NCBI RefSeq assembly: GCF_023016155.1
Contig: NZ_JALKBG010000005.1
Span: 62,001 to 126,000 of the forward strand
DNA: 64,000 nucleotides
Reading direction: 5' to 3'
Source of the DNA: Aliiroseovarius sp. F20344
Lineage (GTDB): Bacteria; Pseudomonadota; Alphaproteobacteria; Rhodobacterales; Rhodobacteraceae
The position numbers were made by a program, and so were the translations under genes. Positions 1 to 64,000 of this stretch are shown one piece after another; position 1 is the stretch's first letter, and every line of letters starts with the position of its first letter. Under the pieces are notes generated by a model. It did not search any database and had not been told where the DNA came from. It saw only the letters and a program-made list of their open reading frames with translations.

Positions 1-1
1 G

Positions 2-748
2 CCGATCTATTGGCTTGTCGCGATGAGCTTCAAGACCACGAATGAAATCCTCGCCGGGTTCTCGCTGTTCCCGCAAACCTTCACACTGGATGCTTACCGG
101 ACAATCTTTACCGATCCGACATGGTACTGGGGATACATAAACTCGATCCTCTATGTGTCGATCAACACCGTCATCTCGATCGCGGTGGCCTTGCCCGCAG
201 CCTATGCATTCTCGCGCTATCGCTTTCTTGGTGACAAGCATTTGTTCTTTTGGCTGCTGACAAACCGGATGGCCCCGGCGGCGGTGTTCGCCCTGCCGTT
301 CTTCCAGCTCTATTCGGCGGTGGGTATCTTTGACACGCACCTTGCAGTGGCGCTGGCGCATTGCCTGTTTAACATCCCGCTGGCTGTGTGGATCTTGGAG
401 GGCTTCATGGGTGGTGTCCCGAAAGAACTGGACGAGACAGCCTATGTCGATGGCTATTCCTTCCCGCGTTTCTTCGTGTCGATCTTCATCCCGACGATTA
501 AAGCCGGTGTCGGTGTGGCTGCCTTCTTCTGCTTCATGTTCTCGTGGGTCGAGCTGCTGCTGGCCAAGACGCTGACGGCGGTCGCCGCCAAGCCTATTGC
601 CGCCACCATGACCAAAACCGCCTCAAGCGCAGGGTATGAACTGGGACTGCTAGCAGCCGCTGGCACCTTGACCATCATTCCGGGCGCAATCGTGATTTAC
701 TTCGTCCGCAACTACATCGCGAAGGGCTTCGCGATGGGAAGGGTTTGA
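2..748 (+). CDS. glpQ: Glycerol-type ABC transporter permease (5' end outside window)
   Basis: Inner-membrane permease of the MalG-like (binding-protein-dependent) family, probably importing glycerol. The reading frame is open to the left edge, so the visible 248 residues lack the N-terminus. About five hydrophobic segments are visible. The cytoplasmic EAA loop that contacts the ATPase lies around the residues reading ELDETAYVDGYSFPRFF, followed by the usual proline-containing loop. The DUF2160 gene starts 1 base after its stop, which is the arrangement of glpQ-glpU in the Rhizobium glpSTPQUV glycerol transporter; the substrate call rests on this neighbour. It could still be another carbohydrate permease. 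Confidence 0.75.
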   Translation, partial: PIYWLVAMSFKTTNEILAGFSLFPQTFTLDAYRTIFTDPTWYWGYINSILYVSINTVISIAVALPAAYAFSRYRFLGDKHLFFWLLTNRMAPAAVFALPFFQLYSAVGIFDTHLAVALAHCLFNIPLAVWILEGFMGGVPKELDETAYVDGYSFPRFFVSIFIPTIKAGVGVAAFFCFMFSWVELLLAKTLTAVAAKPIAATMTKTASSAGYELGLLAAAGTLTIIPGAIVIYFVRNYIAKGFAMGRV

Positions 749-749
749 T

Positions 750-1028
750 ATGCTAAGTTGGATGGCTTGGACGTGGCCCACAGCGTTCGTCTTCATTGGA
801 ATTTTCACTGGGATCGCAATCCTGACAATCACCGAGATCAAATACCCGGGCGGGGCAGAGCGTCAGGGCGTGCTGGGACTGACCACCACCCGCGGTGATC
901 GCTATTTCTTAAGCCTTCTGGGCACCAGTTTCATCTTTCTGATCTGGTTGGGCCTTATCGGAATGCCGCTTTGGGGGCCGCTGGCAATTTCAATCGCATG
1001 GGGCGTCTTCTGCTTCTGGAAAGTCTAG
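750..1028 (+). CDS. glpU: DUF2160 small membrane protein of glycerol ABC operon
   Basis: A 92-residue protein with about three hydrophobic segments separated by a short basic and polar stretch, matching the DUF2160 family. These small proteins sit between permease and binding-protein genes in rhizobial and roseobacter glycerol transporter operons; their mechanism is not established. The start follows the permease stop by one base, with a GGGAAGGG ribosome site just upstream, so the two are probably translationally coupled. The operon ends here at a strong hairpin, without the usual periplasmic binding-protein gene next. Confidence 0.75.
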   Translation: MLSWMAWTWPTAFVFIGIFTGIAILTITEIKYPGGAERQGVLGLTTTRGDRYFLSLLGTSFIFLIWLGLIGMPLWGPLAISIAWGVFCFWKV

Positions 1029-1057
1029 GTTTACATTCCACCACTCACGAAAACCAA

Positions 1058-1089
1058 AAAACGGCCCAGTTTTCTGGGCCGTTTTCTTT
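1058..1089. terminator. Bidirectional intrinsic terminator
   Basis: Twelve-base-pair stem (1058-1069 with 1074-1085) around a TTTT loop, followed by a T-rich run on the plus strand and preceded by an A-rich run that gives U's on the minus strand. It ends the glycerol transporter operon and can also end the M56 peptidase transcript arriving from the other side. Confidence 0.9.
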
Positions 1090-1108
1090 TCACCTAAAGT
1101 AGTGATGA

Positions 1109-2221
1109 CTACCAGCTTCGCTGTGCCATTGTGTTCAGCTGGTTCAGCCGCTCAAGATTGGCAACCGTCGACAGCATAATCCGCTCGTGGCTCCAATCCG
1201 CGGGTTGCGCAAGCGAGGTCGCCCCAACAAACACACAAGCGGTCATCACGATGGACATAGCGATACCCACAAAGCGACGTTCGCGTGTTGGGTTGGCCTG
1301 ATCGCGAGCAATCTCAAGAATGCGATCTTTCAGCATCGAGCGACGCCCCATGAACGGAATAGAACGCCCAACCAACGGCACACCAAAAGCGCGGGGCTGA
1401 CCGCGAGTGTTTCGGTTGCGGCGGGCGATACTGAGAAGACGGATCGAGTAGCCATGTGCGTCAAATCCACGGCGTGCCAGATAGGCGCGATCGCAAGCCA
1501 GTTCACCCAGTTTGCGCAGGCGACCTGACAGGAACCAAAAGCCGGGGTTCAGAACAGCCAAGGGTGAGATCAACGACAAGATCACTTCGGCATCCACGTC
1601 ACCCTGACGGATGTGCTGCATTTCGTGCCCGATGGACATCTGCATCGCATCGCGATCTCGGTACAGGTTTTCTGGAAGTACGACATAGTAATACCACAGC
1701 CCGCGCGTCGAGAACGGCACAGTGATTTCGGGGCTGAGCACCACACGTACGCGCCGGCTTTGCCCCATGACGCGTCCCGCGCGGATGGACCGATGAATTC
1801 GCGCGACATTGATGGCTAGGTAAAAGCTTCGACCGATGAGTGTCGCCAGAAACGCTGCGACCAGCATCATAGCCAGTGTCGAGCCACCGCCGGTGACAAG
1901 GTCAACGATCTGGGGTTTGACCGAGATTAAGGCGCTCATTTCACTGGCGCTGACGGAAAGATTGCCCTTCAAATATTGCGCCACAATCGCGTCCGTCGCA
2001 TTCACTGATGTCGCCAGCGGCGATGACACCAGAAATGGCAGAAGAATTGGCAATACGGCAAGGCTGGCACAGGCGGTCACGCCCAAACGGCGGCGCGTCA
2101 GGAAGCATCGCCGTTGTCCGCACAGCATGAATGCTGCTTCGAAAACGGCAAAGACCAACGCGGCCAGCAAGATCATGGATTGAATCCAGATCACCCCCCC
2201 TACGATTTGTTCAATCGTCAT
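1109..2221 (-). CDS. M56 family membrane metallopeptidase (BlaR1/MecR1-like)
   Basis: Membrane zinc protease of 370 residues. Four hydrophobic segments are visible (near residues 10-35, 50-70, 110-135 and close to the C-terminus). The HEMQH zinc motif is at about 199-203, with a downstream GELACD motif typical of M56. There is no C-terminal penicillin-binding sensor domain as in BlaR1, so the signal is unknown. The chosen start, MTIEQIV at 2221, has AAGGA at good spacing; an alternative ATG at 2242 would add seven residues. It overlaps the BlaI-type repressor gene, which suggests that the protease relieves repression by that partner. No beta-lactamase gene is adjacent. Confidence 0.82.
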   Translation of the reverse strand: MTIEQIVGGVIWIQSMILLAALVFAVFEAAFMLCGQRRCFLTRRRLGVTACASLAVLPILLPFLVSSPLATSVNATDAIVAQYLKGNLSVSASEMSALISVKPQIVDLVTGGGSTLAMMLVAAFLATLIGRSFYLAINVARIHRSIRAGRVMGQSRRVRVVLSPEITVPFSTRGLWYYYVVLPENLYRDRDAMQMSIGHEMQHIRQGDVDAEVILSLISPLAVLNPGFWFLSGRLRKLGELACDRAYLARRGFDAHGYSIRLLSIARRNRNTRGQPRAFGVPLVGRSIPFMGRRSMLKDRILEIARDQANPTRERRFVGIAMSIVMTACVFVGATSLAQPADWSHERIMLSTVANLERLNQLNTMAQRSW

Positions 2222-2603
2222 CCTTTCTGATCCTTGTATCAATGATCTCTTTTATTTCCTGGATCATTTCGTCCGTCAGATCTTCGTTATCCACCAACCT
2301 CGCTACAAGCGCGGTTGGTGTTCCTCCAAACAAAGCATCTGATAAATTTTTGAGGGACCGTCCCTCGTATTCATCACGTTGAATGGCGGGCATATACACC
2401 AGGCTTCTGGCCTGCCGCTCGGACGTTACATACCCTTTGTCATCCAAGATCTTCATGATGGTCGCCACGGACGTATAGGCCCGCTTGGTTTCACCATTTA
2501 GGGCGCCCATGATATCACGCACCGAACCAGAGCCTAAGCTCCAGAGGGCGATCATAAATTCTAGCTCAACATCTGTGAGCAACTCGCTGCGTCGGCGCGC
2601 CAC
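2211..2603 (-). CDS. BlaI/MecI/CopY-family transcriptional repressor
   Basis: A 130-residue winged-helix repressor of the BlaI/CopY family, with an N-terminal LTDVELEFMIALWSLGSGSVRDI segment and a helix-turn-helix ending in TSVATIMKILDDKGYV. The start is GTG at 2603 with CGGAG seven bases upstream. It is co-transcribed with the overlapping M56 peptidase gene, the usual regulator/protease pairing. In this family the repressor is cleaved or released when the membrane partner is activated. It lacks the metal-binding Cys motif expected of copper-responsive CopY. Confidence 0.87.
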   Translation of the reverse strand: MARRRSELLTDVELEFMIALWSLGSGSVRDIMGALNGETKRAYTSVATIMKILDDKGYVTSERQARSLVYMPAIQRDEYEGRSLKNLSDALFGGTPTALVARLVDNEDLTDEMIQEIKEIIDTRIRKDDD

Positions 2604-2624
2604 GGCATATCTCCGTCTGTGACA

Positions 2625-2661
2625 ACTAGAGAATTAGTACAGCATTCCGTCCTGCAGACAA
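2625..2661 (-). promoter_or_regulatory. blaI-type promoter with overlapping inverted repeat
   Basis: On the minus strand a TTGTCT box (2656-2661) lies 16 bases before TACTAA (2634-2639). An inverted repeat ACTA-N6-TAGT (2625-2638) covers the -10 box. This is the layout expected for autorepression by the adjacent BlaI-family protein. The palindrome differs from the classic TACA-N2-TGTA operator, so the assignment is inferred. Confidence 0.45.
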
Positions 2662-2712
2662 AGCAGAATCCCACCTTTCAATTCTAACAGGTCCGAGGCT
2701 GACTGAATCTGG

Positions 2713-3015
2713 CTAATGAACGAAGGTGGACTGTGGCATTGGTAAGCATCCAGCCAGACCAGCCGGAAGGACAAACCACGCCCCCTTCTTGTACAAAGAC
2801 TTTGCGAACCCGGACTGTTCTGAGCTGACTGATACTGTGAAGTGGGACCTAGAGATCACGGATGTGTCCGATGCCAGATTTCCCAGAAGAGACTGGCTTG
2901 GAAACACGACGACATAGGCAGGCGCTTCATCGGTGACCAATGCAACCGCAAGCAACACTGAAATCCATCCCAGAAACATCAGCGGGATGGCGACCAGAAA
3001 GCGCCTAATAGTCAT
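2713..3015 (-). CDS. Small membrane-anchored protein of unknown function
   Basis: A 100-residue protein not recognised as any family. An N-terminal hydrophobic segment (about residues 5-28) is followed by a polar, serine-rich region and a second weakly hydrophobic stretch near the end. Its start lies inside the end of the preceding gene (11-base overlap), so it is probably the last gene of the four-gene minus-strand operon. Small size and lack of motifs keep confidence moderate. Confidence 0.5.
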   Translation of the reverse strand: MTIRRFLVAIPLMFLGWISVLLAVALVTDEAPAYVVVFPSQSLLGNLASDTSVISRSHFTVSVSSEQSGFAKSLYKKGAWFVLPAGLAGCLPMPQSTFVH

Positions 3016-4090
3016 GGATATGTTCCAAGATCAGACCGGTGTCGGATAGGCTGCGCAGGCGGGCCGCCAGATCGACAGTTTTGACAACGATGAGGTGGCG
3101 ATGATCGTCAGCCCCTTGCCGCGCACGACTGTAAATCGCGCCCGGTTCAGCGGTGTTCGCGGACAGGGCGGTAAACATAATGTCGTCATTTCCTGCAATT
3201 TCCACGAAGTCGATCTCATCTTCCGCGAACTTCGTTAAAAGATGCGTCAATGCGCGGTAGCGGGGCGTCTCGATCTCAAGCCCTTCCGCGTGGTCGCCGA
3301 CGACCTGTACATCCCTGATCCTGTCGAAATACGCAGCATTCACTCCGGATACGATCATCCTGAGTGTTAGAGCATCTTCGCCAACCTGCGCGACTGCGTT
3401 GGCAATCACGTCGGCATATGCGGCCTTGGTCCCATACTCGGTGCCAAGTGCGAAACGACGTTCCTGATCGCGCAAGCTGCCGGTCGCGGCTGTTTTCAAT
3501 TCCTCTTCATCCGTTTGAAAGTCCCACTTGTACCATGGGACTTGCTGAAGGAACTCCGCATAGGCCGAGGCCTGACGCGCCGATACATCGTCGAGCGGAG
3601 CGCGCTCGGCCCCGCGAAGGGCAGTAAACAAGCGCCCAATGGTTTCTTCATAAGCGGCTTTAAGCAACAGCTCGGCGGTGAAACTGACGCCGATCACATA
3701 GACCATTTGCTTTGTTTCACCATCGACATGGCCGTGTTTTGATGCCTCACGAGTAAGCGAGCAAAGGGATGACCAGAACCCACCAATTGATTGAAAAAAG
3801 CTAAAATCATGCGGATCAGCGGTATTGATGACCCGCGCATAATCCTCATACGCATGAACGATATCCCATTCAGGATAGGTCATAAGCGTTCGGGATTCCG
3901 GTCGGTGATGGGCAGGTGCAATCAGGGCGGTGTAGGCCTTAGGCTCAGCGTCACCGCGGCACATCGTTTCGACATAGCCCACCGGCAGCAGCAATCCCAC
4001 AATCATCAGGGTGCCAAGCAGCAACAGCCGCTTCGTATATCGCCAGATCCGCTTCAACCTGCGCGCCCCATACGTCCGAAGCCCGCCCAA
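3005..4090 (-). CDS. Membrane-anchored protein of unknown function
   Basis: A 361-residue protein with a basic N-terminus and one transmembrane segment (about residues 20-42), followed by a large, presumably periplasmic domain. That domain contains LMTYPEWDIVHAYEDYA and a tryptophan-rich GGFWSSLCSL stretch. I do not recognise the family. It overlaps its upstream neighbour (the small membrane protein) by 37 bases and its downstream neighbour by 11, so it belongs to the FAD-oxidoreductase operon. A role with that enzyme in the envelope is inference only. Confidence 0.6.
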   Translation of the reverse strand: MGGLRTYGARRLKRIWRYTKRLLLLGTLMIVGLLLPVGYVETMCRGDAEPKAYTALIAPAHHRPESRTLMTYPEWDIVHAYEDYARVINTADPHDFSFFQSIGGFWSSLCSLTREASKHGHVDGETKQMVYVIGVSFTAELLLKAAYEETIGRLFTALRGAERAPLDDVSARQASAYAEFLQQVPWYKWDFQTDEEELKTAATGSLRDQERRFALGTEYGTKAAYADVIANAVAQVGEDALTLRMIVSGVNAAYFDRIRDVQVVGDHAEGLEIETPRYRALTHLLTKFAEDEIDFVEIAGNDDIMFTALSANTAEPGAIYSRARQGADDHRHLIVVKTVDLAARLRSLSDTGLILEHIHDY

Positions 4091-4464
4091 ACGGCGAATC
4101 CACCCAAAGCCAGATGGGGAAGGTTGGCCAACACGCGCGGCAGTGAAAACTCCATCCCCGCCGATCCGTTGGTGAAGATCCCAAGATCAAGGTATCCATA
4201 GCCGATGAAGAAGCCGAAAACCCCGTCGCCAAGATAAGCCAGTCCAAACAGGATCAGAAAGCTTCTGGCTGCCTTGTGCGACAAAAGCCCCGCAACCAGC
4301 GCCCAAATGGCCGAGGCCACATGAAGCGCATCGTCATAAATATCAAGCGCAAATATCCCAAACGCTAGACCGTCTTCGTCAGTCAGGCCGGGTATGTAAT
4401 TCAGGGATGCAGCACCCATCAATGCCAAGAAATACCCCATGCAAAGTTTTTGTAGATTGGTCAT
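4054..4464 (-). CDS. Four-helix small membrane protein (DUF4383-like)
   Basis: A 136-residue, very hydrophobic protein with about four transmembrane segments and the short motif LHVASAIWALVAGLLS, resembling DUF4383-type integral membrane proteins. The ATG at 4464 overlaps the stop of the FAD oxidoreductase gene as ATGA, deciding the start and implying translational coupling. Function unknown. The next gene starts inside its 3' end. Confidence 0.6.
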   Translation of the reverse strand: MTNLQKLCMGYFLALMGAASLNYIPGLTDEDGLAFGIFALDIYDDALHVASAIWALVAGLLSHKAARSFLILFGLAYLGDGVFGFFIGYGYLDLGIFTNGSAGMEFSLPRVLANLPHLALGGFAVWAGFGRMGRAG

Positions 4465-5948
4465 AAACGCCCCAGATACTGGTCCCATAAATTGTTGCGC
4501 AAAACGAGGTCAGGATCGACCTCGCGTTTCGCACGTACGAATTGGCCTACATTCGCATAGGCATCAGAGAGTTGTTCTAACCGCGCATGTGGTCGATAGG
4601 GCAAGTAATAGGCCCCGCCGACCTCTACAACACGATCAATTAGTTCTTGTGTCATTCGCGTCATGTCCGCCTCGGCCCGCTGTGTCAGCTCTTGGCTGAA
4701 TGACATGACGGCCGCAATGCGCGGTTCTGGTGCAAAAGACAAAACACTTTGGTCGTCCTGCGCTACGTATCGAAGCGTCACATTCAGAAACTCTTGATAC
4801 GAGGCAGGAATGACCTCTTGGCAGGCGCCCACGAAAGCATCGAACGCGTCAAAGCCGACAAAGTGCTCGTGCAAAATGTCAGTCCGATCGGGGTTTCGAT
4901 CATCCAACGTGACAACAGGTTCGTTGATCAGTGAGTTTCGCGTGACATCCCCGCCGCCAAGTGCCGGCCCCACGCTGGTTTCATTCCACCACCGAAATGA
5001 TTTGAACGTCTCATTGCCCAACTGCGCACGGTAAAGGCGGCTGGCGGCGTGGGCCATCCAGCCTGAGCTCGGTGCAACGGGCAGGTCGGATTGGTCATCG
5101 GTCTCGCGATAGGTGACCAGCAGGGCTTTCTCGAAGAACGTCTCGCGTTCGACGTTCAAGCGCCCATAGGCCATGGTGACTGAAGGGTCTTCGACGGCCT
5201 TTTTAAATGCAGCGGCAAATTCACTTGTCGCCATCACCTTAAAGCTGGGGGAAAGGCGCGTGTTCTTCACCATCTCGATTTCCATATCGATGATGACGCC
5301 AATCAGCCCGTATCCCCCCATTGCGAGGTTGAACAGGTCGGCATTTTCGGTTTTCGAACATGTCACCAGATCGCCGGACGGCAAGATCATCCGCAACGAA
5401 CGAACGGTTGACCCCATCGGACCAAAGGGGACGGGCCAGCCATGTGCGTTCACGGAATATGTGGCCGCCAGCCCAAAGTCGTTGTTGGATTGCATAACTT
5501 TCGGTGAGAAGCCCGCTGGATCAAGCGCGGCAATCACATCGGACCAACGTGCGCCTGCATGCGCGCGATAGGCCAATGCGGTGCTGTCCAGCTCAACCTC
5601 TGTGTTGTCAAAGGTGATTGCTGTCCCGTCGCGGGGAATGGCTTGGCCACCCATGGAATGCCGCGCTGCACCAACATTAAGCGGGCGGTTTTCGGATTTT
5701 GCCTCGGTAATTTCGCGGCGGATGGCGTCAATCAAATTGTCATTAGCAGAGCTGCTGAGGCGTAGGTGCTTGTTGATCGGCGTTGCCGACAATCCGCTTG
5801 CGTCATTCAGTATCTTGTCACCAGCGGGAACAACTATGCGGCGGGTTCCCTCATAGACGGGTAATTGCGCACGGATCAAGGAAGACATTACCCAGCCTGC
5901 GGCACCTCCAGCACCAATAAGCGCCGCGCGCCGTGTGAAATTCTTCAT
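4461..5948 (-). CDS. Tat-exported FAD-linked oxidoreductase (PCMH / aldonolactone-oxidase type)
   Basis: A 495-residue flavoprotein. The N-terminus carries a twin-arginine-like signal (TRRAALIGAGGAAG). A PCMH-type FAD-binding domain follows (about 60-250), containing GAARHSMGGQAI; His97 in this motif is at the position where related enzymes attach FAD covalently. The C-terminus resembles the aldonolactone oxidase domain. Substrate unknown. It is the first gene of a four-gene minus-strand operon and is divergent from the exosortase cassette, so the box array between them could affect both. Confidence 0.75.
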   Translation of the reverse strand: MKNFTRRAALIGAGGAAGWVMSSLIRAQLPVYEGTRRIVVPAGDKILNDASGLSATPINKHLRLSSSANDNLIDAIRREITEAKSENRPLNVGAARHSMGGQAIPRDGTAITFDNTEVELDSTALAYRAHAGARWSDVIAALDPAGFSPKVMQSNNDFGLAATYSVNAHGWPVPFGPMGSTVRSLRMILPSGDLVTCSKTENADLFNLAMGGYGLIGVIIDMEIEMVKNTRLSPSFKVMATSEFAAAFKKAVEDPSVTMAYGRLNVERETFFEKALLVTYRETDDQSDLPVAPSSGWMAHAASRLYRAQLGNETFKSFRWWNETSVGPALGGGDVTRNSLINEPVVTLDDRNPDRTDILHEHFVGFDAFDAFVGACQEVIPASYQEFLNVTLRYVAQDDQSVLSFAPEPRIAAVMSFSQELTQRAEADMTRMTQELIDRVVEVGGAYYLPYRPHARLEQLSDAYANVGQFVRAKREVDPDLVLRNNLWDQYLGRL

Positions 5949-6041
5949 AGCTCAAATACTCCTGCTGCGCGCATGGAAATGCAATTCTTGATTGAGTGCA
6001 AGAGGCCTACGGCATGTTGAATGCTTTACTAAGGCGCCTTC

Positions 6042-6093
6042 CTGCACATTTCCTGCACACCTTGCAGCGCTGATCTGCACAACTGTCTGCGCA
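6042..6093 (+). promoter_or_regulatory. Phased direct-repeat array (Pho-box-like response-regulator sites)
   Basis: Three exact CTGCACA copies start at 6042, 6053 and 6075, that is, at spacings of 11 and 22 bases; a degenerate CTGCGCA starts at 6087. Seven-base direct repeats separated by four bases are the typical layout of OmpR/PhoB-family binding sites. The array ends about 10 bases before the exosortase start, and an OmpR/PhoB-type regulator is encoded in the same operon, so it is a good candidate for its autoregulatory site. It lies in the 155-base gap shared with the divergent FAD oxidoreductase gene. Confidence 0.6.
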
Positions 6094-6103
6094 AAACGAT
6101 GGC

Positions 6104-7525
6104 ATGGAACAAAAACGCGATACCCTGTTGTGGATTGGCCTGTCGACTGCATCGGCTCTTCTGGCCATCGAACCCTTGCGATGGCTGATTACCAGTTGGC
6201 GCGATCCCTCATACCAATCCAATGGCGGATTGTATGGCGCTTTGATTATCGGGCTTGCAGTCCTGTCCCTTTGGAGCTCCCGTCCAAATGGCCCTGACAC
6301 GCGGGGGCGCGTTTTTGTTCTATTCCTTTTTGCTGCCGGGGTCCGGCTTGCGGGTCAGATGCTCGCCATCAACATCCTAAGCGCGTTGGCGCTGGCGATT
6401 GATGTGTTTGCACTGGCGACGTTCCTGCGGCTGGATCAGCGCCGCATTGCGCTTTCGCCGCTTTGGCTTTCAGTGTTCTTCCTGTTCTGCTTGCCATTGG
6501 CCCCCATCCTTCAACGCGTCGCAGGCTTTCCGCTTCAGATGATGTCAGCCGACGTTGCCTGCGCGATGTTGTCCCCGTTCTTTGCGGACCTGACTTGCGA
6601 GGGCGTGCGCCTGCAACTGAACGGCGTGGATGTCTTGGTAGACCTTCCCTGTTCTGGCGCGTCCGGCCTTCTGTTGATGGTCAGCCTCTGGGCCTTCATT
6701 AATGTCCTGTTTCGTCCCGCATTCTTCCATGCGCTGCTTGCGGGTGTTGTGATCGCTCTGGCCACTGTGATTGGCAATGGTGTGCGGATTACGCTTCTTG
6801 CGGCTGGGCTTGGCCAAGGCGTGAATACGATGGAACCGGGCCTGCATTCAACAATCGGGCTTGTGTCATTAGCGCTGGTTGCCCTGCCCGTTGTGGTGCT
6901 CTACCGCCCGCAACCTGCCAAAGCCCGTGGGCATTGGTTGCCTGCTTTCAGATTGCCGCGCGTGCTACATTTTCCTATCGCTTGTTTGGCGCTTGTGATG
7001 GCCGTAGCCGTGGTTAACGCACCGCGCACGCCGTTGGATCGGTCCGATACCGTGGCGCAGATAAATTTGCCCGGCCAGCTTCTTGGGAAACCCGCGCAGG
7101 CCGTGCCGCTGAGCGCAACTGAGAAGCTGTATTTCGCAAGCTATGGTGGCTTTGCGCAGAAGGCGCAGTTTGGCCCCATGGGATTGAATGTGGTGCGCAC
7201 ATCATCGCCCTTGCGGCACCTTCATTCACCGGCAACCTGCCTGCTTGGGATGGGCTACGACGTTCGCTTTCTGGGCACGCGGTTCGATCCGCTTCCCACA
7301 TCCGTTTACGAAGCCACGTCGCCTGATGGGCAGGTCTGGACCGTCGCTGTCAGCTTTGTCTCGCAAGACGGCGCGCAGACCGCAGGTGTCGGCGAAGCTG
7401 TCTGGAGCTGGCTGAACGGCTCTTCACGCGTGTGGCAATCCATCCAACGCATCACCCCAAAATCCATGCCCGAGCCCGAGCGTGCTGCCTATGAGCAGGC
7501 GGCCCTTGCAGCTTTGGACCTTTGA
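6104..7525 (+). CDS. Dedicated exosortase (XrtT-like) with EpsI-like C-terminal region
   Basis: A 473-residue integral membrane transpeptidase-like protein of the exosortase family, which processes C-terminal PEP-CTERM-type sorting tails. Eight or more transmembrane helices occupy residues 10-270. The family catalytic triad is visible: Cys183 in PCSGASG, Arg228 in NGVRI and His248 in GLHST. After a further membrane segment, residues 300-460 form a soluble region resembling the EpsI/DUF3485 domain found fused to some exosortases. The next gene, 26 bases away, encodes the evident substrate with a PEP-type tail, and a two-component system follows. This resembles the single-target exosortase class; the label XrtT is from memory and tentative. 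Confidence 0.85.
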   Translation: MEQKRDTLLWIGLSTASALLAIEPLRWLITSWRDPSYQSNGGLYGALIIGLAVLSLWSSRPNGPDTRGRVFVLFLFAAGVRLAGQMLAINILSALALAIDVFALATFLRLDQRRIALSPLWLSVFFLFCLPLAPILQRVAGFPLQMMSADVACAMLSPFFADLTCEGVRLQLNGVDVLVDLPCSGASGLLLMVSLWAFINVLFRPAFFHALLAGVVIALATVIGNGVRITLLAAGLGQGVNTMEPGLHSTIGLVSLALVALPVVVLYRPQPAKARGHWLPAFRLPRVLHFPIACLALVMAVAVVNAPRTPLDRSDTVAQINLPGQLLGKPAQAVPLSATEKLYFASYGGFAQKAQFGPMGLNVVRTSSPLRHLHSPATCLLGMGYDVRFLGTRFDPLPTSVYEATSPDGQVWTVAVSFVSQDGAQTAGVGEAVWSWLNGSSRVWQSIQRITPKSMPEPERAAYEQAALAALDL

Positions 7526-7551
7526 CCATTGTTCGACAGAAGGAGTTTCCC

Positions 7552-9675
7552 ATGTCCATCACAAGACCACGCCGATCACCGCATAGTTTTAGCCGCAGAT
7601 TTCCCCGGATCAATCGCGCGACGCTGCTGATTGTAGCCGTGGCCTTTGCGATCTCGTTGCCAATTTCGGCGTTTGCTCAAGCGGTATTGGATGACGTCGC
7701 GGGGCGGGTGATTGCGCAGGTGAATGGCGAAACAGTTGAGCTGCCCATGCTGGACAGCGCTTACAAGGTCAATATCGAGGGCGACATGGCAACGGTTGAG
7801 CTGCGTCAGGTTTTTTCGAACCCCTCCGAGGTGCCGTTAGAGGCAGAATATCTATTCCCGCTGAACCAGAATGCGGCCGTATTCGGGATGACCATGGAGG
7901 TCGGGGACGAGATTGTGCAGGCCGTAATCCGCGAAAAAGCAACCGCGGAAGCCGAGTACAAACAAGCCGCATCCGAGGGCAAAGCAGCTGCGTTGCTGAC
8001 CCAACACCGCCCGAACATGTTCACTCAGAAGATCGCCAATTTGATGCCGGGTCTGCCGGTCGAGGTCACGCTGAAATACGTGCAAATGGTGCCCAAGGTA
8101 GACGGGCAGTTTGAGCTGGTTGTGCCGATGATCGTTGGGCCGCGCTATGAAAGCCCGGCTTCGAGCGATGAAGAGCGCACCTCCGACCTCGACGGGCCTG
8201 TGCAGAACGCCACTTGGTCGGTCAGCCCCGTGCCTGCATATCCAGCTGTGGCCGGTTTGGACCTGCCCAAAAACATCCTATCGGAACGCGTTTCGCTGGA
8301 CCTGAACATGGTCGCCGGGGTTGAGATGTCGCAATTTGCAAGCCCAACGCATCCACTGGACATCGTCGAAACACAAGCCGGTCTAAGCGCTCAGTTTTCG
8401 CAGGGAAAGGTCATGGACAACAAAGACTTGATCCTGCGCTACATGCTGGGCGGTGACTCGTTGCAGGCAGCAACGCTGACCCATCATGACGAACGTGGTG
8501 GCTTCCTGTCAGTCATGATCGAACCGCCCGCCATGCCTGATGAAACCACAGCCACCCCGCGCGAGCTGGTTTTTGTGTTGGACACCTCAGGCTCAATGTC
8601 CGGGCAACCGTTGGCTGCAAGCAAACGATTCATGGACGCCGCCCTAAAGGGTCTGCGCCCCGACGACTATTTCCGGATCATCCCATTTTCCAGAACCGCC
8701 CGGCATTTCGCGGAAGACGCTACCCCAGCAACCACTTTCAACGTTGAAGCAGGCCGCAAGTTCGTCTCGCGCCTATCTGCCAGCGGCGGGACCGAGATCG
8801 ACAGGGCCATCCGCACGGCCTTCGCAACCGACAACCCTGACAACACAATGCGCATCGTGGTTTTCCTATCTGATGGATATATCGGGGACGAGGCTACGGT
8901 GCTGCGCACCATTCGTGAACAAATCGGGCAATCGCGTATTTACGCGTTTGGGATCGGAAGCTCGACCAACAGGTATCTGCTGGATGCCATGGCAGATGAG
9001 GGTCGCGGATACGCACGCTATGTGGGCTTAGACGAAGACGCCATGGACGTGGCCGAGGTTATGGCCGCGAACCTGAAGACACCCCTTTTGACAGACATTG
9101 AAATTGACTGGGGTGATCTGGAAGTCACCGATATGACGCCTTCGCGCCTGCCGGACCTTTTCGCGGGAAGCAGTTTGCGTGTCTATGCACGCTACAAAGG
9201 CAGTGATCAGGGGCAGGTTACATTGAAAGGCCTTGTAAAGGGTCGGAAGGCGGAGATGCCTGTGAAACTGATCCTGTCAGATCAGGAAGGTGAAGCGGCA
9301 CTTCCATTGATCTGGGCACGCAATCAGATTTCAACACTCGATCGCCGCATTGCTGTGCGTGATCAGGCGGACGCTGCTGACAAGGAAATCACCCGGCTGG
9401 GGTTAGAGTTCTCACTGCAAACCCGCAACACTTCATTCGTCGCAGTGTCTCAGAAAGTGGTGAACACATCTGGGAAAGCTGCGAAACAAGCCAGCGTTCC
9501 GTTGCCGATGGTATCGGGCGTGTCCAAGAATGCCTATCCGCAGGGGTTCGCAGGATCATCATCGCCCGAGCCGGAAGCTATGCTTGGAATGATCATGATC
9601 GCTGTGATGACACTGTTGGGGCTGCGACCCCGGCGCAAAGTGGGGGGTCTGAGGGATGATCCACAACCAAGTTAG
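7552..9675 (+). CDS. VIT/VWA-domain surface protein with PEP-CTERM-like sorting tail
   Basis: A 707-residue exported protein. The order is a basic N-terminus and signal segment (to about residue 42), a VIT domain (about 50-180) and a von Willebrand A domain from about 337 with the MIDAS motif DTSGS at 344-348. A C-terminal sorting signal follows: Pro-Glu-Pro at 672-674, a hydrophobic helix to about 691, then RPRRK. This tripartite tail is what exosortases recognise. The start is the ATG at 7552 with AGAAGGAG seven bases upstream. The family resembles the VIT/VWA targets of dedicated marine sortase systems, but here the processing enzyme is the exosortase just upstream. Confidence 0.87.
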   Translation: MSITRPRRSPHSFSRRFPRINRATLLIVAVAFAISLPISAFAQAVLDDVAGRVIAQVNGETVELPMLDSAYKVNIEGDMATVELRQVFSNPSEVPLEAEYLFPLNQNAAVFGMTMEVGDEIVQAVIREKATAEAEYKQAASEGKAAALLTQHRPNMFTQKIANLMPGLPVEVTLKYVQMVPKVDGQFELVVPMIVGPRYESPASSDEERTSDLDGPVQNATWSVSPVPAYPAVAGLDLPKNILSERVSLDLNMVAGVEMSQFASPTHPLDIVETQAGLSAQFSQGKVMDNKDLILRYMLGGDSLQAATLTHHDERGGFLSVMIEPPAMPDETTATPRELVFVLDTSGSMSGQPLAASKRFMDAALKGLRPDDYFRIIPFSRTARHFAEDATPATTFNVEAGRKFVSRLSASGGTEIDRAIRTAFATDNPDNTMRIVVFLSDGYIGDEATVLRTIREQIGQSRIYAFGIGSSTNRYLLDAMADEGRGYARYVGLDEDAMDVAEVMAANLKTPLLTDIEIDWGDLEVTDMTPSRLPDLFAGSSLRVYARYKGSDQGQVTLKGLVKGRKAEMPVKLILSDQEGEAALPLIWARNQISTLDRRIAVRDQADAADKEITRLGLEFSLQTRNTSFVAVSQKVVNTSGKAAKQASVPLPMVSGVSKNAYPQGFAGSSSPEPEAMLGMIMIAVMTLLGLRPRRKVGGLRDDPQPS

Positions 9676-9712
9676 ACTGGACAACGGCTCTGCCCCTTGC
9701 AAGACATCAAAC

Positions 9713-10390
9713 ATGGTTACGCATATTCTGATCGTAGACGATGATCCCAAGATCCGCGACATCACCCGTATCGCCGTGGAAGCTGCCGGAATGCGCACAA
9801 CCGAGGCCGCGAACGGTGAAATCGCATTGACCCATATCGGGCGCGAGAAAATCGATCTGGTGGTGTTGGATATTGGTATGCCGAATATGGACGGGTTCGA
9901 TTGCTGCAAAGCGATCAGGGCGCGATCAGATGTGCCGGTCCTGTTTCTGACCGCGCGCGATGATGAGATCGATAGGGTTCTGGGCTTTCAATTGGGGGCG
10001 GATGATTTCGTCCCCAAACCCTTCAGCCCGCGCGAGCTTGTGCTGCGGATCAAGGCGATCTTATCGCGCGCAAGTGCGGCCACCCGGCGCCAGCATTACG
10101 GCGAATTGTCGTTGGATGCGGCGGGGCATGTTTGCCAAGTGGCCGGGCAGGCGCTGGACCTGACCGCAACTGAATTTCAGCTTCTGGCAAGCTTATTGGC
10201 CCGGCCGGATCACGTGCATGACCGCAATCAGTTGATACAGGCCATATACGGAGCGAATTCAACCATGTCGGGCCGCACAATCGACAGCCATGTTCGCAAC
10301 ATACGCGCCAAGGCTGCGCAGGCGGGGTGTGATGATGTCATTGTGACCGTTCATGGCGTCGGTATTAAGCTTGGGCCATGCAACACGTGA
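9713..10390 (+). CDS. OmpR/PhoB-family response regulator of the exosortase cassette
   Basis: A 225-residue regulator with a receiver domain (acidic pair in ILIVDDD, phosphoacceptor Asp53 in VVLDIGMPNMDG, Lys102 in VPKPF) and a C-terminal winged-helix DNA-binding domain. The receiver begins at the ATG at 9713; an in-frame ATG at 9656, overlapping the target gene's end, would add 19 residues without family resemblance. The kinase gene overlaps its 3' end. Likely target: the phased CTGCACA array before the exosortase gene (inference). Confidence 0.87.
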   Translation: MVTHILIVDDDPKIRDITRIAVEAAGMRTTEAANGEIALTHIGREKIDLVVLDIGMPNMDGFDCCKAIRARSDVPVLFLTARDDEIDRVLGFQLGADDFVPKPFSPRELVLRIKAILSRASAATRRQHYGELSLDAAGHVCQVAGQALDLTATEFQLLASLLARPDHVHDRNQLIQAIYGANSTMSGRTIDSHVRNIRAKAAQAGCDDVIVTVHGVGIKLGPCNT

Positions 10391-11925
10391 CGCGTATTCA
10401 CCAAAAATGGCGCCCTTCGATGGCTCTGGTGGTGGTGTTCATCTGTGTTGCACTGGTGTCGATCCCACTTGCCGCGATGCTGACCGTGCAGTTGACGTCC
10501 AATCAGTTCGTAAGAGAAACAGAGCAATCGCTTGTGAAGCAAGGCGCCATCTACGCCGAGGTCTACCGCACTCAGTTCGAGACATTGGAAGGCCCCGAAA
10601 TCGGCTCTATCCCCGACAAGGATGTTTTGGCGTTCTGGAATGCGTCCCTTCATCCGCTGTCTTCCAAGATTGATGTCCGCAATCATCCGGTTCTGCCGCC
10701 TTTGCCTGAGGGCGATCTGGTTAAAGCGCGTGTTGATCCCAGACACGACACAATCATGCCAACCCTTGGCGAGCTGGCCCAATTCGCAGGAAAAACCACG
10801 CTGGCGGGCGTCATTTTTCTGGATCATCAGGGGGTCGGTGTTGGGGAAGCGGGGTTGCGCAATATCTCGACCCTGCCCGAGGTTAAGGCGGCGCTGGCAG
10901 GAGAGGTCGGGGTCGCACTGCGCGCCCGTGACGATGACTATAGTCGCCATCCTTTAAACTCGATCAGTCGTGACACAGGGTTTCGCGTGTTCGTGGCCTA
11001 TCCGGTCTTGTCCAAGGATCGCGTCATTGGCGCGGTTCTGTTATCCCGCACGCCGCTTAGCCTTCGAAAGTTTGTCTTCCGCGAGCGCGATCCGTTGATG
11101 ATCATGGGAATCTTCACCCTGTCGGGGGCTTTACTGCTTGGCTTCCTTTTGTTGCGACTCATGTCGCGCCCCGTACGCGGGCTGCGCGATGAGGCGCGGG
11201 CAATTGCCGCGGGTGAAAAGCCCAAGTCGGAGCCTTTGCGACACTACGGTATGCGCGAACTAGCGGATCTTGGTGAAAGTATGCTGTCGATGGCTGATAC
11301 CTTGGATCAAAGATCGCAAGAGATTGCGACCTATACGGACCATGTCACCCATGAACTGAAATCTCCGGTCACCTCGATATCGGGTGCTGCTGAGCTGCTT
11401 CAAAGCGAAGAAATGAGTCCAGAAAACCGCGCCAAATTGCTTGGAAATATCCACAGCGAAAGCGAGCGGATGAACACCTTGCTAACCCGACTGCGCGAGA
11501 TGTCTCAGCTACGTCAGGAAGCGCAAAAAGGACCTGGGTCGCTGCCGACGATGCTGCCGGATCTTGACGGTCTGACCATTCGAATTGTCGAGCCCAGTGA
11601 AGACGAGCTTCCGCTTTCGAATGATCATGGCGAAATCATACTTCTGCACATGGCGCAGAATGCTTTGGCTCACGGCGCGCAGAATTTGGAACTGCAGTAT
11701 CAGAATGGGGTTCTGCGAATTTCTGATGACGGCGAAGGCATTTCGGAAAATGATACCGCAAAACTCGCTGATCCTTTCTTCACCACACGTCGCGCGCAGG
11801 GGGGAACCGGGATGGGGTTGGCCATAGTCTCGGCCCTTTTAGAGATCTATGGTGCGCGTTTGCACATCACGCCCCACAGCTCCGCTTCGAAAACGGTTGG
11901 CGCTGAGTTTGAGATACGCTTTTAG
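10378..11925 (+). CDS. Sensor histidine kinase of the exosortase cassette
   Basis: A 515-residue membrane kinase. It has two transmembrane segments (about 16-38 and 240-262) flanking a periplasmic sensor region of roughly 200 residues, then a HAMP linker and a dimerisation domain with phosphoacceptor His325 in THELKSP. The ATPase domain carries N (MAQNALAHGA), G1 (DDGEGI) and G2 (GGTGMGLAI) boxes. The start overlaps the response-regulator stop by 13 bases. The four-gene order enzyme / target / regulator / kinase parallels the proteobacterial dedicated sortase systems, suggesting the kinase senses envelope state or the target protein; this is inferred. Confidence 0.87.
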   Translation: MQHVTRIHQKWRPSMALVVVFICVALVSIPLAAMLTVQLTSNQFVRETEQSLVKQGAIYAEVYRTQFETLEGPEIGSIPDKDVLAFWNASLHPLSSKIDVRNHPVLPPLPEGDLVKARVDPRHDTIMPTLGELAQFAGKTTLAGVIFLDHQGVGVGEAGLRNISTLPEVKAALAGEVGVALRARDDDYSRHPLNSISRDTGFRVFVAYPVLSKDRVIGAVLLSRTPLSLRKFVFRERDPLMIMGIFTLSGALLLGFLLLRLMSRPVRGLRDEARAIAAGEKPKSEPLRHYGMRELADLGESMLSMADTLDQRSQEIATYTDHVTHELKSPVTSISGAAELLQSEEMSPENRAKLLGNIHSESERMNTLLTRLREMSQLRQEAQKGPGSLPTMLPDLDGLTIRIVEPSEDELPLSNDHGEIILLHMAQNALAHGAQNLELQYQNGVLRISDDGEGISENDTAKLADPFFTTRRAQGGTGMGLAIVSALLEIYGARLHITPHSSASKTVGAEFEIRF

Positions 11926-11981
11926 GCCTGATCAGTGCACCACATGTGGCGGGGTTGTCGGTTTTATACACACAATTGTCA

Positions 11982-12001
11982 GAAACCGCGCTGTCGGTTT
12001 C
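11982..12001. promoter_or_regulatory. Perfect inverted repeat before soxB
   Basis: GAAACCG (11982-11988) and CGGTTTC (11995-12001) form a perfect 7+7 inverted repeat with a six-base centre, in the 121-base gap between the kinase and soxB-like genes. There is no T-run, so an operator for the sox-like operon is more likely than a terminator. The cognate regulator is unknown. Confidence 0.35.
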
Positions 12002-12046
12002 CCTTATGGAGCGGATCAATAGACACAGGCGATAATTGGATTTGCG

Positions 12047-13297
12047 ATGAAATACTCTGCTTTCAGGCTGATCAAAGAAGCACTGACCGGGCATAAAGGT
12101 TGGGGACCGCAATGGCGTGATCCTGACCCGCACGATGCCTATGACTATGTGATCATCGGCGGCGGCGGGCATGGTTTGGCGACCGCTTACTATTTGGCGA
12201 AAGAATTCAATGGCGCGCGGATCGCGGTGTTGGAAAAGGGCTGGATCGGTGGCGGGAATGTCGGCCGTAACACGACGATTATCCGCTCGAACTATCTGCT
12301 GGATGGGAACGAGCCGTTCTATGAGTTTTCGCTGAAACTTTGGGAAGGGCTCGAACAGGATCTGAACTATAACGCGATGGTCAGCCAGCGCGGCATTCTG
12401 AACCTTGTGCATACGGACGCGCAACGGGATGCGGCGCGCAGACGAGGCAACGCGATGATCCTGAACGGATCGGATGCCGAGCTTCTGGACACGGATGGCG
12501 TACGCGCCATGTACCCTTTCCTGAACTTCGACAATGCCCGTTTCCCCATTAAGGGCGGGCTGTTGCACCGGCGCGGCGGCACCGTGCGCCACGACGCGGT
12601 CGCTTGGGGCTATGCACGAGGCGCGGACCAGCGCGGCGTGGACATCATTCAGAATTGCGAGGTCACGGGCTTCAAGATCGAAAACGGTCGCGTGCTGGGT
12701 GTTGAAACCTCGCGCGGGTTCATCGGCGCTAAGAAAGTGGGTGTCTCTGTCGCGGGAAGCTCCAGCCGTGTGATGGCAATGGCGGGGATGCGTTTGCCAA
12801 TAGAAAGCCATGTGCTGCAGGCCTTCGTGTCCGAAGGGCTGAAACCCTTCATTCCAGGCGTGATCACCTATGGCGCTGGGCATTTCTATTGCAGCCAGTC
12901 CGACAAGGGTGGGCTGGTCTTTGGTGGCGATATCGACGGCTACAACTCTTACGCCCAACGCGGCAACCTGCCGGTGGTCGAGGACGTGATTGAAAGCGGC
13001 ATGTCGCTGATCCCGGGTCTTGGGCGCGCGCGGCTTCTGCGCAGCTGGGGTGGCATTATGGACATGTCGATGGATGGCTCACCCTTCATAGACAAGACCC
13101 ATATCGAGGGGCTCTATTTCAATGGCGGCTGGTGCTATGGCGGCTTTAAAGCCACGCCCGCTGCGGGGTATTGCTTTGCCCATCTTCTGAAAACCGACCG
13201 TCCGCATGAGACCGCCACGGCGTATCGGCTGGATCGATTCATGACCGGGCACATGATTGACGAAAAAGGGCAGGGCGCCCAACCATACCTGCACTGA
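12047..13297 (+). CDS. soxB: Sarcosine oxidase-like beta subunit (SoxB)
   Basis: A 416-residue FAD/FMN-dependent amine oxidase subunit. The dinucleotide-binding motif (VIIGGGGHGLATAYYLA) is at about 35-51, followed by GGGNVGRNTTIIRSNYL, a hallmark of heterotetrameric SoxB. The RHDAVAWGY segment holds His182, at the place of the His that binds FMN covalently at the alpha-beta interface. The canonical enzyme demethylates sarcosine to glycine, forming 5,10-methylene-tetrahydrofolate and hydrogen peroxide. It leads a tight soxB-D-A-G cluster. Because the delta subunit is atypical and a hydroxyproline-type region follows, the substrate may be another N-methyl or secondary amino acid. Confidence 0.87.
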   Translation: MKYSAFRLIKEALTGHKGWGPQWRDPDPHDAYDYVIIGGGGHGLATAYYLAKEFNGARIAVLEKGWIGGGNVGRNTTIIRSNYLLDGNEPFYEFSLKLWEGLEQDLNYNAMVSQRGILNLVHTDAQRDAARRRGNAMILNGSDAELLDTDGVRAMYPFLNFDNARFPIKGGLLHRRGGTVRHDAVAWGYARGADQRGVDIIQNCEVTGFKIENGRVLGVETSRGFIGAKKVGVSVAGSSSRVMAMAGMRLPIESHVLQAFVSEGLKPFIPGVITYGAGHFYCSQSDKGGLVFGGDIDGYNSYAQRGNLPVVEDVIESGMSLIPGLGRARLLRSWGGIMDMSMDGSPFIDKTHIEGLYFNGGWCYGGFKATPAAGYCFAHLLKTDRPHETATAYRLDRFMTGHMIDEKGQGAQPYLH

Positions 13298-13307
13298 GGA
13301 CGACGAG

Positions 13308-13604
13308 ATGATCATCAACCATCCGCTTCTGGGGCCGCGCGACGCGCAGGAATTCACCTATCTGGGTGACGCGAGCCTGATCAATCGACCGTATTGGTTG
13401 TCAGAAAATGCGCTTCGAGAATTTCACGACTATCTGCATCTGCGCGACAACCCTGCTGGTTTGCATCGCGAGCTGTGGTTTCACGAACAGGGCGATCGGT
13501 CATGGCTGGTCGTAACCCGCGATACCACCACACATGAAATCACCAAGGTCGAGCTGGCCCGTGATGTAGCCCGCGTGAACCGAGCCGCTGAGGTGGGTGC
13601 ATGA
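13308..13604 (+). CDS. soxD: Sarcosine oxidase-like delta subunit lacking zinc cysteines
   Basis: A 98-residue homologue of SoxD, which in characterised heterotetrameric sarcosine oxidases binds structural zinc through three Cys and one His. This copy has no cysteine at all. The N-terminal CPYC-type motif reads NHPLLG, and the later His-x3-Cys motif reads HEQGD, keeping only the His. The rest of the fold (RPYWLSENALREFHDYLHLRDNPAGLHRELWFH) is clearly recognisable. The start is ATG 13308 with a purine-rich GAGGACGACGAG before it; the stop overlaps soxA as ATGA. Confidence 0.85.
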   Translation: MIINHPLLGPRDAQEFTYLGDASLINRPYWLSENALREFHDYLHLRDNPAGLHRELWFHEQGDRSWLVVTRDTTTHEITKVELARDVARVNRAAEVGA

Positions 13605-16555
13605 CACAGCTTAACCGCCTTTCCGGTGGGCTGATCGATCGGTCAGCCACGCTTAATTTCTCGTTTGATGGCAATAGCTATCAGGGGCATGCAGGCGACA
13701 CGCTGGCCTCTGCGCTGTTGGCCAATGGCGTGCGCTTGATGGGACGGTCGTTCAAATATCACCGTCCGCGCGGCGTGCTGACCGCCGGGTCCGAGGAACC
13801 CAATGCGCTGGTCGAACTGCGGTCGGGCGGGCGTCAGGAACCGAACACGCGCGCCACCGTGGCTGAGATCTATGATGGGCTTGTCGCCAACTCGCAAAAT
13901 CGCTGGCCGTCGCTGGAGCGCGATATGATGGCGATCAATGATCGCTTCTCGAACTTCCTAAGTGCCGGTTTTTATTACAAAACCTTCATGTGGCCGAAGG
14001 CGTTTTGGGAGAAACTCTATGAGCCGATCATCCGTAAAGCTGCCGGTCTGGGTAGCCTGACGGGTGAAGATGATCCAGATGTCTATGACAAGGGCTTCCT
14101 GCATTGTGATCTGCTGGTGATCGGGGCAGGACCTGCGGGTCTGGCTGCGGCGCTAACCGCGGGTCGAGCGGGTGCACAAGTCATTATCGCGGACGAGGAT
14201 TTCCGGCTGGGTGGGCGTCTGCTCATGGAAGCCGCACCGCTGTCCGACATGTCCGGCGTCGAGTGGGTCGAACAGGCACAGACCGAGCTTGCCTCGTCGC
14301 CGAATGTCCGTGTGATGCCACGCACCACCGTGTTCGGAGCCTATGATCATGGTATCTATGGCGCGGTGGAGCGCAACGCGGATCACCTGATCGCCCCCGA
14401 GACAGACAAGCCGCGCCAGACGCTTTGGCGGATCTACTCCAAGCGGGCGTTGGTTGCAGCCGGAGCGATTGAACGACCGATTGGGTTTGAGAACAACGAC
14501 CGTCCCGGCGTGATGCTGGCCGGGGCCACCCGCGCCTATGCCAACCGCTATGCGGTTACGCCCGCGCAGTCGGTGGCGGTCTTTGCCAACAATGACGACG
14601 CACATCAGGCCGCCCGTGACCTGATCGCAAAAGGGGTCGAAGTGCCCGCCGTGGTGGATATTCGCCCGGATGCCCCCAAGATCGACGGGACCGAAGTGCT
14701 GGCCGGTGCGCAAATCGTGGACACGAAGGGCCGTTTGGGTTTGACGTCTGTCACCGTGCGGCTGGCCGACGGCCAGACCCGCGTGATCCCCTGCGGTGCG
14801 CTTGCCATGTCCGGCGGCTGGAACCCCAACCTTAGCCTGACCTGCCACCAGCGCGGTCGCCCGGTTTGGAATGAAGATATCCACGCCTTTGTCCCGGGAA
14901 AGGACCTACCGCCCGGCCAATGCGTTGCCGGGGCAGCAATGGGCGAGATGTCGACGCATGCGGCACTGACTTCGGGCGCGGCGAAGGCTGTCGAGGCTCT
15001 GTCCGATCTTGGTATCACCGTGTCCCCCGTAGTTCTGCCCAAGGCGGAAGATGGCCCGGTGTCGCTCACCCCGTTTTGGCACGTCTCGGGCGCGAAACGC
15101 GCGTGGCTGGACTTCCAGAATGACGTGACTGTCAAGGACGTGAAGCTGGCGCATCAGGAAAACTTCACATCCGTAGAACACTTGAAACGCTACACCACGC
15201 TGGGCATGGCAACCGATCAGGGCAAGACGTCGAACATGGGCGCGCTGGCTGTAATGGCCGAGCTGACCGGCAAGTCGATCCCCGACACCGGCACCACCAT
15301 TTTCCGCCCACCCTATACGCCCGTGTCGATGGGTGCGTTTGCGGGCCGTGCGGTGGGCAAGGAATTCCATCCGACCCGCCTGACCCCCAGCCACAAATGG
15401 GCCGAGGAGCAGGGCGCCGTGTTTGTTGAGGTCGGCAACTGGCTGCGCGCGCAATGGTTCCCACAGAAAGGTGAGACACACTGGCGTCAATCCGTGGATC
15501 GCGAGGTTCTGGCGACCCGCAGCTCTGTCGGTATTTGCGACGTAACCACGCTGGGCAAGATCGACGTGCAGGGGGTGGATGCCGCCGAATTCCTGAACAA
15601 AATCTATGCCAACGGGTTTGCGAAACTGCCTGTGGGTAAGGTGCGCTATGGCCTGATGCTGCGCGAAGATGGCGTGGCCTATGACGACGGCACCGCCGCG
15701 CGTCTGGCCGAGGATCACTTCGTTGTCACCACCACCACTGCCAACGCGGTTCTGGTCTATCGCAACATGGAATTCGCCCGCCAATGCCTGTGGCCGGATC
15801 TAGACGTACAGCTGATTTCCACCACCGAGGCCTGGGCGCAATACGCCGTGGCCGGTCCCAATGCGCGCAGGCTTCTGCAAAAGATCGTGGACCCCGAGTT
15901 CGACATCTCGAACGAGGCATTCCCCTTCATGTCCTGCGGTGAAATCACCGTCTGCGGTGGCTGCCGCGCGCGGCTCTTCCGCATCTCGTTCTCGGGCGAG
16001 CTGGCCTATGAAATCGCTGTCCCCACCCGATATGGTGACGCCTTGATGCGCGAGATGATGGCGGCAGGTGAAGAGTTCGACGTGACCCCCTACGGCACCG
16101 AGGCGCTGGGTGTCATGCGGATCGAAAAGGGCCACGCGGCAGGGAATGAACTGAACGGGACCACCACCGCGCTGAACCTTGGGCTTGGGCGTATGGTCTC
16201 GACCAAGAAGGATTTTGTTGGAAGTGTGCTGGCGCGGCGAGAGGGCATGAACACTGAGGACGCGCTGAACCTTGTGGGCCTGCGCCCGGTGGATGCGTCG
16301 AAACCCGTGCCTGCCGGAGGGCATTTGATGGGCACATTGGGTCCCATCGATGCGGCGCATGATCAGGGCTATGTCACCTCGGCAGCCTATTCGCCGATCC
16401 TTGAAAGTGCGATCGGGCTTGGCTTCGTGAAGTCTGGCTTCGAACGTATAGGCGAACAGCTGCGGCTGGTTAATCCCTTGGAAGGGCATGAAGTTCTGGT
16501 CGAAATAGTCAGTCCGCACTTCGTCGATCCGGAAGGAGAGAAGCTCCGTGCATAA
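13601..16555 (+). CDS. soxA: Sarcosine oxidase-like alpha subunit (SoxA)
   Basis: A 984-residue large subunit. It has an N-terminal ferredoxin-like fold without iron-sulfur cysteines (about 15-100, with GRSFKYHRPRGVLTAG) and a central NAD-binding Rossmann domain (LLVIGAGPAGLAAALTAGRAGA at about 170). The C-terminal half is GcvT/aminomethyltransferase-like and takes formaldehyde-level carbon onto tetrahydrofolate in known enzymes. Length and domain order are normal for the family. It overlaps soxD by four bases and soxG by eight, so the four subunits are made in stoichiometric coupling. Confidence 0.9.
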   Translation: MTQLNRLSGGLIDRSATLNFSFDGNSYQGHAGDTLASALLANGVRLMGRSFKYHRPRGVLTAGSEEPNALVELRSGGRQEPNTRATVAEIYDGLVANSQNRWPSLERDMMAINDRFSNFLSAGFYYKTFMWPKAFWEKLYEPIIRKAAGLGSLTGEDDPDVYDKGFLHCDLLVIGAGPAGLAAALTAGRAGAQVIIADEDFRLGGRLLMEAAPLSDMSGVEWVEQAQTELASSPNVRVMPRTTVFGAYDHGIYGAVERNADHLIAPETDKPRQTLWRIYSKRALVAAGAIERPIGFENNDRPGVMLAGATRAYANRYAVTPAQSVAVFANNDDAHQAARDLIAKGVEVPAVVDIRPDAPKIDGTEVLAGAQIVDTKGRLGLTSVTVRLADGQTRVIPCGALAMSGGWNPNLSLTCHQRGRPVWNEDIHAFVPGKDLPPGQCVAGAAMGEMSTHAALTSGAAKAVEALSDLGITVSPVVLPKAEDGPVSLTPFWHVSGAKRAWLDFQNDVTVKDVKLAHQENFTSVEHLKRYTTLGMATDQGKTSNMGALAVMAELTGKSIPDTGTTIFRPPYTPVSMGAFAGRAVGKEFHPTRLTPSHKWAEEQGAVFVEVGNWLRAQWFPQKGETHWRQSVDREVLATRSSVGICDVTTLGKIDVQGVDAAEFLNKIYANGFAKLPVGKVRYGLMLREDGVAYDDGTAARLAEDHFVVTTTTANAVLVYRNMEFARQCLWPDLDVQLISTTEAWAQYAVAGPNARRLLQKIVDPEFDISNEAFPFMSCGEITVCGGCRARLFRISFSGELAYEIAVPTRYGDALMREMMAAGEEFDVTPYGTEALGVMRIEKGHAAGNELNGTTTALNLGLGRMVSTKKDFVGSVLARREGMNTEDALNLVGLRPVDASKPVPAGGHLMGTLGPIDAAHDQGYVTSAAYSPILESAIGLGFVKSGFERIGEQLRLVNPLEGHEVLVEIVSPHFVDPEGEKLRA

Positions 16556-17099
16556 GTTGAAACCCATCACCCCTCTGGGCGCGGACACTCCGCGCGTGGA
16601 CCAAATCGGAACGCAGACCATCACCGAGGTTGTGGATCAGGCACTGGCGTCTGTGGCCGCGCGCGATGGCCGACGGGATGCGCTGCAAAAAGTACTGCCA
16701 CTGATCCTTCCAGGCGTGGGAAAAACCGAGTCTCAAAGCGACTTCACCGCGTTATGGACCGGCCCCGATCAGTGGATGATCTCTGCCAGTCACGACCAGC
16801 ATGAACTGCTGGCGGCTGAGTTAAAGCAGATGGTCGGCGACACGGCCTCGGTCGTGGAACAGACCGACGGCTGGTGCCGGTTCGACGTTTCAGGCGCCGC
16901 GCTCTGCGACCTGTTTGAACGGCTGTCCAACGTCCGACTGCGCACAATGGCCGCCGGAGATGTCACCCGTGGCACGATCGAGCATCTGGGCGCGTTCCTG
17001 TGGCGTCTGGATGACGACCGCGTGGCGGTGATTGCCCCGCGCTCCTCGGCGGCGTCATTGCATCATGCGCTGATGGCGGCGGCCCAGTCGATCGCCTGA
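16548..17099 (+). CDS. soxG: Sarcosine oxidase-like gamma subunit (SoxG)
   Basis: A 183-residue subunit with the GcvT-like fold of SoxG (GPDQWMISA, WCRFDVSGAALCDLFERL). The start is GTG at 16548, supported by GGAAGGAGAG seven bases upstream, inside the end of soxA. Its stop directly abuts the stop of the convergent GlxA-type regulator, with no room for a terminator between them. Confidence 0.85.
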   Translation: MHKLKPITPLGADTPRVDQIGTQTITEVVDQALASVAARDGRRDALQKVLPLILPGVGKTESQSDFTALWTGPDQWMISASHDQHELLAAELKQMVGDTASVVEQTDGWCRFDVSGAALCDLFERLSNVRLRTMAAGDVTRGTIEHLGAFLWRLDDDRVAVIAPRSSAASLHHALMAAAQSIA

Positions 17100-18101
17100 T
17101 CAACCGATGGGCAGCGCATCGCTGGATCCAACACGCATCGAATTCTTGGCACGTCGATCTGCAATCGGCGTTCGACCAAAGCTTTCGCGATAGTGACGCA
17201 GGAACGCGCTGGGCGTGGAATAGCCAACCATGAAAGCCACCTCGGTCACAGGAGTGTTTGAGTAAAGCACAAGCTGCCGCGCTTGGTTCATACGCATCCT
17301 ACGATAATACTTCAGAGGACTCTGTCCTGTCGCCTCTTTGAAGTTCCGTTCAAGCGATCGGGTGGAAACCCCGACGGCCTCGGCGACATCGCTGATTTGT
17401 ATCGGACTTTCGATATGCTCTGCAAAGTGCTCGATGGCCTTCGCCACCTGTTGAGGAAGCTGGTCTCGACTTTTTGCAGTCGTGTGCGCAGGCGTTTTCT
17501 GAGCAGCCGTTGCGCTTCGGATATAGGGGTGCTGAAACCAGCAGGCGACCTCGGCCATGATGTCGCCGCCCAAACGCTCTTCGATCAGAGTAAGCATTTG
17601 ATCGAAAACTGCCGAGGCACCTGAAATTGTGGTCAGCGGTCCATCCTGACAAATCACCGTGTTCTGGATTGGGATGTCTGGAAATTCCGCCTGAAACGCG
17701 GCTTCATAGCACCAATGCACAGACATTGGCGTGTCACCGCTTAGCCCTGTGCGGGCAAGAGCAAAGACACCGCCGCTAATCGCACCCAGCCGGGTTTTTC
17801 GGCGTGACAAACGTTGCAGCGCTGCGTGTGCCCGGGCTGGCGTTTTGAAGCTTTCATTTGGGCTGGACGTAAACAACAACAGGTCAATGTCTTGGACCTC
17901 GAACAGGGCCATGTCGGGTGCGAAGCTGACACCCGCAGAGGAAGGAACAGGCGTGTTTGTTTCGGCAATCACCTGCCATCGAAACGCCTTACGTCCAGAT
18001 ATCTCGTTGGCAGCGCGGAGGGGTTCGATACAGGATGTCAGGCACGCCATTGGAAAGCCTGGAAAGATCAGAATGCCAAGGGTAAGAGGTGTGTCGGTCA
18101 T
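17100..18101 (-). CDS. GlxA/GbdR-type AraC-family transcriptional regulator
   Basis: A 333-residue regulator with an N-terminal DJ-1/PfpI-like (class I glutamine amidotransferase fold) domain (about 1-180) and a C-terminal AraC double helix-turn-helix (about 230-320, ending in VGYSTPSAFLRHYRESFGRTP). Members of this architecture (GbdR, SouR) control glycine betaine and sarcosine catabolism in Pseudomonas, so regulation of the neighbouring sox-like genes is plausible. ATG 18101 overlaps the stop of the upstream LysR gene as ATGA, fixing the start. Confidence 0.85.
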   Translation of the reverse strand: MTDTPLTLGILIFPGFPMACLTSCIEPLRAANEISGRKAFRWQVIAETNTPVPSSAGVSFAPDMALFEVQDIDLLLFTSSPNESFKTPARAHAALQRLSRRKTRLGAISGGVFALARTGLSGDTPMSVHWCYEAAFQAEFPDIPIQNTVICQDGPLTTISGASAVFDQMLTLIEERLGGDIMAEVACWFQHPYIRSATAAQKTPAHTTAKSRDQLPQQVAKAIEHFAEHIESPIQISDVAEAVGVSTRSLERNFKEATGQSPLKYYRRMRMNQARQLVLYSNTPVTEVAFMVGYSTPSAFLRHYRESFGRTPIADRRAKNSMRVGSSDALPIG

Positions 18102-19006
18102 GGCTCCGCTCCAAACCCATCCTGTTGAGTCAACTCGCTGGCGCAATCGAGGATGTGACGTTCCAGTCGCCGGGCGGTCGGGGACTGCGTGGCCCCAGCT
18201 TTGCGCAGCAAGTGGATTCGCCGTTTCGCAACGGGATCGGTGAGTGGTCGAAACGCAAGGTCTGTGGAATTTGATGCCCTGACTGCCATTTCCGGCAGGA
18301 TTGTGATTCCAATTCCCGCTCGAACCATCGCGGTCAGGGACGTCAGGTTTTGTGCCGTCAGCAGTGCTTTTTGGTGCAACTCGTGCGAGGGGGCGGCATC
18401 GATCCCGGCGGACAGGCTGTTGGCAATCAACCGTTCGTTCCACAGTGCATCCCAAGTTATCGGCCCTTGCTGTTTCGCCAGCGGGTGGTCTTTTGGACAG
18501 ATCACACCAAAGGCGTCAGACAGCAGAAACTGACTGTGAAGCCCTGCGTTGTTTTCACCAAGGGTTGCAATGCCGATATCGATGCGATCACGGGAAAGCT
18601 CGTGCAAGATGGAATGGGAATCCATGTCTCGCAGTTCGATATCCACATTGCTTAGTTCATTGATATAGCGCAGGAAAACCTGTGGAATGATTGACCCTGC
18701 GACGGACGGAACCGCTGCGATCCGCACGTGTCCATGCGTAGCCTTTGCAAAGCCTTCGATGGCTCGAACGGTGCTGTCAAACTGAGACAGCTCGCGTTCT
18801 GCCTGTTCAAGAACGTATTCGCCAAGGGCGGTCAATTTGTTCTTGCGGTCCGTTTCGAACAGCGGTTCACCCAGGTGTATTTCAAGCTGTTTAAGCATCA
18901 TAGATACAGCCGATGGCGTGCGTCCCAACGCATGTGCTGCGTCACTTAGATTTCCACGTCGCGCAACGGTCGCGAAGCCCCGGAGCATTTCGATTTTCAG
19001 CGTCAT
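18098..19006 (-). CDS. LysR-family transcriptional regulator
   Basis: A 302-residue LysR regulator: N-terminal helix-turn-helix (LRGFATVARRGNLSDAAHALGRTPSAVSMMLKQLE) and a two-lobed effector-binding domain. It is divergent from the aldehyde dehydrogenase gene across a 110-base gap carrying inverted repeats, the standard LysR arrangement, so that operon is the likely target. It is translationally coupled to the GlxA-type regulator gene downstream, which is unusual for two regulators. Confidence 0.87.
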   Translation of the reverse strand: MTLKIEMLRGFATVARRGNLSDAAHALGRTPSAVSMMLKQLEIHLGEPLFETDRKNKLTALGEYVLEQAERELSQFDSTVRAIEGFAKATHGHVRIAAVPSVAGSIIPQVFLRYINELSNVDIELRDMDSHSILHELSRDRIDIGIATLGENNAGLHSQFLLSDAFGVICPKDHPLAKQQGPITWDALWNERLIANSLSAGIDAAPSHELHQKALLTAQNLTSLTAMVRAGIGITILPEMAVRASNSTDLAFRPLTDPVAKRRIHLLRKAGATQSPTARRLERHILDCASELTQQDGFGAEP

Positions 19007-19015
19007 TGATCAACA

Positions 19016-19062
19016 TTCAAAATTATTGAAACTTACTTCAGTAATTTGAGTTTGATTGAAGT
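19016..19062. promoter_or_regulatory. Candidate LysR operator repeats in divergent gap
   Basis: Two dyads lie in the LysR/aldehyde dehydrogenase gap: TTCAA-N5-TTGAA (19016-19030) and ACTTCA-N16-TGAAGT (19035-19062). The first has the 15-base T-N11-A form of LysR boxes. The gap is noticeably AT-rich compared with the surrounding genes, as expected for divergent promoters. Confidence 0.45.
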
Positions 19063-19116
19063 GATGTAAAAAGTCCATACTGGATGAAATTGACTTCTGT
19101 GTAAGGCGACTCTTCC

Positions 19117-20565
19117 ATGACTGATATCCAAAAAAACCTGATTGCTGGCGAATGGCAGACTGGCGAAAGCGAGATCGAAAACCGCAACCCGTCAGACCTA
19201 TCCGATCTTGTCGGTATGTTTGCACAAGCCAGCGGTGACCAGCTTGAAGCGACCTTGGATCAGGCCCGTGTCGCCCAGCGCGAGTGGGAAGCCTATGGCA
19301 TGGAGCGTAAGCAAGCGGTTCTGATGGCCATCGGCAACGAACTGATCGCACGCTGTGAAGAGCTGGGGACGCTTCTGGCCCGTGAAGAAGGTAAGCCGTT
19401 TGCAGAAGGTAAAGGCGAGGTGTATCGCGCCGGTCAATTCTTCACCTACTACGCCGCCGAATGTCTGCGCCAATTGGGCGAGAACGCCGACAGCGTCCGT
19501 CCGGGTGTTGAGATTGACGTGCGTCGCGAAGCCGTTGGGACCGTGGCCATCATCAGCCCGTGGAACTTCCCAACCGCCACCGCGTCATGGAAAATTGCGC
19601 CTGCGCTTTGCTATGGCAACGCTGTGATTTGGAAGCCGGCCAATGCGACGCCTGCATCGGCCGTTGCTTTGGCCGAGATCATCAACCGTCAGGACATCCC
19701 AAAGGGACTGTTCAGCCTTGTAATGGGCGCTGGCCGCTCGATTGGGCAGCGTCTGGTGGAAAGCCCGAAAGTGAACGCGATTTCCTTTACGGGCTCTGTG
19801 CCGGTGGGCAAAGGTATTGCCGCCGCCGCCATCCAGAACTTGACCAAAGTGCAGATGGAGATGGGATCGAAGAACGCGCTGGCCGTAATGGACGACGCCG
19901 ATTTGGATTTGGCGGTCACGCTGGCGCTTGGTGGCGCCTTTGGCGGCACCGGCCAGAAATGTACCGCGTCTTCGCGCCTTGTTGTCCATGAAGTCATTCA
20001 CGACGCCTTTGTCGAAAAGCTGGTGGCAGGCACACAAGCGATGAAAGTTGGCCACGCGCTGGAAGAGGGTACCCAGATGGGTCCGGTCGTCAGCGAACAG
20101 CAGCTGAGCGAAAACCTTGCTTATGTCGATCTGGGCAAGTCGGAAGGGGCTGAACTGGCCTGTGGTGGTGCACGTCTGGAAATGCCGACTGAAGGTTTCT
20201 ACATGTCACCGGGCGTGTTCCTGAACTCCACCAATGACATGCGCATCAACCGCGAGGAAATGTTTGCGCCCCTGACCAGTGTGATCAAAGTGGGCAGTTA
20301 CGACGAAGCGCTGGCCACAGTGAATGACACCAATTTCGGTTTGACTTCAGGCATCGTCACGAAATCGCTGGCTCGCGCCACGCATTTCCGCCGCAACGCG
20401 CGCACCGGTGTTGTTACCGTGAACCTGCCAACCGCAGGCACGGATTACCACGTGCCTTTCGGTGGCCGTGGTGACAGCTCTTACGGACCACGCGAACAGG
20501 GCAAGGCAGCCGCCGAGTTCTACACCACCGTTAAGACCGCTTACATCAGCGCCGGTCCCGTCTGA
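19117..20565 (+). CDS. NAD(P)-dependent aldehyde dehydrogenase
   Basis: A 482-residue ALDH-superfamily enzyme with general base Glu248 (QMEMGSKN) and catalytic Cys282 (GGTGQKCTASSR). It resembles 2,5-dioxopentanoate (alpha-ketoglutarate semialdehyde) and succinate-semialdehyde dehydrogenases. With the LhpC-like deaminase at 28.7-29.7 kb, which would make 2,5-dioxopentanoate, oxidation to 2-oxoglutarate is the most economical role. It is the first gene of the plus-strand cluster; its TGA overlaps the next ATG. Confidence 0.82.
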   Translation: MTDIQKNLIAGEWQTGESEIENRNPSDLSDLVGMFAQASGDQLEATLDQARVAQREWEAYGMERKQAVLMAIGNELIARCEELGTLLAREEGKPFAEGKGEVYRAGQFFTYYAAECLRQLGENADSVRPGVEIDVRREAVGTVAIISPWNFPTATASWKIAPALCYGNAVIWKPANATPASAVALAEIINRQDIPKGLFSLVMGAGRSIGQRLVESPKVNAISFTGSVPVGKGIAAAAIQNLTKVQMEMGSKNALAVMDDADLDLAVTLALGGAFGGTGQKCTASSRLVVHEVIHDAFVEKLVAGTQAMKVGHALEEGTQMGPVVSEQQLSENLAYVDLGKSEGAELACGGARLEMPTEGFYMSPGVFLNSTNDMRINREEMFAPLTSVIKVGSYDEALATVNDTNFGLTSGIVTKSLARATHFRRNARTGVVTVNLPTAGTDYHVPFGGRGDSSYGPREQGKAAAEFYTTVKTAYISAGPV

Positions 20566-21542
20566 TGCGGATTGACGGTCTTCAATACGCCAACTGGTCC
20601 GAGAAGATTTTTCGCCAGCTTCGTGAAGGGGGCGTGGACGCGATCCACGTCACCATCTCGTATCACGAGAACTTCCGCGAGACCGTCCTGAATTTTGAAA
20701 AGTGGAACCGCTGGTTCGAGACCTATCCCGATCTGATCATGAAAGGTCAGTGGGCCAGCGACATCGACGTGGCCCGCGAAACTGGCCGCACTGCCGTGTT
20801 CTTTGGCTTCCAAAACCCGTCGCCGATTGAAGACGACATCGGTCTGGTTGAAATCGTACACACATTGGGTGCGCGTTTTATGCAGCTGACCTATAACAAC
20901 CAATCGCTTCTTGCGACGGGCTGTTACGAGGCAGAAGATACCGGCATCACCCGCATGGGCAAACAGGTCATCAAAGAGATGAACCGGGTAGGCCTTGTGG
21001 TCGACATGAGCCATTCGGCTGATCGGTCTACCATCGAGGCCGCCGAAATGTCCGAGCGTCCCATCGCCATCACTCACGCGAATCCGTATGATTGGTCGCC
21101 TGCCTTGCGCAACAAGCGCGATGCGGTGATCCGCGCGGTGACCGAACATGGTGGAATGCTCGGCTTTTCGATCTATCCGCATCACCTGAAGGACAAGTCC
21201 GATTGCACGCTCGAAAGCTTCTGCGAGATGATTGCCCGGACGGCAGAAAAGTACGGGGTAGAGCATCTGGGGATTGGCACCGATCTGTGTCAGGATCAGC
21301 CCGACAGTATTGTGGAATGGATGCGTGTTGGCCGCTGGACGAAAGAAATCGACTATGGCGAAGGATCCAAATCCGCGCCCGGCTTCCCTCCCATGCCAAG
21401 CTGGTTTGAGGACAATCGTGACTTCGGAAATATCGAAGACGGATTGCGCGCAACGGGGATGAACACAGACGAGGTTGCCGGCATTATGGGCGGCAATTGG
21501 TACCGCTTCTTCGATAACAATTTCGGGCCACAATCCAAATGA
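20565..21542 (+). CDS. M19 membrane-dipeptidase homologue with incomplete metal site
   Basis: A 325-residue protein of the M19 (renal dipeptidase) amidohydrolase fold. Three expected ligand or active-site positions are present: His150 (VVDMSH), His171 (AITHANPY) and Asp240 (GIGTD). The usual N-terminal His-x-Asp pair is replaced (DGLQYANW) and the bridging Glu segment reads FFGFQNP. It may therefore bind one metal or do different chemistry from dipeptide hydrolysis. The start is coupled to the aldehyde dehydrogenase stop (TGATG) and the end overlaps the next gene by four bases. In this context a ring-opening or deaminating hydrolase is possible but unproven. Confidence 0.75.
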   Translation: MRIDGLQYANWSEKIFRQLREGGVDAIHVTISYHENFRETVLNFEKWNRWFETYPDLIMKGQWASDIDVARETGRTAVFFGFQNPSPIEDDIGLVEIVHTLGARFMQLTYNNQSLLATGCYEAEDTGITRMGKQVIKEMNRVGLVVDMSHSADRSTIEAAEMSERPIAITHANPYDWSPALRNKRDAVIRAVTEHGGMLGFSIYPHHLKDKSDCTLESFCEMIARTAEKYGVEHLGIGTDLCQDQPDSIVEWMRVGRWTKEIDYGEGSKSAPGFPPMPSWFEDNRDFGNIEDGLRATGMNTDEVAGIMGGNWYRFFDNNFGPQSK

Positions 21543-23224
21543 GACAAGCAGCCGATCATATCACGCGCCGCGCCCCTGAAGATGTGATGAGGTTGAAACG
21601 GCTAGGGTCTTTGCATCAGTGCCGGCTTAGCTTCATGCGCGTGTTGACCCGTCGCATGGCACGCGAAAACTGGAAGTTCACTCGCCCGGTATTTAACATC
21701 AATGCCGATGGCGTAGGGAATGCAGTTTACACAGCGCAAGGTCCCGATCGCGCTTATTCGCTTGTTGCGTTTGCACATGACCTTCCCCCCGAAATGCGTT
21801 CAGACCGAGTGATTGCGACCGCATGGGATGCAACATTTACGCTGTTTGATGGAGTGCCAGATGCGGCGGACATCCAACGTCTGTCTCAGAATGTGCCGCT
21901 GCAGGAAGCCGGTCGAGTCAGCGGGCGTGAAATCTCGGTGTCTCGCGCCAACAGGTCCGTGCGTCTGTGGGCACATTTTGTCGATGCACTGGCAGCGGGG
22001 CAGCAGCCTGATCAGGAGAAGATCGACGCGGTTGGCTATTTGATGCGTACGACGGCGGTCTATGGATCGGGCAAGCTTGGTGCATCGGACCGCGAAGGTA
22101 TCGCTGATCGTGAAGAGATGGCCGTTCCTTTCCAGGCCGAGATGCTGTCGGTGTTTCTGACCCGGACATTTGTGCGTGATCTAGTGCAGCACGTGGCGAA
22201 TGCGAAAGGGGGCGACCAAGCTGTTGCTCTTGATCCCAACATCGCGCGCCAGCTTGGCATCGGAAATTCAACGGGCTTGGGTATGGCGCCGTTCATCGTC
22301 AACCACCCGGTCTTGTTCAACAACTGGATCATGGTGAGGGAAGAGGCGATTGCACGCGTGCGTGCATTGAAATCTGCAAGTGCGGATGAGCGCGACGTCT
22401 TCACCTCGCTTCTGCAACGAAGCGCTAAGTCGGTTGATCAGTGGCGATCCGAACACCCAATTCAGATTAAGAAGCTTAATGAGCTGAAAGCTGACTTGAA
22501 GCTTTTGAACGCCTATCTTTCCGGAGGTGCGCTCGCAGGGGATGCCCCGTGGGACAAGCTTATGAACTGGGCTGCAACTGCACTTACCGAAGAAGGGCAA
22601 GAGCTTGTCGCGTCTTTGATGCTTGAGCCTTATGGCGATCTTGTTGACGGACTGACCACTTGCATGGCGGACAGCAATAAAGAGGCTTTCGTGATCGACG
22701 GGGCCGCCACGATTGCGCAGACCCGTGCCTTGATCAAAGACAGTTTTGGTTGGGCGTTTGACACCGATTGGACCGAAAAGGAAAACCAAGCGCGGGCTTG
22801 GTATGTGTCGGAGGAGAAGCTTGAACCGCGTCTTGGGGAGCGTTTCGAGGAACCCATCGCGGAATATGAGCAACCGCTTGCCCCTGCCCGGGATGCCGTT
22901 GCTGCGTTCAATGCGCTGGCCTCGTATGACGCGGATCAGCCGATTGCTGAGTTTCTTTTGCAGCACCCAGAACATCGCCACACCATTCGGCGGGCGCAGA
23001 TCAGCCAAATCGCGCCTTACGGGGAAATTCGCGATAATACGATCTCGGCTTCGGTTCTACCCATCGACATGTTGCGGGCGAAGCTGTCGTTTTTCGGGGC
23101 AACCCGTTTTGACCCACGATCAGATCGTTGGGTCCGGATTTGTATGTATGCCGGTGCGCCCTATCCCGACGAGCTGACCCACGAGAACGCGGATCTTTGG
23201 GTTTACCCGGAGGTCGCGCAATGA
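21539..23224 (+). CDS. Unrecognised 561-residue protein of the hydroxyproline-type cluster
   Basis: A 561-residue, mostly soluble protein with no signal peptide, membrane segment or cofactor motif I can recognise. It is largely alpha-helical by composition. A conserved-looking N-terminus (APEDVMRLKRLGSLHQCRLSFMRVL) and a tryptophan-rich C-terminal part (FGATRFDPRSDRWVRICMY) are notable. Both ends overlap neighbours as ATGA, between the M19-like gene and the DUF3726 gene, so it is made together with them. Size and coupling suggest an enzyme or a large subunit; function unknown. Confidence 0.75.
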   Translation: MRQAADHITRRAPEDVMRLKRLGSLHQCRLSFMRVLTRRMARENWKFTRPVFNINADGVGNAVYTAQGPDRAYSLVAFAHDLPPEMRSDRVIATAWDATFTLFDGVPDAADIQRLSQNVPLQEAGRVSGREISVSRANRSVRLWAHFVDALAAGQQPDQEKIDAVGYLMRTTAVYGSGKLGASDREGIADREEMAVPFQAEMLSVFLTRTFVRDLVQHVANAKGGDQAVALDPNIARQLGIGNSTGLGMAPFIVNHPVLFNNWIMVREEAIARVRALKSASADERDVFTSLLQRSAKSVDQWRSEHPIQIKKLNELKADLKLLNAYLSGGALAGDAPWDKLMNWAATALTEEGQELVASLMLEPYGDLVDGLTTCMADSNKEAFVIDGAATIAQTRALIKDSFGWAFDTDWTEKENQARAWYVSEEKLEPRLGERFEEPIAEYEQPLAPARDAVAAFNALASYDADQPIAEFLLQHPEHRHTIRRAQISQIAPYGEIRDNTISASVLPIDMLRAKLSFFGATRFDPRSDRWVRICMYAGAPYPDELTHENADLWVYPEVAQ

Positions 23225-23850
23225 GCTATTCCCTGAACGAAATGGAAGCCACCGCCAAACGCGCCGCACGTGGCGCAGGATATTCCTGGGGCTTGGCCGA
23301 AGAGGCTTCAAAGGCTGCACGCTGGCTGTGTGTTCAGGGCCAAAACGGCAGCGCAGAACTGCTGCATGTTCTTGATCGTGAACTTACGGATCGGTTGGAC
23401 GACCACCGACCGCATGCAATTGAAGGTGTCTGGAAAAGTGAAGGTGATCTGTGCCCAGTCGTTGTCGGGGCTCTGCTGTCTGATTGCGCACGGCATCTGA
23501 CGGATACGTCGATCGAGATGCAAAATGTGGCCGTTCCGTCCCTCCTTCTGCCCTTTGCCGCAAATGTCGCAAAGCTTACGCAGCAAACGGTGAGTGTCGA
23601 CTGTGACGGGGCCGTTGCCAAGACTGATGGCGTTTGCTTGGAGCTGGCCGGGGATTTTCCTGACACCGCTCGGCGCGTTGTGGTGTCCCTCACGTCCGAC
23701 GCCGTTAAGGCCCACCAAAGACAAACACGTGCGCATCCCGACAAAGCAAGTTGGGACGCTTTGAACCGATTTGCACACCGAACCTATGCCCCTGCAACCG
23801 AGGAATCCCGAAAGCTGGGTGCCGGTGCGGGGCTGTCCGACAATGATTGA
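23221..23850 (+). CDS. DUF3726 family protein
   Basis: A 209-residue protein beginning MSYSLNEMEATAKRAARGAGYSWGL, typical of DUF3726, a family of unknown function. The ATG at 23221 overlaps the previous stop as ATGA, fixing the start. No catalytic motif is obvious; residues Cys and Trp in the first third are notable. Its constant pairing with the 561-residue protein suggests a two-subunit complex (inference). Confidence 0.72.
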   Translation: MSYSLNEMEATAKRAARGAGYSWGLAEEASKAARWLCVQGQNGSAELLHVLDRELTDRLDDHRPHAIEGVWKSEGDLCPVVVGALLSDCARHLTDTSIEMQNVAVPSLLLPFAANVAKLTQQTVSVDCDGAVAKTDGVCLELAGDFPDTARRVVVSLTSDAVKAHQRQTRAHPDKASWDALNRFAHRTYAPATEESRKLGAGAGLSDND

Positions 23851-23862
23851 GAAGGCAACACT

Positions 23863-24873
23863 ATGGTAGAGACGAAAACACTTACACTGGCTGAAATCGA
23901 AGACCTGTCCTTTCGTGCGCTTGTGGCGGCCGGAACGTCAGAGGAAAATGCACGGCCGCTGGCCGTTGCCACCGCAGCGACCGAAGCTGACGGCGTTGCC
24001 AGCCACGGGTTGGCCTATATCCCAATTTACTGTGAGCACGTTCAGTGCGGGAAAGTTGATGGACAAGCCAAGCCTGTTCTGGAGCGCCCAAAGCCGGGCG
24101 TCATCACTGTTGATGCGGCCACTGGTTTTGCGCATTCCGCAATTGATCAGGGGTTCGAAGCCTTGATCCCCGCTGCGCGCGAGCAAGGCATTGCCGCGCT
24201 GGCGATCCGCAATAGTTATAACTGTGGTGTTCTGGGCTATCACACACACAGACTGGCACAGGCGGGTTTGTTGGGGATTGGTTTCACCAATGCGCCAGCC
24301 TCGATTGCGCCGTCTGGCGGTGCCAAGCCTGTTGTTGGCACAAACCCTTTCTCGATTGCTGCGCCGGGTTCTGATGGGCAGCCAGCGGTGCTGATCGACC
24401 AAAGCGCCAGCACCATCGCCAAAAGCGAAGTGATGAAGCATGCCCGCGAAGGCAAACCCATCCCCGTCGGCTGGGCGCTCGATGCAGAAGGCAATCCAAC
24501 AACCGATCCTGAAGTTGGCCTGAAAGGCTCCATGGCGCCGTCTGGGGGCTACAAAGGTGTTGGTGTCGCCTTGATGACCGAAATCATGGCAGCCGCTATG
24601 ACCGGAGCCACTCTGGGCATCAATGCGTCACCGTTTTCGGGGACAGCAGGCGGCCCACCGAAAACCGGACAATTCTTTTTGGCAGTTGATCCAGGGACGA
24701 CTTCGGGTGACGCTTATTCCACAGGTGTTGTCGGTTTGGTCGAAGCAATCCACCAACAAGAAGGCGCACATTTGCCCGGTGATGGACGCCGTAACAAACG
24801 GCTGTCCGCCAAGGATAATGGTGTTGCTGTGAATGTGGCGACACTGGCTAAAATCGAGTCTATCCTGAATTAA
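23863..24873 (+). CDS. Ldh/MDH2-family NAD(P)H-dependent reductase
   Basis: A 336-residue member of the malate/L-lactate dehydrogenase type-2 fold. Family features: VATAATEADGVASHGLAYIP near residue 30-50, AIRNSYNCGVLGYH near 110-125, and GGYKGVGVALMTEIM near 225. Relatives reduce delta1-pyrroline-2-carboxylate or delta1-piperideine-2-carboxylate to proline or pipecolate. With the proline-racemase homologue in the same region, a dehydratase-plus-reductase route from a hydroxyproline to proline is plausible. It follows the DUF3726 gene by 12 bases. Confidence 0.8.
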   Translation: MVETKTLTLAEIEDLSFRALVAAGTSEENARPLAVATAATEADGVASHGLAYIPIYCEHVQCGKVDGQAKPVLERPKPGVITVDAATGFAHSAIDQGFEALIPAAREQGIAALAIRNSYNCGVLGYHTHRLAQAGLLGIGFTNAPASIAPSGGAKPVVGTNPFSIAAPGSDGQPAVLIDQSASTIAKSEVMKHAREGKPIPVGWALDAEGNPTTDPEVGLKGSMAPSGGYKGVGVALMTEIMAAAMTGATLGINASPFSGTAGGPPKTGQFFLAVDPGTTSGDAYSTGVVGLVEAIHQQEGAHLPGDGRRNKRLSAKDNGVAVNVATLAKIESILN

Positions 24874-24955
24874 ACCGAGCGGAAACCATCCGGGGGGCCG
24901 CCATCGGAAAATCAACTAACCCGGAAAAATTCACGTGCGAACAGGGAGGAGACGC

Positions 24956-26794
24956 ATGTCTTTAAAGCAACCATTCACCGATTTGCAGGTCAAAAGGGCC
25001 GCAAGTGGGTTCTACGAGGGGCACAGCGTTGAAATCGCGCTTCTCAGCAAAGCAATCATGGTTGGCCTGGTTATCTGGGCCCTTGTCTGGCCTGCCAACG
25101 CCAATGGCGTTCTTGGCAGCCTGAACTGGAAGCTTCTGGAAAGCTTCAACTCGTTCTACATCGTCATCGTTGGCCTTTTCTCGTTCTTCCTGCTGGTGGT
25201 GGCATTGTTGCCGCAAACTGGTCGCAGGATCATGGGACGCGCAGGCGAAGCCCCTGAGTTCTCAAATTTCTCATGGTTCTCGATGATGTTTGGCGCTGGT
25301 CTGGGCGTAGGCCTGATGGTCTTCGCCACGGCCGAGCCTCTTGGCCTTTGGGGATCCAACCCCGAAGTGCTCGCAGGCAGCGTAGGTGCCAACAGCCCAG
25401 AGGCCGTTCAATCCGGCTTCCGCTACACGTTCCTGCACTATGGCTTCCATGCCTGGGCAATCTACGTCGCGACTGGACTATCGCTGGCTTATTACGCCTA
25501 CACGCGTGACATGCCGCTGACGATCCGTTCTGCCCTGACACCGCTTTTCGGTAAGATGATGAACGGCTTTCTTGGCCATGTTGTGGATGTTCTTGGGGTT
25601 GTTGCAACAATCCTTGGTGTATCCGTAACTATCGGTTTTGGCGTGTCACAGTTTATCGATGGTCTTTATGCGATCACCGGTGCTGAATGGATGATGGACA
25701 TGACAGGTGATGCACCTGCGCCGGGCACAGTTGGCCTGATCGTCGGTCTTGTTGTGATCATGGGCCTTTCCATTCTGTCTGCAGTTTCCGGTGTTGGACG
25801 CGGGGTGAAATACCTGTCGAACCTTAACCTGGTTCTGTCGATCATCCTGCTGATGACCTTTGTCATTTTCGGATCGTTCATGTTCGCCATGACAACTTAT
25901 GCAACCGCATTTGTTGACTACATCCTGCACTACGTTTCGCTAAGCTTCGGCGCATTTGGTCCGCAATCTGCGACTGACTTCGCGGCGTCTTTGCCCGCCG
26001 AGGCCGTTCCATATGCGGACGCTCTGCGTGGTGGGGCAACCAATGCTTGGGGTTCTTTTGCAGGCTTCAAGTCTGGTCTTGAAGGCGAAGCTGCAGCCTT
26101 GCCTGACGAAGTTCTGACAGCCGCATATGCTGCGGGTGAGCAAGGTCGTCAGTTCGGCTGGCAAGCTGGCTGGACCACCTTCTACTGGGCTTGGTGGATC
26201 GCGTTCTCACCCTTCGTTGGGTTGTTCCTTGCGCGTATCTCGAAAGGCCGCACAGTGCGTGAATTCATCGTAGGCTGCGTTCTGGCCCCTGCACTTGTCT
26301 GCTTTGCGTGGATGACTGTTCTGGGTGGCACTGCCATCGATATGGAACTGAGCGGTGCTGCCGAAGGTGCAATCATCGGTGCGTCGAACACCGCCAAACT
26401 GTTCGTGACACTTGAGCAGATCATCTCGGGCGGGCTTCTGACCGGCATCACCGTGATGTGTGTGGTTCTGATCATGACCTTCCTGGTGACCTCTGCTGAC
26501 TCGGGCATTCTGGTGATGAACACCATCATGTCTGGCGGTGATCAGAACATCGGCAACAAGCACAAAATCGTTTGGGGTCTTATCCTGACGTTTGTGATTG
26601 GCACGTTGTTGATCGCAGGTAAGACCAACGGTGGAGCTGATCCCATGGAAGCTCTGAAAAGCGCCATGATCATCGGCGCTTTGCCGTTCACGATGGTGAT
26701 GGGCCTGATGTGTATCTCGCTCACGAAAGCACTGTACCGTGATGGCTTGCGCGACAAGTCGGCACGTGCAGAGCAAGCTTCGGCTGCTGAGTAG
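24956..26794 (+). CDS. BCCT-family betaine/quaternary amine transporter
   Basis: A 612-residue secondary transporter with about twelve membrane segments. The BCCT signature is visible (TTFYWAWWIAFSPFVGLFLARISKGRTVREF). Known substrates are glycine betaine, carnitine, choline, DMSP and proline betaine. Next to hydroxyproline-type enzymes and a sarcosine-oxidase paralogue, an N-methylated proline or hydroxyproline is an attractive substrate, but the sequence alone does not decide. The ATG at 24956 has GGGAGGAG at ideal spacing; it is followed by a strong terminator. Confidence 0.87.
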   Translation: MSLKQPFTDLQVKRAASGFYEGHSVEIALLSKAIMVGLVIWALVWPANANGVLGSLNWKLLESFNSFYIVIVGLFSFFLLVVALLPQTGRRIMGRAGEAPEFSNFSWFSMMFGAGLGVGLMVFATAEPLGLWGSNPEVLAGSVGANSPEAVQSGFRYTFLHYGFHAWAIYVATGLSLAYYAYTRDMPLTIRSALTPLFGKMMNGFLGHVVDVLGVVATILGVSVTIGFGVSQFIDGLYAITGAEWMMDMTGDAPAPGTVGLIVGLVVIMGLSILSAVSGVGRGVKYLSNLNLVLSIILLMTFVIFGSFMFAMTTYATAFVDYILHYVSLSFGAFGPQSATDFAASLPAEAVPYADALRGGATNAWGSFAGFKSGLEGEAAALPDEVLTAAYAAGEQGRQFGWQAGWTTFYWAWWIAFSPFVGLFLARISKGRTVREFIVGCVLAPALVCFAWMTVLGGTAIDMELSGAAEGAIIGASNTAKLFVTLEQIISGGLLTGITVMCVVLIMTFLVTSADSGILVMNTIMSGGDQNIGNKHKIVWGLILTFVIGTLLIAGKTNGGADPMEALKSAMIIGALPFTMVMGLMCISLTKALYRDGLRDKSARAEQASAAE

Positions 26795-26808
26795 GCACCT
26801 AAACAAAT

Positions 26809-26845
26809 GGACCAGACAGCGTATCAATGTTGTCTGGTCCTTTTC
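26809..26845 (+). terminator. Intrinsic terminator after BCCT gene
   Basis: Ten-base perfect stem (GGACCAGACA at 26809-26818 with its complement at 26831-26840), twelve-base loop, then TTTTCT. It closes the plus-strand cluster starting at the aldehyde dehydrogenase. Confidence 0.9.
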
Positions 26846-26908
26846 TATCCGGAACGAATGAAGTTGTTTGCCGGGTGTCAGATTCCCCGACATTTCTTGA
26901 CCAGCTGA

Positions 26909-27589
26909 TCAGCGCGCCTCAGCGTCTCGCAGTGCTGTGATTACGGTCAGAAGTTCGTCTTTGGTATTTTGGATATGCTGGGTCAGTAATGCTGTTGCTG
27001 CGTCCACGTCACCGGCTTTCGCGAGTTCCAAAAGACGGCTGTGTTCGTCCTTTGCGCCATCGCGCTGTTCCATAAGACTGAGATGCATCCGCACATAGCG
27101 ATCGGATTGTAGGTTCACACGATGCAACAGCTCGTTCGTCAGTCCGCGCTCTGCCGCTGCATAAAGCGCTGTGTGATATTCAAAATTTAGGGCACCCCAA
27201 TGGGCCACATCATCCGCATCATAGGATGTTTCCATTTGCGCCAGGATCATCTCGCATTTGTCGAAATCGGCCTGCGTCATGTTTGGGATGGCACGTTTGA
27301 ACAAATCCACTTCGATCAGAATACGAAGATCAAAGATCTCACCAATTTCCGCGATCGAGTGTTTCACAACGGATGCACCGCGGTTGTTTGTCAGATGGAC
27401 AAGACCTTCTGCGTCCAACCGTTTCAAGGCTTCACGGATCGGCATGCGCGATACGTCATATTCATCCGCCAAAGCTTCCTGACGGATTACCGTCCCTTCG
27501 ATAAGGTCGCCGCTTAGAATACGCTCACGCAGGTCATTGGTGATCACATCCGGAAGGCTTTGTCGTGCGATCTTGCGTTTGACGGTCAT
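26909..27589 (-). CDS. GntR-family (FCD) transcriptional regulator
   Basis: A 226-residue regulator with an N-terminal winged helix (LRERILSGDLIEGTVIRQEALADEYDVSRMPIREALKRLDAEGLV) and a C-terminal FCD effector domain. It lies at the end of the minus-strand deaminase / racemase-like genes and converges on the BCCT gene, so it probably controls both arms. A perfect palindrome lies 80 bases upstream of its start, a likely autoregulatory operator. Confidence 0.85.
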   Translation of the reverse strand: MTVKRKIARQSLPDVITNDLRERILSGDLIEGTVIRQEALADEYDVSRMPIREALKRLDAEGLVHLTNNRGASVVKHSIAEIGEIFDLRILIEVDLFKRAIPNMTQADFDKCEMILAQMETSYDADDVAHWGALNFEYHTALYAAAERGLTNELLHRVNLQSDRYVRMHLSLMEQRDGAKDEHSRLLELAKAGDVDAATALLTQHIQNTKDELLTVITALRDAEAR

Positions 27590-27668
27590 TGTTGGCCCTG
27601 AGTTTGGTTGCGCGGCATTTTGGAACCGGTGTGCCAGATGTTCAAGTGGGATGCACCTATTGTTTCCT

Positions 27669-27682
27669 TGACCAATTGGTCA
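27669..27682. promoter_or_regulatory. Perfect 14-base palindrome upstream of GntR gene
   Basis: TGACCAATTGGTCA is a perfect dyad in the 105-base gap between the racemase-like gene and the GntR gene. The TGGT/ACCA half-sites resemble operators of FadR-type GntR regulators. It is a candidate binding site for the regulator encoded immediately downstream. Confidence 0.5.
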
Positions 27683-27694
27683 GATACGCCTGCC

Positions 27695-28720
27695 TTAAGC
27701 GCCCCATGTGTCGCTTAGGCGATACCCGCCCGGCCAAGGATCATCAGGATCAAGCATGTGTTGGTGTGTGCCGGTGATCCACCCGCGGCCCGAGATTTCG
27801 GGGATGATTGCAGCGGTGTTTCCAATTTTCGTGGTTTCAATCAGCTTTCCTGAAAAGCGTGATCCAATAATCGACACCGCGTCGAAGGTTTGCCCCACCT
27901 GCATCTGACCTTTCGCGGACATCAGCGCAATGCGGGCTGAAACAGCTGTGCCGGTGGGCGAGCGATCAACTTTCCCCGGTTGGATCGCAACGGCTGATTT
28001 GCCGGTGAGCCCCGTTTCCGTTTGCGAGAGCGGACCGCAAAAGGCGCAAAACGAGATGTGGTTCCAATCTGGATTTTCAGGGTGTGAGAAGCCCAGTTGG
28101 TCGTTCGCAGCATTGGTGATTTTTACACCCAGTCTGGCGATGTCTTTGGCTTCGCTTTCGACGATTTCGAAGCCGAGTGATTGCGCATCGACAACGACAA
28201 AGCTGTCACCACCATAAGCCGTATCAACGGTCAATGTGCCCACCCCTTCCACCTCAAGCGGCACCGCGATCTTGTCCGCAAAGCTGGGCACATTCCGCAC
28301 GTGTATCCGTTCAGCTTTGCCATTCCTGCATTCGGCACGCACACGAACCAACCCACCCGGAGCTTCCAGTGTCAGGTGTGTTTCGGGCTCGTTCATTGGC
28401 AGAATGCCACTGTCCAGCAGCACGGTAGACACGCAGATCGAGTTTGATCCCGACATGGGCGGCGTGTCTTCAGGCTCCATGATGATCCAGGCCGCGTCGG
28501 CATCCGGGTGCTTGGGTGGAACCAGAAGGTTCACGTGGCGAAACACGCCGCCACGTGGTTCGTTTAACACGAAGTTGCGCAGGGTCTGATCTTCGGCAAT
28601 GAAATTGCGCTGTTCCCAAACTGTGTCTCCGGGCGGAGGGGCGACGCCACCGACGATCACATCGCCAACCTCGCCCTCGGCATGGGCGGATACGACATGA
28701 ATGGTTTTGCTGCTGCGCAT
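27695..28720 (-). CDS. Proline racemase-family protein with Ser/Thr active-site pair
   Basis: A 341-residue member of the proline racemase / 4-hydroxyproline epimerase / trans-3-hydroxyproline dehydratase superfamily. Epimerases use two Cys, or a Ser/Cys pair; the dehydratase uses Cys and Thr. Here the first position is Ser90 (MSGSNSIC) and the second is Thr256 (DRSPTGTA), so neither catalytic Cys is present. A Thr at the second site favours dehydratase-like over epimerase chemistry, which would fit the Ldh-type reductase at 23.9 kb. It follows the deaminase gene by 27 bases in the same transcript. Substrate uncertain. Confidence 0.82.
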
Positions 28721-28747
28721 TTTGATCCTGTTGGGTTGCGGATTGGC

Positions 28748-29707
28748 TTACATGCACTCGGCGATGATGCCACCCTGTGTTGACCAGTCAGCATACCATG
28801 CTTTGAACAAAGCGTATTGTTGTTCGCAGTAGTTTCGCTGGGCATCTGACAGGGCGTCAGTTTCGTTGAAGTGCAGGCGGTATTCCTCTTCGCCATTCAG
28901 GACCAGAAGGTGCTTATAGTACAGCACCAAATCGGTGCCTTCGTCGAAGCTGGCTAGAACTCCAAAGGCATCTTCCAGTTCAAGCGCGCGCTTGCGAGCT
29001 TCTGCATGACCTTCTGCAGCTTTCTGCGACAAGGCTGCCAGCAGAAGTGCCTCTCTCGGAAGGGCAGTGCCAATCCCGGTGATGGAACCCGTCGCGCCGC
29101 AATTGACGAAGCCATGATAGACCTCGGTATCGACACCAACCATCAGCGTTACGCTGTCATCTTGGCTGGTGATGTGCTCCGCCGCATAGCGCAGGTCATC
29201 TTTGCCGCCGAACTCTTTGAAGCCAATCAGGTTGGGGTGCTCGGCGCGCAGAGCGAAAAACAGGTCTGCTTTGGTCGCGAAACCATAAACGGGGCTGTTG
29301 TAGATGATGGCGGGCACATCCGGTGCAGCAGACAGGATCGCCTTGAAGTGGTTTTTCTGGGCAGCCATCGATGATCCGCGTGACAGAACCCGCGGAATAA
29401 CCATCAACCCAACCGCACCGATCTTCTGCGCGTGCGCCGCAAGGGCTACCGCAGATTTCGAGTTGATTGCACCCGTTCCCACAACAACCGGGATGCCTGC
29501 TTCAACAAGGCGTTCAACACCTGTCATGCGCTCTTCATCTGTCAGAAGCGGCCAATCGCCCATGGACCCGCAATAAACCACAGCGGACATGCCGGTCGCG
29601 ATCATCTCGTGCCCCTTTTTGACCAACGCGTCGTAGTCGGGCGTGCGATCGGCTGTGCATGGGGTCATCAAAGCGGGCATGGTGCCCGAGAACACGGATT
29701 GCGACAT
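28748..29707 (-). CDS. lhpC: DapA-family delta1-pyrroline-4-hydroxy-2-carboxylate deaminase-like enzyme
   Basis: A 319-residue class I aldolase-fold enzyme. Schiff-base Lys164 (GFKEFGG) and Tyr136 (IIYNSPVYG) are conserved. The segment YCGSMGDWPLL replaces the GTTGE motif of true dihydrodipicolinate synthase and matches what I recall of LhpC, which converts pyrroline-4-hydroxy-2-carboxylate to 2,5-dioxopentanoate in hydroxyproline degradation. The aldehyde dehydrogenase at 19.1 kb would finish the route to 2-oxoglutarate. It is the first gene of the minus-strand arm. Confidence 0.82.
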   Translation of the reverse strand: MSQSVFSGTMPALMTPCTADRTPDYDALVKKGHEMIATGMSAVVYCGSMGDWPLLTDEERMTGVERLVEAGIPVVVGTGAINSKSAVALAAHAQKIGAVGLMVIPRVLSRGSSMAAQKNHFKAILSAAPDVPAIIYNSPVYGFATKADLFFALRAEHPNLIGFKEFGGKDDLRYAAEHITSQDDSVTLMVGVDTEVYHGFVNCGATGSITGIGTALPREALLLAALSQKAAEGHAEARKRALELEDAFGVLASFDEGTDLVLYYKHLLVLNGEEEYRLHFNETDALSDAQRNYCEQQYALFKAWYADWSTQGGIIAECM

Positions 29708-29760
29708 GGGATTTCCTTTTGCGGAACAGGGTTGGAACTCAGGGTTAGATCGTCACTAAC

Positions 29761-29773
29761 GGATACTGTATCC
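29761..29773. promoter_or_regulatory. Inverted repeat in lhpC-like promoter region
   Basis: GGATAC-T-GTATCC is a perfect 6-1-6 dyad 54 bases before the deaminase start, of the kind bound by FCD-type GntR regulators (core TGTATC). The rest of the 297-base gap to the Hint gene (29708-30004) is AT-rich towards the right and shows no gene that I can support. Confidence 0.45.
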
Positions 29774-30004
29774 AAAAGCCAGAAAAACCTTAGCCTCGAG
29801 AAAACTGGCGACACTCTTCTTTAGGGTGTGTTTTGACATGAAATGCAGTTATAGCGAGATGAAAATTGCAAGCTTTTGATTAATGTACTACTATCGGACA
29901 AGTATTTATGTTGCGAACAGGACTGAAATTGTTGAGCTGCCGATAGCTATATTGGATTGCTCTCAGTCAGCGATGAAAGCCTGTGTGTTGAGTGGAGGTG
30001 AGCT

Positions 30005-30970
30005 ATGCCCACCTATAACGTACAAGGTTGGATATGGTCGGGGACCGGTTCGCCCACCACTTTGCTGCCTGTTACCATTGAAGATGATGACCCCAACATG
30101 TCCCCTTACTTCACCGATGATTTCACAGAAGAGATCACGATCGGTGGAACGACATACACCAATCCACGCGGCGGCACCTACGAACTGACGTTCACGGATT
30201 CGGGCGGTACCACACATACCGAAGATTTTTATCTTTGGTCGACAGGTAGCAATTTTATTTTTGTACCAGCACCGGGGTCTGCTTTTGATGACGGGGCTGT
30301 CGTTGACAGTCTAGGGGGCTGGCAAGACTGGACTTCTGGGTTCCCATGGGATGATGTCACCTGTTTTACCACAGGGACACTTATCGAAACCGAACGCGGC
30401 CCCGTTGCGATTGAGGATGTTCAAGTTGGTGATCTGGTTCTGACCGCCGAAGGTAAGAAACCTGTGCGATGGATCGGAAAAAGCCCGGTGACGGTCGAGA
30501 AGCTTCTTAGCAACCCAAAGCTGTTCCCGATCCGCATTACCGCGGGTGCGTTGGGCGATGGCTTGCCGAACCGCGATCTTATGGTTTCCCGTCAACACCG
30601 GATGCTGGTCAGGTCGCCCATTGCGCAGCGCATGTTTGGAACGACGGATGTATTGGTGCATGCGATCAAGTTGACGCATCTTCCGGGCATTTACATTGAC
30701 CAATCGATGACCGAAGTGACCTACTATCACATGCTGTTTGACGACCATCAGGTGGTCTATGCCGAAGGGGCACCCAGCGAAAGCTTGTACACCGGGCCAG
30801 AAGCCTTGAAGGCGATTAGTGATGAAGCCCGAAATGAGGTTCTGACGTTGTTCCCGGAACTGGCGGATCGGGACTATAGCCCAAGTTTTGCCAAGTTCAC
30901 GCCTGATGCGAAGCGCCAAATGAAGCTTGTTGAGCGTCATTTCAAAAACAAGAAACCGCTGCTGGTTTAG
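30005..30970 (+). CDS. Hint (hedgehog/intein)-domain protein
   Basis: A 321-residue protein. Residues 1-115 are beta-rich and Thr/Gly-rich; a Hint domain of the Hint_2 type begins at Cys120 (CFTTGTLIETERGPVAIEDVQVGDLVL) and includes SRQHRMLV and HMLFDDHQVVYAEGAPSES. It lacks an intein-like C-terminal His-Asn plus extein, so ligation is not expected. Hint domains can autoprocess through the first Cys. Such proteins are common in Rhodobacterales, often with secretion-type N-terminal regions. The start is supported by TGGAGGTGAG. It stands alone, converging on the enolase-family gene. Confidence 0.82.
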   Translation: MPTYNVQGWIWSGTGSPTTLLPVTIEDDDPNMSPYFTDDFTEEITIGGTTYTNPRGGTYELTFTDSGGTTHTEDFYLWSTGSNFIFVPAPGSAFDDGAVVDSLGGWQDWTSGFPWDDVTCFTTGTLIETERGPVAIEDVQVGDLVLTAEGKKPVRWIGKSPVTVEKLLSNPKLFPIRITAGALGDGLPNRDLMVSRQHRMLVRSPIAQRMFGTTDVLVHAIKLTHLPGIYIDQSMTEVTYYHMLFDDHQVVYAEGAPSESLYTGPEALKAISDEARNEVLTLFPELADRDYSPSFAKFTPDAKRQMKLVERHFKNKKPLLV

Positions 30971-30976
30971 GCCGGG

Positions 30977-32224
30977 CTATGCGTCGTCAGATTTGATGGA
31001 CGGTGCACCTCCTTCAAACTGATTTTCCTGATCATAGCTGCAGGGGTCTTCCTGCATCTCCAAATGTAATCCGCTTCCCGTGTAAGGATGTGCTCGCATC
31101 AGGGCTTCGTCCGGTTCAATCCCAAGTCCCGGTGCGTCCGGTGGTATAACAAACCCGTCTTCCCAGCGGATCGTGTTGCCGGTCAGGGCAAGGTGGAAGT
31201 CGCCCCCCTGTTCGATGGTTTCCACCATTAATAGGTTCGGAATGGACGCGCCCAGTTGCAGGTTGGCGGCCCATTCAATTGGTCCTGCATATAGGTGCGG
31301 AGCAATCAAAGCGTTGTGCACTTCGGCGATGGTAGCGATTTTTTTGGCTTCCCAAATCCCGCCTGCGCGACCAAGTGCAGGCTGCAGGATTGAAGCGGCG
31401 CCTCGTCGTAACACTTCTGCAAACTCGGCTTTGGTCGACAGACGCTCACCGGTGGCAACGGGCACCGTGCTGGCGTGCGCGACCTTCGCCATTTCCGCCA
31501 AGTTGTCAGGTGGGATCGGTTCTTCAAACCAAAGCGGCTGATAGGGGGCGATGGCTTCGGCCATGCGGATTGCACCGCCCGTGGTGAATTGGCCGTGCGT
31601 GCCGAATAGAAGGTCGGCGCGGTCGCCGACGGCTTCGCGGATCGCCTTGCAGAACGCCACTGACCGCGAGATGTCTTTCATGGAAGGCATGTGGCCCGAC
31701 CGGATCGTGTAAGGTCCGGCAGGATCGAACTTCAGTGCGGTGAAACCTTGTTCGACGCGGGTGAGGGCAGCCTCGGCAGCCATTTCCGGCGAGGTCCAGA
31801 ATTCGGGCAGGGCGTGATGTGGATCGGGATAAAGATAAGTGTAGGACCGCAACCGTTCGTTCATCTTGCCGCCCAGCAGCGCCCAGATGGGACGCTCACG
31901 TGCTTTACCCAAAATGTCCCAGCAGGCGATCTCGAGCCCCGAGAACGCCCCCATCACAGTGGGATCGGGGCGTTGTGTGAACCCGGCGGAATAAGAGCGG
32001 CGGAACATCAACTCGATATTCTCAGGGTTTTCGTCCTGCATATGGCGGGCAAACACATCCTCGATCACAGCGAGCATGGCGTCGGGGCCAACGGCGCTGG
32101 CATAAACCTCGCCCCATCCAGTGATCCCGTTGTCCGTCGTGACTTTCACAAAGATCCAATAGCGTCCACCCCAGCCAGGGGCAGGCGGGGCGGTTACGAT
32201 GATGTCGAGATCTTGGAGCTTCAT
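30977..32224 (-). CDS. Enolase-superfamily (mandelate racemase/sugar-acid dehydratase-like) enzyme
   Basis: A 415-residue enolase-superfamily protein. The capping domain covers about 1-130, then a TIM barrel with Lys165 (ALKFDP), FEEP (234-236), ATGER (Glu260) and a later APHLYAGPI His. Compared with galactonate-dehydratase-type members (D-F-H-G), the first metal-ligand strand reads F-G-T-H-G, so Asp appears replaced by Gly208 while His210 is kept. The start at 32224 follows the alcohol dehydrogenase stop by four bases. It is the last gene of a six-gene operon; a sugar-acid dehydratase is likely, substrate unknown. Confidence 0.75.
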   Translation of the reverse strand: MKLQDLDIIVTAPPAPGWGGRYWIFVKVTTDNGITGWGEVYASAVGPDAMLAVIEDVFARHMQDENPENIELMFRRSYSAGFTQRPDPTVMGAFSGLEIACWDILGKARERPIWALLGGKMNERLRSYTYLYPDPHHALPEFWTSPEMAAEAALTRVEQGFTALKFDPAGPYTIRSGHMPSMKDISRSVAFCKAIREAVGDRADLLFGTHGQFTTGGAIRMAEAIAPYQPLWFEEPIPPDNLAEMAKVAHASTVPVATGERLSTKAEFAEVLRRGAASILQPALGRAGGIWEAKKIATIAEVHNALIAPHLYAGPIEWAANLQLGASIPNLLMVETIEQGGDFHLALTGNTIRWEDGFVIPPDAPGLGIEPDEALMRAHPYTGSGLHLEMQEDPCSYDQENQFEGGAPSIKSDDA

Positions 32225-32228
32225 GCGA

Positions 32229-33320
32229 TCAGACCTTATCGAACAGGATGACGTTGCGCCGCGCAGCCCCGGTTTTGGTGTCGGCAATCGCCTCGTTGAT
32301 CTGATCAAAGGACCATCGGCCCGAGATCAGCTCGTCCAATTTCAGACGCCCCTGTTGATAGAGGTCGATCATCCACGGGATGTCGCGCTGGATGACCACA
32401 TCGCCCATTTTGGACCCAACCATGCCCTGACCAAGGGCTGCCAGAACCACGGGTTCATAGCTGGACATGTCTCCGGAATGGGGCATGCCGACCATCACCA
32501 CCTTACCGCCGGGGGCCAGATAGCGCGGGGCGCTGTCATAGGCGGGGATCGCGCCCACGGTGACCAGTACAGCGTCGGCTCCACGCCCCGTCGCCTTCAT
32601 CGCGGCTTTCCACGGCTTTTCTGAGGTGGCGAGTACTCCGTCCGTGGCGCCAAATTCCATCGCGACGTCCAGCTTCTCTTCCGACATGTCGACAGCGATG
32701 ATCCGCGAGGCACCGGCGATACGTGCGCCCTGAATGGCATTAAGGCCAACGCCGCCTGCGCCGATGACCACGACAACATCGCCTGCGCGCACATTGCCTG
32801 CGTTGACAGCAGCGCCAACCCCGGTGATCACACCGCAGGCCAATAGGGATGCGATGTCCATCGCCATATTCTCGGGCAGTTTGACCACTTGGCTTTGTTC
32901 GACCACAACCCTTTCAGCAAACGCGCCAGTGGCCATCGCTTGATGCATCTTGCCGCCGTCTACATCCGTGATCGGCCCGTGATCCCCATCATAGGGCGTG
33001 CCGCAAGCAGTTGGCGTGCCAGACGCACAGCTGGGGCAGGTTTGGCAGGCACGGATCAGGGTCACGACGACGGGATCGCCCACGGACAGACCCTTTACGT
33101 GATCGCCGACATTGGTGATCCGCCCGGCGGCCTCGTGGCCATAGACGGCGGGCAAGGATCCACCCCAAGCGCCATCTGCATAGGAGATATCACTGTGACA
33201 GATGGCGACGGCGTCCAGCGTCACTTCAACCTCGCTGCCCTCTGGCGGGCGGATCGAGATCTCCTCGATCACCAGCGGTTTCCCAAACTCGTGGCAGACG
33301 GCGGCTTTGATCCGGTCCAT
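32229..33320 (-). CDS. Zinc-dependent alcohol dehydrogenase (MDR superfamily)
   Basis: A 363-residue medium-chain dehydrogenase. Catalytic zinc ligands are expected at Cys (ICHSD) and His (GHEAAGRI); a structural-zinc loop with four Cys (RACQTCPSCASGTPTAC) and a Rossmann motif (VVVIGAGGVGLNAIQGA) are visible. The pattern is close to class III and aryl/alkyl alcohol dehydrogenases. The start is ATG 33320, with AGGAG six bases upstream. It would oxidise or reduce an intermediate of the operon's unknown pathway. Confidence 0.85.
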   Translation of the reverse strand: MDRIKAAVCHEFGKPLVIEEISIRPPEGSEVEVTLDAVAICHSDISYADGAWGGSLPAVYGHEAAGRITNVGDHVKGLSVGDPVVVTLIRACQTCPSCASGTPTACGTPYDGDHGPITDVDGGKMHQAMATGAFAERVVVEQSQVVKLPENMAMDIASLLACGVITGVGAAVNAGNVRAGDVVVVIGAGGVGLNAIQGARIAGASRIIAVDMSEEKLDVAMEFGATDGVLATSEKPWKAAMKATGRGADAVLVTVGAIPAYDSAPRYLAPGGKVVMVGMPHSGDMSSYEPVVLAALGQGMVGSKMGDVVIQRDIPWMIDLYQQGRLKLDELISGRWSFDQINEAIADTKTGAARRNVILFDKV

Positions 33321-33420
33321 GGCGGCTCCTGTTGGCATGGTTTTCAAGCAAGCTTGCGCGGAAACCGCGGACTTGCCAACAGAGTTGCGACAGGAATGGC
33401 GGAAAACGACGCGGCGTTTC

Positions 33421-34218
33421 CTAGAAATGTCCGATGGAACGCAGGAAGTCCGTCAAAAGCGCGGCATACTCGGCGGATTTCTCGACCGGGGACATGTGGC
33501 CCGTGCCGCGGATCAGTTCAAAGCGCGCGCCAGGGATCAGGGCAGCGGTTTCCCGGACCATGTCGGCAGGGGTCGAGCCATCTTCGCTGCCTGCAATCGC
33601 TAGCGTTGGCAGCCGCAGCCGTGCAGTGCTTTCGTATAAATCAGTGTCCGCGATGGCTTCCATGCAGCCTAGATAGCCCTGAAGCGGGGTGGCGCGCATG
33701 CGGGCGCGAGCGTCCTCCAGCAGTTCCGGGTGATCCCGTTTGCTGGCGCGCGAAAACCAACGGTCGATATTGGCATCAACCACAGCGTCGATCCCGCTGT
33801 CGTGAACCTTCTTAATACGTGCAGCCCAGATCCACGGTGTGCCGATCTTGGCCGCGCTGTTCGAAATCACCAACCCGCGGACCAGATCCAGCCGTTCGGC
33901 CGCCAGCCCTTGTGCGATGATACCGCCGATCGAGAGGCCTACGAAGACGCAGTCTTTCACGCCCAGCTGGTCCAATGCGCGGCCAGCGTCACCCACAAGG
34001 TCCCCCATCGGATAGGGACCGTCGGGGCATCGGCTTTGGCCATGTCCGCGCATGTCCATTCGGATCAGGCGCAGGTGGTCTGGCAGTTCCGACGTCAGCG
34101 CGTCCCACATAGTCAAGTCAGACCCTAGCGCATGGGCAAACACCACGGCGGGACCGTCCTTTGGCCCGCTGTCAACCACGTGAAGCGCCACGCCGTTGTC
34201 ATTGGGTATGATGATCAT
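33421..34218 (-). CDS. Alpha/beta hydrolase (enol-lactonase-like)
   Basis: A 265-residue alpha/beta-hydrolase-fold protein with nucleophile elbow GLSIGG, acid near GSEDGSTP and His near GTGHMSPVE, similar to 3-oxoadipate enol-lactonases (PcaD-like). No protocatechuate genes are nearby, so hydrolysis of a lactone or ester in the operon's own pathway is more likely. ATG 34218 overlaps the preceding stop (ATGA). A 100-base gap separates it from the alcohol dehydrogenase gene. Confidence 0.8.
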   Translation of the reverse strand: MIIIPNDNGVALHVVDSGPKDGPAVVFAHALGSDLTMWDALTSELPDHLRLIRMDMRGHGQSRCPDGPYPMGDLVGDAGRALDQLGVKDCVFVGLSIGGIIAQGLAAERLDLVRGLVISNSAAKIGTPWIWAARIKKVHDSGIDAVVDANIDRWFSRASKRDHPELLEDARARMRATPLQGYLGCMEAIADTDLYESTARLRLPTLAIAGSEDGSTPADMVRETAALIPGARFELIRGTGHMSPVEKSAEYAALLTDFLRSIGHF

Positions 34219-35420
34219 TCCTCATCATCCAGCAGGGTCAAATGTGCCATGATCTGACCGTGATCCGAGGCGAGCTTGTTATACGGTGCCTCGGGATGAG
34301 AGCCATCGGTGATATGGTCATTCAAGACGCTGAAATACGTCATGTCGGCGATCCGCTTGGGATTGTCCGGGTGGAAATGGCGGCTGAGGAAAATCTGGTC
34401 GATGCTTTCAAACACACCTCCAAAGGCCGAGGTATAGACCATATCGCGCAACGACTTGCGCACGAAAAGCTTTTCGGCCGAATGTAGGCGCACGGCCTCG
34501 ACCGCGGCGGTGATCTGCTTGTTCTCTTCACGGCTATACCGGTCGCGATCGGTTTTGGCATCGTGGCGTAGCATCCAGGAATAGTTCTTGAACGGCACTT
34601 CGCCCGCGATAATTTCCGAGCTGACTGCATGTTCGCCGTCGTTGAAATCTCCGGCAACCGCGACGGGATGGCCAACTTTAATTTCCGCGACCACAAGCTT
34701 GCGCAATACCCATGCCTCAGCCATTCGACGCATGGCGGAGCGGGCAGACCCAAGGGCACGGCCCACCGGGTCATAGCGGGTCAGATCAACTTCGGGTGCA
34801 TAGGGGGCACCTTCGGGTCGAATGAACTCGCCCAGTTTAGATTTCAGGTGGCAGTTGAAGATGGTGATGACCTGATCCCCAACGGGCACGCGGACCTTGA
34901 GGATTGGGCGTGACAGGCGGGTCAACGTGTAGTGCCCCGCATCCCCTTCATCCCCACGCAGTGCAGGGAAGGGAATGGTCACGGGCTCGGGCAGATCCTG
35001 AATAATCTCGGGCTCGCCCACAAAGCCAAAGCGCGACAGCACCGCTACGCCAGGGCGACGTTCCCCGGGGCCACCATCGGCCGAGTTCGCCGCGAAAGCC
35101 AACCCGTCTTTGGGCCAAGGATGTGTGGCAAGCTTTCGAAAGATCGCCTTGCGGTGATAGCGTTTGCTTTCGTCCGGAATGGTTGCCGCGTTCAATTCGT
35201 GAGCGCGGATGTTGGCCTCGCCGATCACGTCAAGAAGAGCGTCTTCTTCGAAAATCTCTTGAAAAGCGATGATGTCGGCATCCAGAGACATCATCTGATC
35301 CGCCATCCAGTCGCGCTTCCACGCATATTCTTCTGGGGTGTAGCTGAGGAACTGGTAAAACTCCTGGTCTGCGCCAATTAGGTTTTTGACATTGAACGAG
35401 GCAATCGTGAAATCAGTCAT
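34215..35420 (-). CDS. Endonuclease/exonuclease/phosphatase-family protein
   Basis: A 401-residue EEP-fold protein: FTIASFNVKNL at the N-terminus, FQEIFEE (metal Glu), VAVAGDFNDGEH (Asp-x-Asn) and SDHGQIMAHL (Asp-His) near the C-terminus. The family hydrolyses phosphodiesters of nucleic acids or small molecules. Its place inside a catabolic operon is odd and suggests a small-molecule phosphoesterase or an unrelated passenger. There is no signal peptide. Confidence 0.8.
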   Translation of the reverse strand: MTDFTIASFNVKNLIGADQEFYQFLSYTPEEYAWKRDWMADQMMSLDADIIAFQEIFEEDALLDVIGEANIRAHELNAATIPDESKRYHRKAIFRKLATHPWPKDGLAFAANSADGGPGERRPGVAVLSRFGFVGEPEIIQDLPEPVTIPFPALRGDEGDAGHYTLTRLSRPILKVRVPVGDQVITIFNCHLKSKLGEFIRPEGAPYAPEVDLTRYDPVGRALGSARSAMRRMAEAWVLRKLVVAEIKVGHPVAVAGDFNDGEHAVSSEIIAGEVPFKNYSWMLRHDAKTDRDRYSREENKQITAAVEAVRLHSAEKLFVRKSLRDMVYTSAFGGVFESIDQIFLSRHFHPDNPKRIADMTYFSVLNDHITDGSHPEAPYNKLASDHGQIMAHLTLLDDEE

Positions 35421-35432
35421 AGGGGTCTCCGG

Positions 35433-36404
35433 TCAGGCAAAACGGTTTAGGGCATCGGCGAATACTGGGGCATCAACATTGCCCCCGGTGGCCACTACAA
35501 TCACCGCGTCGCCTTCGATCTGGTCGGGATGGAATAGGGCCGCAGCCAGGGCAATGGCCGCCCCGGGTTCGATCACCAGCTTCAACCGGGTGAATCCTTG
35601 CGCCATGGCACGCAGGCAGTTTTCATCCGGCACAACAATGCCGGGTCCGCACAGGCGTTTCATGATGGGAAAGGTGATCTCACCGGGCGAGGGCGTGATA
35701 ATCGCATCGCAGATCGACCCGGCGCGCTGGGCGTTTTCTTCAATCTGACCGCTGATAAGCGAGCGTGTCACATCGTCGAACCCCGCAGGCTCAACGGGAC
35801 GTACCTTCATGCCGGGAGCTTCATGCTCCAATGCAAGCGCAATGCCCGAGGTCAAACCACCCCCACCGCAAGGGACCAGCACCTGTGCATTTGAAATGCA
35901 TTCTTCACGAACCTGATTGGCAACCTCAAGCCCAACAGTGCCTTGGCCTGCAATTACGGCCTCGTTGTCGAAGGGTTTGATCAGAGTAAGTTCGCGTTCT
36001 TCTGCAATCTGGGCGCCGATGGCGTCGCGGTCTTCATTGGTGCGGTCATAGAGCACCACCTCGGCCCCAAGCGCGCGGGTGTTGTCAATTTTCATGCGCG
36101 GGGCGTCTGATGGCATCACGATCACAGAAGGTGCGCCGTTTTGGCGGGCCGCAAGCGCGATGCCTTGCGCGTGATTGCCGGATGAGAAGGCGATCACACC
36201 CATCTCGCGTTGATCGGCAGTCAGTTGGGAAATCGCGTTATGTGCACCGCGATACTTGAAGCTTCCCGTATGTTGCAGGCATTCGGGCTTCACGAATATG
36301 CGCCGCCCTGCGATTTCATCCAGAAACGGCGAAGACAAAAGTGGCGTGCGCCGGACATGCCCTGCACAGCGTTGGGCTGCGTTTCTGATCTCGTTGATGT
36401 TCAT
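35433..36404 (-). CDS. PLP-dependent threonine/serine (hydroxyaspartate) dehydratase-like enzyme
   Basis: A 323-residue fold-type II PLP enzyme with the Schiff-base Lys in SFKYRGA, SSGNHAQG and the phosphate-binding glycine loop CGGGGLTSG. It resembles catabolic threonine dehydratase, serine racemase and 3-hydroxyaspartate dehydratase, without the C-terminal ACT domains of biosynthetic IlvA. ATG 36404 overlaps the hydrolase stop as ATGA, so I prefer it over the ATG at 36422. Confidence 0.83.
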   Translation of the reverse strand: MNINEIRNAAQRCAGHVRRTPLLSSPFLDEIAGRRIFVKPECLQHTGSFKYRGAHNAISQLTADQREMGVIAFSSGNHAQGIALAARQNGAPSVIVMPSDAPRMKIDNTRALGAEVVLYDRTNEDRDAIGAQIAEERELTLIKPFDNEAVIAGQGTVGLEVANQVREECISNAQVLVPCGGGGLTSGIALALEHEAPGMKVRPVEPAGFDDVTRSLISGQIEENAQRAGSICDAIITPSPGEITFPIMKRLCGPGIVVPDENCLRAMAQGFTRLKLVIEPGAAIALAAALFHPDQIEGDAVIVVATGGNVDAPVFADALNRFA

Positions 36405-37228
36405 CTCATCTTCCCTAGCCATTCTGTGATGGTTGCAAGGGCTTCGGGTTCGTCAAGGAAGGGCACGTGGCCGCGGTTGGGCACCTTTGCATAACCCATA
36501 TCTGGGCGGCGCTTTTGCATTTCGGCGACGGTGTCATTGGACAAAAGGTCCGAATTTTCACCATGGATCAAGGCCAGCGGCAGGCTATCCATCGCGTCAA
36601 AGAAGGGCCAAAGGTCCGGAGCGGGTTGGGCACCAGCGGCTTCGACCGCATCGCGCAGGGCAGGGTCATAGCGGTTGGTAAGGACTTTATCGTCCTGTTC
36701 GAACAGGTTGTGGCATTCTTCGATCCAGCGCTCCATCGGCACATCTTTAAAGCCAAAATCAGCCATGAGTTTCGAACGCGCCTCGGCGGCCTCTTCGATG
36801 GTTTTGGTGCGCGGTTTGCGCCCCAGATACCCCATGATGTTGTCCAGCCCGTTTGGGGCAAGTTCGGGACCAATGTCGTTCATGCAAACGCCCAGAAGTT
36901 TGTCCCTTACTGTGGCTGCCAACCCCATCGCGATCAGACCGCCACGCGAGGTGCCAAGGATGGCGGCTTTTTCGATTCCCAGATGGTTCATCAGGAAAAG
37001 CGCATCCAGCCCTTCTTGCGGCACCGTATAGGTTTTGTGGTCACCCCAGTCAGATTGTCCGCGCCCGCGATAATCCATGCGGATCAGGCGGACGCCTTGC
37101 AGATGAGGCGCAACGAAGTTGAAGTCGTCTGAGTTGCGCGTGAGTCCGGACAGGGCCAGCACCGGCAGACCTTCACCTTCGTCCCGATAGGCAAGTTCAA
37201 GACCGTCATTGGCGGTGAATGTTTGCAT
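36401..37228 (-). CDS. Alpha/beta hydrolase
   Basis: A 275-residue hydrolase: oxyanion region LSGLTRNSDDF, nucleophile elbow GTSRGGLIAMG, and catalytic His in NRGHVPFLDEPE. The start is ATG 37228, with GAGGA eight bases upstream. It is the first gene of the six-gene minus-strand operon and lies 121 bases downstream of fabI, behind the fabI terminator, so the operon promoter should lie in that gap. Confidence 0.8.
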   Translation of the reverse strand: MQTFTANDGLELAYRDEGEGLPVLALSGLTRNSDDFNFVAPHLQGVRLIRMDYRGRGQSDWGDHKTYTVPQEGLDALFLMNHLGIEKAAILGTSRGGLIAMGLAATVRDKLLGVCMNDIGPELAPNGLDNIMGYLGRKPRTKTIEEAAEARSKLMADFGFKDVPMERWIEECHNLFEQDDKVLTNRYDPALRDAVEAAGAQPAPDLWPFFDAMDSLPLALIHGENSDLLSNDTVAEMQKRRPDMGYAKVPNRGHVPFLDEPEALATITEWLGKMR

Positions 37229-37300
37229 GTTGCGGGTCCTCATCTTGTTTGGCGCAGTAAGCACCAGATCAGGGATAGGGTCCAGAGCCAGATCTGAAAC

Positions 37301-37326
37301 AAAAAAGGCTCCCGATTGGGAGCCTT
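37301..37326 (-). terminator. Intrinsic terminator of fabI
   Basis: A nine-base stem (AAGGCTCCC at 37305-37313 with GGGAGCCTT at 37318-37326) around a four-base loop; on the minus strand it is followed by a run of T's. It separates the fab genes from the catabolic operon. Confidence 0.88.
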
Positions 37327-37349
37327 CTTGGTGAGGGCCGCAGTGCCCG

Positions 37350-38138
37350 TCAGAGATTGTCCGGCTGAGGCATGCCCAGAACGTGGAAGCCGCTGTCCAC
37401 GGTGATAATCTCGCCAGTGGTGCAGTTGCCGTAATCGCTTGCCAAATAAACAGCGGTGCCGCCCACGGCTTCAAGCGTTGCGTTCTGGCGCAGCGGAGCG
37501 TTTTGTTCCGTGTGGCGGAAGGTTTTGCGCGCGCCGCCAATGGCTGCGCCAGCCAGCGTTTTCATCGGACCGGGTGAGATCGCGTTGACGCGGATGCCAT
37601 CAGGGCCAAGGTCGTTGGCCAGATAACGCACGGAAGATTCCAGTGCGGCTTTGGCGACACCCATTACGTTGTAGAATGGCGTCACGCGGTTCGACCCGCC
37701 ATAAGTCAGGGTCAGGATTGTGCCGCCTTCGGTCATCTTTGGGGCCACGCGACGCGCGACTTCGATCAGGGAATAGCAACTGATGTCCATCGAGTGCTTG
37801 AAGTTCGCGCGTGACGTGTCGACGAAGCGGCCGGTCAGCTCGTTCTTGTCCGAATAGGCAATTGCGTGAACAAGGAAATCGATTGAGTCCCATTTTGACC
37901 ACAGGTCGTTGAACCCTTTGTCCAGTGCCGCGTCATCAGTCACGTCCATGTCGACGAGAATGTCCGACCCAACAGATTCAGCCAGCGGAGCAACCCGCCC
38001 GCCAAACGCATCGCCTTGATAGGAAAACGCCAGTTCTGCGCCTTCGTTTGCCATTGCCTGCGCAATGCCCCAAGCGATCGAGCGTTGGTTTGCAACCCCC
38101 ATGATGAGGCCGCGTTTACCTTGCATAAGCCCTGCCAT
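37350..38138 (-). CDS. fabI: Enoyl-[acyl-carrier-protein] reductase (NADH)
   Basis: A 262-residue SDR-type enoyl-ACP reductase performing the last reduction of each fatty-acid elongation cycle in the cytosol. The FabI-specific GVANQRSIAWGIAQAMANEGAE cofactor loop and the Tyr-x6-Lys pair in YNVMGVAKAAL are present. Length is normal. It follows fabB by 41 bases in the fabA-fabB-fabI order seen in Rhodobacterales. Confidence 0.95.
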   Translation of the reverse strand: MAGLMQGKRGLIMGVANQRSIAWGIAQAMANEGAELAFSYQGDAFGGRVAPLAESVGSDILVDMDVTDDAALDKGFNDLWSKWDSIDFLVHAIAYSDKNELTGRFVDTSRANFKHSMDISCYSLIEVARRVAPKMTEGGTILTLTYGGSNRVTPFYNVMGVAKAALESSVRYLANDLGPDGIRVNAISPGPMKTLAGAAIGGARKTFRHTEQNAPLRQNATLEAVGGTAVYLASDYGNCTTGEIITVDSGFHVLGMPQPDNL

Positions 38139-38179
38139 GTCAGTCCCTCAATTCTGTTTGTGTCAAATTCGTCGTCGTA

Positions 38180-39409
38180 TCAGTCTTGGTATTTGCTCAT
38201 GATCATCGAGCCATTGGTGCCGCCAAAGCCAAAACTGTTGGTCATCACCGAATCCAGACCAGCGTTTTCTACAAGCGCCGTGGCGATCTCGCCTTCATTG
38301 ATGCCGGGATCAAGGTTTTCAACATTGATCGAGGGCGCGATGAAGTCATTTTCCAACATCAGCAAGCAATAGACCGCTTCCTGAGCACCGGTGGCGCCCT
38401 GGCTGTGACCTGTCATCGATTTGGTCGAGCTGATCGGAGGTGTTGTGCCTTCGCCGAAGACGCGTCGTACGGCTTCAACCTCGCCCACATCACCGACGGG
38501 GGTCGATGTGCCATGGGCGTTGATATAGCCGACCTTGCGGCCCTCGGGCAGCATGTCCATGGCCAAGCGCATTGCGCGCTCGCCGCCTTCACCGGACGGT
38601 GCCACCATGTCGTGGCCGTCCGAGGTCGCGCCGTAACCAGTGACTTCAGCGTAAACCTTCGCGCCACGTGCTTTGGCGTGTTCCAAATCTTCCAGCACCA
38701 GAATGGCACCGCCGCCGCCAATCACGAACCCGTCGCGATCCGCGTCGAAGGCGCGCGAGGCTTTCTCGGGCGTGTCGTTGTATTTCGAGGACATCGCGCC
38801 CATTGCGTCAAAGAGGCACGAAAGCGTCCAATCCAGCTCCTCGCCGCCGCCGGCAAACATCACATCCTGCTTGCCCATCATGATCTGTTCGGCCGCGTTG
38901 CCAATGCAGTGCAGGCTGGTCGAACAGGCCGAGGTGATCGAATAGTTGATGCCCTTGATTTTAAAGGCAGTTGCAAGGTTCGCGGAAATGGTCGACCCCA
39001 TGCATTTCGGAACCGCAAACGGTCCAATCCGCTTCGTGGCGCCGGTTTTCAGGGCGGTCTGGTGGGCTGCAAACATTGCGCTGGTCGATGGACCACCTGA
39101 ACCCGCCACAAGGCCGGTGCGTGGATTCACCACGTCATCTTCAGCAAGGCCAGCATCTTCGATCGCTTGGCTCATGGCAATATGGGCATAGGCCGCACCC
39201 GGCCCCATAAAACGCAGCGTGCGCTTATCCACATGTGCCGCAATGTCGATGTCAGGCATACCCGCAATTTGGCTGCGGAACCCATGATCAATCATGTCCT
39301 GATTGGCGGAAATGCCGGACTTGCCAGCCTTGAGCGAGGTCAGAACCTCGTCCTTGTTGTTCCCGATGGCCGAGACGATGCCCAGACCGGTAACGACGAC
39401 ACGACGCAT
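38180..39409 (-). CDS. fabB: Beta-ketoacyl-ACP synthase I
   Basis: A 409-residue condensing enzyme of unsaturated fatty-acid synthesis. The active-site Cys in TSACSTSLHCIG and the two His in NAHGTSTPVGD and TGHSQGATGA are conserved. The start is ATG 39409 (MRRVVVTGLG) with GGAGG nine bases upstream. It lies between fabA and fabI and is presumably co-transcribed with both. Confidence 0.95.
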   Translation of the reverse strand: MRRVVVTGLGIVSAIGNNKDEVLTSLKAGKSGISANQDMIDHGFRSQIAGMPDIDIAAHVDKRTLRFMGPGAAYAHIAMSQAIEDAGLAEDDVVNPRTGLVAGSGGPSTSAMFAAHQTALKTGATKRIGPFAVPKCMGSTISANLATAFKIKGINYSITSACSTSLHCIGNAAEQIMMGKQDVMFAGGGEELDWTLSCLFDAMGAMSSKYNDTPEKASRAFDADRDGFVIGGGGAILVLEDLEHAKARGAKVYAEVTGYGATSDGHDMVAPSGEGGERAMRLAMDMLPEGRKVGYINAHGTSTPVGDVGEVEAVRRVFGEGTTPPISSTKSMTGHSQGATGAQEAVYCLLMLENDFIAPSINVENLDPGINEGEIATALVENAGLDSVMTNSFGFGGTNGSMIMSKYQD

Positions 39410-39460
39410 ACGCGCACTCCTCCGTGTAGCGGTGCCTTCGGGCACCGATAGTAAGTCGGA

Positions 39461-39970
39461 TCAGCTCTCGGACAGAGCGACCTTCATATCTTTGACCTGA
39501 TAGATAACCTCTCCATCAGCTTCCACAATACCGTCGGCCACACCCATTGTCAGGCGGCGCGTTTGGATCGCTTTAGTGAAGTCGATTTTGTAGGTCAGCA
39601 TCTTGCGATCTGGGCGGACCATACCGGTCAGTTTGACCTCGCCCACGCCCAGTGCGTAGCCACGACCCAGCCAGCCGCGCCAACCTAGGTTGAAGCCGGT
39701 CAGTTGCCACAGGCCGTCCAGGCCAAGACAGCCGGGCATGATCGGATTGCCGGGGAAGTGGCACTCAAAGAACCAAAGGTCGGGCGTGATGTCGAATTCG
39801 GCCAGAACGTGACCTTTCCCATGTGCGCCGCCATCACCCGAGATTTCGGTAATGCGGTCCATCATCAACATGGGGGGCGCTGGAAGCTGCGCATTGCCGG
39901 GGCCAAAAAGCTCTCCGCGCGCGCATTTCAAAAGGTCTTCCTTGCCAAAGCTCGTCGGGTAGTCCGCCAT
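39461..39970 (-). CDS. fabA: 3-hydroxydecanoyl-ACP dehydratase/isomerase
   Basis: A 169-residue bifunctional dehydratase/isomerase that introduces the cis double bond in anaerobic-type unsaturated fatty-acid synthesis. The catalytic His lies in [14 protein letters not shown] and the Asp in GLDGLWQL. It heads fabA-fabB-fabI and is divergent from irr across a 188-base gap. Confidence 0.95.
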
Positions 39971-40158
39971 TCACTCCGCCCCATATCTTGTGTCTTCAGT
40001 TACATCACCCTCTAGCACCCGGGGAAAGCTTGGCGCAAGGGTAGCTGATCGCTCAGAAAGGGTATGTTGTTCACAAAAGCCAGTTTTTATTGGCGCTTGG
40101 TGCCCAGACCCCCTATATTCGTTTGGAAACGCCCTGCAGGTACCAAGAGTTCCAGAAT

Positions 40159-40575
40159 ATGACGCAGCAAGAAAAACATACCGAAGCCAATTGGTTGACG
40201 AGTGCCGGATTGCGCCCGACCAGGCAGCGATTGGCCTTGGCTCAGCTGTTGATTGGGGACGGTAATCACCGCCACGTCACCGCAGAAAGCCTGTACGAGG
40301 CAACCCGCGACGGAGTGGATAAGGTGTCACTTGCAACGGTCTACAACACGCTGCGCGTTTTCTCGGACGCCGGACTTCTGCGCGAGATTACAGTGAATGG
40401 TGCGCGCAGCTATTTTGACACCAATGTTTCGAACCACCCGCATTTCTTCTGGGAAGATACGGAAGAATTGATGGATGCGCCGGATGAAGACCTGAAGATC
40501 GCGCAACTGCCGGAAGCGCCGGAAGGTGCCGAGATCTCGAAAGTCGATGTGGTGATCCGTCTGCGCCGTAGCTGA
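40159..40575 (+). CDS. irr: Iron-responsive Fur-family regulator Irr
   Basis: A 138-residue Fur-superfamily protein: winged helix (LRPTRQRLALAQLLIGDGNHRHVTAESLYEA, VSLATVYNTLRVF) and a dimerisation domain with NHPHFFWED, the His-rich haem/metal site typical of Irr. Irr governs iron and haem genes in Alphaproteobacteria and is controlled through haem-dependent turnover. The start is ATG 40159. Its divergence from fabA is a recurrent arrangement in this order. Confidence 0.9.
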   Translation: MTQQEKHTEANWLTSAGLRPTRQRLALAQLLIGDGNHRHVTAESLYEATRDGVDKVSLATVYNTLRVFSDAGLLREITVNGARSYFDTNVSNHPHFFWEDTEELMDAPDEDLKIAQLPEAPEGAEISKVDVVIRLRRS

Positions 40576-40616
40576 GCCGCACGTTTCAGCGCGCGACCCA
40601 GCGATGCGCACTATCG

Positions 40617-41045
40617 TTAACCGATCGACAAAACCTCAAAATCAAAGATTAATGTCTTACCTGCCAGCGCGTGGTTTGCGTCCAGCGTGACGGTGTCATC
40701 GGTCAGGTTGGTGACGGTCACGGGGACCGGTTGGCCTTGTGGGCCGGACATCTGCAACTGAATGCCAACTTCCAACGGAATTTCAGCAGGAATGTCGCTG
40801 CGCGGGACTTCCAAAATTGCCTGATCTTGACGTGGGCCATAGGCCTCTTCTGGGGCGATGGAGACCTTTTTCTTCTCACCAACCGTCATGCCGGGCAGGG
40901 CTTTGTCGAGGCCGGGAATAATCATGCCGGACCCTACTTCGAACTCCAGCGGGTCGCGCCCTTCCGAGCTGTCAAAAACGCTGCCGTCTTCAAGCGAACC
41001 AGTATAGTGAATGCGCACCTTCGCGCCTTGCGTGACTTCGGTCAT
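40617..41045 (-). CDS. FKBP-type peptidyl-prolyl isomerase (SlyD-like)
   Basis: A 142-residue cytosolic prolyl isomerase/chaperone. The FKBP fold (VRIHYTGSLEDGSVFDSSEGRDPLEF, IIPGLDKALPGM) is interrupted by an insert-in-flap domain, as in SlyD. The His/Cys-rich metal-binding tail of E. coli SlyD is absent. It converges on irr. Confidence 0.85.
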   Translation of the reverse strand: MTEVTQGAKVRIHYTGSLEDGSVFDSSEGRDPLEFEVGSGMIIPGLDKALPGMTVGEKKKVSIAPEEAYGPRQDQAILEVPRSDIPAEIPLEVGIQLQMSGPQGQPVPVTVTNLTDDTVTLDANHALAGKTLIFDFEVLSIG

Positions 41046-41158
41046 CAGTACCTCGTGATGTCTTGGGATGAATAAACGAGGCCGAGGCGTTGTCGCGGCG
41101 GGTGCTCGCTTGGTGATCCGCCATGTTTATCGTGAAACGGAGTAAGTTGGAATGCTGG

Positions 41159-42022
41159 TCAAAACCACTGACCGGGCTCCATAAGGCCAAGATCCAGCAA
41201 TTGCTGCGAATTCCACTGAAACTTCGTGGTATTGTGCCATTTGAAGTTCGGAATATCGTGTTTTGAACCGGCGTTTGTTTTCAGAGCCTTGGCCGCTCGG
41301 AAGCTTGTGATTGCAACGGTGATGTTGTGGTGCCAGGGGCAGGAAAAGGTGTTGTATTCTTCGTCGTTGAACGTGTGGTTGTCGCGTAATTTGAGCCCGG
41401 GTTTGGCCCGAAAAAGGGATACACGATCAATCTTGTGACCGTTCACCGGTACATGTTCTTCGAATCGCCAACGCAGCCCGCCGTAGAAATCCAACTGACG
41501 CTCGTGGGGATTTCCGTCTGGGTCGTTTCGTCCGTGCGCATAGTAACCGGATTTGTCCAGGTGAGCGTTCTCTATCGAAACCGCATTTGGGAATTGTTCC
41601 AAATCATCAGCATATAGGTCGACAACATAACTTAAGATCGCATCGCGGCGTTCTTCTGTTTGGAAGGTAATCAGCTCTCCCACTGTGCGGGATTCACAGA
41701 AGGGGTGGAAAAGGTATTCGGCGTTGTAGCAGTAGTATATCCAGGTTCCCGGTGCGGCTTCGATCACCTGATTGACAGCCTCTACCACGGCACCCGGCGC
41801 GGATGTGTTGAAGCTGATCCGATGTACAGAACCTTCCATTTCGGCGGTCAACTCTAAGGCGTCAGGCGCAAATACCAGTACCTGCCGAAATCCAGCATCC
41901 TGATGGTGCTGAATTGTGCTTTCAACTTCAACCAAATCCTCGACAAAGATCAGCGCAACAGGGCCTTGGGATAGGACATCACCTGAGGTTTCTAGGAACT
42001 GACTAAGATCGCTATGCCGCAT
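41159..42022 (-). CDS. Putative glycosyltransferase-like protein
   Basis: A 287-residue protein. The first 100 residues resemble a nucleotide-sugar binding GT-A start (VALIFVEDLVEVESTIQHHQDAGFRQVLVFAP), and the rest contains several Trp/His-rich motifs (WIYYCYNAEYLFHPFCESR, FSCPWHHNI). I recognise the pattern only as similar to family-2-type hypothetical glycosyltransferases of Rhodobacterales. It stands alone between the FKBP gene and divergent miaB. Acceptor unknown. Confidence 0.5.
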   Translation of the reverse strand: MRHSDLSQFLETSGDVLSQGPVALIFVEDLVEVESTIQHHQDAGFRQVLVFAPDALELTAEMEGSVHRISFNTSAPGAVVEAVNQVIEAAPGTWIYYCYNAEYLFHPFCESRTVGELITFQTEERRDAILSYVVDLYADDLEQFPNAVSIENAHLDKSGYYAHGRNDPDGNPHERQLDFYGGLRWRFEEHVPVNGHKIDRVSLFRAKPGLKLRDNHTFNDEEYNTFSCPWHHNITVAITSFRAAKALKTNAGSKHDIPNFKWHNTTKFQWNSQQLLDLGLMEPGQWF

Positions 42023-42169
42023 GATATGTTCCCATTTATCTGTGCTCTTTGCAGATTGCCGTCAGAAACTTCCCGAAAACAACAGGTTTTGCAAGCGTTG
42101 CGGGCCTGATCCCTTTGCTGTAGGAGGCGGGGACTTGAACACGTGCTGCAAAATCTTGGGAAACGCGCC

Positions 42170-43495
42170 ATGTCCGACAAGAAAAAACTCTACATCCGCA
42201 CCTATGGGTGCCAGATGAATGTTTATGACAGCGAACGCATGGCCGAAGCGCTGGGCGCGGATGGGTACGTTGAGACGGACACGCCTGATGATGCGGATAT
42301 GATCTTGATGAACACATGTCATATTCGGGAAAAGGCCGCCGAGAAAGTCTATTCCGAACTGGGCCGTTTCAAAGGGCTGAAGGCTGAGAACCCTGACTTG
42401 AAAATCGGTGTGGCTGGATGCGTGGCACAGGCGGAAGGCGAAGAGATTATGCGCCGCCAGCCGATGGTCGATTTGGTGGTTGGACCCCAAACTTACCACC
42501 GTCTGCCAGAAATGATGGAGCAGGTGGCCAAGGGTGAGAAAGCGCTCGATACGGACTTTCCCGAAGAAGACAAGTTTGAACATCTGCCAAAACTGCGTAG
42601 ACAGAAGGCCAAGCGTAATCCGACGGCGTTTCTGACGGTACAGGAAGGCTGCGACAAGTTCTGTGCCTTCTGCGTGGTGCCTTATACGCGCGGGGCAGAA
42701 GTCAGCCGCCCGGTCGAACGTATCCTGCGTGAGGCGCGGGATCTGGTTGAACGCGGCGTGCGCGAAATCACTCTGCTGGGGCAGAACGTCAACGCCTATC
42801 ACGGCGCTGGGCCAGATGGGGACTGGTCATTGGCCAAGCTCATTTGGGCACTAGACGAGGTTGACGGGCTGGAGCGTATTCGCTTCACCACATCGCACCC
42901 CAATGACATGACCGACGATCTGATTGAAGCACACGGCACCTGCAAGAAGCTAATGCCCTATCTGCACCTGCCGGTTCAGTCGGGATCGGATAAGATCCTT
43001 AAGCGGATGAACCGGAGCCATACAGCCGAAAGCTATCTGCGCTTGATTGAGCGCATCCGCGAGGCGCGCCCGGACATCTTGATCTCGGGCGACTTCATCG
43101 TTGGCTTCCCGGAAGAGGACGATCAGGATTTCGAAGACACCATGAACCTGATCCGCGAAGTTAACTATGGTCAGGCCTACAGCTTCAAATACTCGTCCCG
43201 CCCCGGCACGCCGGCCGCTGAGCGCGCATTGGTCGATGATGCTGCCGCCACGGACCGGCTGCATCGCCTGCAAGCATTGCTGACCGAACAGCAACGTGCC
43301 GTTCAAAGCGCGATGGTTGGGCAGGAAGTCGGCGTTCTGTTTGAAAAGAAGGGCCGGTTTGAGGGGCAAATGGTCGGGAAATCGGATCACCTACATGCCG
43401 TTCATGTGCAAAGTGATGCGCCCGTTGGCGCGTTGCGTCGCGTCAAGATCGTGGAAAGCCGCACCAATTCTTTGAAGGGCGAACTGCTGGACTAA
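42170..43495 (+). CDS. miaB: tRNA-2-methylthio-N6-dimethylallyladenosine synthase
   Basis: A 441-residue radical-SAM methylthiotransferase that modifies A37 of tRNAs. The N-terminal domain carries the auxiliary cluster Cys (GCQMN, NTCHI, GCVAQ). The radical-SAM motif is CDKFCAFC, and a TRAM domain lies at the C-terminus. ATG 42170 is the likely start; an in-frame GTG lies 27 bases upstream, and neither has a strong ribosome site. The usual miaB-phoH-ybeY-corC-lnt order follows. Confidence 0.95.
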
Positions 43496-43572
43496 TCTTT
43501 AAAGCGTTTCCAGTCATTGTTGGATCTCAGCAATAGCTTGAAACGGTTTAGTTGGCCCAAAAAACGCGCGAC

Positions 43573-43591
43573 TTCATGACAATCACATGAA
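43573..43591. repeat. Short inverted repeat between miaB and phoH
   Basis: TTCATG (43573-43578) and CATGAA (43586-43591) form a 6-7-6 dyad in the 170-base gap between miaB and phoH. It could be a regulator site or a weak hairpin near the phoH promoter; no T-run follows. Confidence 0.25.
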
Positions 43592-43665
43592 GAATTAACG
43601 TGGGGGCTTGCGTGTCCCCTCGGCTCTTGGCACCATCAGGGCATACATCTGACAGGAGACCCCAT

Positions 43666-44715
43666 TTGGGAATAGCAGACCTGACCGCAGCAACAGAAGC
43701 CGAAACGGCCCCTGAAATGCTGCTGGAATTTCCCGACAACCGCCTTCTCATTGACCTGTGCGGCGAGTTTGATCGCAATCTTACCCATATCGAAAGCCAC
43801 TTGGGCGTTCAGATCATCCGGCGCGGCAATCTGCTTGCGGTCATGGGTGAAAACAGTGCGCGCGAGAAGGCTGGCGAAGTTCTGCGCGCGTTGTACGAGC
43901 GGCTTGAGGCTGGAAAGGCAGTGGAGCCGGGTGACATTGACGCCGAAATCCGCATGGGCGGAACGCAGGATGGCACGGGCACCCGCGATGGCGACCAGAT
44001 GGAGATGTTCAAGGGTAGCGCGGTCGAGATTAAGACCCGCAAAAAGACCATTGAACCGCGCACCGATGCGCAAAAGGCCTATGTCCAAAGCCTATTTAAC
44101 AAAGAGCTTGCCTTCGGGATCGGCCCTGCGGGCACCGGCAAAACCTACTTGGCCGTGGCGGTTGGCGTGAACATGTTCCTTGGCGGGCATGTGGACCGTC
44201 TGATCCTGTCACGCCCAGCGGTCGAGGCTGGTGAAAAACTTGGCTATCTGCCAGGTGACATGAAGGACAAGGTCGATCCCTATATGCAGCCGCTTTATGA
44301 CGCGCTGAATGATTTTCTGCCTTCGAAACAGGTCACCAAGCTGATCGAAGAGAAAAAGATCGAGATTGCGCCGCTGGCCTTTATGCGAGGACGTACCTTG
44401 GCGAATGCCTTTGTCGTGCTGGACGAGGCGCAGAATGCTACCACCATGCAGATGAAGATGTTTCTGACTCGTTTGGGCGAAGGCTCGCGCATGGTGATCA
44501 CGGGCGATCGGTCTCAGGTCGATTTGCCGCGCGGTGTAGACAGCGGCTTGCGTGATGCAGAGGGTCTTTTGAAGGGCATTGATCAGATCGCCTTTAACTA
44601 TTTTACATCGAAAGACGTCGTGCGTCATCCGCTGGTGGCCAAGATCATTGAGGCCTATGACGACGCTTCGCAAAAAGCTATGGCGCGGGCAACAAAGCAG
44701 GCGCACGATACCTGA
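43666..44715 (+). CDS. phoH: PhoH-like ATPase
   Basis: A 349-residue cytosolic P-loop ATPase. An N-terminal RNA-binding-like region covers about 15-95, then Walker A GPAGTGKTY and Walker B VVLDEAQN. I place the start at TTG 43666 because AGGAG lies seven bases before it and similarity begins there; a GTG 66 bases upstream is in frame but less supported. It is associated with RNA metabolism together with YbeY, encoded one base downstream. Confidence 0.9.
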   Translation: MGIADLTAATEAETAPEMLLEFPDNRLLIDLCGEFDRNLTHIESHLGVQIIRRGNLLAVMGENSAREKAGEVLRALYERLEAGKAVEPGDIDAEIRMGGTQDGTGTRDGDQMEMFKGSAVEIKTRKKTIEPRTDAQKAYVQSLFNKELAFGIGPAGTGKTYLAVAVGVNMFLGGHVDRLILSRPAVEAGEKLGYLPGDMKDKVDPYMQPLYDALNDFLPSKQVTKLIEEKKIEIAPLAFMRGRTLANAFVVLDEAQNATTMQMKMFLTRLGEGSRMVITGDRSQVDLPRGVDSGLRDAEGLLKGIDQIAFNYFTSKDVVRHPLVAKIIEAYDDASQKAMARATKQAHDT

Positions 44716-44716
44716 A

Positions 44717-45211
44717 ATGCTGATTGATATCGTTTTTGAAGATCCCCGCTGGGAAGAAGGGGGGCTTCAGCATTTGGCGCAGACGGCAGCCGAGGCGGTG
44801 ACAAGCCATCTGAAGCTTCAGCCCACCAATGGGGGTGAGTTCGAGATCGGTGTCTTGGCGTGTAATGACGCGCGTATCGCAGAGCTAAATGGCGACTTCC
44901 GCGACAAGCAAAGTGCAACCAACGTGTTGTCTTGGCCATCAGAGGAACGTGCAGCGGGCGATGCGGGCGGCAATCCGGCGCCCCCTCAGGATCCGGAACT
45001 TGGCGATATAGCCATCGCCTATGAGACGTGCCTGCGCGAAGCGGGTGAGCAGGGTAAGGATTTTCCCCAACACGTAAGCCATCTTTTGGTGCATGGCGTG
45101 CTTCATCTGTTGGGTTATGATCACATAGACGACAAAGATGCAGCATTGATGGAGGGGTTGGAGGTTGAAATCCTTGGCAAGATGAGCATTTCCAATCCAT
45201 ATGAAGAGTAA
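44717..45211 (+). CDS. ybeY: Endoribonuclease YbeY
   Basis: A 164-residue zinc endoribonuclease for 16S rRNA maturation and ribosome quality control. The three zinc His lie in HGVLHLLGYDH. The start is ATG 44717, one base after the phoH stop. Length is normal for Alphaproteobacteria. Confidence 0.93.
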   Translation: MLIDIVFEDPRWEEGGLQHLAQTAAEAVTSHLKLQPTNGGEFEIGVLACNDARIAELNGDFRDKQSATNVLSWPSEERAAGDAGGNPAPPQDPELGDIAIAYETCLREAGEQGKDFPQHVSHLLVHGVLHLLGYDHIDDKDAALMEGLEVEILGKMSISNPYEE

Positions 45212-45246
45212 CAGCGCAATTTTTGCGCGAAACTGGAAAAGGACTA

Positions 45247-46206
45247 ATGGGCGACACCGCAGACGGATCTTCTAACGCAGCGCATAGCGCGCTGAAGGAT
45301 GAAGCAAGACATCACAGACCGGGATTTTTCAGCCGCATCTTTGGTATGCGCAAACCAGTCGAACCTGAACAGATCGTGCCCGCGAGCATTGCGCCCGTGG
45401 GAAACGGAACGGCCCCTGTCGCTGTTCCCGGCATGATGAACCTACGTCGCCTGCGCGTCGAAGATGTCATGATCCCGAAATCCGAGATCGTATCCGCCCC
45501 TGTTGATATCCTTAAAGACGAGCTGGTTGATGAGTTCCGCGAAAGTGGTTTGTCTCGTTTGCCTGTGTTCGACGGGACTTTGGACAGCCCCATTGGCATG
45601 GTGCACCTGAAAGACTTGGCGCTGAACCATGGGTTCAATGGCAAGCCCGGTAAGAAATCCGCGCGCTTTGTTCTGCGGAAGCTGATCCGCCCACTGCTGT
45701 TTGTTCCCCCCTCGATGCCGATCGGGGTGCTGCTGCAAAAGATGCAAACCGAGCGGATCCATATGGCTCTGGTGATCGACGAATACGGCGGCGTGGATGG
45801 CCTTGTGACCATCGAGGATTTGATCGAGCAGGTAATCGGCGAGATCGAAGACGAACACGACCTTGAAGAAGGCGCGCTGTGGGTTGAAGAAAAGCCCGGG
45901 TGGTATCTGATTGAAGCCAAAACTCCGCTTGATGAGTTTGAAGCCGCAACTGGGTTTCAGCTTCAACATGAAGAAGCCGATGGGGACGAGATCGAAACGC
46001 TTGGCGGGTTGGTGTTTGTTCTGTGCGGGCAGGTGCCAGCGCGAGGGGAAGTGATCTCGCATCCTGGTGGGGCCGAGATCGAGGTTGTGGACGCTGATCC
46101 GCGTCGCATAAAACGATTGCGCCTGCGCGTGCCCGGCCCATTGCCTGCCGAAGACGCAGCGGATGAAAATCCCGACGCAAATGACACTGCAAAACAGAAT
46201 GCCTGA
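45247..46206 (+). CDS. CorC/HlyC-type CBS-domain protein
   Basis: A 319-residue protein with two CBS domains (about 75-200: VEDVMIPKSEIVSAPVD and VLLQKMQTERIHMALVIDEYGGVDGLVTIEDLIEQVIGEIEDEHD) and a C-terminal CorC_HlyC/transporter-associated domain. It lacks the membrane DUF21 domain of longer paralogues. Linked to magnesium/cobalt efflux in enterobacteria. ATG 45247 has AAAAGGA upstream. Its 3' end overlaps lnt. Confidence 0.9.
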   Translation: MGDTADGSSNAAHSALKDEARHHRPGFFSRIFGMRKPVEPEQIVPASIAPVGNGTAPVAVPGMMNLRRLRVEDVMIPKSEIVSAPVDILKDELVDEFRESGLSRLPVFDGTLDSPIGMVHLKDLALNHGFNGKPGKKSARFVLRKLIRPLLFVPPSMPIGVLLQKMQTERIHMALVIDEYGGVDGLVTIEDLIEQVIGEIEDEHDLEEGALWVEEKPGWYLIEAKTPLDEFEAATGFQLQHEEADGDEIETLGGLVFVLCGQVPARGEVISHPGGAEIEVVDADPRRIKRLRLRVPGPLPAEDAADENPDANDTAKQNA

Positions 46207-47725
46207 CATTGACGCCTGTGCGGCGCGCATTGCGGCCCATCCAAGCTGGCGTGTTGTCGTCCTGATAGTGGCGGGTGTGATCGCGGCGCTTGGGCAAGCT
46301 CCGTTTCAGATCTGGGCTGCTACGCTTGCTGGACTTCTTGTCGGCTATTTGATCTGGCGTCACAGCCATTCCCCACGCATTGCAGCACTTCATGGCTGGC
46401 TACTTGGGCTTGGCTATTTCACCGTCACGATGAGTTGGCTGGTCAATCCCTTCTTCGTTGAGCCCGATCGTCATGGCTGGATGGCCCCCTTCGCCCTTCT
46501 CGGGATGGCAGGCGGTCTTTCCTTGCTATGGGCGCTGGGCTGGGTAGTCGCGCGCTGGTTGGCTGGGCCACAACGCCGACTTGAATGGCTGCTCTGGCCT
46601 GCTGGAATGACCGCAGCCGAGCTTTTGCGCGGCACGTTGTTCACCGGATTTCCATGGGGTGGCCCGGGCCTTGCATGGATCGACACATCTGTTGCGCAGC
46701 TTGCCTCGTGGATTGGTGTGGCGGGTCTGACATTTTTATCCTTGATATGGGTCTGTCTCCTCGCAGCCTTTATCGTTGGTCGCACAGCCAAAGGATTGTG
46801 GGCACTCGGGGGCCTGACTGCGGTGCTCGGATTGGCAACGTTTCTGGTGTCAACTGAGCCCCCCGGGAACACCGAACATACGCTTAGACTGGTGCAGCCA
46901 AATGCACCCCAACATCAGAAATGGGATCCGGACTACGCAGAGAGTTTCGTAGAGCGGCAGTTGCAGTTTACGGCTGCCGAACCCGAAGGCGCGGACCTCG
47001 ATTTGATCATCTGGCCAGAAACTTCGGTCCCGTCGCTGCTCGAACACGTCCAGTGGTTGCTGCCACATGTGGCTGATGCGGCAAATGGAAAGCCGGTTCT
47101 GCTGGGCATTCAACGAGCTGACGGGCAGCGCTATTTCAACAGTTTGGCAATGGTTGAGCCAGATGGGAGCGCCCATCCCGTCTACGACAAGCATCACTTG
47201 GTCCCATTCGGAGAGTACATTCCATTTGGGGATGCCATGCTTCGTTTTGGCATTCGGGCCTTTGCGTCGCAACTTGGGCAAGGGTACTCTGCCGGACCGG
47301 GACCCGTAGTATTGGACTTAGGGCCGCTTGGTACAGTGTTGCCACTGATCTGCTATGAGGCGGTTTTCCCGCGGGATATCCGGAATGCGCCCACCCGACC
47401 GGACTGGTTGCTTCAGGTCACAAATGATGCTTGGTTCGGTGACTTTTCAGGCCCCCAGCAGCACCTTGTACAAGCCAGGTTTCGAGCCATCGAATTTGGC
47501 CTGCCGATCATACGCGTTGCGAATACTGGGATCAGCGCTTCGATCAATGCACATGGGCGTGTGATGAAATCTCTTCCACTTGGACAGGCAGGGTTTCTCG
47601 ATGTCACGCTGCCCGATGCCCAACCCGAAACTATTTACGCCCGTTTCGGCGATATCCCACTTTTTCTGTTGCTGGCCTGTGTCGCACTCGCCGCCATTTC
47701 AACCCGCAGTCGCTTTTCACGTTGA
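46199..47725 (+). CDS. lnt: Apolipoprotein N-acyltransferase
   Basis: A 508-residue inner-membrane enzyme that N-acylates lipoproteins. Seven or so membrane segments cover 1-210, followed by a nitrilase-like domain with Glu in IWPETSVPS, Lys in DKHHLVPFGEY and Cys in LICYEAVFP. The start is uncertain (ATG at 46163, 46181 or 46199, none with a clear ribosome site); I give the one with the least overlap with corC. It is followed by the metK riboswitch. Confidence 0.9.
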   Translation: MPDIDACAARIAAHPSWRVVVLIVAGVIAALGQAPFQIWAATLAGLLVGYLIWRHSHSPRIAALHGWLLGLGYFTVTMSWLVNPFFVEPDRHGWMAPFALLGMAGGLSLLWALGWVVARWLAGPQRRLEWLLWPAGMTAAELLRGTLFTGFPWGGPGLAWIDTSVAQLASWIGVAGLTFLSLIWVCLLAAFIVGRTAKGLWALGGLTAVLGLATFLVSTEPPGNTEHTLRLVQPNAPQHQKWDPDYAESFVERQLQFTAAEPEGADLDLIIWPETSVPSLLEHVQWLLPHVADAANGKPVLLGIQRADGQRYFNSLAMVEPDGSAHPVYDKHHLVPFGEYIPFGDAMLRFGIRAFASQLGQGYSAGPGPVVLDLGPLGTVLPLICYEAVFPRDIRNAPTRPDWLLQVTNDAWFGDFSGPQQHLVQARFRAIEFGLPIIRVANTGISASINAHGRVMKSLPLGQAGFLDVTLPDAQPETIYARFGDIPLFLLLACVALAAISTRSRFSR

Positions 47726-47761
47726 CCTTTGCAGCAATAGGCCGGATACCACTTTGGACCA

Positions 47762-47807
47762 CCGTCACAACGGCTTCCTGGCGTGACGGGCAGATTCAAA
47801 TGGAGCA
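47762..47807 (+). ncRNA. SAM/SAH riboswitch before metK
   Basis: A seven-base stem (CCGTCAC at 47762-47768 with GTGACGG at 47783-47789) encloses the loop AACGGCTTCCTGGC, followed by a short linker and TGGAGCA (47801-47807) containing the metK ribosome site. The loop GCUUCC can pair with GGAGC as an H-type pseudoknot. This matches what I recall of the SAM/SAH riboswitch class, described upstream of metK in Rhodobacterales. Binding of SAM would hide the ribosome site and repress translation. Confidence 0.88.
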
Positions 47808-47813
47808 TGTTTC

Positions 47814-48980
47814 ATGTCACGTCAGAACTACACTTTCACTTCGGAATCCGTTTCTGAAGGCCACCCCGATAAGGTTTGCGACCGTATCTCAGATGCGGTG
47901 CTGGATGCATTTTTGGCGGAAGAACCCCAAGCCCGCGTGGCCTGCGAAACCTTTGCCACCAGTGGTATGGTTGTCATCGGCGGTGAAGTTGGCCTAACTG
48001 ATCAGGATCGTCTGAAGGCCATGATGGGCTCGATCGGCCAAATTGCGCGCGATTGCATCCGCGACATCGGGTATGAGCAGGAACAGTTCCACTGGAATAC
48101 CTGCCGCGTGCTGAACTTCTTGCATGAACAATCCGCCCATATCGCACAGGGCGTGGATCGCGATGGAGCAGGGGATCAGGGCATCATGTTCGGCTATGCC
48201 GTAAATGAAACGCCCGAGCTGATGCCGGCGCCAATTCAGTACTCGCACGCGATCCTGAAGCGATTGGCAGAGGTGCGCAAGAACGGTACGGAACCGACAC
48301 TTGGCCCCGATGCGAAATCGCAGCTTTCACTGCGGTATGAGAACGGGAAACCGGTTGAGGTGACCTCGATTGTGTTGTCGACCCAGCATCTGGATGAAAC
48401 GATGACCAGCAACGACGTGCGCGCCGTGGTAGAACCCTACATTCGTGAAGTCGTTCCGTCGGACTGGATCAACGGTGGCACAGAATGGCACGTGAACCCG
48501 ACAGGAAAATTCGTGATTGGGGGACCTGATGGCGACGCTGGCCTGACCGGCCGTAAAATCATCGTGGACACTTATGGCGGCGCGGCGCCTCATGGTGGCG
48601 GTGCGTTCTCAGGCAAAGATCCAACAAAGGTGGACCGCTCGGCCGCATACGCTGCGCGCTATCTGGCGAAGAACATTGTCGCCGCGGGTATGGCTGAACG
48701 CTGCACCTTGCAATTGTCCTATGCCATCGGTGTGGCTAAACCGCTGTCGATTTACGTCGATACGCACGGCACAGGCGAAGTGCCCGAGGCCGAGATTGAA
48801 CGCGCCGTTGCGCAGGAAATGGACCTGACCCCGCGCGGAATTCGCGAGCATCTGGACCTGAACAAACCTATTTACCAACGCACGGCCGCTTACGGTCACT
48901 TCGGCCGCGCACCTGAAGCAGATGGTGGCTTTAGCTGGGAAAAAACCGATTTGGTGGATGCGCTGAAGAAAGCGGTCTGA
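47814..48980 (+). CDS. metK: S-adenosylmethionine synthetase
   Basis: A 388-residue enzyme making SAM from methionine and ATP. The N-terminal [28 protein letters not shown] and the [16 protein letters not shown] loop are diagnostic. Start 47814 with GGAG, which is part of the riboswitch pseudoknot, so translation is probably feedback-controlled by SAM. A GC-rich hairpin follows the gene. Confidence 0.97.
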
Positions 48981-49000
48981 ACCACATACCAAGAACACAA

Positions 49001-49035
49001 AAGGGCGGGCCGTCACTTGACGCGCCCGCCCTTTG
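49001..49035 (+). terminator. Hairpin terminator after metK
   Basis: A ten-base GC-rich stem (AAGGGCGGGC at 49001-49010 with its complement at 49024-49033) and a 13-base loop. The following T-run is short (TTTGC), so termination may be partial and allow read-through into trmB. Confidence 0.65.
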
Positions 49036-49053
49036 CACGGCATAGGCCCGGCC

Positions 49054-49782
49054 ATGACACAAGATGATGCATCGCAAAACAAACACCGCTCGGGCGCGCC
49101 ATGGCGCAATTTTTATGGCCGCTTGAAAGGTAAAGGGCTGCGCGACAGTCAGAAGACCTATCTGGACGAAGATCTGAAAGCGCTCAGCCCCGGTGCTGTG
49201 GATTGGGAGGAGAACCCCGATCGTACACCGCTAGACCTGAACGCTCTGTTTGGTGGCAAGCCAGTTTGGCTCGAAACCGGCTTTGGCGGCGGTGAGCATA
49301 TGGTGCATCAGGCCGCCACCTATCCGGACATCGGCATCATCGGGTGTGAACCTTACATCAATGGCGTGGCCATGCTTCTGGGTAAAATCCGCGCGGCCGG
49401 TTGCGAAAATGTTGCTGTTCATCCGGGGGATGTGCGCGACCTATTTGACGTGCTGCCGCCGGAAAGCATCGACAAGGCGTTCCTGCTCTATCCAGATCCG
49501 TGGCCCAAGAAACGCCACCACCGCCGCCGTTTTGTCACGCCCGAATACCTTGAGCCCTTCCATAAGGTGCTGAAACCCGGTGCCGAGTTCCGCGTCGCCA
49601 CAGACATTCCCGACTATGTGCGCCAAACGCTGGAAGAGGTTCCGCGCGCGGGCTTTGAATGGCTGGGCGAACATGCTGAAGACTGGCGCAAACCTTGGAG
49701 CGACTGGATCTCGACGCGCTATGAGCAAAAAGCTCTGCGCGAAGGCCGTACACCGCACTATCTGACTTTCCGCCGCATCTAA
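49054..49782 (+). CDS. trmB: tRNA (guanine-N7-)-methyltransferase
   Basis: A 242-residue SAM-dependent methyltransferase for m7G46 of tRNA. The SAM-binding motif is LETGFGGGEHM, and the family motif YPDPWPKKRHHRRR and a C-terminal TRYEQKAL are visible. The start is ATG 49054. It probably relies on read-through past the metK hairpin or a promoter inside it. Confidence 0.95.
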   Translation: MTQDDASQNKHRSGAPWRNFYGRLKGKGLRDSQKTYLDEDLKALSPGAVDWEENPDRTPLDLNALFGGKPVWLETGFGGGEHMVHQAATYPDIGIIGCEPYINGVAMLLGKIRAAGCENVAVHPGDVRDLFDVLPPESIDKAFLLYPDPWPKKRHHRRRFVTPEYLEPFHKVLKPGAEFRVATDIPDYVRQTLEEVPRAGFEWLGEHAEDWRKPWSDWISTRYEQKALREGRTPHYLTFRRI

Positions 49783-49870
49783 TCTTTCGGGGTTGTCTAG
49801 CAAGCCCAATAGCTCTGGCTTCGTTGGAATGTCTGCGCTATCAGCATTCTAAGAATACAGGAGACCCTCT

Positions 49871-51223
49871 ATGTCCGGACACGGCCCCGCCATCCCCATG
49901 ACCGCTCGCAAATCTGGCCCGCTGAAAGGCGAGGCCCGTGTGCCCGGCGATAAGTCGATCAGCCACCGCTCGCTGATCCTTGGGGCGATGGCCGTGGGCG
50001 AAACACACATCACTGGCCTCTTGGAAGGCGAGGATGTGTTGGGTACCGCGGATGCCATGCGCGCTTTCGGTGCTGATGTGGAACGTTTGGGCGAAGGCGA
50101 ATGGCGCGTGAATGGCGTGGGCGTTGGTGGGTTTGCCGAACCCGAAGACGTGATCGACTGTGGCAACGCAGGCACCGGCGTGCGTCTGATCATGGGCGCG
50201 ATGGCGACATCTCCGATCACTGCGACCTTTACCGGGGATGCTTCGCTTCGCTCGCGCCCGATGGGTCGCGTGACAGACCCCATCGCGCAGTTTGGTGCGC
50301 AAAGTTATGGCCGCGAAGGTGGCCGCATCCCGATGACCATCGTTGGTGCGCGCGAACCTGTGAATGTGACCTACACCACTCCGATGGCCTCGGCGCAGGT
50401 GAAATCCGCTGTGTTGTTGGCTGGCTTGAACGTGCCGGGCAAAACCGTGGTGATCGAAAAAGAAGCCACCCGCGACCACACCGAACGGATGCTAGCGGGT
50501 TTCGGGGCTGATATCACGGTTGAGGACACCGACGAGGGTCACAAGATCACTTTGACTGGTCAGCCGGAACTGAAACCGCAAACGATTACCGTTCCGCGCG
50601 ATCCAAGCTCGGCCGCATTTCCCGTCTGTGCAGCCCTGATTGTGCCTGGATCGGACGTGCTAGTCCCGAACATTGGCCTGAACCCAACCCGTGCAGGCCT
50701 GTTTTATACGCTGCAAGACATGGGCGCGGATCTGACGTTCGAGAACGAACGTACGGAAGGCGGCGAGCCCGTCGCGGATCTGCGTGCGAAATACTCGCCC
50801 AACATGAAGGGCATCGTGGTGCCGCCGGAACGGGCTGCCAGCATGATCGACGAATACCCGATCTTGTCGGTTGTGGCGTCCTTTGCCACTGGCAAGACCG
50901 AAATGCCTGGCGTTCACGAACTGCGCGTGAAGGAAAGCGATCGGATCGACGCGATGGCCAAAGGTCTGCGTGCCGCAGGTGTCACCGTGGATGAAGGCGT
51001 AGACTGGTGGAGCGTTGAAGGCCTTGGTCCCGATGGTGTCCCCGGCGGCTGCACTGTTGCCACAGTGTTGGATCACCGCATCGCGATGAGCTTTGCCTGC
51101 CTTGGTTTTGCCTCGCAAAAGCCAGTCAATTTGGATGATGGCGGCCCCATCGCCACCAGCTTCCCGGTATTTGAGCCGCTGATGTCGGACCTTGGCGCAC
51201 AGATGGTGCGCAACAACGGATGA
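49871..51223 (+). CDS. aroA: 3-phosphoshikimate 1-carboxyvinyltransferase
   Basis: A 450-residue shikimate-pathway enzyme. [17 protein letters not shown] and [16 protein letters not shown] substrate loops are present; the latter has the Ala form seen in class II enzymes of Alphaproteobacteria. AGGAG lies before the ATG. Its stop overlaps the next start, in the usual aroA - x - cmk - rpsA run. Confidence 0.96.
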
Positions 51224-51741
51224 GCTTGAAGAGAACCTTCTGGGCGGTGTTTGCCGCAACGGTACTTGTGTACTGTGCCATGGTGCTTTGGTCCTTACCG
51301 ATCATTATGGGCGATGCGAATGGATTGATGCCGTTCGATCTGCGCCCAAGTGGATATACGACTGACGACGCGCGCGAATTTCTGATGGCTCTAAACGAAA
51401 ACGGGAAAGCACATTATTTGGGTGTGCAGCACAAGCTGGATACGCTTTACCCCGGTCTGATGGCCCTCTCTTTGATCTTGGCCTATCTCTTGTTGTTTCC
51501 AACGAAATGGGCTGCAGGATTTTCGGGTCTTGCTGTTCTGGCCGCTGTTTTTGACTGGAATGAAAACGGTGCCGTAGCGGATCTGTTGCGTCTGGGTGCG
51601 AATGGCATTGACGAAGAAGTGGTCTCGATCGCAGCACTTCTCACCATGTTGAAATCGGGCTTTGTGACCGTCGCTTTGACCATACTCCTTGCAGGGGTTG
51701 CCGGCATGATGTGGCGTCGTTGGAAGGGACAAACGGGATGA
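51220..51741 (+). CDS. Membrane protein of unknown function between aroA and cmk
   Basis: A 173-residue protein with four predicted membrane segments (about 7-28, 70-88, 93-112 and 140-162). I do not recognise the family. Both ends overlap neighbours as ATGA, so it is translationally coupled to aroA and cmk. Its location is the only clue. Confidence 0.7.
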
Positions 51742-52343
51742 CATTCATCGTTGCGATTGACGGGCCTGCCGCGGCAGGAAAGGGAACAATTTCCAAAGCA
51801 GTCGCTGCCCATTTCGGATTTGCCCATCTTGATACTGGACTGCTGTACCGGGCTGTTGGCGCGAAAACGCTGTCTGACATCGACCCGATTGAAGCTGCCA
51901 AGACGCTCACCCCTGCCGACATGCAAGGCGATCTGCGCACGCCCGAAGTGGCGCAGGCAGCATCAAAAGTCGCAGTGATTTCTGAAGTGCGCGCCGCACT
52001 TGTAGACTTTCAACGCAATTTCGCAGCCCGCAATGGTGGAGCAGTGCTGGATGGGCGCGATATCGGAACGGTGATTTGTCCGGACGCAGATGTGAAGCTG
52101 TTCGTGACCGCCAGCGCCGAAGTGCGGGCCGAGCGCCGGTTTCTGGAGCTTTCGGCCAAGGAACATGATGTGACACGCGATCAAGTTCTGGCCGACGTGA
52201 TCGCCCGCGACAAACGTGACAGCGAACGGAAAGAGGCGCCTTTGAAACCCGCCGGGGATGCGGTGACTATTGATACCTCGGAGCTGTCGATCGAGGATGC
52301 CGTGGCGGCTGCCTTGTCGGTGGTCGATCAGGCACGCGGGTAG
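51738..52343 (+). CDS. cmk: Cytidylate kinase
   Basis: A 201-residue kinase phosphorylating CMP/dCMP. The P-loop is [12 protein letters not shown], and the CMP site includes DTGLLYRA and [17 protein letters not shown] 51738 overlaps the previous stop. Its 3' end overlaps the convergent toroid-type gene by 16 bases; no terminator fits between. Confidence 0.95.
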
Positions 52344-53248
52344 ATTTTCAACACCCTCAAAGCCAACAATGTGACCCAATAGCTGGGCCCGGGTCCTTTC
52401 TCAGGGCCTAAAGTGTCGCCTTTCTGGGAGGCGTAAATCGGCCAGCGCCCATCGGCACGGCGTTTCGACGCGATCACGTCCAGTGCGTCTTTCATCCGTG
52501 GATCATAAGCGCATCCAGCATTGCGGAAATGGTCCAACGCGCGCAGCACGTTGTATCTCCAGCGCGGTGGATAGGGAAATCGTAGGAACTCTGACTTGAT
52601 GATCCGCCCGGTTCGGTCCGAGCGATAAAACCGGTGCTGTAGGATGAATTCCCGGCCAGCTTCGGCTGCAGCGCGTGCCTCTGCTACTCGATACGAATGT
52701 CCGGCGCAGATGTATTCATGCAAGCCTTCAACGATCGACAGCGTAGAATGCAGGGACGAATGTACTGCTCCCGAGCGGTTTTTGCGACAATTCCAGCCGC
52801 CATCGAACATCTGTTGCGACAGAAGCCAATCTAGAACCTCTGCAGCGTGCGTTTCCTCTAACCCAAATGCGCATCCAAAATTCAGAAACATGCCATTGAT
52901 ACAAACATCCGCCTTGGCAACGCCGGGTGCATGACCCAGCCCGCCTTCGCCCGCCATATGCGTGCACGCCACCTGATTGAGCAGCGCCGCAATTTCTGGG
53001 AGAGCAACCAAACCCATCTCTTTCAATTCTAGCAGGATGTAATGGGTGCAGGCCCAACGGGGACGATAATATCCGTCACCCCAACCGCCATCCGTGCCGC
53101 GCAATGCCAATAGCCTCTCAACCTGACCGCCTTTCAACATTGCGTGACGCATTTTAAACCTGTCTTCTCCCAACAGGTCACGTGAGGTTTGGTACGCGAT
53201 GGCAGGATCCCCTGCCATCAACCATTTGATGATGTCGCCTTGATCCAT
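52328..53248 (-). CDS. Prenyltransferase/squalene-cyclase-like repeat protein of unknown function
   Basis: A 306-residue protein with alpha/alpha-toroid-type repeats: QRGT-like [50 protein letters not shown] and [14 protein letters not shown], spaced as in terpenoid-cyclase/protein-prenyltransferase folds. The Asp-rich catalytic motif of squalene cyclases is not seen, so enzymatic activity is doubtful. I use ATG 53248 with AAAGG upstream; an ATG at 53275 is possible. It is divergent from rpsA. Confidence 0.65.
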
Positions 53249-53497
53249 TCTGCCTTTATAGGCTTCCCTCGCCATCCCGCTATGATCTGCATCAGCCCTT
53301 GATTTACAGGCAGAATCCGCGTAATCCCCGCCCTTGTCGACAAGGTGTAAATGCCGCGACTCAGGGAAAGACAGGCAGGGTCGGTGCTCCGGCCCTCTTT
53401 GTTTTGCGTCTAACCTGTTGACCAAATTGGGAAATCCAAGACCGGCGGAGACAACCGCTCGGCCCGTGAAAATGACTGTAAAGGAATGAAACGCCAC

Positions 53498-55174
53498 ATG
53501 GCTAACGCAACTATGGAGGAATTCGAAGCCCTCCTTAATGAAAGCTTCGAAATGGACACGCCCGATGAGGGTTCTGTTGTCAAAGGTAAAGTCATCGCTA
53601 TTGAAGCTGGCCAAGCCATCATCGACGTAGGCTACAAAATGGAAGGCCGCGTTGATTTAAAAGAATTCGCAAACCCGGGTGAAGCCCCTGAAATCGCTGT
53701 AGGCGACGAAGTGGAAGTCTACCTGCGCGCGGCTGAAAACGCCCGCGGCGAAGCTGTTATCTCGCGCGAGATGGCCCGCCGTGAAGAAGCATGGGACCGC
53801 CTGGAAAAAGCATACGCAGACGATGCACGCGTCGAAGGCGCGATCTTCGGTCGCGTCAAAGGCGGCTTCACCGTCGATCTGGGCGGCGCTGTTGCGTTCC
53901 TGCCCGGCTCGCAGGTTGACGTGCGCCCCGTACGCGACGCTGGCCCGCTGATGGGTCTGAAGCAACCATTCCAGATCCTGAAAATGGACCGTCGCCGTGG
54001 CAACATCGTTGTTTCGCGTCGCGCAATCCTGGAAGAGTCGCGTGCTGAACAGCGTGCTGAAGTCATCGGCAACCTGTCCGAGGGCCAAGCTGTTGACGGC
54101 GTCGTCAAGAACATCACCGAATATGGTGCGTTTGTTGACCTGGGCGGCGTAGACGGTCTGCTGCACGTCACTGACATGGCATGGCGCCGTGTGAACCATC
54201 CTTCTGAGATCCTGACGATCGGCGAAACCATCAAGGTTCAGGTCATCAAGATCAACAAAGAGACCCACCGTATCTCGCTTGGTATGAAGCAGCTGCAGGA
54301 CGATCCGTGGGATCTGGTTGCTGGCAAGTACCCGCTGGAATCGGTGCACACTGGCCGCGTGACCAACATCACCGACTACGGTGCATTTGTTGAGCTGGAG
54401 CCGGGTGTTGAAGGTCTGGTGCACGTATCCGAAATGTCGTGGACCAAGAAGAACGTTCACCCAGGCAAGATCGTGTCGACCTCGCAAGAAGTCGAAGTCA
54501 TGGTTCTGGAAATCGACGGCGCCAAGCGTCGCGTATCTCTGGGCCTGAAGCAGACCATGCGTAACCCATGGGAAGTGTTCGCAGAAACACACCCCGAGGG
54601 CACCGAGGTCGAAGGCGAAGTCAAGAACATCACCGAATTCGGTCTGTTCATTGGTCTCGACGGCGAAATCGACGGCATGGTTCACCTGTCGGACATCTCG
54701 TGGGACCAGCGTGGCGAAGAAGCCATTCAGGACTTCAAAAAGGGCGACATCGTCAAAGCTGTTGTGTCGGAAGTTGACACCGACAAAGAGCGTATCTCTC
54801 TGTCGATCAAAGCACTGGACGGCGACCCCTTCGCAGAAGCTGTTGGCGGCGTGAAGCGCGGCTCGATCGTGACTGTTGAAGTGACCGCGATTGAAGATGG
54901 CGGCATCGAAGTCGAGTATGAAGGCATGAAATCCTTCATCCGTCGTTCGGACCTGTCGCGTGACCGTGCTGAGCAGCGCCCCGAGCGCTTCCAGGTCGGT
55001 GACAAGATGGACGTTCGCGTGACCAATGTTGACGCGAAGTCGCGTCGTCTGGGTCTGTCGATCAAGGCACGCGAGATCGCGGAAGAGAAAGAAGCCGTAG
55101 AACAGTATGGTTCGTCGGATTCGGGTGCATCGCTGGGTGATATCCTGGGCGCCGCTCTGAAGCAGGACGACTAA
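53498..55174 (+). CDS. rpsA: 30S ribosomal protein S1
   Basis: A 558-residue translation-initiation protein with six S1 (OB-fold) repeats, the last four with the classic V..I..YGAFV.L..G..GL.H.S pattern. ATG 53498 (MANATMEEFEALL) is chosen by family similarity; an ATG 12 bases upstream overlaps the AAAGGA ribosome site. Codon use is strongly biased, as for a highly expressed gene. It ends at a strong terminator before ihfB. Confidence 0.96.
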   Translation: MANATMEEFEALLNESFEMDTPDEGSVVKGKVIAIEAGQAIIDVGYKMEGRVDLKEFANPGEAPEIAVGDEVEVYLRAAENARGEAVISREMARREEAWDRLEKAYADDARVEGAIFGRVKGGFTVDLGGAVAFLPGSQVDVRPVRDAGPLMGLKQPFQILKMDRRRGNIVVSRRAILEESRAEQRAEVIGNLSEGQAVDGVVKNITEYGAFVDLGGVDGLLHVTDMAWRRVNHPSEILTIGETIKVQVIKINKETHRISLGMKQLQDDPWDLVAGKYPLESVHTGRVTNITDYGAFVELEPGVEGLVHVSEMSWTKKNVHPGKIVSTSQEVEVMVLEIDGAKRRVSLGLKQTMRNPWEVFAETHPEGTEVEGEVKNITEFGLFIGLDGEIDGMVHLSDISWDQRGEEAIQDFKKGDIVKAVVSEVDTDKERISLSIKALDGDPFAEAVGGVKRGSIVTVEVTAIEDGGIEVEYEGMKSFIRRSDLSRDRAEQRPERFQVGDKMDVRVTNVDAKSRRLGLSIKAREIAEEKEAVEQYGSSDSGASLGDILGAALKQDD

Positions 55175-55193
55175 GTCCTCTGCCAAATTGATG

Positions 55194-55230
55194 AAACGGC
55201 CCTGCGCAATGCGTGGGGCCGTTTTCTTTT
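55194..55230 (+). terminator. Intrinsic terminator of rpsA
   Basis: The stem AACGGCCC (55195-55202) pairs with GGGCCGTT (55216-55223), followed by TTCTTTT. It uncouples rpsA from ihfB, which therefore needs its own promoter in the following 230 AT-richer bases. Confidence 0.88.
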
Positions 55231-55461
55231 CGGATGCCTCGAATCACAAGGGTTGCTTGCGACCGAGCAAAGCATTGACCCGCAGTGTGGGTGCCATGTG
55301 CATTTGCAGCATGCTGGAAATCCCGCGGAAAACGGCAAAAATTTGTTAGATTCAGGCTTTCTTGCCTGCCAAGACTTGTATCCTAGGGCTTGGTTTGCTC
55401 CTATACTTGGACAGAATAAGGATGCAAAATCCATTAGATAGACCAATTTGGGGGGACCAGG

Positions 55462-55743
55462 ATGATCCGGTCTGAACTGATCCAGAAGATCGCGGATGAA
55501 AATCCGCACCTCTATCAGCGTGATGTCGAACGCATTGTGAACAGCATTTTCGAAGAGATCATTGAAGCTATGGCTCGTGGTGATCGGGTCGAACTGCGCG
55601 GCTTTGGCGCATTTTCAGTCAAGAAAAGAGATGCTCGTATCGGCCGCAATCCACGCACGGGTGAGTCGGTGCAAGTCGAAGAAAAACATGTGCCGTTTTT
55701 CAAAACCGGCAAGCTTTTGCGGGACCGGCTAAACGGCAAGTAA
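55462..55743 (+). CDS. ihfB: Integration host factor subunit beta
   Basis: A 93-residue DNA-bending protein. The family arm motif [26 protein letters not shown] and the beta-subunit start [11 protein letters not shown] are clear. The ribosome site region GGGGGGACCAGG is strong. It is located after rpsA as in most Proteobacteria. Confidence 0.95.
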
Positions 55744-55753
55744 GAGGTTCTAC

Positions 55754-56104
55754 ATGCGGTATATCCGTTACGCCTTTTTGGCGGCACTTGGTGTTGTTCT
55801 GATCACGGTCGCGCTGGCCAATCGGGGCAGCGTGACTTTGAACATCCTTCCCAGCGAGCTTTCTGGCTTTTTGGGGTGGAGCTGGTCCATCACGCTTCCA
55901 CTTTTCGTCGTCATCTTCGGAGGCGTCGTGGCAGGTATCTTGATTGGGTTCGTTTGGGAATGGCTTCGCGAGCATAAGCTGCGCGCTGAAAGCGCCCGCA
56001 ATCGCCGCGAGCGTGACCAGTTGGCGCGCGAAGTGAAATCTCTGCGTGAACCCAAAGCCCGCACCGGCGATGATGTGTTGGCTTTGCTGGATAAGACCAG
56101 CTGA
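55754..56104 (+). CDS. LapA-domain (DUF1049) membrane protein
   Basis: A 116-residue protein with two transmembrane segments (about 5-22 and 42-66) and a charged coiled-coil tail rich in Arg/Glu. It resembles the lipopolysaccharide-assembly LapA family. It lies 10 bases after ihfB and 5 bases before trpF, likely co-transcribed with both. Confidence 0.8.
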   Translation: MRYIRYAFLAALGVVLITVALANRGSVTLNILPSELSGFLGWSWSITLPLFVVIFGGVVAGILIGFVWEWLREHKLRAESARNRRERDQLAREVKSLREPKARTGDDVLALLDKTS

Positions 56105-56109
56105 AACAG

Positions 56110-56754
56110 ATGAGCATTTCGGTAAAGATCTGTGGGCTGAAAGACCCCGCACAGCTAGCGGCTGCGGTTGACGCAGGTGCGCGCTATATCGGGTTCAATT
56201 TCTTTCCCAAAAGCCCGCGCTCGGTTACCTTAGATCAGGCAGCCGCGCTGATGTTGGACGTGCCGACGGGCGTGGCCAAAGTTTCTTTGGTCGTGGATAT
56301 GGATAACGCCGGGATTGAGGATATCGTCAAACACACGACGACTGACATGATCCAGTTGCACGGCTCTGAAAGCCCTGAACGTGTGGCCGAAGTGAAGGCC
56401 ATTTTTGGACTGCCGGTGATCAAGGCCATTGGGATTTCGGGCCCGGATGACGTGGCGCAAATTGAGCGCTTTGCCGGAGTTGCCGATCAGTTGCTGATTG
56501 ATGCAAAAGCGCCCAAAGGGGCCGATCTGCCCGGTGGCAATGGTGTCACGTTTGACTGGAGACTGGTGCAGCGGAAATACTGGCCGTGTCCTTGGATGCT
56601 GGCGGGGGGGCTGACGCCTGAAAATGTCGCTGAAGCCATCCGTTTGACGGGTGCAAATCAGGTCGATGTATCGTCAGGGGTTGAAACCGCGCCCGGTATC
56701 AAGGATGAGGGACTGATTGCGGCCTTCTGCGCCGCTGCACACGGTGCCGGTTAA
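56110..56754 (+). CDS. trpF: Phosphoribosylanthranilate isomerase
   Basis: A 214-residue TIM-barrel enzyme of tryptophan synthesis. The catalytic Cys is in VKICGLKD, the Asp near [10 protein letters not shown], and the phosphate site is ending VDVSSGVE. It immediately precedes trpB (20-base gap), the typical alphaproteobacterial pair. Confidence 0.94.
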
Positions 56755-56774
56755 GGCAAAAGGGGGGTATGCCC

Positions 56775-58022
56775 ATGTCCAACGATCTGTTCAACAGCTT
56801 CATGAATGGCCCTGATGAAAAGGGCCGGTTTGGTGATTTCGGCGGGCGTTTCGTCTCGGAAACGTTGATGCCGCTGATCCTTGATCTTGAAGCAGAGTAT
56901 GAAAAAGCCAAGACTGACGACAGTTTCTGGGCGGAAATGCAGGATCTTTGGACCCACTATGTCGGCCGCCCCAGCCCGCTTTACTTTGCAGAAGGTCTGA
57001 CCAAGCATCTGGGCGGCGCAAAGGTCTATATGAAGCGGGACGAGCTGAACCACACCGGTGCGCATAAGATCAACAATGTACTTGGCCAAATTCTGTTGGC
57101 GCGCCGTATGGGCAAAACGCGTATCATCGCCGAGACCGGGGCAGGCCAACACGGTGTTGCGACAGCCACGGTTTGTGCGAAATTTGGTCTTAAGTGTATC
57201 GTCTATATGGGTGCGCATGACGTGCAGCGTCAGGCCCCGAATGTTTTCCGCATGCGTCTTTTGGGCGCTGAAGTGATCGCCGTTGAAAGCGGTCGCGGAA
57301 CGTTGAAAGATGCTATGAACGACGCGTTGCGCGATTGGGTAACCAACGTGGCCGACACGTTCTATTGCATCGGCACCGCTGCTGGCCCCCATCCTTATCC
57401 AGCTATGGTTCGCGATTTCCAGTCGATCATCGGTAAGGAAACCAAAGAACAGATGCAGAAGGCCGAAGGGCGTCTGCCTGACACCATCATCGCGGCCATC
57501 GGTGGCGGGTCGAACGCGATTGGTCTGTTCTATCCGTTCCTCGACGACAAAAGCGTAAACATCATTGGTGTCGAGGCTGGCGGCAAAGGTGTGAATGACG
57601 ACATGGAGCACTGCGCATCGCTGACCGGTGGTCGCCCCGGCGTGCTGCATGGCAACCGCACCTTCCTGTTGCAGGATGATGATGGGCAGATCCTTGACGG
57701 CTATTCAATCTCAGCAGGGCTGGACTATCCGGGCATCGGACCCGAACATAGCTGGCTGCACGAGATTGGGCGCGCAGAATATGTTGCTATCACCGACAAG
57801 GAAGCTCTGGATGCGTTCCAGCTTTGCTGTTCGACCGAAGGGATCATCCCTGCGCTTGAGCCCTGCCACGCGCTGGCTCATGTAACGAAGATCGCCCCGA
57901 AGCTGCCCAAGGACCACATAATCTGCATGAATATGTGCGGACGTGGTGACAAGGACATCTTTACGGTCGCCAAGTATCTGGGCTTTGACATGTCCGACAC
58001 TGAAGGACGTTCGGTGGACTAA
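56775..58022 (+). CDS. trpB: Tryptophan synthase beta chain
   Basis: A 415-residue PLP enzyme joining indole and serine. The PLP Lys lies in HTGAHKINN, the phosphate loop is GGGSNAIG and the signature [13 protein letters not shown] is present. I prefer ATG 56775 over 56769 because the GGGGGG ribosome site is then at normal distance. The trpA partner is not in the window. It converges with a serine hydrolase gene six bases away. Confidence 0.95.
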
Positions 58023-58028
58023 CTGGGT

Positions 58029-59195
58029 TCAGTCCATCGACGATGCGATCTTACGAAACATCGCGATGTTGGTGTCATTCACGCCGTCTTCTCGGAACCC
58101 GCGATCTGCGGCATTTGTGGCGATCACCACGTCGCGATTTGTGTCGATATAGATGTACTGACCATAGATGCCGCGCCCGAAATACTCACCCTCGGGCGCA
58201 TCGGAGGCCATCCACCATTGATAGCCGTATTTCTGTTCTCCAGCGGCTGTCGGGGCAGAGGGGGTGGTAGAGGTTGCAACCCAATCTGCCGGAACGATTT
58301 GTTGGCCATTCCACTGCCCGTCCTGAAGGAACATCTGCCCGAACCGGGCATAATCACGTGTGCGCAAATTCAATCCGCCTAGCACAAAGGCAACTCCATA
58401 TCCGTCTGTCAGATAATACGGGGCGTCTTCTAACCCCATCGGTTCGATTATCCGGGTTTGCAGAAGCTCCGAGATGGATTTCCCAGTGGCCCCCCGGATC
58501 ACCATGCCGATGATATGCGTGTCGATCGAGACATATTGCCAAGTTTCACCGGGGCCTGTGAACGTCTCGGTCAGTCCGGCGGCAAATTCATCCATGGATT
58601 GCCCAAGGGCCAGCACACGGCCCATGCGGTTGATGTCAGAATTGAAGTCCAGATAGTCCTCGTCAAACACGACACCAGAAGACATGTTCAGTACGTTTCG
58701 GATCGTCGCACCTTCATATGCACTGCCATTTAGGGCCGGTACATAAAGCTCAACCGGATCATCAAGCGATGCGATAGCGCCGTCGGCCAGAACAATACCG
58801 GTCAGCGCTGAAAGGAAGCTTTTCGCCACGGACCAGCTGATCCTGCGATCCTCTGCACCGGTGCCAAGATAATAGTCTTCAAACCGCAGCCTGCCGTTCT
58901 TCAGCACCACCAATGACGTCACGCTGCGCGTCTTGATCCAATTGTCGCTACCTTCAGGCAGCGTAATCGCATCACCGATGGGAAGTTCCGAGACAGGGCC
59001 GTCGCCGCGCGCCAAACTTTGGGTTAGAAAAGCACCATCCATATGCGAGAAGTTTTGGACAATTTTCTCTTCTGAAAACAATGAGTTCACAGCAAGCAGC
59101 CGCGAGATTTCTTCGCGTTTCCAGATCGCAGCAACCACTGCCAGAACAACAACAACCAGCAAGATCTGCAACAGTCGTTTCAAGATATGACGCAT
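58029..59195 (-). CDS. Serine hydrolase (class C beta-lactamase / PBP4*-like)
   Basis: A 388-residue exported hydrolase: N-terminal membrane anchor (about 6-24), Ser-x-x-Lys motif SVAK in ISWSVAKSFLSAL, a Tyr motif in WQYVSIDTHI and GYQWWM near the C-terminus. Family members are D-aminopeptidases, esterases or 6-aminohexanoate hydrolases; a true beta-lactamase role is unlikely. ATG 59195 with GAGG spaced six bases is preferred to 59207. Confidence 0.82.
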   Translation of the reverse strand: MRHILKRLLQILLVVVVLAVVAAIWKREEISRLLAVNSLFSEEKIVQNFSHMDGAFLTQSLARGDGPVSELPIGDAITLPEGSDNWIKTRSVTSLVVLKNGRLRFEDYYLGTGAEDRRISWSVAKSFLSALTGIVLADGAIASLDDPVELYVPALNGSAYEGATIRNVLNMSSGVVFDEDYLDFNSDINRMGRVLALGQSMDEFAAGLTETFTGPGETWQYVSIDTHIIGMVIRGATGKSISELLQTRIIEPMGLEDAPYYLTDGYGVAFVLGGLNLRTRDYARFGQMFLQDGQWNGQQIVPADWVATSTTPSAPTAAGEQKYGYQWWMASDAPEGEYFGRGIYGQYIYIDTNRDVVIATNAADRGFREDGVNDTNIAMFRKIASSMD

Positions 59196-59218
59196 TTTGG
59201 ACCTCATTTACCTTTGGG

Positions 59219-60241
59219 TTAAGGTGCCGCCCAATCCACCCATCGTCCATGGAAATCGACACGACCAAGCGTCAACTTGCGATCCTCTGGCAGCAAGAAA
59301 AGCGTGATGGCCGCACCTTCCCCTTTGCGTTCATCTGCTTCCATTGACAGATGTGCGACCGGTCCGTTTTGCGAAGCGGATTTCATAGCGGCCAAACAGC
59401 GGGATTGAGTTTCTGCTGGGAAATACTGCCACGCGATCGTGTGATAGATCAGGGTCAGGTGGTCCGGCTCGACAGCTTCTAGCTGTGCTTCCAACCAATC
59501 GGCCGCGTCGCCCGGATCAACATGCGCGTCGAAAATGGACGCGGCGGCTCTGCTGCGTTCCAGGCGTTCGGGTTGATCAGCCCAAAGATATGATGACATG
59601 CGCAACAGATCATCTGGGTCTTCGACATCCATCGGCATCAGATCGACACCACGGCGTGACAAAACCGTCGGGACAGACCCTGACGGAAAATCCCCGCGCC
59701 AGTCGGGGGACAACACCACAGGCGCATCTTCTGGCCCCAACTGAACACTGCCTGCTTGAAGCGCGAACCTATCCCACATCAGGTTTAGCCCCGCGCTCGC
59801 GCCAAGTTCCAGCACGCGCATTGGCAGCGCGTAGCTCTCTGCCAACCAGTGGCCGGCTGCGATCATAACGGCTGCGCGGCGGACTTCGTTTGTCTGAGGG
59901 GGCATGTCCAACCAGCGATCCAGCGTATCTGTGTGGTCGGTAAGGGCCACTTGAAGTGCCTCTTCAATTTGCGCGTCACTTGGATAAGGATGGGGTGGGT
60001 AAATGGCCACCAGCTCTGGACAGTCTTCTGTTAGCACCAGCGCATGAAGTCCGGCCAGAAACCGAAGGGGCAAAGACTGACCAAATGCTCCGACATTCCC
60101 TTCCCATTTCAGCATTCGATCAGCGATCGGGGATCCAGAGGTCAGAATGCGCCCGGCAACACGCAATATGCGCGCCGTGAAGGGGCTGTCCAAACGTTCA
60201 TTGTTGCCTGCCTGAACCTCGAATGCGTCGCGCAAGCTCAA
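59219..60241 (-). CDS. DUF2332 family protein
   Basis: A 340-residue protein typical of DUF2332: a helical first part, then a Rossmann-like core ([20 protein letters not shown]) with the signature of SAM-dependent methyltransferases, though the activity is unproven. Its start is coupled to the end of pth by ATGA. Confidence 0.78.
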
Positions 60242-60936
60242 GAAAACTTGTCCATCAACTTCTGCAGCGGGCTGCGTGTGTCCTCAGCGGCAGGCTCATT
60301 TTTGGCTATGGGTCGAGGCTCTGGCGGTGCTTTCTTCGGCGGCACTTCGTTCCCGCCCGAAGACCGGGGAGGGTTCACGCGCCGGCCAATGGCATTCATG
60401 AACTTACCGCTGTCACCTGCGGCCAAATCGGCAGCCCCATCTGAACACCCGCGTAAAACATCATCCAGCCAATCCTGTTCCGACTTCGCGAAGTCCCGCA
60501 GCACATATCCGGCGACGGCATTTTTGTTACCCGGATGACCAATCCCCATCCGCACGCGGTGATATTCAGCACCAATATGGGCGTGAATCGACCGCAAGCC
60601 ATTGTGCCCGGCATGTCCTCCCCCGGTTTTCACGCGGCATTTGCCCGGTGCAAGGTCCAGCTCATCGTGGAAGACATACACGTCGTCAGGGGTGAGCTTG
60701 TAGAACCGCATGGCCTCCCCGACCGACTGGCCGGACAGGTTCATGAAGGTCTCAGGGCGCAGCAAGATCACCTTCTCGGCGTTAAGCTTGCCTTCACTGA
60801 CGCTTCCTTGGAACTTGCCGCGCCAAGGGGCGAACCCGTGATCCTCGGCGATATGTTCAACTGCCATGAAGCCAATATTATGCCGATTGCCTGCATATTT
60901 CGCGCCTGGATTTCCAAGGCCGACGAACAGTTTCAT
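60238..60936 (-). CDS. pth: Peptidyl-tRNA hydrolase
   Basis: A 232-residue enzyme recycling peptidyl-tRNAs. Active-site Asn and His lie in [20 protein letters not shown], and Asp in [11 protein letters not shown]. The C-terminal 40 residues form a Pro-rich, charged extension common in Rhodobacterales. It follows rplY in the typical rplY-pth order. Confidence 0.94.
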
Positions 60937-61070
60937 ATGCGTTTTTCCTTCTGGACATCAGGGGGGGAGAACCTGAAATTATCATTTTAGGTAATCTACT
61001 TGGCCTGATCCAGAGTGGCAAATACTCCCATGTGGCCGTTTATTTGCCAAATTGGGACATACTTCGGGTC

Positions 61071-61101
61071 AAAAAAAACGGGACCCCGAAGGATCCCGTT
61101 T
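61071..61101 (-). terminator. Intrinsic terminator of rplY
   Basis: The minus-strand stem AAACGGGA/TCCCGTTT (61094-61101 with 61076-61083) is followed by a run of eight U's. It separates rplY from pth, which must start from the region around 60940-61070. Confidence 0.85.
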
Positions 61102-61124
61102 CCAAATACCTTTTCAGGTCTTGT

Positions 61125-61775
61125 TTATTCTTCTGCAGCGGGTGCCTCTTCGGCAGCTGTTTCTTCTGCTTCACCTTCAGCTTCGCCGTCATCTTCAGAG
61201 CGCAGCGAACTTGGTGCCGAAATGTTGGCAATGACGAAGTCACGGTCAATAGTCGTTTTGGCGCCTTCAGGCAGCGTCACGTCCGAGATGTGGATTACGT
61301 CACCAACTTCACGACCGGTCAGATCAACAACGATCTTCTCAGGAATTTCGCCGGCCAGAACGTTCAGCTCGACTTCTGGACGCACGATGGTCAGAACGCC
61401 ACCGCGTTTCAGGCCGGGTGCTTCTTCTTCGTTCTCGAAATCAACGTGGATGAACAGGCTGATCCGGCTGGTGCGGCGTAGGCGCATCAGGTCCAGATGG
61501 GTCGGCAGATCTTTAACAACATCACGCTGTACGTTGCGGCAGATCACACGAACGTCTTCATGACCGTCAACCTTCAGGTTCCACAGGGTCGAAAGGAAAC
61601 GACCGGCCTTCAGCTTTTTGAACAGCTCGTTGAAGGGGATGTTGATAGCGAGCGGCTCTTCGCCACCGCCGTATACGATACCCGGTACCTGGCCTTCGCG
61701 GCGAGCTTGACGAGCGGCCCCCTTGCCTGTCCCCGTACGTACCGTGGCGTCAAGATTCGGAATCTCACGTGCCAT
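61125..61775 (-). CDS. rplY: 50S ribosomal protein L25 (general stress protein Ctc type)
   Basis: A 216-residue L25/TL5/CTC protein: N-terminal 5S-rRNA-binding domain (about 1-95: [21 protein letters not shown]) and a C-terminal TL5-like beta domain, ending in an Ala/Glu-rich acidic tail. An upstream AATGGAGAAAACC-type region provides the ribosome site. Confidence 0.94.
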
Positions 61776-61898
61776 TGGTTTTCTCCATTAACAATTAGGT
61801 GCGGGAATCCTCCAAGGGTGTAAGCCCCGCAGTGAAGCCGTGCCTATAGACCGGATTGGTTCCAATGAAAAGAGGAGAAACGCGTCTGACGCGTGGTT

Positions 61899-62288
61899 TC
61901 ATTGGTGTTCCACCCGTCTTCGCTGCATGTCTTGCTGCGCGCGCAGTGTTTTATCTTGGATAGCTTTGGCCGCAGAATCGCGCCCAAAGGCCAATCGAGC
62001 GCTCGAAGTCATCTCTTCATGCTTGGCCCGCGCCAGAGCAAGTTGGATATTTAGGTGACGCAACTGCCCCTCGGCCTGTTTTTGCCATCGGTCAAAATGC
62101 CCGCACGAGAGGGCTGGATTCTGCCCCGTTTCGGCATCAAGTCCCGGTAGGTGTAGTAGGCGATCCCGAAGGTCTGCAATCAGCCCTTCAAGATGCACAA
62201 TTGTCGCCGCGCTGGCAGAAAGTTCTGCCATGGCGTGATCAAGTTTCATCGCGGTCAGATCCGCAAGTTGCGCGATAGGTTCAGCCAT
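61899..62288 (-). CDS. Coiled-coil protein downstream of flhB
   Basis: A 129-residue, highly helical, charged protein without membrane segments. Heptad-like stretches extend over most of its length (HLEGLIADLRDRLLHL, WQKQAEGQLRHLNIQLALARAKHEEM). The start overlaps the flhB stop by eight bases. It may be a flagellar chaperone-like (FliJ-like) protein, but this is context-based inference. Confidence 0.65.
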   Translation of the reverse strand: MAEPIAQLADLTAMKLDHAMAELSASAATIVHLEGLIADLRDRLLHLPGLDAETGQNPALSCGHFDRWQKQAEGQLRHLNIQLALARAKHEEMTSSARLAFGRDSAAKAIQDKTLRAQQDMQRRRVEHQ

Positions 62289-63378
62289 CAGGGTTCCTCA
62301 AGGATTTTTTGGCGCGTTGACGCATGTTTTCAGCAAAGCGAATGGCCGCTGCGACAGCTTGGTATTGGTCTGGTGGCACTTCGCTGCCAATTTCGACCGT
62401 GGCGTAAAGTGCGCGCGCGGTTGGCGGGTCGCGATGAATCGGCACACCGTTTTCGGATGCGACCTCGCGGATACGGGCTGCGATTTCGTCCACGCCTTTC
62501 GCCACACAGATCGGAGCATCCCCGGGCGAACGCGACCATTTCAAAGCCACCGCGTAGTGGGTCGGGTTGACAACAATAACATCAGCATCAGGAACATCCT
62601 GAAACATCTGGTTTGTGGCAATGTCATACCCCTTTTGCCGCCTTTGGTTTTTCATGTGCGGATCGCCTTCATTTTGCTTGATCTCGTCCATGAGCTCTTT
62701 GTGCGACATGCGGTTCTTGCGCAGGTGCTCTTGCTTCTGCCACATGAAGTCTATGCCCCCGATGATCACTGCGACCAGAAGGACGATGGCGAAGAATTCG
62801 ATCGATAGATCCAACAGTAAGACCGAGACCATGCCGGGGTTCAGGGCAAGCGCCGCCAGCATGAGTGGGAGCTTGATCCAAATGAAGATCCCCAAAATCA
62901 CGCCGTAGATTGAAAGCTTCACAAAGCTTTTAAAGAACTCAAACAGCCCCGAGCGTCCGAATTTGTTTTTGGCATTGGAGAGAGGGGACACGCGGTTAAG
63001 CTTGGGCATCAGTTTTTCTGGGGAAACGACGAAGCTGCGCGTGGCTACTGTTAAACCCAGAACGCCAACCATCGGCACCAAAAGCCAAGGCGCCAGATGC
63101 CAAGCGATCAACGTCATAGCATTTGCCAGAACGGGCCCACCCCGGCCTTGAAAGGCGGTTTTTGCAAGTTGATCCGATTGCTCAAGGATACTGGAAAACA
63201 CACTGCCCAAGCCGCTCATCGTTGATGCGCCAATCGTCGTCGCGAGCAGAAGTAGGACCATGTAGGACATCGCAGTATTCAGGTCTGTCGACCGCGCGAT
63301 TTCACCTCGTTTCCGGGCATCGTCCAGCTTCTTCTGCGTCGGCTCGTGTTGTTTGCTGTCATCTTCTTCGTCGGCCAT
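62281..63378 (-). CDS. flhB: Flagellar export switch protein
   Basis: A 365-residue type III export component. Four membrane segments cover about 30-220, followed by a cytoplasmic domain with the self-cleaving NPTH motif (VVNPTHYAVALKW) that switches export substrate class. Length is normal. It begins one base after the fliR stop. Confidence 0.93.
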   Translation of the reverse strand: MADEEDDSKQHEPTQKKLDDARKRGEIARSTDLNTAMSYMVLLLLATTIGASTMSGLGSVFSSILEQSDQLAKTAFQGRGGPVLANAMTLIAWHLAPWLLVPMVGVLGLTVATRSFVVSPEKLMPKLNRVSPLSNAKNKFGRSGLFEFFKSFVKLSIYGVILGIFIWIKLPLMLAALALNPGMVSVLLLDLSIEFFAIVLLVAVIIGGIDFMWQKQEHLRKNRMSHKELMDEIKQNEGDPHMKNQRRQKGYDIATNQMFQDVPDADVIVVNPTHYAVALKWSRSPGDAPICVAKGVDEIAARIREVASENGVPIHRDPPTARALYATVEIGSEVPPDQYQAVAAAIRFAENMRQRAKKSLRNPDG

Positions 63379-64000
63379 CTACCATCCCCCGAACGGATCA
63401 AGCAGCAAAGCTTCGAGTGCATTTTGCCAGATCGGCAATAACACGGGCGTTGTCAGTGCTAGCAGAATAAGTCCCCCCGCTGTAATGGCCGGGGCGCCCA
63501 CAAAGGCCACCATTAACTGGGGCATAGCACGGTTAATGATCCCCAGCGCCACGTTGTAGAGCAGTGAAACGATGACGAAGGGGGCCGCCAGCGTGAACGC
63601 AAACCCGAAGCTGCGCGCAATATGCATGACGCCCCAGTCTGAAAAGCCCTTGGGAGTGGGAAGCTGCCCAATGGGGAATGCCTGATAGGACAGTATGAAG
63701 CCTTCGACGATCCGCACATGCAGGTCCAACATAACCGCAAGGGCCAAACCCGAGATCATAAGGACATGCCCAATGGCGGGTTGTGGGTCAGAATTGTTGC
63801 CCCCCATGAGCTGGGCAAGAGAGGTTGATTGAGCCGCAATGCTGCCTGCCACCTGAAGGGAGACGATCGCAAGGCGTAAGACAAATCCAAACCCAAGCCC
63901 GATGATCGGCTCGCTCAGTAAATATATCGGCGAGGTCAATTGGCTAAGTGAAAGCTCAACATTGGACGCGACGGTGGGTGTGACGATCGCAGTAAAGGCC
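63379..64000 (-). CDS. fliR: Flagellar export protein FliR (5' end outside window)
   Basis: An export-gate membrane protein; 206 C-terminal residues are visible. The frame stays open to the edge (reading AFTAIVTPTVASNVELSLSQL before EPIIGLGFGFVLRLAI), so the gene begins outside. Several membrane segments and the family pattern PIIGLGFGF...GIINRAMPQLMVAFVGAPA are clear. It is co-transcribed with flhB. Confidence 0.9.
   Translation of the reverse strand, partial: AFTAIVTPTVASNVELSLSQLTSPIYLLSEPIIGLGFGFVLRLAIVSLQVAGSIAAQSTSLAQLMGGNNSDPQPAIGHVLMISGLALAVMLDLHVRIVEGFILSYQAFPIGQLPTPKGFSDWGVMHIARSFGFAFTLAAPFVIVSLLYNVALGIINRAMPQLMVAFVGAPAITAGGLILLALTTPVLLPIWQNALEALLLDPFGGW

Follow-up and report, generated by a model that had tools for sequence, protein, structure and literature searches.

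The 64,000-nucleotide stretch of Aliiroseovarius sp. F20344 DNA analysed here (the window) carries what is probably a dedicated exosortase T (XrtT) cassette under the control of a two-component system of the CreB/CreC type. By comparison with relatives, a conserved four-gene unit, a single predicted sorting tail and a conserved candidate operator were shown; the same operator pattern was found before creD in two relatives, and a published tag before the target gene of sister exosortase Q (XrtQ) systems. What is new here is that the cassette regulator and kinase resemble CreB and CreC, and that the repeats before the cassette and its relatives suggest a tie to the Cre-type cell-envelope response.

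A four-gene exosortase T cassette

The four genes were confirmed where the sequence-only reading had placed them, all on the + strand in adjoining frames that touch or overlap: xrtT (6104–7525, 473 aa), the gene of a VIT/VWA surface protein (frame 7522–9675; 7552–9675 from the ATG), an OmpR/PhoB-type response regulator gene, CreB-like (9656–10390, 244 aa, probable start at 9713), and a membrane sensor histidine kinase gene, CreC-like (10378–11925, 515 aa). The view that exosortase, single target, regulator and kinase form a self-contained block was supported. Identical four genes in the same order were found in 13 of the 15 named relatives, the remaining two loci being cut by contig ends. Litoreibacter and Leisingera include carriers of the cassette. 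Flanking genes were common to relatives only within two near-identical pairs in the locus comparison, and the cassette genes recurred as a group without their neighbours. The adjacent genes here encode, in one set, an FAD oxidase, a protein with a weak DUF4383 match and one without a match, and in the other an M56 peptidase, an ABC permease, two sarcosine-oxidase-like subunits, an AraC regulator and an aldehyde dehydrogenase; none of these annotated neighbours was an EPS gene, as the earlier reading had remarked. XrtT was present in 2 of 21 genomes of the genus, and the left neighbour gene in this genome only (1/21 at E ≤ 1e-60). Plasmid carriage and a common insertion site were considered and set aside: XrtT had no match among 72,556 plasmid records, and the flanks differed between loci. 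A promoter and terminator scan of the cassette gave no signal above chance.

The enzyme matched NF033770 over its whole length (666 bits, curated cut-off 250, model positions 1–472 of 472) and Pfam Exosortase_EpsH with 71 bits. These matches identify it as a complete exosortase T; NCBI had already named the family, and the enzyme is not new to databases. The complete triad Cys183/Arg228/His248 was present as claimed, and was invariant in 15 close homologues and in a 17-row alignment that included four distant XrtT proteins. Nothing in the enzyme set it apart from NF033770, although the name of that model is silent on the target, the operator and the Cre link found at this cassette. The C-terminal domain begins at about residue 300; its region (7007–7522) had no Pfam match, and neither had the related stand-alone ORFs in two XrtQ loci (L180 and L181). 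An EpsI identity of this domain was rejected, as no EpsI model in Pfam or NCBIfam matched the whole protein at E ≤ 1. The predicted fold had a pLDDT of 52.7, and no solved structure of a relative was found at E ≤ 1.

Target protein and sorting tail

The target frame is open from a TTG at 7522 (717 aa), and the ATG at 7552 (707 aa) is the likelier start. The protein, conserved in 15 loci, has a signal-like N-terminal segment and Pfam VIT (110 bits) and VWA (69 bits) domains. Its predicted sorting tail (9544–9636) consists of GFAGSSSPEP, a hydrophobic stretch and RPRR, and the 15 aligned tails all displayed a short Pro-Glu-Pro motif, a hydrophobic helix and a basic end. The earlier numbering Pro672-Glu-Pro674 is correct when counted from ATG 7552, and PEP was invariant in the 15 targets. 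A tail model searched against the own genome gave a single match at E ≤ 1 (E 1e-19), in the target itself (G000 C5:71544-71636); within the reach of the tail model, this genome thus has a single target, as claimed. When the scan for further tailed proteins was extended to 12 XrtT genomes, only one convincing tail was found in each, always in the neighbouring target. The VIT/VWA protein is presumed to be the only target of XrtT.

The generic PEP-CTERM model TIGR02595 failed to find the tail in the own genome even at E ≤ 10, its sole return being an unrelated 25-aa frame. This miss would fit a tail that is a membrane anchor only and never cut, with XrtT acting on something else. Such an arrangement is very improbable, as the Pro-Glu-Pro, hydrophobic and basic layout with its invariant PEP, the one tail per genome adjoining XrtT in 12 of 12 genomes, and the different C-terminal ends of the homologous targets beside sortases all speak against it. 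In the preferred reading, the VIT/VWA protein would be exported, its C-terminal helix and basic tail keeping it in the inner membrane; XrtT, via Cys183/Arg228/His248, would cut it near Ser-Pro672-Glu-Pro and pass the cut target to a putative anchor at the surface.

Comparison with the marine sortase system

The sequence-only reading had likened the cassette to dedicated sortase systems of marine proteobacteria (TIGR03784, TIGR03785, TIGR03787 and TIGR03788). The analogy held for the target but failed for gene order and for the regulator families. Both systems have a homologous VIT/VWA target and one dedicated surface enzyme; the target scored 471 bits against TIGR03788, under the cut-off of 552, and the sortase-type targets of loci L112 and L182 scored 820 and 763 bits. 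The two enzymes are unrelated by family, and the tails differ. As for the supposedly shared enzyme-target-regulator-kinase order, the sortase followed the target, both on one strand, in 35 of 37 genomes, with the two on separate contigs in the others. Regulator and kinase were divergent in the three sortase loci that had them beside the target (L182, L185 and L188), and the L182 pair, the only such pair scored, was TIGR03787/TIGR03785-like and not CreB/CreC-like first.

Among the 42 alphaproteobacterial genomes that carried a target homologue, 37 had the marine sortase and four had XrtT, none of these four with a sortase; in the own genome, TIGR03784 gave no match at E ≤ 1e-5. Mutual exclusion of an exosortase at the target and the marine sortase is thus supported in the genomes tested. 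The notion that a membrane peptidase had taken the place of the sortase did not fit the target tree, which exhibited one deep split and not a local swap. By this tree, the sortase/exosortase split is a single deep event, for which either direction is possible because of long outgroup branches and a support of 77 for the key split in the rooting attempt. Twelve near-duplicate, short or long rows were left out of the second target tree. The 52 rows labelled as sortase comprised 36 with TIGR03784 in the genome, 15 for which tblastn placed a sortase homologue immediately downstream, and one (G298) in which no sortase was found.

Repeats upstream of xrtT

A triple direct repeat, CTGCACA-N4-CTGCACA-N15-CTGCACA (6042–6081, + strand), lies 62 to 23 nt upstream of the xrtT ATG and is proposed to be the operator of the CreB-like regulator. 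The pattern occurred once in the window and in none of 100 shuffles, and the three-box form once in the own genome, at xrtT. The TGCAC-N6-TGCAC core was exact before XrtT in all 16 close loci (14 with near-identical pairs counted once) and had 0–1 mismatch in all four distant XrtT loci, versus none of 25 sortase-target upstreams within one mismatch (25 of the 52 sortase-type loci, with the open-frame start taken as the start). In all, 24 XrtT upstreams were scored, the count leaving out L011 (G240), whose upstream was not resolved; the best pair in L177 was weak (15 of 300 shuffles). The long pattern had 22 sites in 13 XrtT genomes versus 2 for the reversed control. It stood directly at XrtT in 8 of the 13; no site at XrtT within three mismatches was found in the other five, among which the four with scored upstreams did no better than shuffles. 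Sites ending ∼50 nt upstream of creD were found in only two of the 13 XrtT genomes, a perfect one in G174 and one with two mismatches in G264. Further TGCACA arrays precede unrelated genes in G072, G174 and G235. The operator and the Cre link are additional to what the sequence-only reading had observed.

The cre/blr tag TTCAC-N6-TTCAC, as given in passages of PMC4689548 and PMC3660660, was absent before the cassette; the window has TGCACN6TGCAC with identical spacing. The direct repeats thus share the period of 11 with CreBCD systems (E. coli, Pseudomonas, and BlrAB of Aeromonas), but the cassette box reads TGCAC for TTCAC and a third box follows 22 bp on.

Regulator and kinase

The best family for the regulator (Pfam Response_reg and Trans_reg_C) was CreB (NF008296, 214 bits, under the curated cut-off of 273), and that for the kinase was CreC (NF008312, 158 bits, next family 75, under the curated cut-off of 356). 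In Pfam, HisKA and HATPase of the kinase were over the cut-off and HAMP slightly under. CreB and CreC were the top families in all four XrtT systems scored, in each case under the curated cut-offs, and the regulator margin of CreB over the next family was only 15–26 bits. The likeness is partly general, because CreB (174 bits) and CreC (151 bits) ranked second for the sortase-type L182 pair. The predicted fold of the kinase sensor was set aside: its pLDDT was 64.7, the top match in the PDB had an E of 0.03, and the PAS/Cache/GAF-like matches were weak.

Across 11 loci, kinase divergence correlated with those of enzyme and target (r 0.86–0.90; kinase alignment without L041, which has an in-frame stop, and L036, which is cut), and that of the regulator did not clearly do so (r 0.40–0.43; 84–88 of 999 permutations as high). 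The kinase correlation, together with the recurrence of all four genes as a group, could mean that the kinase senses sorting itself, through unprocessed target or enzyme loss, the circuit being a feedback on one pathway and not an envelope response. This was judged improbable: creD lies behind the xrtT-type candidate operator in two genomes, and at locus L110, on a 10-kb contig, enzyme and target have neither a regulator nor a kinase next to them. Under the preferred Cre-type reading, the four genes would be transcribed as a single unit, the CreC-like kinase would sense an envelope condition, and the CreB-like regulator would bind the CTGCACA repeats just upstream of xrtT.

Sister exosortase Q systems

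XrtQ (NF012182) systems, on the sister side of XrtT in the target tree, likewise have a homologous target with a PEP-like tail adjoining the exosortase. They differ in that the enzyme follows the target and that its C-terminal domain has an ORF of its own at two of the four loci. The exact TTCACN6TTCAC tag was found upstream of the target in three of the four (L179, L180 and L181), two of which have creB/creC neighbours, one of them also creD; creB/creC of L180 were over the cut-off, and creB, creC and creD were all present in G993.

These loci bear on whether the cassette is an ordinary XrtT one-target system whose private two-component system regulates only itself, with the CreBC likeness reflecting a shared broad OmpR-type branch and a signal unrelated to the Cre response. 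The family scores under the CreB/CreC cut-offs, the TGCAC box, the lone site of the own genome at xrtT and the window, in which no CreD relative was found, are compatible with it. We nevertheless consider it unlikely, given that creD of two XrtT genomes is preceded by the three-box operator and that the XrtQ systems have the exact tag, with creB/creC in two loci. Instead, we regard the cassettes of both the T and the Q kind as surface modules of the Cre type, whose exosortase and target set them apart from CreBCD. It is conceivable, at somewhat less than even chance, that with them the Cre envelope response has a hitherto unrecognised output arm, in which cell-wall stress would lead a CreBC-type system to deploy a single VIT/VWA protein to the surface via a private sorting enzyme, regulator and operator of the T branch having drifted together from TTCAC to TGCAC.

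Implications

Exosortases commonly serve many targets, and to our knowledge little is known about what switches them on. The cassette offers one enzyme, one substrate and one operator, whose predicted binding site spans 40 bases. Should the Cre link prove true, CreBC would gain an effector beyond the inner membrane, and exosortases would gain a stress input. The homologous targets also provide a natural experiment, in which two unrelated membrane enzymes handle them, sometimes inside one bacterial family (f91).

Organization and distribution of the exosortase T cassette

Inspection of the window at 6104-11925 revealed four genes, all on the plus strand and with overlapping or touching frames, as the sequence-only reading had described; the catalytic triad and Pro672 given there were also right on checking. 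The first gene (6104-7525) encodes a full-length exosortase T (XrtT; NF033770, 666 bits against a cut-off of 250), an enzyme of an already known family and the sole exosortase detected in the genome with three models. It is followed by a VIT/VWA protein (7552-9675), the target, whose C-terminus consists of SPEP, then a hydrophobic stretch and finally RPRR, by an OmpR-family regulator (9656-10390) and by a membrane histidine kinase (10378-11925). The target is similar to PARP4 and inter-alpha-trypsin inhibitor heavy chains, and its VWA domain retains DTSGS, which we take to be part of a metal-dependent ligand site; adhesion or ligand capture at the surface would be a guess. An M56 BlaR1-like membrane peptidase (1109-2242) and a BlaI/CopY-like repressor (2211-2603) lie side by side on the minus strand (whole pair 1109-2603), 3.5 kb from the cassette.

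Identical genes in identical order were found in 13 of 15 named relatives, the remaining two being truncated by contig ends. The 13 include a metagenome bin (L041) whose kinase gene, from 12175, is interrupted by an in-frame stop at residue 221 and was for that reason excluded from the alignment. Among 15 loci (the window and 14 named), flanking proteins of more than 45% identity were common only within two near-identical pairs, except for one aldehyde dehydrogenase at different positions in the window and L038. Because the flanks were not shared, the block was regarded as a module of these four genes. Its distribution is patchy: XrtT exceeded the cut-off in 12 of the order's 292 genomes, and within the genus it was found in 2 of 21. 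It also occurred in four distant alphaproteobacterial genomes, with the gene order of the window in L108 and L177, the order regulator-kinase-enzyme-target in L109, and, on the 10-kb contig of L110, just the enzyme and the target.

The claim of a single target was borne out by a scan for further proteins with the same tail. Each of the 12 XrtT genomes had a single convincing match to the tail model (E 3e-20 to 4e-7; runner-up in any of them, E 0.03), always on the XrtT contig and just past XrtT; the generic PEP-CTERM model did not detect the target tail, and tails dissimilar to it would escape both models.

Relation to sortase and exosortase Q systems

The likening of the cassette to dedicated LPXTG-type sortase systems of the same gene order was half right. 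Target homologues (E<=1e-60) were present in 42 of 385 genomes of the class, and the marine sortase (TIGR03784) was found in 37 of these; it was not found in the four XrtT genomes among them, nor in one further genome whose target reaches the contig edge. Thus a homologous target accompanied by either sortase or XrtT stood, but the order did not, since in 35 of these 37 genomes the sortase follows the target, both genes being on one strand (in the other two it is on another contig). An exosortase was also carried by 12 of the 37, on a separate contig or at least 200 kb from the target. Both system types occur within one bacterial family (f91). In the target tree the 19 XrtT, 4 exosortase Q (XrtQ) and 52 sortase-type targets each formed one side of a branch, with two changes in total; the tree is sorted by enzyme partner, not by host, and this partition is one deep split, the direction of which was not settled by outgroups.

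In four genomes from other classes of the phylum, exosortase Q (NF012182; 335-397 bits, cut-off 270) adjoins a homologous target. In two of these four loci the C-terminal part of XrtT matches a separate ORF beside exosortase Q (L180, 4869-5789, minus strand; L181, 9974-10510, plus strand), neither ORF having a Pfam match, which suggests that XrtT is a fusion. In L178 the match continues inside one frame. In a Bacteroidota plasmid gene (L201, 5872-10566) a VIT/VWA region is joined with a TonB-linked protein of the SusC/RagA type; the product of this gene clusters with the XrtQ targets in the tree.

A candidate operator upstream of xrtT

The repeat array CTGCACA-N4-CTGCACA-N15-CTGCACA at 6042-6081, upstream of xrtT, is a candidate operator. 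All 16 close loci (two near-identical pairs among them) carry its core, TGCAC-N6-TGCAC, without a mismatch despite unrelated neighbours; the core is present at 0-1 mismatch in all four distant XrtT loci, being weak in L177. None of 25 sortase-target upstreams came within one mismatch. The core was decayed in L005, L010, L012 and L015, in whose genera the target tail reads SSTPEPQT or STHEPQT (L058-L061).

Across 13 XrtT genomes, 22 sites matched the long pattern, compared with 2 for the reversed control; a site lay directly at XrtT in eight and none there in five, and the genome of the window had one site. Genome G072 has two operators before xrtT (L217, 1502 and 1938); they are separated by 436 bases, in which no ORF of at least 90 aa is listed. 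In G174 and G264 the site at xrtT was decayed, and another site (perfect and with two mismatches, respectively) ended about 50 nt ahead of a CreD gene (Pfam 406 and 385 bits). Further TGCACA arrays, with 11-base spacing, precede unrelated genes in G174 (L216, before a deacetylase-like gene, and L219), G235 (L221, L224, L226) and G072 (L223, L225); they might reflect either another regulator or more targets of the cassette regulator.

A probable link to a Cre-type response

In each of the four XrtT systems scored, the regulator matched CreB and the kinase CreC better than any other family, always under the curated cut-offs. Two reports give TTCACN6TTCAC as the binding site of CreB/BlrA (PMC4689548, PMC3660660); the core of the candidate XrtT operator has the same spacing but differs in one letter. 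The exact tag occurred once each in XrtQ loci L179, L180 and L181, directly ahead of the target, and L178 has TCCACN6TCCAC instead. In L180, creB and creC, both over cut-off, lie just upstream on the same strand. G993 carries creB and creC 74% identical to these. A creD that exceeds its cut-off lies about 4.5 kb further along; it and the target are divergent, and the tag sits between the two. Nothing Cre-like was found in the neighbourhoods of L178 and L181.

CreB and CreC were also the second-best families for the regulator/kinase pair of a sortase-type locus (L182), so an older system resembling CreBC may be the common source of the regulators in the exosortase and sortase branches. According to a published report, loss of PBP4 activates CreBC in Pseudomonas aeruginosa and cefoxitin activates creD (PMC2654508). 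Because of these responses, cell-wall stress would be the foremost candidate signal for the two-component system of the cassette.

A literature search that left subscription papers mostly outside its reach returned no paper combining CreBC with exosortase, or exosortase with two-component, response regulator and von Willebrand, and nothing relevant under exosortase T or XrtT. Judged from sequence comparison, the one-target XrtT cassette is probably governed by a CreB/CreC-type two-component system; more tentatively, the exosortase T and Q cassettes could form an output arm of the Cre envelope response. Both readings are weakened by the fact that the L182 regulators lean towards CreB/CreC as well and by the five XrtT genomes that have no clear site. 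What is new, and open to test, is the proposed connection between the cassette and a Cre-type response.
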